DNA from: Sciurus carolinensis
Lineage: Eukaryota; Chordata; Mammalia; Rodentia; Sciuridae
Direction of reading: 5' to 3'
Assembly: GCF_902686445.1 (NCBI RefSeq)
Contig: NC_062213.1
Location: 5,701,241-5,765,240 of the forward strand
Length of the DNA stretch: 64,000 nucleotides
A program made the translations under genes and the position numbers. Position 1 is the stretch's first letter; each line of letters starts with the position of its first letter. Below are positions 1-64,000 of this stretch, in pieces. The notes below the pieces were generated by a model. That model saw only the letters and a list, made by a program, of their open reading frames with translations, was not told where the DNA came from and ran no database searches.

Positions 1-387
1 CATGGGTAACAACTGGTGCTTTATTCTTCCTCAAGCCAACACTTACAGAGCATGGAAGGAAACTATTTCTGAAAGAAGGGCTGGTTTCTCACTTGTTTGG
101 CTCCTAACAAGAACTGAGCACACACCAATACTCTCTCCACTAATGCCTCATTTGATCATTTATACATAATATTTGCTAAACCCTTGATAAGCACTCTGGA
201 TATATTGTTAAATGGGATACGTGACCTTTGCCCTCACAGGAACCAAGAATTAAGGCAGATATTGAGCAAAAGATTTCAAATACCTAAAAGACATGTTACA
301 CAGTAACACTGGATTTAATAATGTTATGATTAGCAGTAAAAGATTAAAACAAAAAAATTTGTTTGGGTTTGAAACTTATTAACCAAA
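1..387. other. Unassigned noncoding DNA
   Basis: AT-rich sequence with no recognisable gene, repeat or RNA. No open frame of useful length lies here. It is probably intergenic or intronic background. Confidence 0.6.
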
Positions 388-1296
388 TTGTGATGGAGAG
401 CAGTGGGGGTCTCCACCCTCCCATTTTCTGGTATTCAGGTCTCCCAAGAAATAAGACTTAGGATTTGTTTCTAATTAATAGAATGTGCAAAGATTTGGGG
501 GAGCCACTTCTGTGATTACCTTTTATTATATAAAACTCTAACTTTTTAGCAGATTCTTTCTGGAGTCTTGTTCTTGCTTTTTGAAGAAAACTGACCTGAG
601 TCATACAGTTACAAGATGAATTCTACCAACAACTGAGGAAGCTTGAACATAGATCCTTGCTCTGTTGAGTCTCTGATGAAAACTCAGTCCTGGGTAATAC
701 TCGAATAGAGCCTGGTTGGACCCAAAGCAGAGGACCAGAGGAGCCCTATCTGGATTCCTGAACCACAAAAACTCCGAGATCATATGTTGTTTTACTCAGT
801 TTTTGTATCTTAGTGACCAATATCCCTGAGAAGAGCAAATTCAAGGAGGAAAAGTTTATTATGGCTCATGGTCTCAGAGTTTCAGTCCATGGTCTGCCAA
901 CCCCTTAGTTCTGGACCCAAGGTGATGCAGAATGTCATGGAGGAAGGTGCGGTGGGGGAAGACAACTCAGGATATGGCAACCAGGAAACAGACAGAGAAA
1001 AATTTGACTCACCAGAGACAAATGTAAATCTCAAAGACACATCTCCAGTGACATACTTCTCCCAGCCACAGCCTGCCTGCCTACAGTTACCACCCCGTTA
1101 TTCCATCCCTGGATTAGTCCACTGATTAGGTCACATTACGCAAAATCAAATCATTTCACCTCTGAAAATTCTTGCATTGTCTCACACATGAGCCTTTGGG
1201 GGACACCTCATATCTAAACCACAACAATGTGCTATTTTAAGCTACAGAATCTGTGACACTCTCTTATGCAGCCATAGAAAATCAATACGCAATACT
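388..1296 (+). mobile_element. Old MLT1-like MaLR LTR, interrupted by a younger LTR
   Basis: The left part (about 388-787) and right part (1227-1296) read as one ancient ERVL-MaLR-type LTR in forward orientation. The left part has the typical run of an MLT1 LTR, including the stretch about 740-775 that resembles 'cctgaaccacaaaaactc'. The right part resumes with 'gctattttaagctac' and ends near 'gccatagaaaatcaatac', which resembles the usual LTR end. The 439-bp insert between them is annotated separately. Subfamily is uncertain because identification is from recalled consensus, not a search. Confidence 0.6.
788..1226 (-). mobile_element. Sciurid MaLR-like LTR (solo, antisense, nested)
   Basis: On the minus strand this starts TGTTGTGG and ends in the family's CTGA-like/AAACA terminus, with an AATAAA-type poly(A) signal before a TTTTCCTCC motif. 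The same layout is seen at 25311-25733, 33091-33517 and 56260-56667 (plus strand). It sits inside an older MLT1-like LTR and is flanked by ATGT at 784-787 and 1227-1230, consistent with a short integrase-made target duplication. No internal retroviral sequence is attached, so it is a solo LTR. Confidence 0.7.
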
Positions 1297-2619
1297 TAAA
1301 ATGTCTAAGTCTGTGCTCAAAACTGTAGGAAGGTCCAGGAGACAGCGATGGAACTTGAGAATCTAGACCCCCCCCCCCCAAATTTCAGCTCCGTGTCTTC
1401 CTAGGGGCCCTGTGCTTGCAAATGCAAAGCCAAGACAGTGTAAGAAGTGTGGTTGTGTTAGAGCCACTTGGAGAGGGAGCTTCCAACACTGCTCTGTGGG
1501 ACTCAGGCAGGACTGTGCTGCAGAAGTCAGAAGCACAACTCAGAGAGCGAGGACCCTGGGCTTGCCAGAAATTGCAGGGCAGGGAGGGGTTAAGGCAGAT
1601 GGCAGGGCATTTGCAAAGGCTCAGAGGTGTCAAAGACTGCACACTATCCACCATCCGAGGACACAAAGGAACGCTAGCCGTCTCTGAGCAGAAAGATGAA
1701 ACCCATCATCCTCTACAGAATGCTGCGTGTATTAAGAACAAATAAACTACCTGACTATTCTCCATTCCAGTCTTGCTCCCTCTCTGAGTTATATACCTTA
1801 GGCCAATTCATGACAGCATCAAGAGAGTTATTATCTAGCTAAAATTACCGCCACCCACGATGGGGATCTCTGCTGTTATAAAACAAAAGCTGACGCCGAG
1901 GTGGGGGAGCGGGTGGGAGAAGGCCTTTGGCATCTCTTTTCCTGGCAATGTTCTTTTTATGCTAATATCTCATAGTTTCGTACCTTAATGGCTCCATTAA
2001 ATGCCATGAGAGTATTTGCAAGAGAAAAGTGTACCTGGAGATGAAGATGTGAAGTTACTAAGTGCATTTTGAGGAACAGAGAAGATTTCTCAGTAACGGA
2101 GTTAATGTTCCAAAGAAAGCTTTGTTTATCCGACAGACTTTATGACTGTGCTGTTTTCTTCACTCAGCGCCTTAATTCTCAGCTACCATAAGGCTGTCCA
2201 GATGTTTAAAATAAAAAGCCCATTTGGGTATTATCGGAGATTACTGGGAAGAGATAGACAGACATGATGTTTAGCTATGCAACATAAATTCCCGGAGTAT
2301 GTGCCATCCAGCACACTCAATATCCTCAGCCTGCTGAAAGACTCAGCTAATAAATCATAAAAACGAGACGCGGGGCCCCAAGCACAATTTACCTCTCGCC
2401 AGCTGCTATGATTGGGAGAAAGGAAAGGAGGTGGAGACCAAGAATGCGATACTGTTCTGTTTCCCTCCCAGAAAGCCAGGTGGACCGAATCTTCCATAAT
2501 CTACCTTTGAGAAGCTCTACTCTGTCCCTGACCTTCCGATTTAGGATTAACCTCAACCATTATCAGATGTGTATTCTGTCCCCATCAGTCTTGCCAGTGT
2601 ATCAATTCCTTGTCAGTTA
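1297..2619. other. Unassigned noncoding DNA
   Basis: There is a C-run at about 1370-1380. The overlapping short open frames at 1385-1745 on both strands have no recognisable domain. A piece near 1580-1640 ('gcatttgcaaaggctcagag') resembles a fragment of an ancient mammalian interspersed repeat. Nothing else is recognised. Confidence 0.5.
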
Positions 2620-2800
2620 CCTTTCGTCATTCCTATGCCTTGATTTATTCCATCCATTTTGCCTGATATTCCTTGCTTCTCTTCCTGTCAAATCCCACTT
2701 ATCCTTCAAGGTCTTACTAGGGACCTCATCCTTCTTGAAGCCATCTTGAATCAGACTCTCTAAACATTTCTTTCACGTCCCTATGGTATTCAGTTGGAGC
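2620..2800 (+). repeat. L2-like LINE fragment
   Basis: Sequence such as 'cttatccttcaaggtctta' followed by a 'cctcatccttcttgaagcc' run resembles the 3' part of LINE L2, strongly diverged. No coding capacity is left. Ends are approximate. Confidence 0.45.
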
Positions 2801-2959
2801 CACATACAGAACTCTCATCAAACTACTTCACTCCTCATCAAGATTCCATTTCTTGAGAATAAAACCCAGGTCTTTTATTTTGTGTTGCTACCAACCATCT
2901 TTCATACATATGCCTATCAAAGTGACTGCCCGTGAGCCTGCGCTCCAATATTCACCCTA

Positions 2960-3130
2960 TCGATGCAATTATAGATGGTTCGGCATTTTATAATCACCAC
3001 TGTGATTCTAAGAAGAAATGCTGGTTTTGTTTTCTAGATAAGAAGATTGAAATTATATATCCTAAGTGTTTCCCCAAGGCCTCACAGCTAGTGGACAACG
3101 GGACAGGGGCTTTAGAGCAAAGGACAAGTT
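2960..3130 (-). repeat. MIR SINE fragment (antisense)
   Basis: The stretch containing 'ttctagataagaagattga' and 'ggcctcacagctagtggac' matches the reverse complement of the MIR core ('acagatgaggaaactgagg' ... 'ggtcacacagctagtaagtg'). It is ancient, diverged and has no coding capacity. Confidence 0.55.
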
Positions 3131-3139
3131 CATGAGCAC

Positions 3140-4487
3140 TGGGCCATGAGACCTCCCAGAGTTCACACTGCCTTGCACGTGGCAGATGTCAGAACACATC
3201 ATGATCCCATCACGGGCATGTGAGGGCATGAGTGAATGTCCACCATGAAATCTTCACTCGCTTCTGGGGGTACCCATTGTCCTGTCACCCAGCGGTGTTG
3301 TCGCTGCCTAGGCTACTTGTTCTTGTTGGCAAGTGAGTTCTCCAGATGACTGTACCCTGGGTTGGATTCTGACCCTGTGTTTCCTTGGGGGGTTCACTCA
3401 ACTGCTTTGGGTTTCCAGCTTGCTGATCTGTAAGAGAGGCATTGCCCCTATGCTTGGCTAAAGGTCAGTGTCCATGGATGTCAATAGCAATGTCATGGCC
3501 AGTGACATGGGAAATGCTGGGGAATGTCAAGGGAGGGAAATGGAAGTGGGAGATACACCAGTTCCTGGTGCTCGCTGAAGAAGGGCACCAGTTCTTCTAA
3601 GAGCAGAACAGAGGGATTGTGATGGATCGTAATGCTGCTCCACAGAATGTGTGGCAATGAGTCTGGTCTCCTGATACTCAGTTGGTTTACTCACAAAGCT
3701 GGCTGCAAGGTTAGCTGTCAATCATTATGAATGACCCACTGGGCACAGACCTATGTGGGCACTTGGGGAGGGAAGGGTTCCAGGAAGGAAAATAAATTTC
3801 AAGTAAGGTGGCTGACAAAATGGAATTCTAGACCAGGTTCATCATTAACCAGCTCTGTGACCTCTTAATCTCTGAGTCATCATTTCACCCAAACAACAAG
3901 CAACTGTGCTTTCCATACTAGTATTCTATGTGTGTGTGCATTTGCCACTGGATTCCTGGGGATTTTGCTATTGCTACTTCTTTACAAACAGATGGCCACT
4001 AATGAGAATGTTCCTGTCCCTTACCTGTAATTCCTAATTATACAGCATAAATACAAATTTAGCTTTAATTCAATTAAGTGGTAATGAGGTGAGAAAATAA
4101 TACTTGAGCTTATTATGCAGTTCAGGTTGGTAAGCAATGGACAATAATATTTGTGTTCCATTAGATGCTATGAGGCATTTTCAAAATCTTCTAAAATGTC
4201 CTCAAAATACTCTTGCTTGAAGAGTCTGTTAAAAGCGGAGGCAAAGACTTGAGAAAAACAAATTAAGCATCTTGGAGAAATGTAAATTTAAGTCACTTTT
4301 TGAGCCCCAAGGCACCAAAAAAATTTATATGTATGTAAAACCGTGGAGACCTTCTCCTTGCTTTTCTGAGACTCATTTGCATTACCTATAAAGTAAGTAA
4401 TACACTGTACAATTTTTAGGATATTTTCCCCTTCACAGTATGAACATTTGACCAATTCCAATTTTCTGTAGCAACCTGGGGGGCCTG
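3140..4487. other. Mostly unassigned DNA with a weak MIR piece
   Basis: About 3365-3450 ('ttgctgatctgtaagagag') resembles a decayed forward MIR. The remainder, including the 64-codon antisense frame at 3527-3721, shows no recognisable gene or repeat. Confidence 0.45.
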
Positions 4488-4925
4488 ATATAGTTTGAAT
4501 ATTTGTCCCCTCCAAAACTCATGTTCCTTAATGCCACTGCAAAGGTGTAGGAAGGTGATTACTGTGAGGTCTCCACCCTCCTAAATGGAATTAAACCTTG
4601 TGAATGGGGCTTGGGGGTGTAGATCTGTGGTAGAGTGCACGTTTAGCCTGGGCCAGGCCCTGGGTTAAATCCATAGCACCAAAATGAAATAAAAGACACT
4701 TAAAAGGGATTTGAGGTTGAATGGAGACTCTTATCTTCTTACTCTTGCTTTATGTAAGGACACATCATTCATCGCTTCTGGAGGATGCAGCAGCCAGGCG
4801 CCATCTTGAAAGCTGCTGGCAACTAGACTTCCAGCCCTCAGACACTTGAGCAATGCATTTCTGTTGTCCAAGGATTGCCCAATCTGCGGCGTTCTGCTTT
4901 GGTAGCACAAGTAGACTAAGAAAGG
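4488..4925 (+). mobile_element. MaLR-type LTR split by an ID element
   Basis: The left end ('tatagtttgaatatttgtcc') and the right part ('gcagccaggcgccatcttg' ... 'gtagactaagaaag') resemble an ERVL-MaLR LTR in forward orientation. It is interrupted at about 4606-4692 by a SINE. It carries no internal retroviral sequence and no open frame. Confidence 0.6.
4606..4692 (+). repeat. ID-type SINE (old copy)
   Basis: The tRNA-derived body 'ggggcttgggggtgtagat' through 'ggccctgggttaaatccat' is followed by an A-rich tail. The A box is decayed and the B box reads 'ggttaaatcc', so Pol III activity is unlikely. It is nested in an LTR. Confidence 0.75.
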
Positions 4926-5232
4926 TGTTGGTTAGACCCAAGGATAGAGTTCTGAGTGACCCAACTTTGGCTGGGTGTCCTCTCTGCCTTTAGTCCAGTG
5001 TCTGCTCACAATACAACCAAGGGGAATGGAGGGCTGCCCCTTCTAGGATGTGTGTGTTTTCTATGGGGTTAAGATGAAAGTGGCATTTGTCTGGAAAACT
5101 TAGCTGGTATAGCTATTACAACATCCATTAAATATTATTCTTTATATGAATAATGAGATCATAACTCACTCACCTTTTAGTGAGAGCCTACCAAAACTCC
5201 ATACCAAGTGCCTTGTACAAAGTAGATGTTCA

Positions 5233-5323
5233 GGGGCTGGGGAGATAGCTCACTCGGTAGAGTGCTTGCCTTGCAAGCACAAGGCCCTGGGTTCGATCCC
5301 CAGCACTCCCCCCCCCAAAAAAA
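5233..5323 (+). repeat. ID SINE, young, with intact Pol III boxes
   Basis: This is a full tRNA-derived ID element: 'ggggctggggagatagctca' start, A-box region at about 5245-5260, canonical B box 'ggttcgatccc' at 5290-5300, then a C-run and an A tail. It is flanked by a 12-bp direct repeat, 'agtagatgttca', at 5221-5232 and 5325-5336, the signature of L1-driven insertion. The intact B box and perfect flanks suggest recent insertion. The tRNA-like fold belongs to the SINE; this is not a functional tRNA gene. Confidence 0.9.
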
Positions 5324-5418
5324 AAGTAGATGTTCAATTAAAAACCCTGCCCTGTCATTGGATTGAATTAGTAATACGCAAGGCAAAGAACCCCAGATCA
5401 GGTAGACACAGGGATAGG

Positions 5419-5775
5419 GACTGAATTTAATTCTCCCCAAATTCACAGATTGAAGTCCTAACCTCAAATAAGACTGTATTTGGAGACTCAGGCTTTGAAC
5501 AGACTATTAAGGTTTGATGAGGTCATAAGAGTAGAGAGTTAACCCAGTAGGCCTGGAGTCCTTTTAAGAAGAGAAAAGATACCCAGGAGAAAGGCCACAA
5601 CAGGGTAAGTAGAGGGTTGCTATCTGTGAGCCAATGATAGTGGCCTGTGGAGAAACCATGTAAAAAGAGACCTTGACCTTGAACTTCCCTTTTCCAGAAC
5701 TGAGAAAATAAATGCCTGTTGTTGTCAATCTATGGTATTCTGTTAATGACAGCCTTAGAATATAGTACATGAGAC
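5419..5775 (+). mobile_element. MLT1-like MaLR LTR
   Basis: The order of motifs fits an MLT1-type LTR: 'gaagtcctaacctcaaata', 'gactgtatttggaga', 'gaggtcataagagtagag', 'ccttttaagaagagaaaag', 'ccagaactgagaaaataaat' and 'ctatggtattctgtta'. The AATAAA poly(A) signal lies at about 5706-5711. It is a solo LTR without internal sequence. Confidence 0.75.
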
Positions 5776-5779
5776 AATG

Positions 5780-6424
5780 GACAGGGCTGAATGTGGTTTG
5801 TTAATAGAATCTGCCAGGTTAAAAGAGAGGAGAAGAAAGAAAAATGTCAGGGCTACTTCTGAAATTCTGCTTAACGACTCAGTTTAGATCCAGAAGCAAA
5901 ATCATGTGTTTGAAAGATGCAAATTAATACATTCATTTACTCAATAAAGAGTTACTATGCATAAGGTGCTAGATGAACTCCCAGATGGAGTTCAGGAGGC
6001 AAGCACCTGCCAGACCTTGTGACAGTCATCTCCCACAGACCCTCTGGGGACCCGCCCTCTGCTGCGGATGTTCCTCAAGTCCTACTCCTAGAGGATGTCA
6101 GTGCCTGCGTCTGCCTTCCTCAGCCCCTGTGGTCTGCATTTCCTCTTGTTTTCAGTTCCGTTGTCCCCACTGCATGTGAAAATGTCATCTAGACTCAGGG
6201 ATCACTAAGCATTGAGCAGTCTCCAGCTGAGAGTGAGCTCCTTTGCCGTCCAGCCCGCTCTCACTACAAGAACAATGAGGCATTCGACTGCATCATTTCT
6301 CCTTGACTTCCTCCTGTGCTACCCGCTCTTACGCTCTCTCCTTCCTGCCCGAGGTGAAGGTCAGTAACAAAACATGACTTTGGGGTTTATGCCTCAGTGG
6401 CTGCTGGAGAAAAAAAGTCATAGC
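5780..6424. other. Mostly unassigned DNA
   Basis: About 5925-5975 ('attcatttactcaataaaga' ... 'ataaggtgctag') resembles a fragment of an ancient mammalian repeat. The short forward frame at 5973-6179 has no recognised domain. Confidence 0.45.
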
Positions 6425-6720
6425 ATGAATCCCTTTTAACGTTTCCATTGGTACATTCTATTTATACACAATGATGGGGTTCATTTTGACAGATTCAGTT
6501 TGCTCCATTTCAATTCCCCAGAATTTCCACTTTTGCTCCCCTCCTTCTGCCCCTGCTCTCCTTTCTCTACTCTACTGATCTTCCTTCTATTGGCTTAGTT
6601 TTTTTTTAAATTTGTACTTTATAAACATAAAAGTGGAATTCACTGTGATATACTCATGCATGTAGATACCATCTTGACTATGTCCTCGAAGTTACATATT
6701 GGAGTAGGCTGCTGTTTTCA
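6425..6720 (-). mobile_element. Sciurid LINE-1 3' end (antisense)
   Basis: Motifs such as 'gttcattttgacagattcag', 'tttgctccatttcaattccc', 'ctactgatcttccttctatt' and 'agtggaattcactgtgatat' match the reverse complement of the sciurid L1 3' region as I recall it, with the T-rich tract at about 6600-6608. It is 5'-truncated with no ORF2 coding capacity. Confidence 0.65.
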
Positions 6721-7229
6721 GTAAGGATCCTTAACAATGCTTTGGAAGACTCCCGACATGAGAAGAGATCACCTGGTCACAGTGAATATGGTGAGTCGCT
6801 TGTTCTCTTGCTCCCTCATCCTGTCCACAGCAAGTGCTTAAAACCTCTCTTTCATCTTTCCTACTTAATATCACCTTTTCTACACCACAACCATCTTCTG
6901 CTGGAATACTGTAGCATTTTCCTAAATATTCCTGTTTCCACCCTTCCCCAGTACCCACTGCACCAAGCAGCAGCAGGAGAGACACCACTGAGCAAGATGG
7001 CGGCCACTTCTCTGCTGCCTCCTCACTCACTCCAGTCCTTCCTGTTACACCCTTTATGAGGTGTGTCTCTGGTTTAAAAAACTCTAGATTTCTTCATGAT
7101 TGGTTCCTAGTCTATTCCTTAATGAACACATTCTTTGTTATTACCTCCATTGCTTGTTTTTCTCTGAACTTTTAAATTTAGTCAATATTTTTATCTTTCT
7201 TACTTTAGGGAAATTAATTGCCACCTCTC
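6721..7229. other. Unassigned DNA, possibly old LINE-derived
   Basis: This holds overlapping short frames on both strands (for example 6742-7059 forward, 6731-7030 reverse) with no recognised domains. The pyrimidine-rich stretch 6830-6960 could be a decayed LINE. Confidence 0.35.
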
Positions 7230-7520
7230 TGCCTATAAAAGCCATTTCCTTAGTCTTTACCTGGCCTGCTCCTTTCTGTTTGAGCCTCTGCTCACATGTT
7301 CTAGTGAGAATGCTTCCTAGACCATTCTATTTCAATCACCTCTTACCCTGATAGTCTCGATCTCAATCTTCCTTTGTGTTTTCTTTTTGTACGCATGTGC
7401 TATGCTATTTATCCAGTAACCTAGTTTAATTTCTAACCGAAGTACAATGTAAAATTCTGAAATATTGGGAAAATGTTTCTTACTCATTTGTATATTTCCT
7501 GTGTGATATCACATGTAGAC
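7230..7520 (+). repeat. L2-like LINE fragment
   Basis: The text 'cctggcctgctcctttctgt' ... 'gagaatgcttcctagaccat' resembles the L2 3' region (the passage reading like 'agaagccttccctgacc'). It is diverged and has no coding capacity. Confidence 0.45.
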
Positions 7521-7536
7521 CACTTACTGAATGAGT

Positions 7537-7735
7537 GAAGAGGGGGAGGAGAATAGAGGAGAGAAAGGGAGGGGATGTCAATGGAGCAGAGGAGAGGAGA
7601 GAGGATGGAGAAGGCAGAGAAGGAGGAAGAAGAAAGAGAAGAGGAAAGGAGGAGGAAGAAAAAGTAGAAGGAGGAGAGAGTTGGGAGTAGGAGGAAGAGG
7701 TGGAGAATGAAGGGAAGGGGCAGGGTGTAAAGAGG
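7537..7735 (+). repeat. Purine-rich (GA)n low-complexity tract
   Basis: About 200 bp are almost all A and G on the plus strand, a mix of GGA, GA and GAAG runs with few pyrimidine interruptions. The 77-codon reverse frame (Pro/Leu/Ser-rich) is a by-product of the base composition. Such mirror-like purine tracts can form triplex DNA; this copy is imperfect. Confidence 0.85.
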
Positions 7736-7739
7736 GAAT

Positions 7740-9185
7740 TAAATCTTCATCTGGTGGATAAAGATGAGGGTGCTTGATAGAAGAGAAGTAGAATGACTTA
7801 TTTCCCAGCAAGGAAAAAAAAAGATTAATGAATTTTGCTCCATTGGTATTTCAAAAAGAGTGACTTGGATATTTGAGATGGGAGGTCTTCAGATAACCTG
7901 TATTTGCTCACACAATAGGGAGATACCTTAGCTCAAAGCTGGGTTATTGTCGCATGATACCCTTGCTCAGGATCTCTCCAGGCCATAACACACAGCAAGG
8001 TGAGACAAGTCAAGCCTTTCTCCACCACTGTGGAATGAGGTCCCTGCCCAAGCTTGGGGCACACCTTTGTCTGCACTGTACAATATTCTGCTTCTCTCCT
8101 GCCATCCAGATGTGCTAACATGAATTATCTCAGTGCTAACGTTTTTCTTTTTCTATTTTTTACCAACTGATACAAAGCCATGATTGAAGCCTGGAATAAA
8201 TGTGATCCTGCAGTGTTCCAGGTGCTGTGATAAGGGGTGGCTAAGTGTACTGAGGGAGGAAAGGGAGAGTGACAGAGAATTGGACCTGGCCTTGCAGTCA
8301 CAGAGATTGAGAAGTCCCACAGTCTGCTGTCTGCAAGCTGAAGAACCAGGATTCCAGAGTCCAAAGACCAGAAAATTAGATGAGAGCTGATGATACAATC
8401 CTAGTCCCTTTCAGAAGGCCCAGGACCCAGGAGAACAAATATCTCAAATCACACAGTGAGAACAAATGTACCCTTCCTCATCCTTGTTGGGTCCTCTCAT
8501 CCTCAGTGGATTGGACGATGCTCACCTCCACTGGTGACAGCAGATCTTGTTTCAACCTACTGATTAAAATGTGGCCTTCTTCCTGAAACTCTGACATGCT
8601 CAGGGGGGACATTCCTTAGGTCAGGAAGGATGTAGCTTAGGGCAGTCAACTGGACTTGTAAAATCTGCCATCAAACCCAAGTATCAGTTACTTGCCTCTC
8701 TCCCTCTTTCTGTCCTCCTCGCCCAGGTGGAAGGCCTTGGGAACATCTTATTTTATTTAATATCAGGCTTGCTCTTATGAGGGAATGCAGGTAGGCAGCT
8801 TACTGCCTTATGAAATTAGCTTCATTAACTATTAGTTTCACCATATGCCAAGACAGAAGGTTTGCTTCTAAGGGATTGCTACTGTGTTTGCTGTCAGTGG
8901 AATAAATCACTGCTGGCCTTTGTACTTTAAAGAGTTTAATGCACTTAGGCCCATGGCAGTCACAACTGTGACCTTGGCTTCTGTAAGTAAAACCCGTTGT
9001 TATTAATGATCCTTCTTTGACTTGATGGAGTCACTGCTAACAACTCAGGCCAAGGTAGAAAACCTGACGGCATGAAATCTAACTGACCCCAGCTCCATGT
9101 CAAACACAAATTATAAATAAAATTTTCATGTAGATAGGAAGATACAGAATGATGAAATGGTATGGTATCTTGGTGGTCTGGCAGG
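7740..9185. other. Unassigned noncoding DNA
   Basis: Several overlapping short frames occur at 7933-8586 on both strands and none shows a recognisable domain. No confident repeat is seen. The region is probably unique or very old. Confidence 0.45.
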
Positions 9186-9189
9186 AAAT

Positions 9190-9330
9190 AAACACTTATT
9201 ATATGATCACTATTCTTTAGTCAGTATACACAGTATACATGATCTATTTAATCAATATTATGTATCTGTAAGTTCTAGTCACTATCCTTACATTAAATAT
9301 AAGGAGACTAATACTCAAAATATTTAAAGG
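9190..9330 (-). repeat. MIR-like fragment (antisense)
   Basis: The sequence 'aaacacttattatatgatca' ... 'tagtcactatccttacatta' ... 'aaggagactaatactcaaa' follows the order of the reverse-complement MIR consensus (last-third motif, then deletion-prone core), with heavy divergence. Confidence 0.45.
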
Positions 9331-10288
9331 AAAAAAAAATCACAACATTTCCAAAGTAAATAATTCATCTAACAGTACTTTCTCACTTATCAAAGACCTA
9401 TGGCAGCCTAGGAACTGCAAATTTAGTAAAAACGTGACAGATGTTCTACCTTCTAGATGCTGAAGAAATCCCCGTGACTGACTGGTCAGTGGTCACATCT
9501 AGACTTTGCCCCCTTTGTATTCAGTCAACAAAGTCCTTATCTTTGACATCTAGATACTGAATTTTCTAGAATCTGTCACTTTACAGCTCTTAGTAGCTTA
9601 GTAGGACCTTAGTAGCTCTTCTTTACTCCACGTTCCTTAAGTCATCTGCAGTATGAGAAAGCTTGATCTGTGCAATTTTTGTGGGGTTCTTCCCGTGAAT
9701 CACAGAGCCACGCAACAAGGTGGACATGGACTCCTGGATAAAGTATGGTAGACTCTTCTGTTTTCTAGTGACACCAGTTGGCTAGAGTCAAGCCAGGGAA
9801 TCATGAGTTTAAGCAGTCATAACACATGGACCATATTTCACTCTTTGTCGTAGAAGACTGAGGAAGCATATATCCCTGGGCATTATCATCCTTGCCTGGC
9901 TTCCTTCCTGGATGGATGGCTGTGGAATCCCAAGACCAGCTCTTACTGGGTCAGATTGGTCACCCTAATCCATCAATGTGTCCAAGATGAATGGACTCAT
10001 GGTATCAATGCAAGACATTTCTCCCCTCCCCCCCTTTTTTTTCACAAAACAAAGGCTTATGCATAAGCTTGCTGGTCTGTGTTTTGGATAGAAGGCCTCC
10101 TCTTCCTGTTGAAAGGTTCTGGAAGCTTGCCCTGACTCCATCACTGCTAGGACGTTATGAGGGAGAAGATTCCCTGTGTGTCTCACAGCAAAGTCATTGT
10201 AATTCCCAGCACACTATTTCCTTTTCACGTATATTCAGAATCTAATGTGTTTAAGAGACAAAACTGTGTGACCAGTGACTAGTGTTCA
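9331..10288. other. Unassigned noncoding DNA
   Basis: No recognised gene or repeat. A C-run followed by a T-run lies at 10023-10040. The short frames at 9965-10245 overlap each other on opposite strands and show no domain. Confidence 0.45.
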
Positions 10289-10289
10289 G

Positions 10290-10415
10290 GGTTTTGAGTA
10301 AGTTACTTGTTCTCTATGAATCTTCATTTCTTTGTTTTAAAATGGGGATAATATAATTACCTTTCAGGGTTGAAGGAAAGATTGAACATCTTTTGTTTCA
10401 TGACAGTATAAATTA
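10290..10415 (+). repeat. MIR SINE fragment
   Basis: The run 'gagtaagttacttgttctct' ... 'cttcatttctttgttttaaa' ... 'atggggataatataattacc' ... 'cagggttgaagg' follows the MIR core in forward orientation. Confidence 0.7.
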
Positions 10416-11939
10416 AATTTTAAAAAATTTGGATTTAAAAAAACAAACAAACTGTGTTTTAGTGTCCATCCCAAAATTTATTATCTTAGAATAAGAGACA
10501 TTTAATTTGCTTAAAATCGTTCTAAGAATCTGGACTGGGTGCTGCCTCTTGGCAGATGGCTTTCCAGTGTAGCTTGTGATCACTTATTTTTCTGCAACAC
10601 TCTGGGGACTGAACTGAGACATATTGTCCCTGATGGCCTCGCCTGCCTGTGTCTGGTGGTGGATGCGGGCTATTGATTAGGACGTCTATGCCCTCCTCCA
10701 CGTGACCCCTCTGGAAGGGTGGCTCAGGCTTGTTCCTGTTCACTGGGCAGCAAAGGAGCCACCCCAGAGGCTGTCACAGCTCCAAGGCCTGGGCTCAGAA
10801 CACCCACCATGTCTATTAAAGAGAATCGCAAGGTCAGGCCAGGTCCAAGAGAATGGAGACAAAGATCCTGCCTCTCCATTGGGAGAGCCACATGTCACAC
10901 AGCAGGGGGAGGGTACAGAGAGGAGCTGTAATTTCTTGCAGTCCTTTAGAGGCTATCTTATGATTTCACTGTATTCATTTCCTGCTATTAAACTTCTCTA
11001 AATGTCAGGACCTTGAAAACATCTGGTTTGGTCATCTGGCTAGAAGTTCAGGGTCTTGTGGTCTGTATGGTTGACTGGGATGAGGCTTCTGTGTTGACCC
11101 TTTTTTTGTGATCCAGATGCCTGTTAAATAAAGTACAAATTACGTGCCCACTCTCCAAATACAATGGACGAAGGGATAGAATAAGATGCTCCTATTCAAA
11201 CAGTGGTAGCAGGAAGAACAGAGCAATCACAGGTTCGTCTCTGTTCTGAAGTCCAGATGGACCCATGCTGTCACATCCCCTTTCTCTGATAGCAGGAAAC
11301 GTTCCTCATTAAGCCCCAAGTCTGCTCCAATGGAGAGGTCTTCTGGTCCAGGTTATTCTTGGCTCTTACCCCTACGATCTGGGTGCAGAGTTCTACCTTC
11401 TGGACAGTTGGCTTTTCCCTTTAGTGCTCCTGTTCCAAAACATCCCATTTCCTTTCCAGGAAGAGCTGGCAACCTGGATCTCTTTTTGTTTTGAAATATA
11501 TCTGTCCTATTAGTCCAGGCTGCTCATACTTTCATTGATTAAACTCTCTTTAAAAAACCGTGGGTTTCCTTTGAATTATATCACATGGTTTTTGCCCTGC
11601 TGGGTTTGGAGTTTGTTTTGGATCAGTGACTCCTTTATTGCTTTTATTTTTGCTGTTTTGGAAACAGAATTCTGTCCTGTCCTGGCCCATCCTGTATTTT
11701 GGGAGCATACGACTTGCCTTCCCATCTGATGATTCACAGAGAAAGAGGGATTTCCCCGCTGTACCCAGCATCTCACCCACTCGAATGATTTTGGTGACAT
11801 TTGAAACCTGTGAGTTGATGGAATTTAAATGAGATTTTGGATTTACAGTTAATGCGGCAATAAGTTAAAGGTTTTGGTGACATTGGGAGGAGGTGAATGT
11901 ATTTTTTCACTTGGAATGGACATAAATTTGGGGGGACCA
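10416..11939. other. Unassigned noncoding DNA
   Basis: No gene is supported. The frames at 10522-11001 and 11535-11832 overlap on opposite strands and lack recognisable domains. Parts around 10980-11110 and 11130-11470 may be old LTR or LINE remnants, but I could not place them. Confidence 0.4.
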
Positions 11940-12385
11940 GATTGTGGGTTGATTAGTAGCCTTAAAAATTAATGTTCCATTAGTCTCAGAACGTGACTTT
12001 ATGTAGAAGTTGAATCTTTGCAGTTGTAATTGTTTAAGCTAAGGTCATACTGGCTTAGACTATGCCCTAAACCCGATGACAATCGTTCTTATCAGAAGAG
12101 GAACGACACACAGAGATATCCAGACAGGGAAGGAGCACATCTGAAGACAGAGGCAGAGACTGGGGTGCTGTGTCCATCAGACAAGCAGCACCATGCATTG
12201 CAGGAGCCACTAGGAGCTGGAGAAAGGCATGGAAGATTCTCCTCTACAGACTTTGGGGGGAGCAAGGCCTTGCTAAAACATTGATTTGGGGCTTTAAGCT
12301 TCTAAATTCATAGGAGAATTGCTTCCTATTGTTTTAAACCATAAAGTTTTGGTTGTTTGCTATGTCAGTTCCAAGAACCCAGTAT
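11940..12385 (+). mobile_element. MLT1-like MaLR LTR
   Basis: The region shows 'tatcagaagaggaacgacac', 'acagagatatccagacaggg' and 'ccataaagttttggttgttt' in the order expected of an MLT1-class LTR, with an extended, decayed middle. The short frame at 12030-12284 is incidental. Confidence 0.5.
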
Positions 12386-12801
12386 GTGAGGTCACTGTGG
12401 CTCTGGCAGAAATGTTCAGGCACGGCCTCTGGTTGTGACGGCAGTGTCTTTCTCTTGGAGACTGGCTAACTCTAAATGGGACCCCGTGGCCACAGGGTGG
12501 CTTCCATCCTTGCTGCTTGGTCTGCTCCCTCCCTTCATCTCAGGTTGAAATAGGTACCTCTTCCTGGTTCATGACACTGTGTGAGCTTTCCTCTGGTGGG
12601 GTAGGTAATGGGGTCCCTGTCAGTGCCTCCCTGTGCAGGTCTGAGCTGGCTGGTGATGCAATACCCTGCAGAGTGATCATGAACAAGGTCTCTGCAGCCA
12701 GGCTGGCTGGACCAAGGTCACTTATTCAACGTGACTTGGGGGAACACTCATCCTCTCAAGGCTTTGTCCTTCCCAGTCTTTCCCTTTCCTCTTCTTCTTC
12801 T
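12386..12801. other. Unassigned noncoding DNA
   Basis: This begins in an unannotated GC-moderate stretch. A 207-codon forward frame (12517-13140) starts here but runs into an antisense LINE-1, so it is treated as chance. Confidence 0.5.
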
Positions 12802-13660
12802 TTTTTTTTTTTAATGGAATTTCCTTTTTCTAGGAACTTCAGGTTCATAGCAACATTAAGTGCATGGCACAGAGATTTTCACTGCCCCCAAATGCACATA
12901 ACCTCCCTCACCATTAAAACCCCACACCAGACTGGAACTTCTGTTGTGATCAATGAAAACAAGTTGTGCATCCCTGTAGCCAAAGTCTGTAACATGCCTG
13001 AGGGTCACTCTTGGAGCTGGACTTTCTGTGAGCTGGGAAAAGTGCATAATGCCACCTACCCACCCATGACAGTGTCACACAGAGGACCCTCCCGCCCTGC
13101 AAATCTGTGCTCTGCTTACTCACACTTCCCTCCCCACTAACTCCTGACAGCCCTTCTTCAGTGTGCAGCCTTTCAGATCCTCCTTTCACTTAGCCAAATG
13201 CTTACCTTTCCTCCAGATAGTTTCATAGCTTGAGAGCTCACTTCATTTTTGCACCAAATAACATCCCATTGTCTGGATGTACCTGGTTTATCCTCTCACC
13301 TGCTGAAGGACTGCTTGGTGGATTCCAAGTTTCAGAATTTATAAATGAAGTGGCCAAACACATCTGTATGCAGGTTTTGTGTGAATGTACATTTTCAACT
13401 CCTTTGGGGAGTGCGATTCTGAATTGCCTGGTAAGTGTATGTTTAGTTTTATAAAAAAGAAAACAAAAACTGCCAACGTGTCTCCCAAAGTGTCAAAGTG
13501 TTCATGTCATTTTAAACTCCCACAAGCAACAGACAAGAGCTCTACCTCCCCACAGCCCTGCCAGGATTGGTGGTGCTAGTGCTTTGGATGTAGGATGTTC
13601 TGGTAGGTATGTAGTGGTGTCTTGCTGCTGTCTTAACTGCCCCTTCCTCTTTTCTTGAAT
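12802..13660 (-). mobile_element. Old LINE-1 (L1M-type) 3' part, antisense
   Basis: A T-run at about 12802-12813 marks the reversed poly(A) tail. It is followed by 'ggaacttcaggttcatagca', 'cactcttggagctggacttt', 'cattgtctggatgtacctgg', 'aaggactgcttggtggattc' and 'gtatgtttagttttataaaa'. This is the well-known order of an L1M 3'UTR and ORF2 end in reverse complement. Stops and indels destroy the reverse transcriptase frame. Frames read through it (12517-13140, 12856-13189) are not genes. Confidence 0.85.
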
Positions 13661-14539
13661 TGAAGATTAAGTTCCTATCTCAAAATATTGATGAGAATTA
13701 AAGAGCTCAGTCACAAATCATTTAGAAGTGTATGTGACACTTAGTAACTGCTTCATGAACGGTGCCAGGGATGACTGATGACTACCTGGACACTTTCTAG
13801 CTGTGTCTATACCTGCAAGTCCCAGTCGTTCATGTGCTGGCGGTTTCCTTTTAGACTCTCTTGGCGACATTTGCAGGTACTATCGCTGTAACTCTCTGCC
13901 CCACTCCTGCCCTTCCTGAGCCTGTGTTGCTGACAGCTACCCTGGGTTTATGACAGGAAACCGCACCCTCCTGGAGCAAGCCTTCAGGGGCTCCTGCTGC
14001 CTGCACTCCATGGTCACCCTGTTACTGCCACTGTCACAATGAAACTGCATAGCAGATGCCTGCCACTTGTCATTTCCCTGGACAGCTTGAAGATGGGGGA
14101 TACTGGAAGCTCTCTGTATGCATTTTCCTGTATCCAGCATTTGGAGCAGATCTAGTACATTTTAGGTACTAAATAACATTGGTGATCTCTCAGGTGTGAT
14201 CAGGGTGGATGAGGGAGAGGTGGAGTGGGGAGAAAGCATAGTAAGAAAGAAGGAAAAGCTATGAGATAGAAAAGAGGATGAGAAAAGAAACACTGGAAAG
14301 GGTTAAAATAAGGAAAGGAGACAAAACAGTGAAGCAGTGCTCTCCCTGGAGGAAATTTTCTGTGATGGAGCACGATTATCAGAGGACATTAATGAGGAAG
14401 GGACATGATGGCCACTGTCTGCTGATTGCCGAGAACTGGGCCTTAGTGTGGAACTGTAGATGTGAGCACCGGCACAAGAGAGTCCCCCATTTCTCCAGAG
14501 CTCACAGATTGCATGAACAGAGCAACAAATAAGAAAAGC
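13661..14539. other. Unassigned noncoding DNA
   Basis: There is a weak MIR-tail-like piece at about 13690-13770. An A/G-rich stretch lies at 14205-14300. No recognised gene. Confidence 0.45.
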
Positions 14540-15065
14540 TGCAGCTTTGGCAGAGTGTCACATGTACCATGATAGTGGGGCACTGGGAGTCCAGTCCAGA
14601 GTGGTTGAAGAGGAGGGGGAAGAACTGAGGTCTTACTCAACCCAGCAAAGTAGAGGGATGCCTTTGGGAGTAGGTAGACCATTTGCTAGGCCTTAAAAGA
14701 GTTAAGTAAGCCCCTAACAGGAAATAGTGTCATACAGGAGCAAGGACAAGTCCAGAGGCCATGAAATGAGATGGTTCTTAATGGGAAAATAAGACTGTAG
14801 GATTAAAGGGGATGTTGGCCAGACCCCAAACACATCTTCCTAAAGGAGGCTAATCCTGCAGGAAAGAGAAATCACTGGTAGAGTTTGAAGCCACAGAAAT
14901 ATTTTAGGATGGAAGAAAATAGTGTTGAGTTTATATTTTTAAAAAGTCACACAGACAGCCTTGTTAGGGATAGACTTGAGAAGATAAAAACTGGAGATAA
15001 TTAAGAGCCATCAAATACTCTGAAGAAGAACAGTGATAGCCTATGAGAGTGAGTTGTGATGTGAG
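14540..15065 (+). repeat. Ancient mammalian interspersed repeat (family unsure)
   Basis: Phrases such as 'ggagcaaggacaagtccaga', 'gatggaagaaaatagtgttg' and 'ctgttgagtttat' resemble an ancient mobile repeat widespread in mammals, also seen at 60165-61140. I cannot name the family with confidence. It is strongly diverged, with no coding frame. Confidence 0.4.
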
Positions 15066-15178
15066 ACTATCTGATATACGGATAATTTAAAAACATTTTA
15101 CAAGTTTTTCACATAATATGCAAAAACACATATTGAAATAAATTTTGCCTGAATATTGCAACTGTGATCAGAAAACAA

Positions 15179-15204
15179 GACCTTGTATGAGGACATACAA
15201 GGTC
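15179..15204. repeat. Short perfect hairpin (11-bp stem)
   Basis: GACCTTGTATG at 15179-15189 is followed by AGGA and then its exact reverse complement, CATACAAGGTC, at 15194-15204. The sequence around it is AT-rich and unassigned, so it could be the fossil tip of a transposon or chance. Confidence 0.7.
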
Positions 15205-15264
15205 ACTGAAATAGCTTTTGGTCAGAAATATCTTTTGGCTAGTACTATGTTTAAAAATATAGAC

Positions 15265-15440
15265 CTGTGACTTGGGAACCTGGGGCAGGAGGTCATCCTG
15301 GGTGACTTAGTGAGACACTAAGCAAGGCTCTGTCTCAATCAATCAATCAATCAATCAATAAATAAGAATAGAAAGGAATGGAGATTGTATCTCAGTAGTA
15401 GAGCACCCTGTTTAATCCCAAGTACCCCAAAGAAATAAAT
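15265..15440 (+). repeat. B1-ID composite SINE (degenerate)
   Basis: The 7SL/B1-like part ('cttgggaacctggggcagga', 'gtgagacactaagcaaggct', 'ctgtctcaatcaatca') is joined by a (TCAA)n/A-rich linker at 15335-15365 to an ID-like part ('ggagattgtatctcagtagt' to 'taatcccaagtacccc'). This dimer layout is typical of sciurid and related rodent SINEs. Both halves are diverged, and the Pol III boxes are damaged. Confidence 0.75.
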
Positions 15441-15449
15441 CAAAAATAA

Positions 15450-15690
15450 AACATGGGCTCTGGAGTCTGTCCTTTCTGCTTCCAGCCCTGGTTCCTTTGC
15501 CTCCCAACACTGCACTCTCAAGAAAGATCTTTAGCTGCTTTGTGACAGTTTCTCCAGCATACAGTGGAGATAATAATAGTACCTACCTGATAGCACTCTT
15601 GTGAGGGTTAAATAATTTGCCATATGTCAGGTAGTTAGCATAATGCATGGCAGATGGTAAATATTCCATAAATGGTAGCTATTTTTATAA
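15450..15690 (+). repeat. MIR SINE
   Basis: The order 'gggctctggagtctgtcc', 'ggagataataatagtaccta', 'cttgtgagggttaaataatt', 'gcatggcagatggtaaat' matches nearly the full MIR consensus in forward orientation. A 25-30% divergence is typical for its age; this figure is general knowledge, not measured here. Confidence 0.85.
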
Positions 15691-16264
15691 TAAATGGATG
15701 CATTGATGAATTAATAATGCTGGCAAGGGCTAGGAACATGGGGCGAAGTTTCCAGGTTGTAGAATATTTTGAGTCACATTTGAAGAGCTGAGCTGAGTGA
15801 AATGAAGTACATCCATATGCCCTTAAGGTAAAGCGCCCAGGAGGGAGGCACAGTGTCTAAGCTATGATTGCTGAAGAATCTCAGCGACAGTGGAAATCAA
15901 CTCACACCTGCACAGGGAGGTGGCCCCACTCCAAGGAGGTTTAAATCCCCAGCTTCTGAAGCTGAAACACTGCAGATAATGTGTCTGTTCTTCTGTCAAT
16001 TCCTGGGTTCTTCTTTCAGAAGAAGAGATTTCGCACATGATTTGCGGAGGAGGCTGGAGTTGTTCCACGGACTGACATAAGATAAGAGTTCAGTTAGAAC
16101 GCTGCTCTCCAGCAAGAGTTTGGCTCAAAGTCTGGAACTTGGACATGGGAGGTCAACCCCAGCATCACTTCTTTGCAAAAACACCTATCCAGCCTTGGCA
16201 AAGGGGCTGAATTCTCCAGAAATCACTTGCTGCTTCTTCCTTTTCACTTACAGTCAAAGTTTGG
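15691..16264. other. Unassigned noncoding DNA
   Basis: Short frames at 15862-16080 occur on both strands over the same bases and neither has a domain I recognise. Confidence 0.45.
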
Positions 16265-16400
16265 CTTTATTTAGCAAAACTTGCTGGGCATCTACTATGA
16301 AGCAGATCGTCTGCAAGGTGCTGGATTATCAGATGAGTCAGTTTTGTGATTTCTGCCCCTAAGGAACTCATAAGCTAGACTTGGAGGCAGATTAATCTAA
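16265..16400 (+). repeat. Ancient mammalian repeat fragment
   Basis: The order 'tgggcatctactatgaagca', 'ctgcaaggtgctggattatc', 'cccctaaggaactcataagc' resembles the conserved core of an old interspersed repeat (L2/MIR age). No coding. Confidence 0.45.
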
Positions 16401-16920
16401 TTAGCTCCAATGTATTGGAAGAAATGTCTTCAAGAAATGCAAATTTGTACCACAGCAGAAGAAAGCAAAAATCATTATTTATTTGACCATAAAGGATTGC
16501 AAATTTTAAAGCTCAATTGCTGAGAGTCTGGGCTATGACTAGTCTCACAACTTACTGGGGGGAAATGGAAATGGACAGAATTCAGAGGACAATTTTGAAG
16601 CATGAATCATGAGATTCAAATAGATATTCATTCCCCGGTGCCTCAGAGGAAAAAAAAAATAGATATTCATTTTACCCAAATGATTTCCCTTCCAAGCATC
16701 TATATCAAACACTCACACATGCACATGCACACAGGCACATACACACACACAGATGTGCACAACTCTTTGTCTAGAAATAACTTTAGTTCATTGTATTTCT
16801 TTCAAAAAACTGAAAAATAAATGACCAACAATATTGCTGAATTATTGCATACATTAAGAAGACATAGTATATAACTAGTAAAAATTCACTGACTAGAATA
16901 AAAGATGGTATCAGAAAATT
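16401..16920. other. Unassigned DNA with a CA-rich tract
   Basis: A (CA)n-like stretch lies at about 16710-16752. Its 72-codon frame is a composition artefact. No gene recognised. Confidence 0.6.
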
Positions 16921-17015
16921 TTTATCACGCTTTTTTATTTTTTATTATTTTTTAAATTTTTTATTTGTTCTAATTAGCTATACATAATAGTAGCTAATTT
17001 ATGGAATTATGGAAT
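16921..17015 (-). repeat. Sciurid L1 3' tail (antisense)
   Basis: The T-rich 'tttttatttgttctaattag' followed by 'ctatacataatagtagctaa' is the reversed tail and first bases of the sciurid L1 3' end, also seen at 22893, 39560 and, on the other strand, related sequence at 28460. It is truncated to under 100 bp. Confidence 0.65.
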
Positions 17016-17065
17016 TTATGGAAGATTATGAAGCAACAAGTAAAATTTTATCCCAATTGCACTAA

Positions 17066-17400
17066 ACTAAACATTTGTATCTCCCAAATTTTGTATGTTA
17101 AATCCTATTCTCCAAAGCAATAGTATCAGGGCTTTTACTGGGTGGGTAGAACATTTATAGAACATTCATCAATGGGATCAACACCCTTATAAACTCCTAA
17201 GAGTTCTCTCGCCCCTTCCACCACGTGACATTGTAGTGAGAAGACAGTGAATATAGAAGTGGGCTCACCAGACATTGAACCTGCCATTGCCTTGACCTTG
17301 GACGTTCCAGCTCCAGAACTGTGAGCAATGTTTCTGGTGCTCGTAAGGTACTAAGTTTAAGGCACTTTGTTATAGCAGCCCAAATGGACTAAGACATCAA
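17066..17400 (+). mobile_element. MaLR-type LTR
   Basis: It runs from 'ttgtatctcccaaattttg' through 'ccaccacgtgacattgtagt' and 'ccttgaccttggacgttcca' to 'gccagctccagaactgtgag'-like text, then 'tatagcagcccaaatggact' and 'aagacatca'. This is the classic MaLR LTR order. Confidence 0.75.
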
Positions 17401-17634
17401 CATTGTGGAAAAGTTTACACAGGTCATCTAGAAACTAATATCAAAATGTGAGCTGTTCACTTTCAGTACTGTGTTTATTGCAACAGTACAGTAAATGGCA
17501 GATGTGTGTTTTTTGGGGCAGAAGGAAAGGAGTTGGGGAAGTCACTTTTAGTGGGGGCTTGTAGAGTAGGCAGGAGCAAATAAGTTGAAGAACTGACAAA
17601 ATCCAGAGTAGTAAACCAAATTCTAGAACATTCC

Positions 17635-17745
17635 ATTTCATTAGGATCAGGTCTTGAAAATCACACAGAAGTGTGTTTGAGTCCTGGTTGTGTCCTTTAA
17701 TTGTGTGACGTGAGGAGATCATTGAAACTCTGGCCTTTAAAGCTG
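17635..17745 (+). repeat. MIR fragment
   Basis: 'gtgtttgagtcctggttgtg' ... 'ttgtgtgacgtgaggagatc' resembles the MIR tRNA-derived head and core in forward orientation. The 134-codon antisense frame at 17441-17845 overlaps this fragment and is not a gene. Confidence 0.55.
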
Positions 17746-17864
17746 GAAGTGGATGGTCATCTACTTGGTGTGGTGATTGAATGTTGGCATATTTGAAGTT
17801 GCCCATACACTTTCTGCACAGAGCACCTGGCCTGTGAATCTTCATAGTTACTCCTAGAGCGTCC

Positions 17865-18085
17865 TGGATAGGAATACAGACCCTGGGGCCTGGATACAGT
17901 TCTGACTTCCCTGTTTACTAGCTCTGTGCTCTTGGGCCAGTCCTACCTCTGTTTATTTTCTGTAGAATGGAAATAATAAATTGTACCTATCTTATGCAGT
18001 TGTTCAGGAATAAAAGACAATGATACATGTGAATACCCAGCACCTGCAACTAATGAGTGCTTAATCAACATTAGTAATGACCTAT
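17865..18085 (+). repeat. MIR SINE
   Basis: The text 'ccctggggcctggatacagt', 'tagctctgtgctcttgggcc', 'tgtagaatggaaataataaa', 'gagtgcttaatcaacattag' follows the MIR consensus nearly end to end. Confidence 0.85.
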
Positions 18086-18089
18086 CGTT

Positions 18090-19324
18090 ATGTGGAGTTT
18101 CTGTTCACTGAGCCTTGATAGTGATGTTGATATAAGAACTACTGGGTTGCAGAGTTTGGGAAGTACCAGACATCTAATGTGGACCATCTCCAGGAGCATC
18201 TGCCCCTCAGGTAGGGCTGCACAAAGGTTTTTCACTTGATGGTGTCTCCTAGGAACCAACTAATTCCCACTAGGCACAGTGTTAGATGTCCTCAGGGGTA
18301 TTCAGGAGAGCCCTCACTCCCCAGGGACTCAGACTTTTCTGGACAAAACCCATATTTGGGGACAGTAGGGTAAATGCATAATTGGGGACTGTAGGATAAA
18401 TGCAAGTTCTGTGGTAAGATAGTACAGGGGAAATTTGTTCCCACTGTGGAGCTGGGGTGACTAACCAAGCCAGTCTCTTCACAGGTGTCAACAGGAGGCT
18501 GCAGGCTCCATGCCTGTTGGATAATTTGCATGAACCTTTGAGGTCCTCTGTGTGACCTCTGCCTGGCAAAGCCTCCTCCTACAATGGGGTCAAGTGCTCA
18601 TGACATCTGACACTCCCAATTGATTGCTTGCTTTGTTGAGACTTCCTGACTTTTAGAAGGTCCTTTCTTATTTTAAGTCAAGAACCCAGGAACTCTGTTT
18701 TACTCTTTTGTAATTTATTTCTTGTCTCCATAATCAGCCTCCAGAGGCAGCTTTTCCATATCTCTACCTGAGAAAATGTTTGTTCTTTAGGCTCAAATTC
18801 TCCATCTTTCTTTATTCACCAAGTGCGTGTTTCCTGGGCTCAGTAGGAACGAGTGGTTAAGAGTGGGCACCTGAGCCAGTCAGCCTGGTTCCAGCCCTGG
18901 CTGTGCTCCTTCCAAGTCGTGCTGGCTCCTCCACCCGCACAACAGGGCTTCTGCAGCTCCTGTGCAGGGAGCACAGGAGGAATCCCTCAATGCCCTCGGG
19001 GTTCCTGCAGGGAGGGGTGTGTGGGGCTGGGTGGCTATTTTTATTGGGTGCCTAGCTCGGGTTGCCTCTGATGCATAGGCAAGGAAGACCCTGTCCCACT
19101 CCTGCCCTGGAGAAAGTAGACGAGAGTCCTGTGGAGAGGGAAATGGAGGCTGAGCATGAGGCTCCTGTCTTAGGGCAGAGGCAGTCGGCCCAGACTGGAC
19201 AGGAGGGGACACTGTTCTCTTCCACAGAAAGTGTGGCCGGACTGATTATTGGAAATAGAACTGTTTTGTGACACTCTGGGCACTCTTTAATCCCATATCC
19301 CATATCATGTTGTGACAGGGCAGG
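18090..19324. other. Mostly unassigned DNA
   Basis: It contains a 26-bp imperfect tandem duplication at 18356-18407 and a MIR head fragment at 18849-18910 ('gagtggttaagagtgggcac'). The overlapping frames at 18853-19303 lie on both strands and show no domain. Confidence 0.5.
18356..18407 (+). repeat. 26-bp tandem duplication
   Basis: 'ttggggacagtagggtaaat' at 18356 recurs with period 26 as 'ttggggactgtaggataaat' at 18382. Two mismatches fall within the first 23 aligned bases. Confidence 0.85.
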
Positions 19325-19560
19325 TGATTTCTGCTGGCGAGTTCCCTCCTAACGCCTCACTTCTAATCAAGTAAAATGCAAGGGTAGAGGGACCAAAGAG
19401 GGAGCTGGCGGGAGCCGGCGATGAGCCGATGATTGCTCTGATGCTGCAGAAAGCCCGGCAGCCATCGGCTCTTACAGAAGACCTTCCCCTTCCGAGGAAA
19501 CAGATGCAGATCCACCACAGCGCGGACGATAATGCAGTCAACACACTTTGGTGTCGCAGG
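19325..19560. other. CpG-retaining unique block
   Basis: About a dozen CpG sites fall in roughly 240 bp, far more than its surroundings (for example the cluster 'gcgggagccggcgatgagcc' and 'agcgcggacgat'). Open frames exist on both strands (19429-19827 forward, 19305-19544 reverse), but neither protein is recognisable. It may be a conserved regulatory element, an exon or a recent sequence; the sequence alone does not decide. Confidence 0.4.
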
Positions 19561-20542
19561 TGCCTATGTTCATTTCAAACTGGGGTGTTGTCAGCCAGGA
19601 ACGCGCTGGCGCTGAGCTGCCCTGGCCTGCCTGCCCCGTGCACAGACGCCAGGCCTTCAGATGGAGGAGGCTTGTTAGAGCTGGGCACGCCAGCAGAGGG
19701 GGTGCTGGGTGCGCAGGAAGGACAGGGATGCCAAGATAGACACACTAATGCCCTGCTAATGAGGGGTCAGTGCCCAAAACACCCGCCTGCTGCCAGTTCC
19801 CGCCGCTCTCTGTGGGATTTGGGGTGAAGTCCAGCTGAAGGAGTGCATACCTGCCGGGAGCCCCTGGGTCGGGTTTTCCAGCACCTGCAGTGCTTTCCTG
19901 TGAGTGAGCCTCTCTCAGATCACACAGCCCCTGGGGAAATAGTAGACAAGAGCACCTTTCCTGATGTTTTTTACTCCAAGACGCTTTGATTAGAAGTCAA
20001 GTTCCCTTCTGGTCATGGTCTGGGTTCACTCTGGATCCTGACCTCCTACCTGTGCACCTCAGTCAATTTTTTTGAACACTTTTGTCCTGCCTTTATGAAA
20101 AAAAAAATGGGAAGAATATACTAGAATCAAATCATTCAATACTGTCCAGTATTTGGAATGAAATGTTGGCTTCTATAGTTTAGATCCTAAAAGTCCTAAA
20201 AGATGCCTCTAAAACCTTGAGTTAAAATAAACCTTTCTCTTTGTCAGTTGAGTGTCCAGTTACGCTCTGTAGTGCTGGGAAGCTGTAGTGCCCGGCGCAG
20301 CGTCTCAGTGGTCCCAGCATCCTGTGCCATCCACGCTTCCTCAGGAGCATCTTCAGGTCCTGGCCTGCGCTCTCCTCTTGGTCTGTAAATCCTGCTCCTG
20401 CTTCTATGCAAGACATTCTGCAAGAACCAGCTCGGGAGCTACTTTTCTGGAGTTTTGGGGAAACGAGGCATCAAGGGAAAGGATAACCTCACGTACACTC
20501 CTCCCTGAAGAAATTCATCACATTGAGCGGTGTCTGGTCTTT
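19561..20542. other. Unassigned noncoding DNA
   Basis: GC-moderate, with several CpGs up to about 19720 and again near 20280. No domain is seen in the overlapping frames at 20222-20665. Confidence 0.45.
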
Positions 20543-20625
20543 GTGATGGAATTTAGCTCGTTGATGGCAGAGACTTCTTTCTCTACCTTCAATCCTCTGC
20601 AGGGCACCTTACACACGGTACATGC
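20543..20625 (+). repeat. L2-like 3' end
   Basis: 'ttagctcgttgatggcagag', 'acttctttctctaccttcaa' and 'gtacatgctcacctcacgtc' line up with the L2 3' end ('ctccatgagggcagggact' ... 'tagtaggtgctcaataaa'). Confidence 0.6.
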
Positions 20626-20629
20626 TCAC

Positions 20630-22159
20630 CTCACGTCTTTCCTTTGTTTCAATTTTGCAGGTTAAAAACATGTTAGGTTGCTGGCGTATGAGTGAGAAAA
20701 ATAAGCAAACTAACAAAACAAATAATCCATAGTGCTTGTGTTTGTTTGTATTGGGAGCAAGGAAGGGACTTTTTAATTGTTTACTTTTTTTGGTAATGCA
20801 GTTACTTTTCCAAGAAGACTCACCTCCATTTTATTTTTCCATTTATGCAGTAAACTTTTGAATAAGCCCTATTACGCTCTCCATTGTAAAGTATAAGATA
20901 TTGTGAGTGCAATCCCAGAACCATGGCTGACATATGAGAGACCCAATCAGTACTCGTCCGGTGACCAGCGCAGAGAATGCACGGGTGAGGGACACCTCCC
21001 TCTTGAACAGAGTGGGTGAAAAGACATGCGATTTCTGAGTCACAGTGGAGCTGGCGAGATTCCACATCTTCTAAGTCTATCCTCATTTTAATTCCCACAA
21101 AAATAGTGCTGCTCTTCATTAAATGAAAGCAAGTGGAGGTATTATAAATGCTGTTTACTGAGGGAAGTCTGACCGGGAGGGCTTTGGCAGCAGGTGGGGA
21201 TCTTGGGGTAGATATTTCAAACAGGCCTCTTGTGGAATTGCAAACAGAAATGCTGAGAAGTGTAGCAAAAATTAACCTGTGACTCCGTCAATGACAGGAC
21301 CTTTCTTCTCACCCAGATGCCACACGCAAACAGCCCGTGCAAAGAGAGGACTCCTGGCAGGAGCAGGTTCAAATGAGAGTAGGGGACATCACCTGGGCAG
21401 TGCAAAGACGATACTGCTTATTAGTAATTGAAACTTAGGCGATTTCATTACATTTTAGGTGTCTTGAAAGTGGTTTTTCTAAAAAAAAATTTGTCTGAAA
21501 ATATGTTTATATAGATTTAAATATTCCTCTTTCTAGATGCAGAGAATTTTCTTGGATCAACTTCCCTCCACAGGAGCTTGTGTGCCGAGGCTTGGTGGAG
21601 GTGGGTCTGTGCGCGGTCACGTTCAGAGCCAGCCCTGGTAGGTGCTGCTCCTCAGGACACCCCTGACCCTTCTGGCTGCCAGGAGCTTCTGTCCTGCAGG
21701 AGGGCTGCTTCCCTGAAGGCAGACCCGCCGTGTGCTTTGTCCTCCTCCACGTCCCCGGAGCAAACCGACTGCTTAGCTCCAAGTGGACGCTCAGTAAGGC
21801 TGCTGCATGATCACTCAGAGGTTTACCCCCACCAGCCCCCTCAGGCCCACCGAGGCTGGATGCAGAGCAGGAGTCAGAGCTCAGGTCTGGCTAACTTCCC
21901 GTCTCACCTGCTGGTGGCTGGCAGTGTTGCCTATGGATTGGGAGGGGTAGGGCCCTTGTGTGTGACCTACTCTCCTTTAGTGAAACTGGGGGTGACGGAG
22001 GGCTCATCACATGTGTGGCTCATGTGGTAAGAAGACTCCAGCCGCCGGGCAGGTTCTCCTGCACATTGCACAAGACAGACAAAGTGATGTGCACTTAAGG
22101 GTTGAAATTCAGATGAAATGAGTAGACAGGATCTCTGAAGCTATCTTCCTGTTCAACTA
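20630..22159. other. Unassigned noncoding DNA
   Basis: No repeat or gene recognised. The largest forward frame, 150 codons at 21578-22030, overlaps a 91-codon reverse frame and has no known motif. The stretch is GC-richer than average from 21540 to 22060. Confidence 0.45.
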
Positions 22160-22248
22160 TTTGTTTGTGTTGCTGGACTTCAGTGCCATGGTCTCATGAG
22201 TGCTAGGCAAGTGTTCTACCACTGAACTACTATATTCCAACCCCCTTT
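22160..22248 (-). repeat. ID-type SINE (antisense, old)
   Basis: The reverse complement reads GGGGTTGGAATATAGTAG, then TTCAGTGGTAGAACACTTGC and CTAGCACTCATGAGACCATG. This is the ID body with a decayed A box and no usable B box. A T-run is not on its right side, so the tail has been lost or altered. Confidence 0.65.
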
Positions 22249-22249
22249 A

Positions 22250-22892
22250 TTAAAAAAAGAGAAGACAACTGGTTATTAAATAATGGAGTCTACTGCACTG
22301 GTAAAGAAGGAGAACTTTGAGGAATTTTGTAGAAAGAGTCCCTCCAACAAGACCCTTGGGTCCCGTCTTAATTTGGTCGCATGCTGCCGGAGTTCCTTCT
22401 TTAACTAGCCAGCATTTCCAACAGACTGAAACCTCTTCAAGACAACCCCTCCCTCTCCCTACCCTTTGGGGGCTTAAGAGAATTCTTTGTTCATAGCACT
22501 CAAGAAATCGGAAGACGTGGCTGATGGAAAGACAAGAAGATGACAGGTAAGCAAGGGGAGGGCTGTGTGCCCTCCGGCAAACCCCTGGAGCCCGGCTGCG
22601 GCAGGGCAGAGCCACCTCAGGAACGCGTCTCCGAGGCCCAGTCCAGGACACTCCACGGATGGCCGCTGCTGAAGGACAAGCACTTCAACAAGAGCCTGGC
22701 CCTGGTCTTTGTCCTGCAGCCGTGGCACCACCTGCTTTGGGGACACCTTCCCAGGTTGGGCATGGGACCTCTGTTTTGACTTTGCCTTCACCCATCCTAA
22801 ATGTACTTAGGAGACTCTTTAAAAAAAGAAAAAAAAAAAGTCATTCTAGACGTTAGGAGCTCAGCTCCACCGATGGTCTGAAACAGGAAATT
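22250..22892. other. Unassigned noncoding DNA
   Basis: Overlapping frames on both strands (22250-22791, 22540-22856) contain no recognisable domain. A short A-run lies at 22819-22839. Confidence 0.45.
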
Positions 22893-23075
22893 CAAGGAAT
22901 TTTTTAAAATTTTGAATTTATTCTAATTAGTTGTACTTGACAGTAGGAGACACTTATATATTTTGATAGATCATACATAAATGGAGTAGAGCGCAATCTC
23001 TCGTTATTCTGATTATACGTATTGTAGGATCACATCAGTCATGCAGTCATACATGTACATGAGATAATAGATCTT
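22893..23075 (-). mobile_element. Sciurid L1 3' end (antisense)
   Basis: 'tttattctaattagttgtac', 'ttgacagtaggagacactta', 'tattttgatagatcatacat' and 'catgcagtcatacatgtac' match the 39560-39735 copy and the recalled sciurid L1 3' region. It is truncated. Confidence 0.75.
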
Positions 23076-23079
23076 AAAC

Positions 23080-23397
23080 CACTCAGAGGGACAGTCTCAG
23101 GAGGGCCAGCTCAGCTGCACCCAGGACAGGGGCACCACCCCCTCCCTCTCTACCTCAGCTCTTGATCCCCCAGGGTCTCTCACACGGGGCTTCGTCCACA
23201 CAGCCGTGCGTAGGACAGCTCACAGCTGACATCTCGACACCAGGCAGAGACTGACTGTTGATCTGAGCTCCATTGCAAACAAAAGGACGGAGGGGAAGAC
23301 TCAGAGCGTGAGTAAATAGATCAAACTCACTAGGATGAATTCAAACTCCAGCAGTCTGCCTTCCTTCAAACTTGTGTTGTAAAAAGAGACATAAAAT
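23080..23397. other. Unassigned noncoding DNA
   Basis: GC-moderate, with nothing recognised. Confidence 0.45.
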
Positions 23398-23505
23398 GCT
23401 TATTCTGGTTTCATCTATTTTGTGTGACTTTGGGAAAATAATTGAACTCCTGGGCCTTACTTTTCTTTAAAATGAAGGTGGAGATAATACCTCAATCATT
23501 TTATG
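23398..23505 (+). repeat. MIR fragment
   Basis: 'tgtgtgactttgggaaaata' followed by 'aaaatgaaggtggagataat' and 'acctcaatca' follows the MIR core. Confidence 0.65.
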
Positions 23506-24859
23506 TTAAGATCCATTTTATATTTCAATACTCAAATTAGGATCAGATATGGGATAGAAGCTCCCCTCTTTCCAGCTACTCTTTCTCACGTCCCAAAGAG
23601 TTAATTTTTCCTTTGACCCCATTTTGAAGTAGTGAAAGCATTATTAGCTCCATTTCGTGGGTAGGTGACTCTCAGACTTGGAAAAGTATTTTATTCATTT
23701 AACCATTCGTGTATTCATGAAGTATTAGCTTAAGGTTGCTGGATGTATGAAGACCAGCAAGACTGTGTCCTGCCCATCAAGGAACCAGAGAAGGCAAAAT
23801 CTGTACTTGCAGGGAACACAGAGACTCTGCCTCCTAGTCCTGTGTCTTTCTACCCTCCTCTGTGCTAATGTTGATGATGTGCACCGAGTTTTCCCTCTTG
23901 AGGGGTGTTTGGACAGTTGTAAGAAGTCAGTAAGAGCAATCAGAGAAGTACACACAATGGATACTACAGCTTTTCAGAAGTTATTACAACCCCACAAAAT
24001 AGTATCTAATTAAATAAGGAGACTCAAAGTTTATAAATTGAACAATGAAACATAACATTTAGAAATAAATGTCATTTAAAAATATGATTTTTGAACTGAG
24101 ACTTACTGATGCATATTAAAAGTCACTATGATTAAAGGATGTCAAACAACTGGTTTGTTGCACATCTGTGCTAGTGATTTAATGTTTGTATACCTTAAAT
24201 TGTAGACATCATGGCCTGATTCCTCTCTATTTTGGGAAGCGTTAACACCATTAGTTGCATTAGTAGAATCCCACCCATTCTTATAGTATGTGAGAAGACT
24301 CATGCCTCCAGTTCCTGAGGAAGGCACGAAGTTCCTCTTTCTGCGTCTGTTGTCTCCTTGCAAATAATCTGCCCTGCAGCCAGACCCGTGCTCTCAGGCG
24401 CTAGCTGTGGAGTACTGCGCCCCCCTCCAGGGCTGGGCGCTTCTGGAGGCAGTGGGACCTGCATGTTGATGAAGTTTCCTGTATGGAGCCCACACCAGTG
24501 ACTCTGAGAGACTGAGGACAGAGCACCCAGTCCGTGCCCCTCCCAGGTGTGGACTGGAGAGATAGGAGTGGCCCGGGGAGGAATGGCACTGCTGTGGTTT
24601 TGGATTCCTGGCACTTGCCAGTCTGTGCAAAGTGTGCCACATGGGCATCTCTTGTGTTCCTCAGTGTGACCTGAGAGTAGAGGAAAGATGTTCATCAATT
24701 AGATGTATGCATTCTTAGAAAACACCAAAGCATCTAAGATTCTTCATGCAGAAAGTCCCTGCTGATATCTTTGTGCCCTCTACCTGAACGTTCATTCATT
24801 CTGTGTTCCATTCCTTCACTTGTTCCATATTTATAATGTTCTAGGTGTGGCACTTTTGA
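23506..24859. other. Mostly unassigned DNA
   Basis: An old repeat-like piece lies at about 23690-23780 ('attcatttaaccattcgtgt' ... 'gaagaccagcaagactgtgt'). The frames at 24300-24698 overlap on the same strand in three phases and show no domain. Confidence 0.45.
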
Positions 24860-24926
24860 TCACTTAACTCTTATTTTAAACTTTTTTATTTTTTTAAATT
24901 TTATTTTATTTTTTCACTTAACTCTT
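24860..24926 (-). mobile_element. 41-bp retrotransposed A/T tail with 13-bp target duplication
   Basis: The 13-mer 'tcacttaactctt' occurs at 24860-24872 and again at 24914-24926. Between them lie 41 bp of T-rich DNA (24873-24913) resembling the reversed 3' tail of the local L1 family. This is the footprint of a target-primed reverse transcription event that copied little more than the tail. Confidence 0.8.
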
Positions 24927-25310
24927 TTGTCCTAAGGAGGGTGGGGTGTGACTGTGGACATCATTAGATCTGAGTATAATACAAAAGACTGGAAAAGAGC
25001 TGTGACTGATCTGCCCTAGAGGTAGGCAGGCCTTGTGACATGCATTGGGTTACAGAGCATGGTGACTTAGGTCTGATGAGAAAAGTTTTCACTGACTTCA
25101 CATGGAGAAACGTTCACTGTGACTGAATCATGACGAATGAGAAATCACATTTACAAAACATGTAATTTTCTTTCTCCAGCTTGATCAGTTCGTTTATCCA
25201 TATTATATATGAATATGGACCTCATTTTGGGCAAAAGAAGAAATCCAATGGACTAGAGAGAAGACATGAGTTATTTTCTAACTCACTTGTACTTATTTCA
25301 ATTAATCTCA
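24927..25310. other. Unassigned noncoding DNA
   Basis: No recognised gene or repeat. The short frame at 25181-25387 runs into the next LTR. Confidence 0.45.
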
Positions 25311-25733
25311 TGTGTAAGTTAGTCTTTGAGTGTTGTGACCAAACTACCACCAAGAACATTTTAGAGGAGGGAAAGTTTGGCTTTTGATTTCAGAGTTTGA
25401 GTCCTGGGTGGGCGACAGCCTTGCTCTGGGCCCAAGGTGAGGCAGCACATCATGGTGGGAAAGTGAGATGGACGGGGTGGGGTGGGGGCGGGGCTGCAGC
25501 TTTCCTGGAGGCAGGAAGAAGAGAGAGAAGGGGAAAGAGCTACGGGTAAGAAACGCCCTTCCAGGGTGGCCCCATGACCTACATCTTCCAGCCACGCCCC
25601 ACCCGCCTACAGTTACCACCAGTTAGGACAGACTGATTGGGTTACAGCTCTCATAATCTAATCATTTCACCTCCAAACATTCCTGTATTGACACAGGCAC
25701 TTCGAGGGAACACTTCATACCCAGACCACAGCA
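25311..25733 (-). mobile_element. Sciurid MaLR-like LTR (antisense)
   Basis: This is the same family as 788-1226: the reverse-complement 5' end maps to 'cttcatacccagaccacagca', and the 3' end to 'tgtgtaagttagtctttgag'. The middle shares 'gggcccaaggtgaggcagca' and 'catcatggtgggaaagtg'-type text with the others. No internal sequence. Confidence 0.7.
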
Positions 25734-26469
25734 GTCCCAGCAGTTAAAACTCTAAAGCAATCAATGAACAAGTGCTGTAGCTCACGAGGATGGTGAGCTC
25801 GCTGCCTAACTCAGTACTGAAACCCTGTCCGACGCCCTGGCGCCTGTGCCGGCCCGGTGGGCACTGGACCTGGGATTCTCTTCCTCTCCTCTGAGCTTGC
25901 TCTCTGTGCTCCACTACACCTGCTTCCCCACACAGAGGCCGTGGCAGCCCTGGCTCCCAGGCCTAATTCTTCACCTCCACTTGGTACCACCCTTATGGGC
26001 ACTCAGGTCTCTTCTATGTGAGATGCACTACTCTGGATAGCTCCTGAGTAACATGTAAACATTTCACTTGGGAAACTTTCTTTCTTTTAAGTTCATATTA
26101 GTCAAAATCTGAACTGAATGAAGAAACACAGGGCTTAGGGCTCAGTAAGACACAGTCCCTCACCCTAAGGAGCTCCGGGTCTGGCTGAATGTAGTCCTTC
26201 TAATAAAACAAAATACCATCACCACCAGTCTATATTTTCAAAAGTTCTTGAACCGCAGCTCTTCTGTATTTCCTGTACTTCTGGCTGTTTCAGAAGAGTG
26301 AGTCATCACCATGTGCCAAGAAGCAGCAGAGCTAGCTGCCATAAACAACTTCATGTGTGAAACAAGAAATGGATACTCCCTGATACTTCTCAAATGTTGA
26401 GGTGAGAAATGAACATAACGCTTTTGAATGTGGAGGCAGATTCTGAGAAATGAAGGACTGGAATGAAAA
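25734..26469. other. Mostly unassigned DNA
   Basis: About 26125-26215 ('ctcagtaagacacagtccct' ... 'aaggagctccgggtctggct') resembles an ancient interspersed repeat. 25770-25830 is vaguely ID-like but too weak to call. Confidence 0.4.
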
Positions 26470-26665
26470 GTAAAACCGAAACACCTCTTCCCCAGTTAGA
26501 ATCGACTGCGCAGCCAAGTTTTGCACAAGAAGACGGCAGTGTGGAAATGAGGACCACCCCTCCCAGATCGACAATGTGTGATCGCCGTTGTGAAGAGTCA
26601 AGCTTCCCCGATTTCTTCTGGCCAGAACCGTGGGACGATCACCCCCGCTCTGAGTGCCCGCTGTC
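26470..26665. other. CpG-retaining unique block
   Basis: About 13 CpG sites in under 200 bp, near the number expected by chance for its base composition and well above the flanks. The forward frame 26463-26729 (88 codons) crosses it but shows no domain I recognise. It could be a conserved element or a small exon. Confidence 0.4.
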
Positions 26666-27514
26666 CATGTGCATGCGGTTACAGGTTGACTTCCTGGCCC
26701 TGTTTCCTAGTTTTATCATAATCATTTGACACAAGGAAATGAAAGATAAGAAACTGACAATGTAGAGCAGTTGACTTTTCTTAACACACATTGTAATTCT
26801 CAGTTCACTAGAATAATACAATAAAAACAATGCCTGAGAGCTGACTGTAGATAACAATGAGTTATCTATAGAGAGACAATGGGGACTGGGCGACGGACGC
26901 TCCTTGGTGGATCCACCAACCGTGGGCTCATGGGAGTTGATGGAGGATGTGGGACAATGCTAGGCTAAAGTTCTTCTCCATCATTATTTTCAGTTCACTT
27001 TGTTTTGTGAAGGGCAAAATTGGAGCCTTGTAATAGGTTGGAAGGGTAATTTGATGCTTTCTCTTCTCTACTCATTTATCCATCAAGAATATTCCAACAT
27101 TTCTTGGGAACAAGGAATCTAAGAGATTGAAGGAGAACTTAATTAAGAATCTGAAATTGAGGAGACTCGAGGTTTCTGCTGGTGGGCTCCGCATTCTGAT
27201 TGGACGGGGTCGTGCATCTTATCTTTGATATGATGGATCAGCCGTCATCCTCTTGTGCCTTCTTAGTACAATGGCTTTGCTGAGACTGTGTGGTACTCCT
27301 GGAATCTCGTTTGGACCATGTTCATCAAATCATAACACAACCTACTCACCTTTCAGACTCAGACAGGGTCAAGTCACCCACTTTACTACAGCTCCTTCTG
27401 CACACTGACCTGTCTGACCTGTAGACCGCCCATGACTTATCAGAGCAGGCTGCTGTGGAATCTGTTTCCCAGGAGACTGGATACACTTTCACACCCTGGA
27501 CCGGATCAGATTAG
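26666..27514. other. Unassigned noncoding DNA
   Basis: No recognised gene or repeat. Confidence 0.45.
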
Positions 27515-27617
27515 CCTCTGTGTCCCCAACACCACCACAAGCCTGACACCTAGTAAGCTCTCTAATGCTTTGCTGTGTGTCCTCTGTGTCCCCAACAGCA
27601 CCACAAGCCTGACACCT
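27515..27617 (+). repeat. Direct repeat, period 66
   Basis: A 37-bp segment starting 'cctctgtgtccccaaca' at 27515-27551 recurs at 27581-27617 with one mismatch (accacc versus agcacc context). The intervening 29 bp are not part of the repeat as seen. It looks like a recent local duplication. Confidence 0.9.
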
Positions 27618-28459
27618 TCTTCCCTTTTCTCAAGACAACCACCACCTAGTGTCCTTCTCCCACTTCATCTCTAAAGCCAAATTGACAGGCTGAGAGTCCC
27701 CGAGCTCTAGCCTGTATTTTTCTAGTTGTGTTATTCTGTCTCTATCTTCATTTTATGATTTCTCACCTTGAGGGAAAAACAGAGAGATTTATTTTTTCCT
27801 CTGCCCTGCAGGGGGTAGAGCAGATTCTGAACAGTATGAAATGATCTTGCCAGGGGCTGAAGTCATTCTCAAGTTGTAACCATCCATCTGTGTATTCAGG
27901 GAAACGGAGGGGCTATGCATTTCTTTTTCCTGTCAGCAGAACACAGTGTCTTATTTAGGTTCGTTGGGAAGAGGGAAAAAAGAAAAACGAACAGAAAGTG
28001 TCAGACCTGGGGAAGGTTTATGTATGAGGATCACTTTAACCTGACACACACTTGTCCAGAGACAGGCCTGCTGGGTGGAGGAGGAATTCCCTCAAATGAT
28101 TAATAATATTAATAAACTCCATTATTATTGGAGTTTTTCTCCAATAATAACATCTCAGATTTGCATGATCTTTTTTATTTTGCACAGTAGAACTGACTTC
28201 ATTAACGTATCTAGGTTTTTGAAGACCCCAGTAGAATTTGTAAAATAAAGATTATTCCCAAAGTGAGCACATGAGGAAATTAAGGCTCACTTGAAGTGCA
28301 CGTTGAAAAGACTGGCAATGGGCTCATTGCTGAGAGACAGGGCACTGAACAGTGACCCCCTGTTGTCCAAGCACTCTCCTGAATCCCTCCCCATTGCACA
28401 TGACCCTTTGAAATGAATGGCCAGCCTTAAGTTGACACATTTGAGTTAGTTCTTTTACA
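27618..28459. other. Unassigned DNA with a short hairpin
   Basis: The hairpin at 28122-28150 is a 12-bp perfect stem (TTATTATTGGAG / CTCCAATAATAA) around a five-T loop. No gene seen. Confidence 0.5.
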
Positions 28460-28850
28460 TAAAGAAGAATAAAATTATGGAATTTGCTGGTAAATGAATG
28501 AAGTTAGAGAATATCATGTTAAATGAAATAAGCCAAACCCAATAAACCAAAGAACAAATTTTTCTCTGATAAGTGGATAATGATACGTAATGGAGCAGGG
28601 GCGGTGGGCTGGGGGACAAGAGAAGAATAGAGGAACTTTGGATGTGTAGAGGAAAATGGGGTGGAAGGGGGTGGGGAAGGAAAGATAGTAGACCGAGACA
28701 GACTGTGTTATCCTGTGTACATGTATGATTACATGAATGGTGTGGATCTACATCATGTACAACCATAGAAATGAAAATTCATACCCTATTTGTGTATAAT
28801 GAATCAAAATGCAGTCTGTAAAAATGAAAATTTAAAAAAATAAATTGCTG
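28460..28850 (+). mobile_element. Sciurid L1 3' end (sense)
   Basis: 'attatggaatttgctggtaa', 'tatcatgttaaatgaaataa', 'cctgtgtacatgtatgatta', 'catcatgtacaaccatagaa' and the tail 'aaaatttaaaaaaataaatt' match the 3' region of young sciurid L1. The element is 5'-truncated, with no ORF2 domain. Confidence 0.75.
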
Positions 28851-29227
28851 GGAAAAAACAAAGTAAGTTTCTCATAGATTAAAAAAAGAGAGAATAAAGC
28901 ACAGTTTTACAAGTCATATTTTTGTTTTCTGATTTTTAGGTTTACAATTTTTTAATATTTAAATTTTCTTATCCAAAACCATAAGGTGGAACATTTCATA
29001 GCCTGTAGGGGGATGAGAACCACCCAAGGTTTGGAACTTTCTGGTTCTTCATTGTCTCCAGGGGGAGATGAACTGTTATCACCACAGCTTGCTTTCTCCT
29101 GAGGATCTTCTCCAGGGGAGGTTCAGGCCCACCTTTAGAACACATGCACAGCACACATACCACATGCTCAGTGCAAATGCATAAATCTACATGAAGATGA
29201 TCCATTAATTGTTATGTGAAAGACAAT
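28851..29227. other. Unassigned noncoding DNA
   Basis: Nothing recognised apart from AT-rich sequence near 28925-28980. Confidence 0.45.
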
Positions 29228-29425
29228 AATGGCAGCAGCACTTACAGAGCACTTGATGTATGCATGGTACACATATTAACTAATAGTCCTACAGTGACTC
29301 TTCAAAGTAGGTGCTATTATTATTTCCACTTTATACACGGGAAATCAGAAGCATAAAGGTATAAAATCACTTGTCCATGGTCACACCATTAGGGAGGGGA
29401 GAGCAAGCATTTGTGCTCTGAGTCT
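29228..29425 (-). repeat. MIR SINE (antisense)
   Basis: The order 'acagagcacttgatgtatgc', 'tactgactcttcaaagtagg'-like text, 'tgctattattatttccactt', 'tgtccatggtcacaccatta' is the reverse-complement MIR consensus. Confidence 0.8.
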
Positions 29426-30283
29426 CACCCTCTGCAAACTTGGTCTTCCAATCTGCTAGTACGTTGCCTCTCAGAGAAGGCTATGGAAGATCTAAATACA
29501 AGGAACTTGCATGAAGGTAGGAAACAGCTCAATCATCAGGACAAGTACTAGAAGGGACACTACAGGCAGCAGGGATCCACCCATGGGGATACAGGAGTGG
29601 GGACCATCCTGGGGACTTCAAGACACCTAGAGCATCAGAAGTGGTAGAAGAGTCCAGAGAGGATATCAAGGCTTCCACGTCATGTTGGGTCTGGGACTTC
29701 TCCTGGAAGCAATATGCAGTCATTGAAAGGTTTTATGGTACCAAACAGGAGGATAAGCATTCATGGGTTGCAGGTGGATGAGGAGGTGAAGGTTCTCAGG
29801 GCAGATGGGAGTGTGTTTTGGTGGAGGTGGAATAAGGGTGGGATTCTTACCAGGTAGATGGAGCTTGGACACTCACACTTCACCTCTGTCCAGGCAAGTG
29901 TCAGCTGGGTCGCTTGGAGTACAATGGTTTTGCCCATCCCACAGGAGATGGTGGTGTGTTCTTATTGACGTCGTCACAATCACCGTTACCATCAGCATCC
30001 TCAGAGATTTCGTTAGCTTTGTTAATTGACAATGCACATTTCTCTTGACTCAGTCACTCCACATTTCAGAATCTCTCCTTCAGATATAGAAGTGTGAACC
30101 ATCCAGGGGACATAAGACAGGGGCACAAAATTGTGCATCACTGAGCTTTTGGAATACCTACAATTTTCATAATGGGGTATCATTCAAAATCCAAATACTG
30201 AGCCATGGAAAACCCAAGACATGGATATAATTGTAATCAATAAGCCTGTTTAATATATGAGATTTTACTGAAAATAGGTAGTT
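29426..30283. other. Mostly unassigned DNA
   Basis: About 29640-29800 may be a further copy of the ancient repeat seen at 60165-61140 ('gcagtcattgaaaggtttta', 'atgaggaggtgaagg'), but similarity is weak. No gene supported. Confidence 0.4.
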
Positions 30284-30600
30284 AGCACTTATTGTCTGCA
30301 GAGGATTGGTTCCAGGACCACTGCTGATACCCCAGTTCAAGGATGCTCAAGTCCTTTACGTAAAAGATGTCATATTTGCATGCAACCCCCACACATCCTC
30401 TCCTATATTTTAAATCACCTCTCATAATACATAATGCATTGTAAATGTATAAATAGTTGTTATACTGTATTGTTTAGGGAATAGTGACAAGAAAACTTAG
30501 TCTATATGTGCTCAGTACAGAGGCAATTATTTTTTTCTGAATATTTTCTGTAAACAGTTGGTTGGGTCCAATGTAGAACCCATGGCTATGGAGGCTGATG
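30284..30600 (+). mobile_element. MER2-like Tigger-derived DNA transposon (nonautonomous)
   Basis: From 'gaggattggttccaggacca' through 'aaggatgctcaagtccttta', 'tgttatactgtattgtttag', 'ggaatagtgacaagaaaact' and 'cagttggttgggtccaatgt' to 'ctatggaggctgatgc', the order matches the TcMar-Tigger nonautonomous element MER2, almost full length. It is degraded and has no transposase frame. Confidence 0.85.
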
Positions 30601-33090
30601 CACATACATAAGCAGGGGCTTCTGGGAAACAGGAAAAGGACAAAGATGAAGAGTTTCTCATTGTGTCTTCAGCACTACACAGAGGTTTGCTACTGTAACC
30701 AGGGAGCCTAGGCAGCCTCTGGAGAAAGAACGGACAGCCCTGATACTCTTGGCTCCATGAGGGAAGCTTGAGATGACCCAACTCACTCCCTGGTCCTGGA
30801 GGCAGGCTCCTCTCCAAACCCTCCTGTGGTAAAATGTGTTTTCCGTGTCCACTATGGGACAACAGAGAATGCACTGATCAGCCACGTTAGGGCTCCAGTG
30901 GGGCACCTGCCATTGTGAATTTCCATTTAGGTTATTAAGTTGGCATTTGATTTCTTCATCTGCCCTATACAGCTTGGTCCCCATGAGTTGACTGCTTTGG
31001 AATGATCACCTCTGCATAATTGTCAACATTAAGATTTAGTATCCAAAGGGGAAAGCGACGCATCAGTAGGATCTGCTGAAATGGTTTTGATAGAAAGGTC
31101 TTCCAGAAAACATTTCTCAATGCCTGGGGAAATGTTAGGTTTTTGCAACTGGGGATGGGGGACTTATTACCTGCATCTGGTGGATGGATAGCAGGGATGC
31201 AAAGCATCCTGCAAAGCACAGGGTGGACCCCAGGCCACACTCTGCAAAGAATCATCTGGGCTGAAATGTCAACACTACAAAATGTGAGAGATTCCGAGCT
31301 ATGGTGTGCCCTCCTTAGGTCCTCATAGGAACCACTATGGGTCATTTTTTCTGGAATCACTTTGAAGCTTTAATAAAAGTCAGGGCTTTTGCACATTCCC
31401 ATTCACCACCTTGTCTTATCTCCGCTGGCATCCTCCTGCATCAGGAAAGCTCACCAGCTCCACCTCCAGATGCTGCGACCTTGGGAAAGATACTTGGTAC
31501 TTGTTGAATCTTTTTCCTATAAATTAATAATCACAGTGTGGGCTGGAACCAGGTTTGAGCTCCCTTGACTTATTATTTTTTTCCCCATGGTCAGACAACT
31601 TTGAACAACAACACTTGACTTTCTGCATCAGAGTGATCTAAATGAGCTATCTGTTTTGTGGGCCTGCACTGATTAAACAGAGTATTATTTGTAAAACATG
31701 TCAAACTTTCACTGCCAACACCATACATTAGAAAGAACAAAAAAGGGAGACAATTCACTTGATGGCTGAGATTCTACCATAGTTTATGTATTCTCCAGTC
31801 CCATTTGCATATAATTTGATACTTATCTTGTGGTACAAAAATGTTAGTCTCCTAGATCAACAACGATACAGCTGAGGATCTAAGCCATCTGCTGAACAAT
31901 TCCCTTGTTTTCTGCTTTTACCTCTGATTTATTTAATGTGAATGAGACAATGCTGCTGTTCAGAGGGAGGGTGAGGGAACAGGGCTGGAAATGCCAGGAG
32001 TACAAATCACAGCCAAGTGTGGCAGGTTCGTCTCTGATGTGAATTGCAGAGAGCGCACCAGCCTGTGGGTCTGCGGGGGGAGGGAGGCTCAGCCTGTGCG
32101 GTGATTCCTTCTGTGCAGTCAGTTCCCGGGCTTCTGAACATAGTGGCAATGTGGTTGTTGCTCAGTTCTACAACACAGGGCAGTCAGAGCAAGGAATTCA
32201 GTGCAGGAGCTCTGTCTACCACATTCCTGCCCCTATGGAGTGCTAGAGATGGGATGGTCTTTAACGATCATCTGTAAAATACTTTCCGATTTTAGCAGTG
32301 CATGAAAAGGCATGCATTGGTGGGAAGGGAAATTTTGATTTTTAGAAGAACAACTGGGTATTATCAGAAAATCTTTTGTTAGATCTTTTTCACTTTTTCC
32401 TTGAATTTTTCTTAAATCATTAGTATTTTCATACTTTTATAAAATGATTAATATAAATGCTTGGCAATACGGGAAGTAACTGCATATGCATGAAAGATTT
32501 GCAATTTCAGCCTTGTATTTTTTTTTTGCCATTAGTATTTCTAGGGTCTCTTTTTGGTTCTGGGAGGATCAAGGGGTCTGACACTCAGATCCTGCCATCA
32601 AGGAGCCTATGTGATCTGCTGAAACAGAACTTTGAATGTGTCACTTTGGAGCTGAAAATGAGGACGTTAATGGCTCAGGGGACTCAGAAAATCTTCTTTG
32701 TCAAGATTCATGATTCAAGGATAAATTGCCCAGGTGTCAAGAGAAGCTAAGCATGTTGGCACAATACCTTCAGTGGTGCATATCTGGGTCCTGAAAGTGC
32801 CTGATATGTCAGATATGCCAAAAACTTAAATGAGGTTATCTGAAAAAATAGCAAATTATCATGTTGTTTATTGTCTTTCATTTATTTGTTCTTTCTCCTC
32901 CTTATTTAATGGGAAATCCAAGGACTTAAGACAAATATTTGTCCTGTTCACTGCTGCACTATCAGTGCCCAGAAAGTATGCTATTTTGACAAAAAATGCA
33001 TAAACTCTGTAAAAACTGTATCTCAGTAGGGTTAGTTTCATCTGTAGCAAACAGTATAGGCTAACATTGCTGCAATAACAAATATTTCCC
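30601..33090. other. Unassigned noncoding DNA
   Basis: Overlapping frames at 30527-31360 (reverse) and 31143-31328 (forward) have no domain I recognise. A possible MIR remnant lies near 31500-31560. No gene is supported in this 2.5 kb. Confidence 0.45.
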
Positions 33091-33517
33091 TGTCTTAGTC
33101 AGCTTTTCATTACTGTGACCAAAATACCTGACTAGAACAACTTAAGAAGAGCCATAGTTTATTTCTTCTGCCCTAGATTTCAGAAGTTCAGTCCATGATC
33201 GGTCAGCTCAAGGCAGAAACATCATAGCGGAGGAAGACTGCTCATCTCATGGCAGCGGGAAAGCAGAGAGAGGAAGGGTCCAGGGACAGATAAAGTCCAA
33301 GGTCTCGATATAGTGACCTAGTCTTCCATCCGTGCCTTACCCGCCTTCAATTACCATTCAGCTATCAATGAATTAATCCAGCACATGCATTGATGTAATG
33401 ATGAGATCAGAGTCCTAGTCACTGCCTCACAGCCCCACCCTGGACCTTGCTGAATTGGGGACCACGCTTTCAACACATGAGCTTTTTTGAAGAATATTCC
33501 AGATCCAAACAATAACA
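33091..33517 (-). mobile_element. Sciurid MaLR-like LTR (antisense)
   Basis: Starts 'tgtcttagtcagcttttcat' and ends 'ccaaacaataaca', both family termini in reverse complement. The flanking pentamers TTCCC (33086-33090) and CTCCC (33518-33522) are a near-match target duplication. No internal sequence. Confidence 0.75.
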
Positions 33518-34339
33518 CTCCCACATCTCAGTAAATTTCAGTAAGATTAGTTTCACACTCATGCATCTGGTCTATCATGGTTTAGACTTGGCTAAGCACT
33601 GTGAACACTTGGGATCCTGAAACTAAAGGAGTAAGCTTCACTAGCCAGTTGCACAGCACAGACAAAAGAGAAATGGATAGAACCACAGAATTGTTCTTGA
33701 AGCTTCCACACAGAAATAGCTCTTCTCAACTCTCCTTTCATTCCACTGGTCGAAGCAAAGCACTTGCCTCAATCTGCTATCACAAGGCTTAGATGGTCAC
33801 TCACAGGGAAGTGTGATTTCAACCCACTACTTTTTTGTGGTATTTAAGACACACTGACACTATGTGATCACATGATTTGCTTGATGTCTAGAGACTGGCA
33901 AATCTTAAAGCTTGGATTTAATCTGGGCATTTTACTCTTTTATGAATGATTTTCCACCTGTGTTCATTGTCTTTACTCCAGCTTCTGTCAGTCTACCTTT
34001 CTTCAAATCAACAAGAATAGTAAATGATGATTTAGTATTAGTGGCATCATTACAATAGGAATTTCAGTGACAGCACAAGAATCATTTTGCTCCACCTGGC
34101 TTTCAGAGAGGTCTGTGTCATTGATTTATTAGTATTCTGGAATGATCAGATTCACAGATTTGGCTTGAGCAGGCTTTTCTGTGGGATGCCTGATGAGATC
34201 CCAGAGCCAGGCTATGAGGAAACCCAGACAGGGAAACTTCCAGCAGAAATTCCTCTCCCAGTGCCAATCTGTCTCTGATTTCTCTGGGCATTTCTGCCAA
34301 AGGCTGTCCAACGAACCTTTGAGATCACTTGCCCACCTT
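33518..34339. other. Unassigned noncoding DNA
   Basis: Short overlapping frames (34087-34311) on both strands with no domain. Confidence 0.45.
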
Positions 34340-34440
34340 GTGAAGGCTGGTTAACCTCTATAAGCTCATCTGTGAAATGGACATGAAATCTCTATGGACG
34401 TATTGTTGTTGCAGCTACGTGAGACACTGTGAAGCCAGCA
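34340..34440 (+). repeat. MIR fragment
   Basis: 'ggttaacctctataagctca', 'tctgtgaaatggacatgaaa', 'tgttgttgcagctacgtgag' follows MIR core order. Confidence 0.6.
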
Positions 34441-35919
34441 GTGTCCTAGACTCTGTTTCATTGTCATAGGTCCACTTGACTGAGCTGCAGGAAAGGTATT
34501 CACAGTGAGGAAAGGCCTGGCTGGAAATGCAGGGTTCCCACCCTCTCCCTGACCATGCCACTGTGGGGTCCAGGGCACGTCTACCCTGTTTGTCAGTTTT
34601 ATTGAATTGTCTGTCAACTCCTGTTCATCCTCCAGTGTGTCCTCTGTGGTGATAGGATGGTTCCTGTAAGAATTTTTCTCTTGCAGACAGCATGATGCTA
34701 AACGTTCTCAGTAAAGGCTGTTTAAGGGACACGGAAGGAGAGAGAGGCTTCTCCTGCAGGTGGCATAGATGCTGCCCGTGAGGGCATCTCTGTAGCAGCC
34801 TTTGCACAGTCCTTTGCTGACCTCACAGCCCACGTGGCCTGGTGCTCACTTTCTGAGGGCCTTCAGTGGGCCTTCCCCTGCCAACACCTATTACCTCTGC
34901 TCACCCAGCCCTCCAGAGGCTTGCCTTCTGGGGCCTCCTCCCAGACAACAGGCACTCCAGTACGGCCCACAGTGCACCCCATCGCTTCTCCATACCCCAC
35001 ACCTGCCCTCTAACATGCACGTCTGCCAGGACCTTCTCACCCACCACTGGGGTGCAGCTGTGCCCTCTGCAGTGGGCTCTGGACCCCGCTTTGGGGAAGA
35101 CTGCCCTCCAAACCTTCTCCCGTGGCCCTCACTCAGTTCTAGCTCCATTCTCTAGAGTTATTTTTAATTCTTCTTATGGCCTCCTAAGAATTTATTTACC
35201 CTTTCTCTTGTTGAAGTCATTGTGTGGTTTCTGTCACCTGATTTGTCCCTAATTGATATATCTTTGAATCTACATTTTCTTTTCTTGAACAGGAAGAAAT
35301 TTTATAAAATCCATTCCGATTGCTCTCTCCTCTTACATTTTACAGATTGCAATATAGTGTTTTAAGATTTGATATGATAGCATAGTCAATGCTTAAAATC
35401 TGAATCAGGCTTCCCATTTTATCCAACAAGAAAAAAATGATCATTATCTAATATCCCTCCCTGATAAATACTTTAGGAATGTTATTTTTAATGGGACTTA
35501 AAACTCATTGAACATGGTTGTATAATTGTGCAACGTTTTTATTTCTATTAGTAATATGTTTTGTGTCTAGACTACTTCAGTAAGTGAATGACTGGTATTA
35601 ATAAATTTAAAACATGTAAATGATCAACAAATTACAGCTCCTTGTACTGAGAAGATGGGCTCAAAGTAAAATACCCAATGAGTGCGTAATCTAGATGCCA
35701 AGTAGATGAATCCTCTGCTGTGAGTCTCCTAGTGAAAAGCAAGCTGCAGAGTGCAGGGTCAGTCAGCAGGGGGCAGCACGTGGAGTCAGGCTTCTCATAT
35801 TTAAAATGCTCATTGTGTATAACATATGTAAGTAGACGTCTGTCTGTACTTGCTCTTGGACCTTTGTCCTAGACAAAAGAGTTCATATCACCGTGCAGAA
35901 AAGTCCTTGACTTAGCACT
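34441..35919. other. Unassigned noncoding DNA
   Basis: Frames of 117-128 codons at 34802-35252 overlap in two phases with a reverse frame; none is recognisable. The only short site of note is a CTCF-like motif at 35763-35776. Confidence 0.45.
35763..35776 (+). promoter_or_regulatory. CTCF-like core motif
   Basis: 'tcagcagggggcag' matches 13 of 14 positions of the CTCF core consensus CCASYAGRKGGCRS. One of three such plus-oriented sites in the window. Chance occurrence in 64 kb is quite possible. Confidence 0.3.
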
Positions 35920-36240
35920 TTCAGGATGCTACCACAAAACCCCATCGACCTGGTGGCTTACAAACTCAAGCATTTTCTGACAGCTCTGGAGACTGGGGAG
36001 TCTAAGATCAAGACACCTGGAAAGAAGTGTCCTCTCACTGTGACTTCACGAGGTGCTACAGAGGCAAGGCCACTCTCTGGGATGTTCCCTACAGGGACTT
36101 AATCTCATTTATGAGACGCCCCCTCCCCCAGAGATATCAACATCCAGAAACCACACCTAATTCTAATTCTGTCACATTGGTGATTAGGTTTTCAACCTAA
36201 GAATTTTGAGAGGACCCAAATAGTTAGCCTACATTATTCC
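35920..36240 (-). mobile_element. MLT1-like MaLR LTR (antisense)
   Basis: 'aggatgctaccacaaaaccc', 'ctggtggcttacaaactcaa', 'gacagctctggagactgggg', 'agtctaagatcaagacacct' and 'ttctgtcacattggtgatta' are the reverse-complement order of MLT1-type LTRs. It is solo, with no internal part. Confidence 0.75.
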
Positions 36241-37299
36241 TATTGAGTTTGCAATAAAGCTACATATTTAGGATATAATCTGAGCCAATTTGTCATTTGA
36301 TGAACAATTGCTCTCCTTTGCCCTAAGGGTATGCCCAATTCTTGAAAGCATTTGTTAACTTATTAACTTATTAGCACATTCATTAACATATTGAAACCTT
36401 CATCGACTTACTCCTTAAGTTTTTTATTGATCTGTTCCATTTTATCCATCATGGGTCTTGCGCTCCTTCCTTCCTGCATGAAACAGGCCGTCGCACTGCA
36501 AAGGGGCTTCACTAGGTGCCAGGGTCACACAGCATGCTTGGTTGCACCTCTTTCCACTGGAGGTGCCTGGGTACTGAACAGGGTCACTCTGGGTATGGGA
36601 TGCTTGCCCTGGAGGGCAGATGAAGTCTGGTGGCCCCTTAGTGGGCAGGAAGGACTGCTCTTCGGCCATGAGTGCACAATCAACACAGGCATGGAAAGAT
36701 CAAGGGCAGCAGACTAACCCTAAGCCAGGCTCCCGAGAGAAGGCAGGGATGAGTGCTGGCTGGGAAACTGGAATCCACGGTCAGAGAAGACCGTGCATGT
36801 GAGCAGGGGAGCTGGGAGTCCACAACAGCAGGAGACGCGTGGAAAGGCAGCCAGTTGTCAGTGGGGACGGTGGAGGGTGAGGCCATCACCAGTCTGGGTC
36901 CACAGGCCTTTAGACTGACATGCACTCGCTGGTCTGCCACGGAAAGGGGTCTTGGGAAAAGGCCATCCAGAAGCTGTCCTTGGATGTGATGGGAGATTCG
37001 CTACTTCCACTTGACTAGGTGAAGGAAAAGACTATTTCTTGGTGCATCTTGCAGCTGTTTCCAGCTTAGAGTGGCATAAAGACTGTGTGCCCACCTCGGG
37101 CACCTCCTAGGTTAGCATCCCTGCACATACTCACATGGTTCACTGGCATCTGGGACTCCCTGCAGCAGGCCAGCCTCAGGAAGGGTGTTGACCACATATC
37201 GCTAGGCTGGAAAACTCAAAATTAAAAATTCAAACCACGGTTTCTCCTGAGTGTGTATTGGGTTTTCGTCACTATGAAGTCAAAAAGATTATGAGTCAG
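36241..37299. other. Unassigned noncoding DNA
   Basis: Frames at 36391-36989 overlap in several phases without a recognisable domain. Confidence 0.45.
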
Positions 37300-37475
37300 A
37301 GACTGTGTGCGTGTGTCTATGTATCTGTGTGTCTGTGTGTATGTATTTTTGTGTGTCCTATCTCTCTATGGGGATATCCTGTCTGTCTGTGTGTCCTCTT
37401 CTCTGTGCCTCTATCCTGTGTCTGTGTGCCCTCTCTGTGGGTTTGTCTGTATGTCCTATCTGTGTGCATGTGTGT

Positions 37476-37516
<41 letters not shown>

Positions 37517-37556
37517 CTATCCGTTCTTTTTCTGCGGAGCCCTGGCTAATATAAAG
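37300..37556 (+). repeat. Variable TG/CTGT simple repeat ending in an LTR-like terminus
   Basis: TG-rich text with interspersed TCTG words (37300-37468), then a purer (TG)n run at 37469-37514. It ends in 'ttctgcggagccctggctaa', which resembles the terminal part of an old LTR ('ggttctgtttctctggagaa' ... 'ccctgactaa'). Such LTRs have a TA-rich tract near this end, from which a TG array could expand. That origin is inference. Confidence 0.6.
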
Positions 37557-39559
37557 GATATCTGCACTACTTTCCTAAACAACAGGAATTCATTCTCTTG
37601 AGAGTCTGGATGCCAGAATTCTACACTCCAGGTGCCACATTTGGATTCCACGTGGGGCAGCATCTTGGATCTGCTGCCTCTACGCACTCTTCCTTCCTGA
37701 GTGTCCATGTCTCCTTTCGTGGGTTTTCTTCAGACACTCCTTGCTGGATTTGACCTCACCCTCCCATGGAATAATGTGACTTTGAAATCCTCAATCACAC
37801 TAGCAAGAACCCTTTTACCAAATAAGTTCTGGGTGGATATACCTTACAGAGACCACAAATGAACACATTACGACATACCAAGAGCATACAAACTAAGCCA
37901 GGTTTGAAGTAAAAAGTAACCAGGAATGCAACGGGACAGTTCCTGGGTAAATCCAGCAGCCATGACCCAGGGTCCCTGCAGGCTTAGGAGTGAGATGGAA
38001 TTCCTATGGAGGATTTCAGAACGGGAGGACATCTCAATCATAGAATGGGGCCATAAACTAAGTTTTAAGTACAATAGCTTATTGGACAGGGGATGCTAAA
38101 AATTATTCACAGAAGAGTAAGAAGTTCAGCAAGAGGAAGGAAGTTCACACAAGTGAGTTATGAGAGAAATAGCACCCTGTAACTGGAACGTAACTCCATG
38201 AAGAAATCCTGGATTGAATGTGCAACACGCACAGGGCCAGCCCTGTTGGGAGGAGAGGGAGATGGGGTGAGCGAGATGGGTGTGTTCCCCAACTCCCACC
38301 AGTCGCTGGTTGAGAAAACACTGCATTAACCCTGTGCCACCATGAGCTCATCCCTTGGGTTGGCAATGTGGTCCTGATAGCTAACGAAACCCCACAGGGA
38401 AAGATGCAGAGACTGTGGGCTGGAGATTGGTCATTGTGCACCGCAGGGCAGTGTAGGGTGTACGAGCAGGTCACCAAGAGCACCTTCTGTACCCATTCAT
38501 GACATATTTGCAATAGCGATCAGTTGTTATTTTATTCGTTGCTAATACAGCACAAGGGATGAGATTAGGCAGGCACTGTTAGCAAGAAAATTCATTTGCA
38601 GATTGCATCAAACATAGGAGCTCAGCAAGTGTTAGTTTTATCCTCACGTTTTTCTTCCTTATAAATTAAATTATAATCATTCATTTAAATGCCAGTTTTT
38701 CCCAATGGCTTAGGAACTCTGGGGGCATGATGTGCAGAAGCTCTCAGAACACTCTTCAAAACATAGCAGGGACCCAGTATAACTTATTGTCAGTCCTTCT
38801 GCCCTCTTTCCCCAGGTTAAAGTCAAATAATATGTGGGAAATGAGGGCCAAAAAGGCCCAGGAAAATAGGACTATGGTATTGGTAACCAAATGGCTTTCT
38901 TGTTAAATTTCCATTATTCAAGCCGGGGACCATCTTCCTGGAAGGTTCTGGATATAGTTTAATTTCTATTTGAGATGCTCCTGGATGGAGATCTCTGGGT
39001 GAGGTCCAGGCAGCCACTGCCTCATCAATTTACCCAGGGCCTCTTGGAAATATCGACAGTCTGGGTGTGCAGCACTCTGAAGGGAATTTCTATTAGTGAG
39101 ATGAGCTACAGTGAGGGTGACAATCTTTTTAGTGTCATTAGGGTAAATGAGGTGGTAATGGAAGTGCAGATTATAGCAACTTCAATCATTTATTTTGCAC
39201 TCCCCCATCAGGGTTGCTTTTACAAACAGCCAGCATCCTTAATTGAAATGTAAATGAATGATAAATTATGAAAAATGTATTATGAAAGTAAAAACATGGC
39301 CCAAATAAAAGATCAGAAATGAAAGGTTTTATGAAGTTGAGAAAATGAGCCTGAAATGTTAATTGCTTGGCAGGGAAGAGCTCACGTCGCCGTCAGTAGG
39401 GAGGGAGTGAGGGGAGAAGTCATGTCCCCCATGGTTCCTGGAATCTGTCCCTGCCTTTCCTTCTCTGCTCTGGAAGGAGCAGAGCCTGTGTTTGGAGCCA
39501 ACTTGTCCTCCAAGATCCAGTCCCAAGAAAAGACAAGGAAGACCGAATTATAGGTTTTG
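37557..39559. other. Unassigned DNA with a weak LTR remnant
   Basis: About 37740-37890 ('aatcctcaatcacactagca') may be an old antisense LTR. The rest, including the reverse 122-codon frame at 38145-38513, is not recognised. Confidence 0.4.
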
Positions 39560-39735
39560 TTTTGTTTTGTTTATTTCCAGTTAATTTTTTTTAATTTTTA
39601 AAATTTTATTTGTTCTAATTAGTTGTTCATGACAGTAGAATGCATTTATACATTTTGATAGATCATACATAAATAGAGTGTAATCTCTTATTTTTCTGAT
39701 TATACATATTGTAGTTTTATATATTCACAAATATA
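39560..39735 (-). mobile_element. Sciurid L1 3' end (antisense)
   Basis: 'tttatttgttctaattagtt', 'gttcatgacagtagaatgca', 'tttatacattttgatagatc', 'atacataaatagagtgtaat' agree closely with 22893-23075. The T/A-rich stretch before it is the reversed tail. Truncated. Confidence 0.8.
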
Positions 39736-40086
39736 CCACAATGAAACCCACCATTTCCTGTGATTAATATGCATCAGTTTAAAAAAGAAGGAGAGGAAGG
39801 TACTGGGGAGCTGGGAGGGATGCTCTGGGGTTATCAGGACGTGGTAGCCCTTTGGATGACTGAAAATAGATTTGAAGTAGACACAATTTCCTCCAATTCC
39901 ATCTCATTCCTTCGCATGGTAAGGGTGTCTCCATGTGTGCAGGGAGCCAGGTCCTGGGTCATATGGGGAGCCATTTCTTTTTCTTTAGAATCCCCTGGTA
40001 CTTAGCTATCAACTGTGCATGGCAGAGTGCTCATAAAGGGAGCACATTAGCCTCCCCTGTCTACTGTCCCATCTCTACCAACATAT
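39736..40086. other. Unassigned noncoding DNA
   Basis: Short forward frame 39760-40005 without a domain; nothing else recognised. Confidence 0.45.
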
Positions 40087-40440
40087 GGCTGAAAACAACA
40101 AAATTAAATTGTCTTGAAATTCTGGAAGCCAGTGTTCATCCTCTGTCTGAGAAGACTGAAGTTCAGGTGTCGACAGAGCTGGTCCCTTCTGGTGGCTCCA
40201 GGGGAGAACCTGTTTCCTCACCTTCTAGAGACTCCCCGCCCCCAGCCCGTTCCTCAAGTCACACTCTTCCACCTTCATCCTCATCTCGCCCGCCCTTTCA
40301 CTCTGACGCCCCACACTTCTCTCCTAACAGGGCCCTTGTGATCATGCTGTGGTGGCCTGACATGGAGAGTGATCTCTAATATCTTTAAGCTAATCACATG
40401 TGCAAAACCCCTCTTCATGTTCCTGGACATCACAGGGCCT
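40087..40440 (-). mobile_element. MaLR-like LTR (antisense)
   Basis: 'aattgtcttgaaattctgga', 'ggtggctccaggggagaacc', 'tgtttcctcaccttctagag' and 'gggcccttgtgatcatgctg' follow the reverse-complement order of an MLT-type LTR. The frames at 39933-40379 read through it and are not genes. Confidence 0.6.
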
Positions 40441-40904
40441 TTGTTCACAGGCTTACCACAGGAAGGTATTCGAATGTTCTTCACCAATGGGACTAATCTC
40501 GAAGGTGATGCTGAAGTACCTGTGTTCCTCTCACACAATTGTCTGATGCAGAGAAAAGGAAAAGGAAGATAAATGATTCTGGAAATACAAGCCCACAAGA
40601 CTTCTCCAGGGGGGCTTCTGCTGAGAGAATGAAGAAGGAGCAGAATTCAGAGCAGAATTGGCTTGTCCCAGTCATTTAGCCTTCTGATTATTAATTCCAG
40701 ACGCCTGCAAAGCGATGGATACTGTATGCTAAAAAATGAACATGAGTCAGAAAGGCCCTACCTCTAAGAAGCATGGGGAGCAGAGAAGTCAGAGATTAAA
40801 GAAGGTCCTCATTTGGAGGTTGTTCAGCTGATCTCCACTGAAGTCCTCCGCAGGGCACAGGATGCTCTGAGATAGTGAAACTGTCTTACTGCACATGATT
40901 TTTC
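40441..40904. other. Unassigned noncoding DNA
   Basis: Nothing recognised. Confidence 0.45.
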
Positions 40905-40990
40905 TTCTGAGCGTGAATTTTGTCACTCACTGATCATATGATGTTGGGTAAACAGCCTCACCTCTCTGCCTCTATGATTTCCCAGGTGTG
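40905..40990 (+). repeat. MIR fragment
   Basis: 'tatgatgttgggtaaacagc' and 'ctcacctctctgcctctatg' resemble the MIR core. Confidence 0.55.
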
Positions 40991-41164
40991 CAATGGAATT
41001 CTTTTAAGGAGAACATAATTCTATCAGTGGAAATACTGATTTTTTTTTTCACAGACAGTTTCAAAGCACCAGCTAATATAGGTTTATTATTGTTTTTTCT
41101 GTAGTTATCATAAGTTCCCGCTTTTGAAAGAAAGTCATAAAAGAGAATAAAGACTGAAGAGCAT

Positions 41165-41560
41165 GAGCAAGTGTCAGATTCTTGGCAGGATCCAAGGTCA
41201 ACAACTTCAATGGTGGAAGTGTCTACTCCTGAGGAGAAGGAAGTGACCCCAGTGTCTGAGGCCAACATCAGGTGGAATTTCCAGAGTATGGGCCCTGCCT
41301 GCCTGGTGGAGCTGAGACAGCTCGTCTCACCTCTGGTGGTCAGAGCACAAGTTACACCATCAGCTCCCCTGGGTCTCAGGGTCTTCAGATTTGCACTAAA
41401 TTATACCACTGGCTCTCCTGACTTCCTCAGCCTCCATATGCATGTGAGCCAGTCATCATTGTAAAAGCCTCTATCAGTGAATAAATAGATTGATGGTTGA
41501 TTGATTGATAGGTAGCCCACTGGTTCTGTTTTTCTAGAAAATCCTGATAAGTGGCTAATC
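41165..41560 (+). mobile_element. Old MaLR-like LTR
   Basis: The order 'tggctctcctgacttcctca', 'gcctccatatgcatgtgagc', 'aataaatagattgatggttg', 'ctggttctgtttttctagaa', 'aatcctgataagtgg' matches an old LTR ending in the 'ctggagaaccctgactaa' terminus. The TA-like tract has become a GATT/GATG repeat. Confidence 0.55.
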
Positions 41561-41572
41561 AGAATATCCTGC

Positions 41573-41733
41573 TTCCTCCCTTCTTCCCTCCCTCCCTCCC
41601 TTCCTTCCTTCCTCCCTTCTTCCCTCCCTCCCTCCCTTCCTTCCTTCCTCCCTTCTTCCCTCCCTCCCTCCCTTCCTTCCTTCCTCCCTTCTTCCCTCCC
41701 TCCCTCCCTCTCTTCCTTCCTTCCTTCCTTCCT
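41573..41733 (+). repeat. Pyrimidine minisatellite, period 36
   Basis: About four copies of a 36-bp C/T-only unit built from CCTT, CCCT and CTTC words (for example 'cctcccttcttccctccctc' followed by the CCCT/CCTT tail). Almost no purine occurs on the plus strand over 160 bp. The PPSLPSFLPPFF repeat protein of the open frame at 41551-41766 is a translation of this repeat, not a gene. Confidence 0.95.
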
Positions 41734-41739
41734 AGTAAA

Positions 41740-42089
41740 GGCAAATTAATCTGCTTGCTTAATTGAATTTTCCTTTCAATCTAAACCATCAGTCTGTAAA
41801 AGCAATCTGAACCAAATAGATAAGAAAGACCAAAACATTTTCCTGGGATAATGAACAAGTAGAAACACAAATGCTCTACCTGCTACATGTTTTTAAAGTC
41901 ATTTTCCTCACTGTGCTTGCTTGTGAGAATTCTTTGCACTTTCATCCTTTTGAACTTTTATATTCTCTCTCCTCTACCTAAGTTTTTGTATGTTCCCTGG
42001 TTTCATTTCTCATCTGGTGTATCAGGAAAAAGAAAAAAAAAGAAAACAACCTGATATCTATGTAAGTCTCAGAGAAAACAAACCCAGAG
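41740..42089. other. Unassigned noncoding DNA
   Basis: AT-rich with an A-rich run at 42027-42046. Nothing recognised. Confidence 0.45.
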
Positions 42090-42391
42090 AAAAATCAATG
42101 AACGGGCGAATAAGGCTATTTGTGCTCTTGATACTGCATCGATATGCCGATCTGTCACCGCGTCTATTTGAGGGCCGCCTTTCACTCACAGCTGTCGGCG
42201 GACCCAGCCCTCATGATGAGAGTGATGTCATGGGGCATCGTCTTAACCGCTGGACCTGTGCCTGTGTGAGCAGCGCCTCCCAATCCACGGTCATAACCTT
42301 CGGTTTTGCTTTCTATGCCCTGAAGTCCACACAAAATCTGCCCTGGAGACGTGCCCATTCTTCCACGCTGCGTCTGGAAGTCCAGAAATAG
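42090..42391. other. CpG-rich unique block
   Basis: Roughly 18-19 CpG sites in 300 bp, about as many as base composition predicts, whereas most of the window is strongly CpG-depleted. It contains 'gcatcgatatgccgatctgt', 'caccgcgtctatttgagggc' and a CRE-like 'tgatgtcat'. The forward frame 41990-42391 (133 codons) crosses it without a recognisable domain. Enhancer, small exon or recent insertion are the options. Confidence 0.5.
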
Positions 42392-42464
42392 TTACCTGTG
42401 GGATTTCTGCTCATTATCTTCGAATATTTCTAAAAACCCCACTGGAGGCTATCTAAAAAATAAG
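42392..42464. other. Unassigned DNA
   Basis: Short stretch linking the CpG-rich block to an old L1; nothing recognised. Confidence 0.4.
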
Positions 42465-42915
42465 GTAAAATTCACATATCATCTAATTCACTCTTCATAG
42501 ATGTTCAACTCAGTGAATGCTGGTATATTTTCAAAATACTACAGCCTTCACCACTATCCATTTCTAAGCATTTCCATTATCTTCAAAAGAGACCTAGGAC
42601 TCATCAGCCACCACTTCTCATTCTCCCCTCCTCCCACCTCCTGGCAGTTAAGAATCTACTTTTTGTCTGTATGAATTTTCCCATTGTGGAAATTTGCTAG
42701 AAGTCGAATCATAAAAATGTGGTGTTGTGTATCTTGCTTCTTTCACTTGGCATCATGTTTTTTAAGATATCTCCATCCTGCAATATGCTTAGCACTTCAT
42801 TTATGCTCCTGGCTAAATAATATTCCATCACCTGGATGTATATATTCTTTGTATCAGGTCATTCACAGGTGGAATTTTGATTGCTACTAGTTTTATCTCT
42901 TGCAAATAATGTACT
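42465..42915 (-). mobile_element. Old LINE-1 3' part (antisense)
   Basis: 'taaggtaaaattcacatatc', 'cagccttcaccactatccat', 'cacctcctggcagttaagaa', 'tctactttttgtctgtatga', 'cttgcttctttcacttggca', 'aataatattccatcacctgg' and 'atgtatatattctttgtatc' follow an L1M 3' region in reverse complement. It is decayed, with no coding frame. Confidence 0.8.
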
Positions 42916-42940
42916 ATGATAGCTCACATATAAGATTTGG

Positions 42941-43028
42941 GTAATATATATATTATATATATTATATATATTTTTTTTTTGTTTATATATATATATTTTT
43001 TGTTTGTGTGTGTGTGTGTGTGTGTGTG
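42941..43028. repeat. TA/T/TG simple repeat cluster
   Basis: (TA)n and (ATATT)n text (42941-42967), T-runs, 'tatatatatata', then (TG)n up to 43028. It abuts an antisense ID element, so part of it probably grew from that SINE's reversed tail. Confidence 0.9.
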
Positions 43029-43098
43029 CTAGGGATTGAACCCAGGGCCTTGTGCTCCCAAGGCAAGCACTCTACCAACTGAGCGCTATCCCAGCCCT
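43029..43098 (-). repeat. ID SINE (antisense)
   Basis: The plus strand reads 'ctagggattgaacccagggc', 'cttgtgctcccaaggcaagc', 'actctaccaactgagcgcta', 'tcccagccct', the reverse complement of the ID body. B-box bases (GATTGAACCC in reverse) are nearly intact. Confidence 0.85.
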
Positions 43099-43309
43099 AC
43101 ATATATTTTTAATTTGGGGGGTCATTCAGTTGGGTGTGTAATATCTGGGTGTGTAAACCTATTCAAGTTTTTGAGGAAAAGAGATTTTCTGATTGACTCC
43201 AGAGTCAGGCTGGCAGGAGTGTCTATGGAGGCTTCAGTTTAGAAGGTAGAGTCTGAAAGAGTTACTAATTCTCTGTCTTGGCCTTATCTTTGTCTAGAAA
43301 GACCATTTC
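43099..43309. other. Unassigned DNA
   Basis: Nothing recognised between the ID element and the T-run. Confidence 0.4.
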
Positions 43310-43335
43310 TTTTTTTTTTTTTTTTTTTTTTTTTT
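43310..43335. repeat. Poly(T) tract (26 T)
   Basis: An uninterrupted run of 26 T. It may be the reversed tail of a retrotransposon whose body is not recognisable, or a simple expansion. Confidence 0.95.
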
Positions 43336-44375
43336 GGTGTGGGTATATTTTCAGAACAATGAGGACAGCAAATCCAATGATTCATTCAGAGATGAATCCT
43401 AAAACCTGGTTCATGAGACACCTGGGGCTTGTAGATGAACCCTCATGAAACTTAAATCTTACAGAAGCTTTTTAAATCTCATTTTATTGAAAATTTTGAT
43501 ATAAAGGACTTGTGCACCACCAAGACAACCACTTTTGATTCCTGAACCATCTTGTGACTTTCATTCTCATTATGACAGTGATGTCATTGAGAATTGTATT
43601 AACTGCCATTGGCTAGTGAGGTCGAATATGTAATTAGATTAATGAGATTATGACAGTCTATGAATGCAAGTTTTGAAGATGGTGGGAAACCCAGAACACA
43701 GGCCAGGCAGACCCAGAAGGCTACGTAAGCGTCCAGCTATGTCCCCATGGTGAAGAGAAGTTTTCTTTTAACAAACATCACTTGTCTTGATGACTTTGGG
43801 TTGTTCCTCTGACTTGTATCAGTTTTTACTTTTATTTATTTTATATTAACATTTTACATCATGTGAATAAATATGTTTTGGCTGTAAAGAAGCAAAATAG
43901 CTAGAAACATAAAAAAGGTATTTAAATGTTTTGTTTGAAAATAATTAACATTTTTAAATTGTTACAATGTTCTCTTTAAAATGGAGCAGGCAATTTCTTA
44001 AGTTTGAGAAAGTATTATAAAGATTGTTACTGACATATCTGTTTAGTCTATAAATAATAAATTAACTTAAGGAAAATAAAGGAGTTGAGATTTTAATTTT
44101 CATATGCAGTTGCTGTTCAAGGGAATACATACGTAGGCATTGAAGGTGATAATTCATCTATTGATTGAGGTTATCAGAGACTTCTAATATGTGTTCTAAA
44201 GAGACAGGTAGGTTATATAAATGAATAAAATGGGATGAATATATCTTTTTGGTTATTGGAAAACAAGTCAATGATGAATTGACTTGACATCTGGTCTCAG
44301 AGCTAGAGAGACAACACCGTGGAATGCGCTGACGTGATCAAGGTTGTGCGTAGCCCGCGTCCTGGTTTATTCTGG
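43336..44375. other. Unassigned noncoding DNA
   Basis: AT-rich in parts (43850-44100). No gene or repeat recognised. Confidence 0.45.
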
Positions 44376-44454
44376 TCCTTGGTACTGCGGTTCAGCCCAG
44401 GGTCTCACACTTGCTAATCACACACTTTCCACTGAGCTACACCCCAGCGTCCAA
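44376..44454 (-). repeat. ID-type SINE (antisense, old)
   Basis: 'ccttggtactgcggttcagc', 'ccagggtctcacacttgcta', 'tttccactgagctacacccc', 'agcgtcc' is the reverse complement of a decayed ID body. Confidence 0.75.
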
Positions 44455-46225
44455 CAGCCCATCTCCAGAGGACAGGTGATGAGCTACTACTGCCCAGCAG
44501 GTTTAAATAGTCATGTTGGCTTTGGCCCCAGATGTCACATGACACTTTCCATGGAAGCCAGACAAATCAACAATACTTTCTATAATACCTTTTAACTTTT
44601 GGAACATATTGGCTTAAAACAGCGATTTTTTTTGAGCTTTGAGATCCACATGTGAAACATCCACATACCAGAGTCAGTCGGGGCCACCAGCCTGAATGTC
44701 TGGGATAGACACTCCTTGCATGGCTAGTGGGGACGGAACACTCTTTTCCTCCAGCTGATGGGGAAGTCTTCCACTTGCACTTGGACGAGTGTTGATTAGA
44801 TGAACTCTAAGCCCTGCGTGCCCACTAGCATTGGCAGGTCCCCTTCCCTTGATCTGCAGGTGCCCGTCAGCAGCAGGGCAGCAGCTTCCGGGAGGAGGTA
44901 AGGTAGGAGACCCTCGCAGCAATTGGCTTGCACATTAACAAAGACGGGTTTACCCACAAGAATGTCTCAGAGAAGCAGATACCCTGGATTTAACAAGATA
45001 GAGGTTATGTAATGGTCTGTGTTTGCATTTCACATGTATGTGTCTTTAGGTATCTACTAATTTTTTGATCCATTTTCTTAGAGACCAATATCTACAGAAT
45101 TCTAAGAAACAGGTGTGAATCAGTGTTTTGGACAATAGAGGCATTTCTGACTCTGAGTAAATCCATAGGTATACGAGTTGTAAAGGTGTAGTAACCTTTA
45201 CTACCCTGCGGTGGCAACAGCAGCAGCCAGGGTCCCCCTGTCTCCCAGTGAGGGCCGCCATCATCAGCCCTCTAGCTCTGTGGATGCCATGGAAGTCAGG
45301 GTAGGGTGATCATTTCAAAATAGCTGTCAGAGGAGTTTCAAAAGCAAGATCAATTAATGGAATCATTCAAGGAGAATGGGCCATGAGAAGCAGGTTCCCA
45401 TGTAAAGAGCCTGTTTTGGAATTCATCAGAAAATCCTTCCTTAACATTCTCAGCAAGTTTACATGGTTCCCTGAATCCTAAATTCCAAATGAAAGCAATC
45501 AAGAAATTAAGCAAGACAAAAAATTATAATTCTCTTATAAGCTTTAAAGTTAATCATAAACCTGCAGACTTTGGGTCTTTGAAGCAGTGCCTTGACATCA
45601 ATTCAAAATCAAGAGAAAGAAACACTGACTTGTCATTGAGAATCGAGGTCCACTCCATTGGGTTTACATTGACAGCTGCATAGGGAAGAGAGATGGGCAC
45701 CATCTCAGGACTTGGAGCTGTTTGTCACTGTTGCCATGTTGTGAAAGTGGGTGTGTGACCCTGGAAGGCAAGTCTTGCAAGTAAAATAAACATGAATGAG
45801 CTCCTAGGCAGAGCGCTATATGCAGTGTGTCAGGAAATAAAGACCTTTGCAAGAGAAACCAGTCCTTAAGTTGGCAAGTTTGATGTACAATGAGGACCTA
45901 TTTCTCTCTCTGAAAGCCTTATTTGTTCAAAAAAATGCCTGATCACATTGGGTGATATTTTCCAGGGTTTAATATTTGTGATAGGATACATTTTTTTGTA
46001 CATGCTACCAAACTCAAGTCACCTAGTAAGCACTTTTTCTAGACATTGATAATAGTCAATACAGTTTATTAAGTATCTTAGAAATATTTGAAGAATAACT
46101 TACATTTAGAGATTCTCAACAATCATCCAGAATTCTGACTCCTCATTTCTGAATCGCAAAGGTGGATTTCTGCTGAGAGTCTGAAAGCTCTGAACCCAGG
46201 CCTGATGAAGAGTCCAGAGGAGTCA
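44455..46225. other. Unassigned noncoding DNA
   Basis: No gene seen. The frame at 44674-44922 (reverse) has no recognisable domain. A partially self-complementary stretch lies at 45180-45205 but is too short to interpret. Confidence 0.45.
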
Positions 46226-46239
46226 CCAGGAGGGGGCAG
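46226..46239 (+). promoter_or_regulatory. CTCF-like core motif
   Basis: 'ccaggagggggcag' matches 13 of 14 positions of CCASYAGRKGGCRS. Low specificity on its own. Confidence 0.3.
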
Positions 46240-47494
46240 GAGATGCAGGAGAGGAAAACCAGAGTGACAGGAGCGTGCAAAGTCAAGGGAGAGGGTGCCT
46301 CTTGGGTCTTAATGAAGACATGCTGGGACTGCTGCTGCCGTGGGGTTGTCACATCCTAGTCACATATTGGGAGTGAAAAGTGCTCCCATCTAAGGGACCA
46401 GAGAGAAATGTGAGCGCACGCAGCAGGACTGCTGACCCCATCACGGGGACTCCATTGGATTCTACCACCAACACCACTGTCCAGGGCTGAGAGGAATCCA
46501 GCACTTGCATCCGGGCTCCTTTCCCCGTTGTATTTAAACAGTCCCATGCCCTTTATCATTATGGGATTAGACCTATCAGTCTCACAATGTTCTGAAAGGA
46601 ACTTAGTGAAAATCCTTTAAGGAAATACAAATTTAAATCGTTATCTCTGTGAAATTGGAGCGCATGGATTTGAGTTTCTGGATGGTTCATACTGCCTGAA
46701 ATTCAGAGTTTCTAACAGCTGACTTTCTTTGAGATCGTGTCTTCATCTGTTACCCAGGGGATAATGTTCTTGTACAGTAGGATTTTTGTAACTGGGTAAC
46801 ATGATAATGTGTGTAGTGGGCTCCGTCCAGCAATTAATATTACGCACCATATTGTAGAGGCCCAGTTACCTACTGCTCAGTAAGGACCGCCGGACACTTA
46901 GTAGCTGTAGTCAGTCATGTTCCCTGTACCTGTGACTGCAGGTCGGAGATCTGGTTGGGACCTGTTGGGTGATTCTTCTGCTCCGGTTGCTGCCAGGACC
47001 GGATGACTCACTGCAGGAGCCTCGTAATGCCTCCGGCGTCTGCTGCTGACTCACACTTAATGGGTGCTTCTGTCACGTCCTTGGCCAACAGAAAGTGTGG
47101 GTGAAGGCTGCAAGGCCTGCCGAGACCTAGGCTCAGGGAATCCCACAAGGATAAGTGGACAGAGGAAGGCAGGGCAAGGTGGACGGTGGTGAGAAGTGCC
47201 AAGTCCTCAGCACCGCTCCGAGAAGTTTGGCCTTGTCTATCAGCCACCGGTTTCCTCTTTTCTTCTTTCTATTTAAAGTATGGAAAGGGCACGGTCCGTG
47301 TTCCGTTGCAGTGGTGATTTCCCACTGTCCCCGGGAACCTGCCGTTTCCCACGGCACCCTTCTGCATTCCAGGGCGACTGGACTGGGCTCTGCTGTGAGG
47401 CACTATTGTCATTTTTATAACTTTTGAGTTGCCATTAGGTTTTGCAGTGACAAATTAAGGTTGCTTAAACTTCTTATTTTTGTAGCAATAAAAA
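46240..47494. other. Unassigned noncoding DNA
   Basis: GC-moderate with several CpGs around 46980-47260; frames on both strands overlap without recognisable domains. Confidence 0.45.
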
Positions 47495-47541
47495 TTGGGT
47501 TAGGGATAGGGTTAGGGTTAGGGTTAGGGTTAGGGTTGGGG
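47495..47541 (+). repeat. Interstitial telomeric repeat (TTAGGG)n
   Basis: Four contiguous perfect TTAGGG units at 47512-47535, a fifth at 47500-47505, an ATAGGG variant at 47506-47511 and degenerate TTGGG-type units at each edge. The G-rich strand is the plus strand. Flanks are ordinary unique DNA with no subtelomeric features, so it is internal. Confidence 0.95.
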
Positions 47542-48289
47542 CCATCATGTCCGCATTCATAAACAAGCTTTCCTTTGGGTAAAATTTCCAAATCAGAAAT
47601 TTATCATTTAGAAAATTTAACATTTAGAAAAATATCATGGGTCCAGAGTTGGAAGCAGTACTGAATTACTCGTGAGATATTTAAATAGACTCTTTTTCCA
47701 GGTTTAGGGAAAAAAATCAAGAAAACAACAATAAAACAATAATAACCACAAAAGGTGATGTCTCCGAGCAGCAGGATCCCAGCCAGAGGGTGAGCCGTTT
47801 TCAGCACTTGAAAGTCAATAGGAAAAGCAACTCCTTAAAATAATCAGTTTCCTAGGGAGAGAAAAAACTCACAGGAGTAAAAAATATCTACCGAGTTTGT
47901 GTGAGGCTGTCCTACTTTGACATATTGAATGCTGAAGTAGTCACTTTCAGTACCTTGGTAGTCCTGCCTTGGTGACCAGCTTGGTCCTTGGAATGCCCTC
48001 TTTCTGGAATTGCCAAGCGACTGAACGTCTACTTCAATGTCTGCCTCTTTTCCTAACATGTCCTGACTCCAAATTCAAAGATGGGCAGTGAAGGGAGTAG
48101 AGGAAAGTTCCACAGTCCTGTGCCTGCTGGTGCTAATGATCATCCCGATTAGTGATGAAGCGGTCGGGAAACCTGCTCTGGGCGAACCTCATACGCTCCA
48201 CAACAGCCTCGACAGTATTGTGGAGTTATAGAATAGCAACTGTCTCTGGCAAAGGATTAACGGAGGGAGAGCTTTTGGTTTTTCTTTTT
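47542..48289. other. Unassigned noncoding DNA
   Basis: Nothing recognised apart from short frames without domains. Confidence 0.45.
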
Positions 48290-48365
48290 TTATGGTACCT
48301 GGTACCACTGGGAAAGCATTCTACCACCAAATTACACCCTCAGCAAAACCAAATTACACCCTCAG
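48290..48365 (-). repeat. ID-like fragment with a 22-bp duplication
   Basis: 'tggtaccactgggaaagcat' and 'tctaccacc' resemble a reversed ID body. A 17-bp identical word, 'ccaaattacaccctcag', occurs at 48327-48343 and 48349-48365 (period 22). Confidence 0.5.
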
Positions 48366-48949
48366 GCTCCAGGATTAATGGAAGAGGAAGAAAGGAACAG
48401 ACTCCACTGGGTGATGAATGCTTCTTCCAGCAGATAGGCTGTGCTCTCCAGGAGGCCTCAATCTTTGGACCTGGCCAAGGTCTAGCGGATGGAGTTCTGC
48501 CCGCCCGCCACCTGCATGCGCCACTGAGGTTTGCTCAGGGTCTCCATGAGGCTCAGCTGCGTCCACCCAGCCCAGGGTCAGCACAGCCAAGCATTGCGTG
48601 GTGAGGCATGGGAGGACAAAGTCAGAAAGGTCAGGTGAGGAGAAGGCTTGGGTCTGCTGCCAGAATCAGTGCTGCAGGGAGGCAGCGGGAGAAGGGGCCT
48701 CGTGCACAGGCACTGTGGTTCACACGCGCTCACCACACGCATGCCTCGGTTCTCAAGATAGTTTCAGCACTTGTACCATTAATAATTTCCCCCACGTTTT
48801 CACTCTTTTCTTCTATCACATCATGTATCTTAGATATATTTTGAAGCTCAAACTATTCTCCCTGCCCTCTTACTTCCCTTTCATGCTTTCTCTCCTACAC
48901 ATCTGTAGGATGTGCATCTACACATCTGTATGCATTCTATTATCATATA
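48366..48949. other. Unassigned noncoding DNA
   Basis: Frames on both strands (48152-48604 and 48598-49050 forward, 48375-48590 reverse) show no recognisable domain. CpG content is moderate near 48500. Confidence 0.45.
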
Positions 48950-49270
48950 GAATAATAAAGAGATCTTCCTGTAATACATGTGCATATATATATATATATA
49001 AAACATGCTGCATATGGCATATGTTAGTATATAGTGTAAGTGTACTATAGACTCAGACCATCTGACCATCTGTCATACTATAGATTCATACCATATATAA
49101 CACCATACACTCTATATAACACATGCAAATTATTTCATATATATTGTATGCTCTATTATATAGTATATTACATATAACATACTTATTTTATAAAATATGC
49201 TGCATGTATATAAAGTATACTATATATGCAAGTATAAACTATACTATATTTGTATATACACACATATGCA
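48950..49270. repeat. AT-rich (TA)n-like low-complexity region
   Basis: A (TA)n run at about 48985-49001 and long stretches of TATA, ATAC and TATG words. Such DNA is self-complementary and assembly-prone. The tyrosine/isoleucine-rich frames here are composition artefacts. Confidence 0.85.
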
Positions 49271-50843
49271 TAATAGTTGAATTTTTCCAATTTAAAGAAA
49301 ATTTAATGACTTTTGGAATTTTTAAGGGAAGTAAATATTCTGGTTATGCTTATGATGGCAATAATTGTACCTACTTATTTCAGTGGCTTTGCATCTCAGT
49401 TCCAACATTTCTGTTTGGCTCTTATTTATTTATCCTAGGACTGAAATTGCTGTTCCTTGCTATGTCTTTCAGAACTCAAAGTGTACTTTTTGAAGCTCTT
49501 TTAGGCCCAGCCCAGGAGTGCTAGGGGAGCAGCCATGTCCTGGGGTGCATTTGGGAGTTCATGTGCTGTGGGACACTGGCACCCAGGAAAGTGGCAAGGC
49601 ATTGTGCTCCTGCCTCATGCCCTGGTCCCAGGCCGTCGGTCCCAGGGCTTCGCCCGCTGCACCGTGCCGCCCTGCTGCTCAGGCCCAGGGTCCGCGTTGG
49701 TGTGCTGTGGAGGGCCGCTGCCCTTGGCGTGCTCTTCAGGTGCAACTGAAGTGAAGCTCCTGACCCTGAGACACACAGAAGCGCATCCGAGCTACTGGGC
49801 AACTGATATCAGGCCTGTTCATCGATGTGAATGTCCTGCATGGCTGTTTTCTGTCACTGCAGCCTGAGGCCTGACCCCGTGCAGGCTCCCAGGCCCTGTT
49901 CCCTGTGTGCCACAGGGCTGCACTGTCCCTCGCTACTCACCCCTGGGAGTTTCTGCACCACAGACAACCCAGTCAGATTCTCTTTATTTAAGTGCTTCAT
50001 GTCCTTAAACACAGAGAAATGGCTAATTTTGCACTGAAACAGGATTATGAATTCTGTTCGGCATCTTGACTAAAAGCCTGCATTCCTTTTCTGTGGCTTC
50101 CTGCTGACCTTTCTCATCTCTACCAGGTATCTGTGACCTTTTCTGGGTTTCAAGGTTAAGCACCACTGCTTCTTACTCCCTGGCATTGTGTTTTATACTC
50201 AAGAGTTGCTTTATTTCTCAGAGTCTCCATTTACACTTGGAAGCCAGAGATCTGTGATTTATTTGTTTTGCATTGTCATGATTTTTGAAAAGAGTGTGAA
50301 ATGCTGGTTAATATGACGTGTTGACTAAACGCTATACGGTTGTGGTGTGACTGGTCACTGTGTGCACGGAGGCGTTAAAAGAAGCCCCTTACTTAAGGCT
50401 GAGTGTGAGCGCTGCAATTAGCCAACTCCACCACAGAACAACTTCAGGGTGCTGCTCAGCTGCCCCATCCTCAGATCCTCATATTTAACATGTAGGTGGG
50501 TCACCCTGGGTCCTTGGGTCACACTGAGCATCAAATGGGATGATTTGCGTGAAGCACACCACCCTGCAGGAAGAACTCAAAGTAAGAAAACAAAAACAGG
50601 AACAACGAAAGCTAGGTGGCAATTTTACTCTCAACATTTGCGTTTTCCAGTCATAACACCTTGCTGAAGCCATCTCTAGACGGGGGGACTCATTCACCTC
50701 AAAGGGTGTCACAGAGCAACCTGGAATCCTGCAAATGGAAAGCTTTGTGAGCTAGAAAGTTCAGTTTCCTTGCAGGGAAGTTCATACGGGCTGCCCTCTG
50801 CTCGTGAGAAGAGTTCAGTTATAAGGTCACCCCCCCCCTTAGG
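49271..50843. other. Unassigned noncoding DNA
   Basis: A GC- and CpG-richer block at 49500-49760 has overlapping frames in several phases on both strands and no recognisable product. The 3' part (50400-50843) just precedes the LTR and may contain the left end of the neighbouring MLT1-like LTR (C-run at 50830-50838). Confidence 0.4.
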
Positions 50844-50904
50844 TGTCAGCATGGCGCTGTCCAAGCTTCTCTTCATGATTTTAATCCTCATAACTTCTTC
50901 CCAC

Positions 50905-51074
50905 AACTGCGCCCAATCGGCGCTCAACACCCAACCCAGACCCCTAGCAACAAGGCTCACCCAATTACCGACATTCTCCCGCCGCTGTGAACTCGCACCC
51001 AATTGGCGTTGGACACCTGACCCAGACCCTAGCAACAAGACTCACCCAATCAACCATCGCCCCGCCCCCCAGCA
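50905..51074 (+). repeat. 85-bp imperfect duplication in the LTR U3
   Basis: Text starting 'aactgcgcccaatcggcgct' at 50905 recurs at 50990 as 'aactcgcacccaattggcgt'. Both continue through an 'acccagacc(c)ctagcaacaag' word and 'ctcacccaat'. The second copy leads directly into the 40-bp array. Confidence 0.85.
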
Positions 51075-51300
51075 ACAAGGCTCTCCCAATCAACCATCGC
51101 CCCGCCCCCCAGCAACGAGGCTCTCCCAATCAACCATTGCCCCGCCCCCAGCAACAAGGCTCTCCCAATCAACCATCGCCCCGCCCCCCAGCAACAAGGC
51201 TCTCCCAATCAACCATCGCCCCGCCCCCCAGCAACAAGGCTCACCCAATCAACCATCGCCCCGCCCCCCAGCAACAAGGCTCTCCCAATCAACTCTCACC
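51039..51300 (+). repeat. 40-bp NF-Y/Sp1 minisatellite within the LTR
   Basis: Six full units at 51039-51078, 51079-51118, 51119-51157 (39 bp), 51158-51197, 51198-51237 and 51238-51277, plus a partial seventh. Each unit carries 'cccaatcaaccatcg' (CCAAT box), 'ccccgccccc' (GC box) and 'agcaacaagg'. Differences between units are single bases, so the array is homogeneous. Units of 40 bp shift reading frame, which explains two open frames through it and argues against coding. Confidence 0.95.
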
Positions 51301-51340
51301 CCCTTTCATGCCCCAACCAATCAGGCTCTTCCCGGCCCTG

Positions 51341-51350
51341 TATAAGCATG
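51341..51350 (+). promoter_or_regulatory. TATA-like box of the LTR
   Basis: 'tataagcatg' lies 24 bp downstream of the last CCAAT box, with AATAAA at 51362-51367 just beyond. By normal spacing, transcription would start near 51365-51375. The start site is inferred. Confidence 0.55.
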
Positions 51351-51429
51351 TGCATTTTTAAAATAAAACAGAACTTCTCCGGTGATTTGCTTTGGACTGT
51401 GGCTCCGTGTGCTTGTTTCAACAGTGAGG

Positions 51430-51835
51430 TCCTAACGCACCCCCACCCCAGGGCCTCAGAATTTGGAGAGGGTCCTTACACAGGAATTCAGGTTAAACCA
51501 GATCACTAGAGTAGGCTCCCATTCAATACTACTGGTGTCCTGATACAGAGAGAAAAGCCAACACGGGAACAGAGGTCACAGAGGGAAGACTCTGCGAAGG
51601 AACAGGGAGAGGGTGATCAGGTATGGATGAAGCCAGGTTGGACATGGTCCAACTACAGGCCAGCAGTACTTGAGGCCACCAGAAGGGGACATCTGCATGG
51701 CCTTCAGAGGGAGCACGACCCCTTCTCATACCTGGATCTCACTCTGACCTCAAAACTGAGGTGTTACTTTGCTATTGTTCTAGGTCACTTGGTCTGTGGT
51801 GCCTTGTAATGGCGGCCTTAGGAACCTGAGAAAGA
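51430..51835 (+). mobile_element. MLT1-like MaLR LTR
   Basis: 'ggcctcagaatttggagagg', 'gtccttacacaggaattcag', 'ctactggtgtcctgatacag' and 'ggtctgtggtgccttgtaat' follow MLT1 order. 'ggtcctaacgcacccccacc' at its start matches the MLT1 5' phrase 'gtcctaacccccag', which suggests the preceding CCAAT LTR inserted into this older LTR. Confidence 0.6.
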
Positions 51836-53704
51836 TGTTCATGCTTATAGTTACTGTTATTAATACTAGGTAGTGACTGTCACACATGCCACTCAAACAT
51901 TCGCGGGATGCTTGCTTAGGACTCCCCACCAGGCCTGGAATGCTCTCTGCCTCTCTGTGTGTCGCTAGCTTATCTCTTAGGCCTAGTGTGATGTTGTGCA
52001 GGGAGCGTAGAATGCTTTTCCCTGGCTAACCTCATAGATGGAGTTAAGTGCTTCCCTGTAACCCCGGCTCTTGGCTGCAACCCCACTGTAGGCTGAATCT
52101 TGACATTCCTGCCCCCTCTAATGCACTGCACTGCCAAAGACCAGACTGCCTCATCGATCTGTTTTCTCCCTGGGGGAGGAGAGCGGGGGCAGTGAGTAAA
52201 CACTTGGATCTAAATCTGGGCTAGCACTTTCTATCCCCAGAGTACACCAAGTGAAAGCTTGCTCTTCTCAGAAAGGAAGCACAGATAATCAATCCATGTA
52301 CTAAATGCCACAGCTCTCCTGGAGTCGGGGGAAAAGAAAAATACCAGGACATTATTATTATTGTCCCTATTATTCTCATTAATGTTTTTAGAGGAAATAA
52401 CCATTAGGGCTTGGGCCTAACAGTTAGGGTGGGTATCCAGAGAGTACTTGCTGGCATGCTACCTGTTGATAAAGTATGGGAACATCTCTGAACTGCCCAC
52501 AGCCCCTCAACGGACTGAGATGCCACTCTCCAAGCCCTCCCTCCTGATAACTCCCACAAGCATCCCCTTTCCACAACCCATCTACAAAGGACTTACGCTA
52601 ACCCTCTGAGGCCTCCTCCTGTCCATGGCCTGAATCCAGTGTTTGATCTGGAATACTGCTCAGTGGATTAAGAAATATGTGAAAGACTGTCTTTCTGCTT
52701 CTAGGTTGGAGGTAGGGGAGGAAGAGCCTTTATCATTTCTTGCAATTGCTTCAATCTAATGGGAGGGTTGCCACAGGGCCCAAGATGGATGCCCCTCATT
52801 GGCTTCAGATTTGCCAGAGCCAAGCACCCGTTTCTCAGAGGCCAAAGTGGCAGAGGGCTGCAGCAGGCCGGGGTCACACTGTCTCCCCAGACCCGACACG
52901 TCCCGTTTGCTTCTGAGCAGGAGTGGCCTCACCACACAGGCAGCAGAGTGCGCAGGACTGAAGGACGCCAGCCTTGCCCTTGGACACATCTGTCCACCAG
53001 CCTGCCGCCTGCTGCTTTACTCTCCAGTGTCCTTATTTCCCAGGACGTCACCTGTAGACACGGGCCTTCCCAGGCTGGCACCAGCTCCCGTCAGTGCTTC
53101 CGCACTGGAAATGCAGAGGGAAAGCATTTGAGAGTTAGACCAGGACAATGAGCCTAATTAAGTTCCTGCTTTCTTCTTCATTTCTCTAACCCGACAAATC
53201 AATAAAGGGCTCTGGCACGTTTAATAGAGATTAAATGACTGGACACGGGCTTTGGCTTACCAGCAGGCTGAGGCTGGGTCTGGTGTTCATTGTGCACCCG
53301 TGCTGCCCACGGTCTCTTTCCACTGAACTGGCTCCTGGTGCTACTTGGTAGGATAAGGATGCTGGTGCCATCAGGCTTCTCCCTGAAAGTCTCTCCCTTC
53401 AGGTTCCTAGGCCATGTCTGCTCACAGGCTGTGTCTTCCACATGGACACCTCTACTACACCAGCCGAGCCCCTGGGCTTGTGTCCCCTCTGCCTGCCTTG
53501 CCCTTCCCCAGAGCCCTCCTTGGACCTTTGCCCGCCACCCTCTCTTTCCTGCTCAAAGGCGACGGCTTTTGCAAAGCTTCACTTTGTTCCCACAAGGCAA
53601 GCACCTCTGTTCTCATCACACATTCCCTTAAATTAGCGAAACGTCTGTCCAACCTCCACCGCCCCCACTTCATAAGGCAAAACTTGTACACAGACAAGTG
53701 TTTC
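51836..53704. other. Unassigned noncoding DNA
   Basis: Overlapping frames at 52756-53151 and 53199-53785 occur in several phases on both strands; none shows a domain. GC-moderate. Confidence 0.45.
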
Positions 53705-53770
53705 CCTGCACCCAGCAGAGTGCCCAGGGCATCGTTGGCACTCAGAGGTATTTACGGAGTGAGCAATGTT
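53705..53770 (+). repeat. L2-like 3' end
   Basis: 'cagcagagtgcccagggcat', 'cgttggcactcagaggtatt', 'tacggagtgagcaatg' matches the L2 3' end ('agtgcctggcacatagtag' ... 'aaatatttgttgaatg'). Confidence 0.55.
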
Positions 53771-55854
53771 GATTTCTTCAAGTAACTTCACAGCAAAGAA
53801 ATTAACATCACAGAAAGGAACTCACATTTTAACGCTCAGTGAAGGGTTCAGCTCTAAGAACTGCCAGATTTCCTTACGAGGCACATGTTGCACCTACACA
53901 GGTTCACTTTCATTCCTATCAGAGCTTCTAGAAAGCACCCCCCCCCCCACCATGCCAATCTCTTTCCATGGATTTATTTTTCATGGTGTGAGACAAAAAT
54001 TGCACTGTGACACCTTCCAAGCAGGCTGTGTTCACTGAGCTCCAGGGAGAGGTTTTGGGACCATATGTGTAGCCCAGGGGCCAGGAGCTGCCTCCCCTAC
54101 TGATCATCTTGGAATTTTCCCAACCTACTGGTAGGTGCCAACTGTCAGAGAATGAGTGACGAATGGGTACTGGCCTGAGCCGTGTCCTTCTGTTTTTTCT
54201 TCTGGGGAATTCACGTTTAAGTGGACCTTGGAGTGCAGCTGCAGTGACAGCATGCGGACTCCGGAGGTGACCGGAGCTGGCCACAAAGGCTGGTCGTAGC
54301 GTTCCAGCGACTCCTCAGAGAGGAGAGTAAAGCAGACTCGGAGGGACCAGGCCCAAGAGGGGAAGAGAGCTCTCCACAGGTAGAGACCAAGCTGCCATAA
54401 GGAAACCCCCTTATCTTTAAGCAGACGCTAAAAAATGAATTTTCTTTCACGTCAAGCCTAAGATATGAGGGCACCACATGAGATATCAAAAGAAATGGCC
54501 AGCCAATGGCCACGGGGAATAAACAATGATTTAGTTCAAACTGGTTCCCAAAGCCGTGAGTCACGGGGTCAAGATGTTAAGGTCAGAAAGAGCATTTTCA
54601 AGGGTTCTTGCCTTCCCAGGAGTCTCAGCTCCTCCTCCTCCCCAGAAGGAGGGTGTGAGGCCTCACTTTCTACCTCAGGACAGGTGGAGGGGCTTCAGGA
54701 CCAGGGCGAAGCTCAGGATGTGCTGCGGGGATGGAGCTGCCCACCCTTGACTCTTACCTGGCAACTGTGAAGGACGCCAGCAGGCCGACACGTTGTATTG
54801 GTGACAGCGTGCGGGAAGGTCACTAGTACGTTGGGATCAGATTTTGCCTCAGGAGATTGCTCAGGCAAAGAACCGTAGACCCCTAGCACAGGGGGCACCC
54901 TGGGGATTGCTCAGCTCCCTGCCAGCAGGACGGAGAAAGGGGGTTAGCCAAGCAGGAGCCCAGGTTGACCGCGAGGTTCGGGTTGAGCAGTGGTCAGTCT
55001 CCAAAACAAAGGCATTCGCTCAGGTCAAGGGACTTGAAAAGACAGACGCCTCCAACTGTGCCGCTGGGGAGGATCCCAGAGACCCAAGGAGCACATGAGA
55101 GCACATCAGCCGTGCTTAGCAGCCAGATCCAGAGGCCGGAACTCAGCTCAGGATGGCACCTGTGGAAGGAGAAGGCCCTTCCCCTCCCCTCCTCAGCCGC
55201 CCCCAGCACGGGGTGCCTTTTTGCCAACATGGGGAGAGTTGGGAAGCAGCAGGAGGAGCTGGAGGAGCAGTGAGCAAGAGAGGGAGGGACCTGAGCCCGA
55301 GGGGCAGGAGCGCCTGCGTCCTGAGGAGGCAGAGCTGCCAGCTGTGCTTGTGATCGGCTCTGGCCTTTCTCATACCGCACTCAAAACAGTGTCTGCTTCC
55401 TACCTGCAAATGGTTTTGACAAATGTGTCACTCACCCCTCCTAAAACACCTGCAAGTTCACTAACAATGCTTGATGCTTCCTTAAAAAACTTACAATCAA
55501 CATGTTATGAGTGATGATTAGTCTGCACATCAGAACTCATCAAAAATCTGCTTTTGGATTGGTCCCAGAACTATGGTGGATCTGACAGGTCAGGGAAGAG
55601 ATGGACTCCTTACGGGGTCAGAGAGAGGAGGAAGCAAGTGCAGACACCAGGGTCTTCGTGCCCTACGCTAAGCAGGAGGGCACAGTTTGGGGTCACTGTC
55701 CTGTGTCCGTGACCAGTCACGGCTCTCACCTTGTCTGACTCTTCCTCAGTGCTTGCCACCCACCAGAAGAATGTATGATGCACATACCACCAGGCTGTGC
55801 CTACGTAGCAACAGCAGCAGTGGGTACCAGGGCTATTATTTCTATTCAAATGCG
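53771..55854. other. Unassigned noncoding DNA
   Basis: Frames up to 139 codons (55095-55514) overlap several others on both strands. None is recognisable and no splice-joined series stands out. CpG-richer near 54110-54310. Confidence 0.4.
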
Positions 55855-56110
55855 GAGGCTAGATAATTAGATAAGTGATTATACATGTATATGTACATGC
55901 ATGTGTAACAATATCTATATATAATTGCATTGCATATATATAGTACATACAAAATATGTTATTATATATGTAATAGTATTAAAATGTCATATAATTATTA
56001 GGTGATTATTATTGCCTCATTAAGATGTGATCTATTATTATAATCTTATTACAATATAATTATATATTAACATCACCTGTCACAAAATAGGTCCTATATC
56101 ACTTTTTTAG
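55855..56110. repeat. AT-rich low-complexity region
   Basis: TATAT-, ATTAT- and TGTAT-rich words over 250 bp, flanked by mixed sequence. No function visible. Confidence 0.8.
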
Positions 56111-56259
56111 TTATTATTCTTATCTGTTCTTAGTTAACAAAGCTAACGTGATAGAAATTGAATTCAAATGTAGGTAGTTTGATTCTAAGGCCCATTTAAA
56201 AAATGTTGTAATCCTTTCCTGCCTATTTATATTGTAGTAACAAATCTTGAAAAACACTC
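56111..56259. other. Unassigned DNA
   Basis: Nothing recognised. Confidence 0.4.
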
Positions 56260-56667
56260 TGTTATGGTTTGGAGGTGAAGTGTCCCCAGAAGCTCATGGT
56301 GAGACAATGAAGGAAGGTTCAGAGGAGAAATGACTGGATTGTGAGAGTCTTAACCCAATCAGTGGGATTAAATGAAGTGGCGGGTCAGGGCTGGAGGAGG
56401 TGGGAATCAGGGCGCGGCTATGGGGTGTATATTTCGTATCTGGAGAGTGGAGACTCTTTCTCTCTGCTTCCTGATCACCGTGATATGAGCTGCTTCCCTC
56501 TACTACCCTCTCCCGCCATGAGGTTCAGCCTCACCTTGAGCCCTGAGGAATGGAGCCGGCCTCCTATGGACTAAGCCCTCTGAAGGGCTAAATAAACCTT
56601 TCCTCCTCTGCAGTTGTGCTGGTTGGGTCTTTCAGTTGCAGCAGCAGAATAGCTGACTAAAAAAAAC
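56260..56667 (+). mobile_element. Sciurid MaLR-like LTR (sense)
   Basis: Begins TGTTATGGTTTGGAGGTG and runs through 'aggaggtgggaatcagggcg', 'gagtggagactctttctctc', 'tgcttcctgatcaccgtgat', 'gagctgcttccctctac', a poly(A) signal AATAAA near 56591 and the terminus 'agctgactaaaaaa'. It is the sense-oriented copy of the family at 788, 25311 and 33091. Short open frames in it are chance. Confidence 0.85.
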
Positions 56668-57929
56668 TCCAAAATCTTCAATCCTGTTATTCCCAGAAAA
56701 CAGGTGCTAACCCTGCCCTGAGTCACATCGTTAGCAGCCAGTAGACCACGATTCATCCCGGACATCCCAAGCCTCAAAGTCTCAGCGCTTGCCACAGCGC
56801 AGAGCAGAGTCCTGTGTCCAGGGGAGGCAGAGTGCCCGGGGGAGCAAGGACCACGGAAACCAGCGCCGCGCTTGCCTTGTGCTTCACCTGCAGGACAGGG
56901 AACCATACCAAGCCAGCAGGACTTTAATCTTCCTTTTCACAGAGCCGGCACCCTTCCGTTTCTTGATCAATGCTGCCTTTTGATGTGAATAACATTTATC
57001 TTTGTCATTTACTCTGGAGTAATTATTATGATTTTTCATCTCTAAAAAGCTATTAATGTCAGTCTTCAGCAAAAGAAATAATTAAATAGAAATATTTCAA
57101 AAAGTGTCACAACTGATTGTAGTTCTAATTGTGCTTGTTCCCAAGTTTAGTATGACATTGCACATTACTGAGTAGAAACAAACCATAAATTACTGTATTT
57201 ATGACTCACATTGCAGTATAGAACTGCATGCCAAATTCTTATGACAGGCATAAAAGAATTATCCAGAAATACTGCTCTGTTTGGTGCCAAATTCAGTGAT
57301 AATTTATAGCTGCCTGAATTTCCACACCTGCTACAAATTCCCCTGGGTCCTCGAGTTTTACCGACTCCCGAGTGGTGGGATTTGAAGGGCATCATTTACG
57401 TGGGGGAAAATCTTGACTCCTTCACTGTGGCCCTTCATTACAAGAGCCTAAAAATCTCAATGTGCCTTTGCCAGGATTTGACAAGGGCCCCATGGAAATG
57501 TGTCTCATTCTCCTGTGTCCCAGAAGGTCGCTGGGCTACCCAGGATGGCTGTGTGCTTCTTCCACTAGTCTATGGTGAAGGGGAGTTTGAAAAACACTCA
57601 GTTTGGGTAATGAGGAAACAGGATCCGATTTGTGCCTGGGTTGACTTACAGCCAACATTCTTAAAGGTGTAGACTTACTTTAGAAACAATAAAGGCATTC
57701 TTTCATGAGCTCAGTAATTGGGGTCTTTTTCCTCCAATAATAAAGTAGCAGTCATTATAGTAATTATTTGTATGTAATTTACTAATGACCTATTGTATTC
57801 CAATTTTTTTCTAGTATATCAAATACTCTCATTGTACTTCTGTAAAGCTGAGAGCATTTGACTGTGTTTTAAGTGGGGGTACTCAAGGCTCTGTAAGGTT
57901 ATGATAGGTTCGTGGCTAAGGAGAAAGAG
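56668..57929. other. Unassigned noncoding DNA
   Basis: Nothing recognised as gene or repeat. CpG-richer at 56775-56870 ('agcgccgcgcttgcc'). Confidence 0.45.
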
Positions 57930-58035
57930 CTAACACTGATGAGTGTCTCAGGCATCTCTGCTAACCCTGTGAAGTGGCTACTAGTGTTCCCCCACGTTAC
58001 AAATGGAATCCGAAGCACAGGGAGGTAACTTGATT
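57930..58035 (-). repeat. MIR-like fragment (antisense)
   Basis: 'ctgctaaccctgtgaagtgg', 'ctactagtgttcccccacgt', 'tacaaatggaatccgaagca', 'cagggaggtaacttgattcc' is the reverse-complement MIR order. Confidence 0.6.
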
Positions 58036-60164
58036 CCTCACAATCGAGGCAGCCCTTCCTCATCTCTTGCAGCTGTCATTGAAAGTCCAGCATTAATCCT
58101 TTGTATTTTTACATGCTTTGGGTGGTACTGTGGGGAGCCCTGTCTGGGGTTGCCCAACCTTGCTGTCCTCTGTGATGGAAGAAGCTCTCCACTACACCTT
58201 CTAGAAGATGCACCCTGTGCAGTGCTGCTGGGACTGCATGTCCAGGTGCCCATCCTACCATGGCCAGGGGCGGGATTACGATCCCAAGGGTGTTGACTGC
58301 CCTCCTGATTCTAGGACCTCAGACGGTAAGGCCGGGCAGAGGACAGTTACAATTATCATTATAGTTGTTATTTAACCTCTGCTCTGCCCAGCCCAAGGGC
58401 CATCCTGGCTTTCCTCCTTTAGCTTACTCATTGACTTGCCAGCACCTGCACAGCATTCCCAAATTCCAGATGCCCCTTAGCAGTCTCCTATCTTCTAACC
58501 ACTTGCATCTTTTCTTCATTCCTTCCCTGTTGGAACTGACCCTCTCAACCCCTTGCAATCTCCAGAGCAGGTCTCTGTCACTGGCAACACTCATGTTTAA
58601 AGGTAAATAAATTGGCACACTGCAGTTGATCTGTGCACCTCTTTTTATCCCTACCAGTTACATCTTCTTGAAACAGAGACAAGGGACAGGGGAAAGTGAG
58701 GCACTGGTGCAGAAGAACCGCAGCTGGGCAGAGCTGGCTAGCAGCCCTAGGCAAGCCTGCCTCCTCTGCTGGGGGCCCGGAAGGGAGCTGCACTCACCGC
58801 CACCTCTGTTTGCCCGTGCGCTCTGCTGGTCTGCCTGGGTGTGGGCTGCAGGGCGGCCTTGGCGCTGCATCAGCGGGACTAATTTCAAACCACTTTGGTT
58901 AATTCTGCTGCAATAGATCTGGGAGTGGGAACTCAGCTCAGTGAAATAAATTAGTAAAATGTGGACAAAGGAGTGGACTGAGCCTGGGTCCCCGCGTCTG
59001 TCAGGAAACTGACTTCATTTTCCTAGCTGCAGAGTAAAAGCATTTGGAGTGCTCCTCTCAGGTCTTCTCTTATGGCCGCTGATATTATGTTTTCATGATT
59101 TTTATTTGAAGAAATAGTAGGTACACTAAAGAAGTGAGGGTCAATGTGATTCACTGTGGATCTGGACATTTTGTGTTTTACAAACCCCTCCTCATAAACC
59201 ACATTATTAGGGCCTAGTGACCCTCAGGGATAATCTCCTTTGTTATAAAGTGTGTGGAGTGAGTTTAACAAGATGTCACCGTGTGATGAGCACCACGCTT
59301 CCAAGCATTCAGGTTTGGATCGGCTCTCCTCAAGTTCCCACCCCAGCTCTGCCAGTTTACAGGATTGGCATTTCATCCTGTTGAGAGCAGCAATAAACTG
59401 GGGTCATCCTGCACATGCCCAAGAGCCGTTGAGAGGAAACAAGAAGCAGGAGCCCACCTAGCAGACACCCTGGCCATTTATTCACTCTGACAATAAATAT
59501 TAATTACCTCCATCCCCAAAACACACAGCAAGGTGACTGTAGTCCATGAAATAACAGACCTTCATTGGCTTTCAGGGTATGTTGCTTTCCTTTGAAATGC
59601 ATAGAGTCTGAGAAGAAAGAGAGGGAGTTCTGGTGAAGAAGCATGTGGAAGGGCCTACCTTGCAAAGCGCAGATCTTTGTGCCTCATGTCAAGGCCCACA
59701 GAGGGCACATCCCACAGGGAGCACTGGAAGACCCAGAAGGCAGGATGTACAACCCCAGTGGATACTGACCACCACTGCTCTTAGCAACCCTGGTTGTTAG
59801 GTAGGGTTACAAACAGTGTCGCCATGGTGACAGGAATGGATGCTCTGAATGGCCAGCAGCCTGAGTTCCCCTGGCTACAGCTAACGTAGCACCAGCTGCT
59901 ACTGAAGTCTTCCTCTTTCAGCGTGAGAGACCAAGGCTGGGCCAAGGCATGCTGTGGTGACGAGCGGACCCGGCGAGGCACCCGGTGGCAGGGTTGTGAT
60001 CGGTCTTCTAGGTCACTGCGAGAGCTTTGCTTTTCACTTACTGAAGTAGGAAGTCTTGGGGGTTGGAGCAAGGAGGTGTAACCATCCGACTTGTTTTGCC
60101 AGGATAAATCTTACTGATTTGTTAAGTGTAGATTATAGAAAATAAGTTTGAATGAAGAAAAGTA
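58036..60164. other. Unassigned noncoding DNA
   Basis: Frames on both strands at 58003-58916 overlap without domains; no repeats confidently recognised. Confidence 0.45.
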
Positions 60165-61140
60165 GTGAGGAGGTTCCTGACATGATTTTGGTAGAGATTT
60201 AGGATTGTGATATTAGTGGTGTAAATGGTGATAAATGCTCATATTTTGGATATATTTCAAAGATAAAGAGGATTCATCAATGGGCTATTTTGGGGATTTG
60301 GGAATAAGAGATAAATTCATGATAATTAGATTTTCTTTCTGGCTTGATCTCATAGAAGAATGAAATTCCCATCAAAACAAATGAAAATCTAAAGGAGAGG
60401 CAGCTTTAAAGAATAAATGAAGGCGTTTCATTTTAGGCATGTTAAGTGTAAGAGGCCTCTTAGACCTGGTTGGAGATGCAGAGTGGCCAGTGGACGTATA
60501 ATATGTAATTGAGGGCAACGTTTAATCTGAGGATGTGATTTTAGGGACAGCAGCATATAAAATACACCAATCCATAATAAGGTCATTAGGAATAATGATA
60601 TAATATTTAAACTCAAAGGGATGGGAATACTGGGAAATGTGATACTCCAATACTTTAAGATTATGAAATAAGAGGAAACCAAGGATGTAAAAACAGAGTG
60701 TCCAGTGGAGTAGAAGTTAAGTCAGAGAAGTACGGTATTAGGGAAGCTCAGTACATGCAGTGTTTTAAAGGGCCAAAGTCAACTCTACCAGGTGCTGCTG
60801 AGAGAGCCACTAATAGGAAGATCAAGCCCTTAGCCACTGGGCTTAATGAAGCCCCAATCATTGGGGGCATTGATAAGCACAGTTTTGCAGAGAAGGGGAA
60901 AAGGATGGTTGGATTAGATTTAGGAAAGTATGAGAGGAAACAAGAGTCTTCCTACAAAGAGGAAGAGATGGGTGTTAGTTGCAGGTTGATAGGAAGAGCA
61001 TTAAGGGTTTCCGCTTGGAGATAGGGGAGATAGAGAATACTTTCATGTGATAGAAATGATTCAATAAGATCATTGGAAAATGAGAAAGAGTACTGACGAG
61101 AAATAGATGATGATTGCTGAACAATGCCCTTGAGTGAGTA
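60165..61140 (+). repeat. Ancient mammalian interspersed repeat, long copy
   Basis: An ordered series of phrases, including 'atttttggggatttggg'-like text, 'gttggagatgcagagtggcc', 'ggtgctgctgagagagccac' and 'acaatgcccttgagtgagta', fits a long, old mobile repeat widespread in mammals. I do not name the family. It is strongly diverged, A/G-rich and without a coding frame. A T-run follows at 61149-61164. Confidence 0.5.
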
Positions 61141-62977
61141 ATGCAAAACTTTTCTTTTTTTTTTTTAAAAAGCATCGAATTTGCGAGCAGTGCCTCTGTG
61201 GCATATCGAATTCTCCTGAGTTGGCCACACAGTGCCTCCCACCCTGCACGGTTTTCTGTAGTTTGATTTTGTAACACTGATCCTGAGGCAAAGTCCATCA
61301 TCGTGGTTTCTGTGTTTACTTTGATCAGTGGTACGTGGCGGAAGTCACCCTCTGAGAGTCTCAGGCAGCCCTTAATTAGACTGGCAGTGGCCACACCCTG
61401 CCTCTTGGAACATTTGTTCTTAGAAGTTCCAGCTCAGAACCAGCCAGAAGCTCCAAGGAGCCCATGCTTGCTATGCAGCGGACCTCTGCTTACCTGAAGC
61501 CCACAGCCAGGGACAACTGCCAGCCCATGAGGACTCACCTTCCCACTTCAGCCCCCGGGGCCCTCGGAAGACTTCACCCAGAATCTGAGCAAAACAGCAT
61601 GAAAGGCCCAAAGCAAATAAAATTTGCCAGAGCTCAGGCAGCCTACCTGATCATGAGAAAGACAAAAACAACGATTTTCAGCCAGGAGGTTTGGGGATGT
61701 TTCTTTCCATGGTCAGCACAGACTGGCACCGAGGTGAAGGGAGGCGCTGCTGCATCAGGAACCTCAAATAGCAGCTCTGGATTCAGGGCCGGCGGAAGGT
61801 CTGCAGGCTGGCGGCTCCCATGGCCTGGACGGCAGTGAGGTGACCGTGGTCATGGGCTGGGGAAGCACAATCTTCCTCCTGGAAGGCTGAGGGGACACTG
61901 CCAATAGCAGCATGAAGTGCACACTATACAAACAGTGAATGGATGTGTTCAGCTGGAATGACCAGCAGGGGACAGGAAGCACCAAGTCTTTCCTTGAGTC
62001 ACATATAAGTTACAGGTAGACAGAGAGGAGTTAAAAAGAGCTGTTCAGTTTTCAAGCAGAATTTAGAAGGAACCTAAAGGACCCAGGACATGCCGAACTC
62101 CAAAAATGAAACTATTTTCTTAACTAGACTTTGCTGAGCACAAAATAAAACAAAGACAGAAACGGCCACTGTAGAGATCCTCTCAAGTGTGTGTAGCTAT
62201 AAAATACATACTCACTTTAAAAAGAAAGTATAGAAATTATCTGCATGCCCCTCAACTGAAAATATATCCTTCCAAGGAATTTAAGGTTACTTTTGCATAG
62301 CACCCTGATTTTAATACCAAGGAGGGACGAGGGCTAATGGCAAGGGAGTAACTTATGGGGACGGACTCTTTCTAACAGATCGGACTTGAAGAGATTCATC
62401 GTGAACACACAATGTTCACAAGACATATCCCTATTATTCCATCATAAACCCTGTCTGTTAGGATGACAAACGCACAGAAGTAGTTCAGAATGAAAAGAAG
62501 CTTCTAGACCTCAGACATCATCTGACAGGCTGTAGGCTGGAGAAAATACTCAGCTGTGTTCACAGCCATTTCTTGAGGAGGATGTGTGGGTGGCTCAGAT
62601 AGTGGAGTCACCCACCAAAGAGCAACCTGGAGACTGGGTCTGTCTCTCACCAAAACCCTGGCAACAAGCGTCCAGTTGGATTCCAGAACCGCCACAGACC
62701 AGTGATTACCAAGCACCTCCTGATGCATATCCTCTTTGCTGGTATGTACGTGAAGACGTCCTCCCTCCTCCCGTGTGTTAGATGACTTGTATCCTTGCTT
62801 CTCAATTCCTTAGATGGAGAAAAGCGGTGCTTCCCAAAGCCGATTTTTAAATAATCTCCTCTGGTGACACGTGGATCTCCTGGGACTGATGAGGCCCTAT
62901 ACTTCGGGCTGTAATGGGACTATTTGGATCTGGATTCCTTGGAGGAGCAGCAAGCACAGTTTGCATGTGAGTTGTAG
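61141..62977. other. Unassigned noncoding DNA
   Basis: Frames at 61303-61838 and 62584-62781 show no domain. A CTCF-like site lies at 61962-61975. Nothing else recognised. Confidence 0.45.
61962..61975 (+). promoter_or_regulatory. CTCF-like core motif
   Basis: 'ccagcaggggacag' matches 13 of 14 positions of CCASYAGRKGGCRS. Confidence 0.3.
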
Positions 62978-63035
62978 AGGAAGGGTCATATTTTCTGCAG
63001 ATGGTGCACCTTCTACAGAAAATATGACCCTTCCT
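62978..63035. repeat. 58-bp near-perfect palindrome
   Basis: Positions 62978-62997 (starting AGGAAGGGTCAT) are the exact reverse complement of 63016-63035 (ending GACCCTTCCT): 20 bp, no mismatch. The 18-bp centre is itself nearly palindromic around GGTGCACC, so 27 of 29 pairs match over the whole 58 bp. It can form a cruciform in DNA or a hairpin in RNA. No repeat family or gene is seen at either flank. Confidence 0.97.
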
Positions 63036-64000
63036 GTCATGATGTGGCTTTCATGTTCTGTCCCATGGAGTCTGAACTAGTCTTAGATTGTTTCAGACAA
63101 CAGGACTCAGGAGAAGGCATTTTGCCAGTTCCAGTGGATCCCCTTCAGTGGCCTAGTGCTCCCTCCTCCTTCTCATGGGTTGCTCACTGCTGAGCCACGT
63201 TCTTCCTGGACCCAGACACCATGCCCTAAGAAGCCCAAGCTGCTTGAAACTGCTTTGCACCGTCTTCTCTTTGGTGCTGCATCTGCTATCCACAGGACCA
63301 ACATGGAATCCCAGTCACAGGCATGCATCTCCCCGTATGTCAGTGTAGTTTAAATCTTCAGAGGGCTCTGCACTGCTTCTGTCACTCTGTAACCACAGGA
63401 GAAAGTCCCTGTGAGGATGGTCCATCCAAGCCCCAGTCACTGTGGGATGGTGAGGAGAAAGCAGCACCGTCTCAGCCAGCAGGCTCAGGGGCAGTAGGTA
63501 GACATCTGCTTCATAACAGAAAGGAGACTTCGGCTGTGGGATGATTGAAGATGGAGATTTACCTTCCTTGCTATAAGTAAGGTTCGTTAATAGGAAGTAA
63601 AAGTCCATTTAATGCTGTATAATGAATTCAGTACAGTCTGCAAATGTGACCTATCATTGTCCCACAGCACAGCAATAGATAACTGAATAGCCACCCCGCT
63701 GTGTCACAGAGGCGATCAGGGAGTGAGTGGATGCACCAGGCCTGGCACAAAACTCAACACAAAGCAACTGACCTCTGTTCTTTTCTCTTCGTTTCACATA
63801 GAGTTGAAGGAGAACCAAGTGTGATATTGGAAAAGCCTTGATAATGCACATCTTTCTTAGTATTTAGCATTGTTAAATGAAAATTCTCCCATGCTAGCAA
63901 TTACAAGAGAAATGGGAACGAAGTTCTCCTGTGCCTCTTGAATGTGCCACACCCGTGACTCACCCAGGCGTGCAGTCATCATCACTTATGACAGGTTCTT
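63036..64000. other. Unassigned noncoding DNA
   Basis: Short overlapping frames on both strands (63156-63608) without domains; nothing else recognised up to the window end. Confidence 0.45.

What the first reader, a model, noticed from the sequence alone, without database searches (positions are those of the whole stretch)
50844..51423. LTR-like promoter with eleven same-strand CCAAT boxes and six GC boxes in 40-bp tandem units
Seen: eleven CCAAT words, all on the plus strand, six identical-type GC boxes, then TATA and AATAAA in promoter order. Known: NF-Y binds CCAAT, Sp1 binds GC boxes, and the human ERV9/LTR12 family carries a U3 enhancer of tandem roughly 40-bp CCAAT-bearing units that acts as a strong, sometimes long-range promoter. 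Inferred: this is an independent rodent counterpart that could drive transcription of flanking DNA. 'agcaacaagg' in each unit also resembles an RFX half-site.
Basis: partly seen in the sequence, partly recalled or inferred. Interest (0 to 1): 0.78.

Follow-up and report, generated by a model that had tools for sequence, protein, structure and literature searches.

The report
Rodent LTR with repeated CCAAT/GC-box units
This looks like a leftover control segment (solo LTR) of an ancient retrovirus in a probable rodent genome, with seven near-identical 40-base units that each carry a CCAAT word, six of them also a GC box; the layout resembles ones known from a human and a pig retrovirus, built from a different mix of words.

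Summary
In 50844-51423 there are 11 CCAAT words on the plus strand (plus one minus-strand CCAAT inside CCAATTGG at 50999-51006), six GC boxes, TATAA at 51341 and AATAAA at 51362. A 40-bp array (51027-51293, 6.7 copies) holds seven CCAATs and all six GC boxes; elsewhere no 580-bp stretch has more than three CCAATs on one strand. New anatomy: an older duplication of about 86 bp (50905-51070) seems to precede the 40-bp amplification; AATAAA lies just upstream of the predicted start (~51370), unusual since LTRs usually have it in R. Caution: 10 of 11 CCAATs have C at -1; only the promoter-proximal one (51317) fits NF-Y's RRCCAATSR. Best reading: a solo LTR with a repeat enhancer laid out like ERV9/LTR12 or PERV. 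The decisive test, other copies in the same genome, could not be made: the genome search answered none of 15 identical requests. The target-site duplication is 4 of 6 at best. Transcription and binding are untested. New variant of a known kind, moderate interest.

The parts
50844..51423 (+). Putative solo LTR, TGT...ACA
Evidence: By eye, no stretch like a tRNA primer-binding site follows 51423 and no purine tract precedes 50844; neither was searched by a tool.
50905..50990 (+). Older module 1 (86 bp) with two CCAATs (50913, 50961)
   Evidence: Aligns to module 2 over most of its length, poorly at the 3' end.
50991..51070 (+). Older module 2 with CCAATs at 50999 and 51046; its 3' half is the first 40-bp unit
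   Evidence: the 35-nt core is 80% identical.
51027..51293 (+). 40-bp tandem array, 6.7 copies; seven CCAATs, six GC boxes, seven AGCAAC
   Evidence: TRF; units; counts.
51059..51267 (-). Six Sp1-type GC boxes (10-mers at 51059, 51099, 51139, 51178, 51218, 51258)
   Evidence: consensus recalled.
51317..51321 (+). Promoter-proximal CCAAT (aaCCAATca), the only one of 11 fitting RRCCAATSR
   Evidence: consensus from PMC11802806.
51341..51345 (+). TATA box
51362..51367 (+). AATAAA poly(A) signal
51370..51370 (+). Predicted transcription start, 29 nt from the TATA box
   Evidence: Inference from spacing; not measured.
51378..51421 (+). GT-rich tract downstream of AATAAA (R/U5)
   Evidence: 70% G+T over 44 bases.
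50838..50843 (+). Possible decayed target-site duplication, left (CTTAGG)
   Evidence: 4 of 6 with GTGAGG; chance of 4 or more is 4.4%.
51424..51429 (+). Possible decayed target-site duplication, right (GTGAGG)

Best explanation
A solo LTR of an endogenous retrovirus in a probable rodent genome. Its U3 enhancer grew in two steps: a module of about 86 bp holding two CCAATs was duplicated, then the CCAAT/GC-box half of the second copy amplified to seven 40-bp units (the similarity is shown; the order is inferred). Inferred mechanism: Sp1/KLF factors on the six GC boxes, with NF-Y on the proximal CCAAT and perhaps on the array, keep the segment open and load Pol II at the TATA box, starting at about 51370 and reading rightwards into flanking DNA. 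Because AATAAA lies upstream of that start, transcripts made here would lack the signal, while plus-strand transcripts arriving from the left would meet it and could be polyadenylated near 51380-51395.
For: Order of modules fits the general LTR model (TG, TATA, AATAAA, CT/GT-rich, CA; PMC2664473, passages). Array and motifs. The composite core with a GT-rich tract appears in 1 of 200 shuffled windows. Two CpG columns of the units are intact in 11 of 12 places and CpG observed/expected is 0.67 against 0.25 for the window, which fits a young or recently homogenised array or one unmethylated in the germ line. Precedents for the layout: LTR12 and PERV.
Against: No second copy outside the element in the window and the whole-genome search did not complete. 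The target-site duplication at these ends is 4 of 6; five other end pairs pass a stricter rule, but 138 of 200 control placements in the same window give as many or more. AATAAA falls before the predicted start, whereas LTRs usually have it in R. No Pfam retroviral match in the 10 frames scanned of 25 listed; shorter frames were not scanned. 10 of 11 CCAATs have C at -1. A third CpG column has CG in only 1 of 6 units, which could mean CpG loss in the other five.
Confidence: 0.72

Rival explanations
1. An LTR, but its array is mainly a GC-box (Sp1/KLF) enhancer; the CCAATs in the units are carried along by tandem copying and bind NF-Y weakly or not at all, except the proximal one at 51317. (Compatible with the LTR reading; it changes the mechanism.)
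For: 10 of 11 CCAATs are preceded by C, against RRCCAATSR; six GC boxes match a recalled Sp1 10-mer in full.
Against: 8 of those 10 fit SR on the 3' side, and all seven units keep CCAATCA exactly.
Confidence: 0.35
2. A host promoter (of a gene or non-coding RNA) in which a minisatellite expanded; not an LTR.
For: TATA, CCAAT and GC boxes with raised CpG are also ordinary promoter parts; no convincing target-site duplication and no second copy was found.
Against: AATAAA and a GT-rich tract directly after the TATA box fit an LTR better than a host promoter (recalled); TGT...ACA ends frame it.
Confidence: 0.15
3. An inert GC-rich minisatellite that happens to lie near TATA- and AATAAA-like words.
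For: 22 of 200 shuffled windows hold a CCAAT-TATAA-AATAAA composite by chance.
Against: Only 1 of 200 when the GT-rich tract is required; the older modules and the proximal CCAAT lie outside the 40-bp array in the same orientation.
Confidence: 0.08

Closest known systems
ERV9 / LTR12 (human) U3 enhancer
   Same: About 41-nt tandem units (5-17 copies) with conserved CCAAT, a relatively short R, and an AATAAAA motif near the start site (PMC11853044, passages); a proximal predicted NF-Y site near the TATA box in 91% of 22 LTR12s (PMC5085097, passages). AATAAAA also occurs once here.
   Different: LTR12 units carry GATA and GTGGGGA words; neither GATA nor GTGGGGA occurs on either strand of this element. 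These units carry a GC box and AGCAAC. LTR12 has 72-bp U5 repeats; here no tandem repeat follows the array and R/U5 is about 54 bp. A separate TATAA is present; the proximal CCAAT is 24 nt from it (start to start) against 37 in LTR12.
PERV-A/B and PERV-C LTRs (pig)
   Same: 39-bp or 37-bp U3 tandem repeats acting as an enhancer and varying in number (PMC4036542; PMC5932395, passages); an NF-Y-binding CCAAT box in PERV LTRs (PMC10968565, passages). That the CCAAT lies inside the repeat is recalled.
   Different: PERV-A/B units are 18 + 21 bp subrepeats; no such subdivision here. No letters of PERV were compared.
Betaretrovirus-like LTRs
   Same: Long open frames in U3 are common, and AATAAA can act as TATA in HML2 (PMC2664473, passages).
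   Different: The class of this LTR was not determined; the long open frames here follow from a unit without plus-strand stop words.

Membership tests
Retroviral (solo) LTR | TG...CA termini | tested here: met
Retroviral (solo) LTR | TATA, AATAAA and GT-rich tract in LTR order | tested here: met
   but AATAAA lies before the predicted start, not in R.
Retroviral (solo) LTR | 4-6 bp target-site duplication | tested here: inconclusive
   4 of 6 at these ends; five other TG/CA pairs pass, fewer than the control mean of 6.5.
Retroviral (solo) LTR | Dispersed copies in the genome | not testable with these tools
   The genome search unanswered in all 15 requests; none elsewhere in the window.
ERV9/LTR12 | About 41-nt U3 units, 5-17 copies, with CCAAT | tested here: met
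   40 nt, 6.7 copies, seven CCAATs.
ERV9/LTR12 | GATA and GTGGGGA words in the units | tested here: not met
   Zero of either on both strands of the element.
ERV9/LTR12 | 72-bp U5 repeats | tested here: not met
   No tandem repeat of score 50 or more between 51293 and 53783.
ERV9/LTR12 | Sequence homology to LTR12 | not tested
   No LTR12 sequence was fetched.
PERV LTR | 39-bp unit of 18 + 21 bp subrepeats | tested here: not met
   No such sub-period: at shifts of 17-22 at most half of the letters match (10 of 22 at 18, 9 of 18 at 22); none in TRF.

The most novel reading that the evidence does not exclude
A further, separate retroviral lineage (beside ERV9 in primates and, by recall of where its CCAAT lies, PERV in pigs) that arrived at a CCAAT-bearing tandem unit of about 40 bp, here fused with a GC box per unit, and that has stayed unmethylated and active in the rodent germ line, giving a natural test of why this unit length recurs.
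Probability: 0.25. Interest if true: 0.6.

Novelty: new variant of a known kind. Interest (0 to 1): 0.38.

Why it matters
If copies exist with different unit numbers, the family would let one test whether the roughly 40-bp CCAAT unit is a recurrent solution for retroviral enhancers, and whether unit number relates to activity (for PERV the reports are mixed). It would also be a candidate source of new promoters in rodent genomes.

Tried and rejected
Whole-genome copy search: the same genome search was sent 15 times, none answered; by its description that tool holds prokaryote species, so this genome may not be held at all. IMG/VR scans: an 18-mer of the R/U5 gave one contig (L001) with no other match better than E 0.16, taken as chance; a 24-mer of the unit gave none. 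Phage and plasmid BLAST: no match. Target-site search over other TG/CA pairs: five pairs, against a mean of 6.5 in 200 control placements. Pfam on 10 of the 25 open frames listed: two matches, both far below cut-off. The open frame 50851-51342: no homologue at E 0.001 among 198 candidates, 8 insignificant PDB matches, E 0.3-0.8; I do not take it for a gene, because the unit has no plus-strand stop word and three frames run open through it. The bacterial promoter scan does not apply here. Papers: all 10 searches used, listings with abstract starts only; none listed appears to describe this element, but searches listed only 25 of 303, 15 of 42 and 12 of 115. Passages of PMC3144453 were seen and not used.

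Full report
Observation. Eleven CCAAT words lie on the plus strand between 50913 and 51317; a twelfth, on the minus strand, overlaps the one at 50999 (CCAATTGG). Elsewhere in the window no 580-bp stretch has more than three CCAATs on one strand. Tandem Repeats Finder reports 6.7 copies of a 40-bp unit at 51027-51293 with score 485. All six GC boxes are inside that array.

Anatomy. The array has seven units starting with AGCAAC (51031, 51071, 51111, 51150, 51190, 51230, 51270); one is 39 bp, and the last lacks the GC box. Upstream, 50905-50990 and 50991-51070 are diverged copies of one module of about 86 bp, each with two CCAATs; their 3' ends align poorly. The 40-bp unit is the second half of module 2, so I infer that the module duplication came first and the 40-bp amplification later. 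Over the first 34 columns the six complete units differ pairwise by 0 to 4 bases. Two CpG columns are intact in 11 of 12 places; a third column has CG in 1 of 6 units, either a gain or five losses. CpG observed/expected is 0.67 against 0.25 in the window. The array may be young, recently homogenised, or unmethylated in the germ line; these cannot be told apart here.

Core promoter. CCAAT 51317, TATAA 51341, AATAAA 51362, then a GT-rich tract (70% G+T) and ACA at 51423. A start 29 nt from the TATA box falls at 51370, after AATAAA. So AATAAA would be in U3, R would be some 10-25 nt (inferred), and a transcript from this LTR would not carry the signal at its start. PMC2664473 (passages) says the signal usually lies in R, so this is a departure from the common plan; exogenous retroviruses with the signal in U3 and a short R are known (recalled). 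The combination of CCAAT, TATAA, AATAAA and a GT-rich tract occurs once in the window and in 1 of 200 shuffled windows; without the GT-rich tract, in 22 of 200. Both rules were set after seeing the site.

Which factors. NF-Y's site is RRCCAATSR (PMC11802806, passages). Only the CCAAT at 51317 fits in full; the other 10 have C at -1, while 9 of 11 fit SR on the 3' side. 'Eleven NF-Y sites' is therefore too strong: one good site and a run of off-consensus ones. The GC boxes match a recalled Sp1 consensus in full. AGCAAC is at most an RFX half-site (recalled).

Is it an LTR? For: the module order, the ends, and the repeat-enhancer design. Against or missing: a target-site duplication of 4 of 6 (4.4% by chance); other end pairs no better than control (5 against a mean of 6.5); no copy elsewhere in the window; no retroviral Pfam match in 10 of the 25 listed frames, shorter frames unscanned; and no genome-wide search, because the tool did not complete. 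By eye nothing like a primer-binding site or purine tract flanks it, so if it is an LTR it is probably solo. The window is probably from a rodent: a tRNA-like stretch at 5239-5311 looks like the ID SINE family (recalled). Sciurid was not tested.

Comparison. Human LTR12: units of about 41 nt, 5-17 copies, CCAAT bound by NF-Y, GATA and MZF1 words, AATAAAA about 30 nt before the start (PMC11853044, passages); between 19% and 70% of LTR12s are bound by NF-Y in three cell lines (PMC5085097, passages). Pig PERV: 39-bp and 37-bp repeats whose number changes with passage, with mixed reports on whether more copies mean more activity (PMC4036542 and PMC5932395, passages). The present element resembles these in layout but fails the GATA/GTGGGGA and U5-repeat tests for LTR12 and the subrepeat test for PERV, so it is not filed as either.

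Verdict. Real feature, probably a solo LTR with a repeat enhancer, of a known kind with a distinct unit. Function is inferred only.

Noticed in passing
window 5239-5311 (+): tRNA-like stretch (Rfam tRNA, 36.7 bits) followed by a C run and an A run; looks like a rodent ID SINE (recalled). ARAGORN reports no tRNA gene.
   Followed up: partly
window 47497-47541: Interstitial telomere-type repeat, 7.5 copies of GGGTTA.
   Followed up: no
window 50851-51345 (+): Open frame of 164 codons starting 7 bases inside the LTR with a hydrophobic, signal-peptide-like start (judged by eye); no homologue found. Openness through the array follows from the unit's composition.
   Followed up: partly
window 41572-41732: 36-bp CT-rich tandem repeat, 4.4 copies, 96% matches; its surroundings have the strongest negative GC skew of the window (-0.53).
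   Followed up: no
window 50751-51500: Strong strand asymmetry over the element, GC skew about -0.43 (C-rich plus strand), second only to the repeat near 41500.
   Followed up: partly
window 1-64000: CCAAT is rarer over the whole window than in dinucleotide shuffles: 106 against a mean of 190.
   Followed up: no
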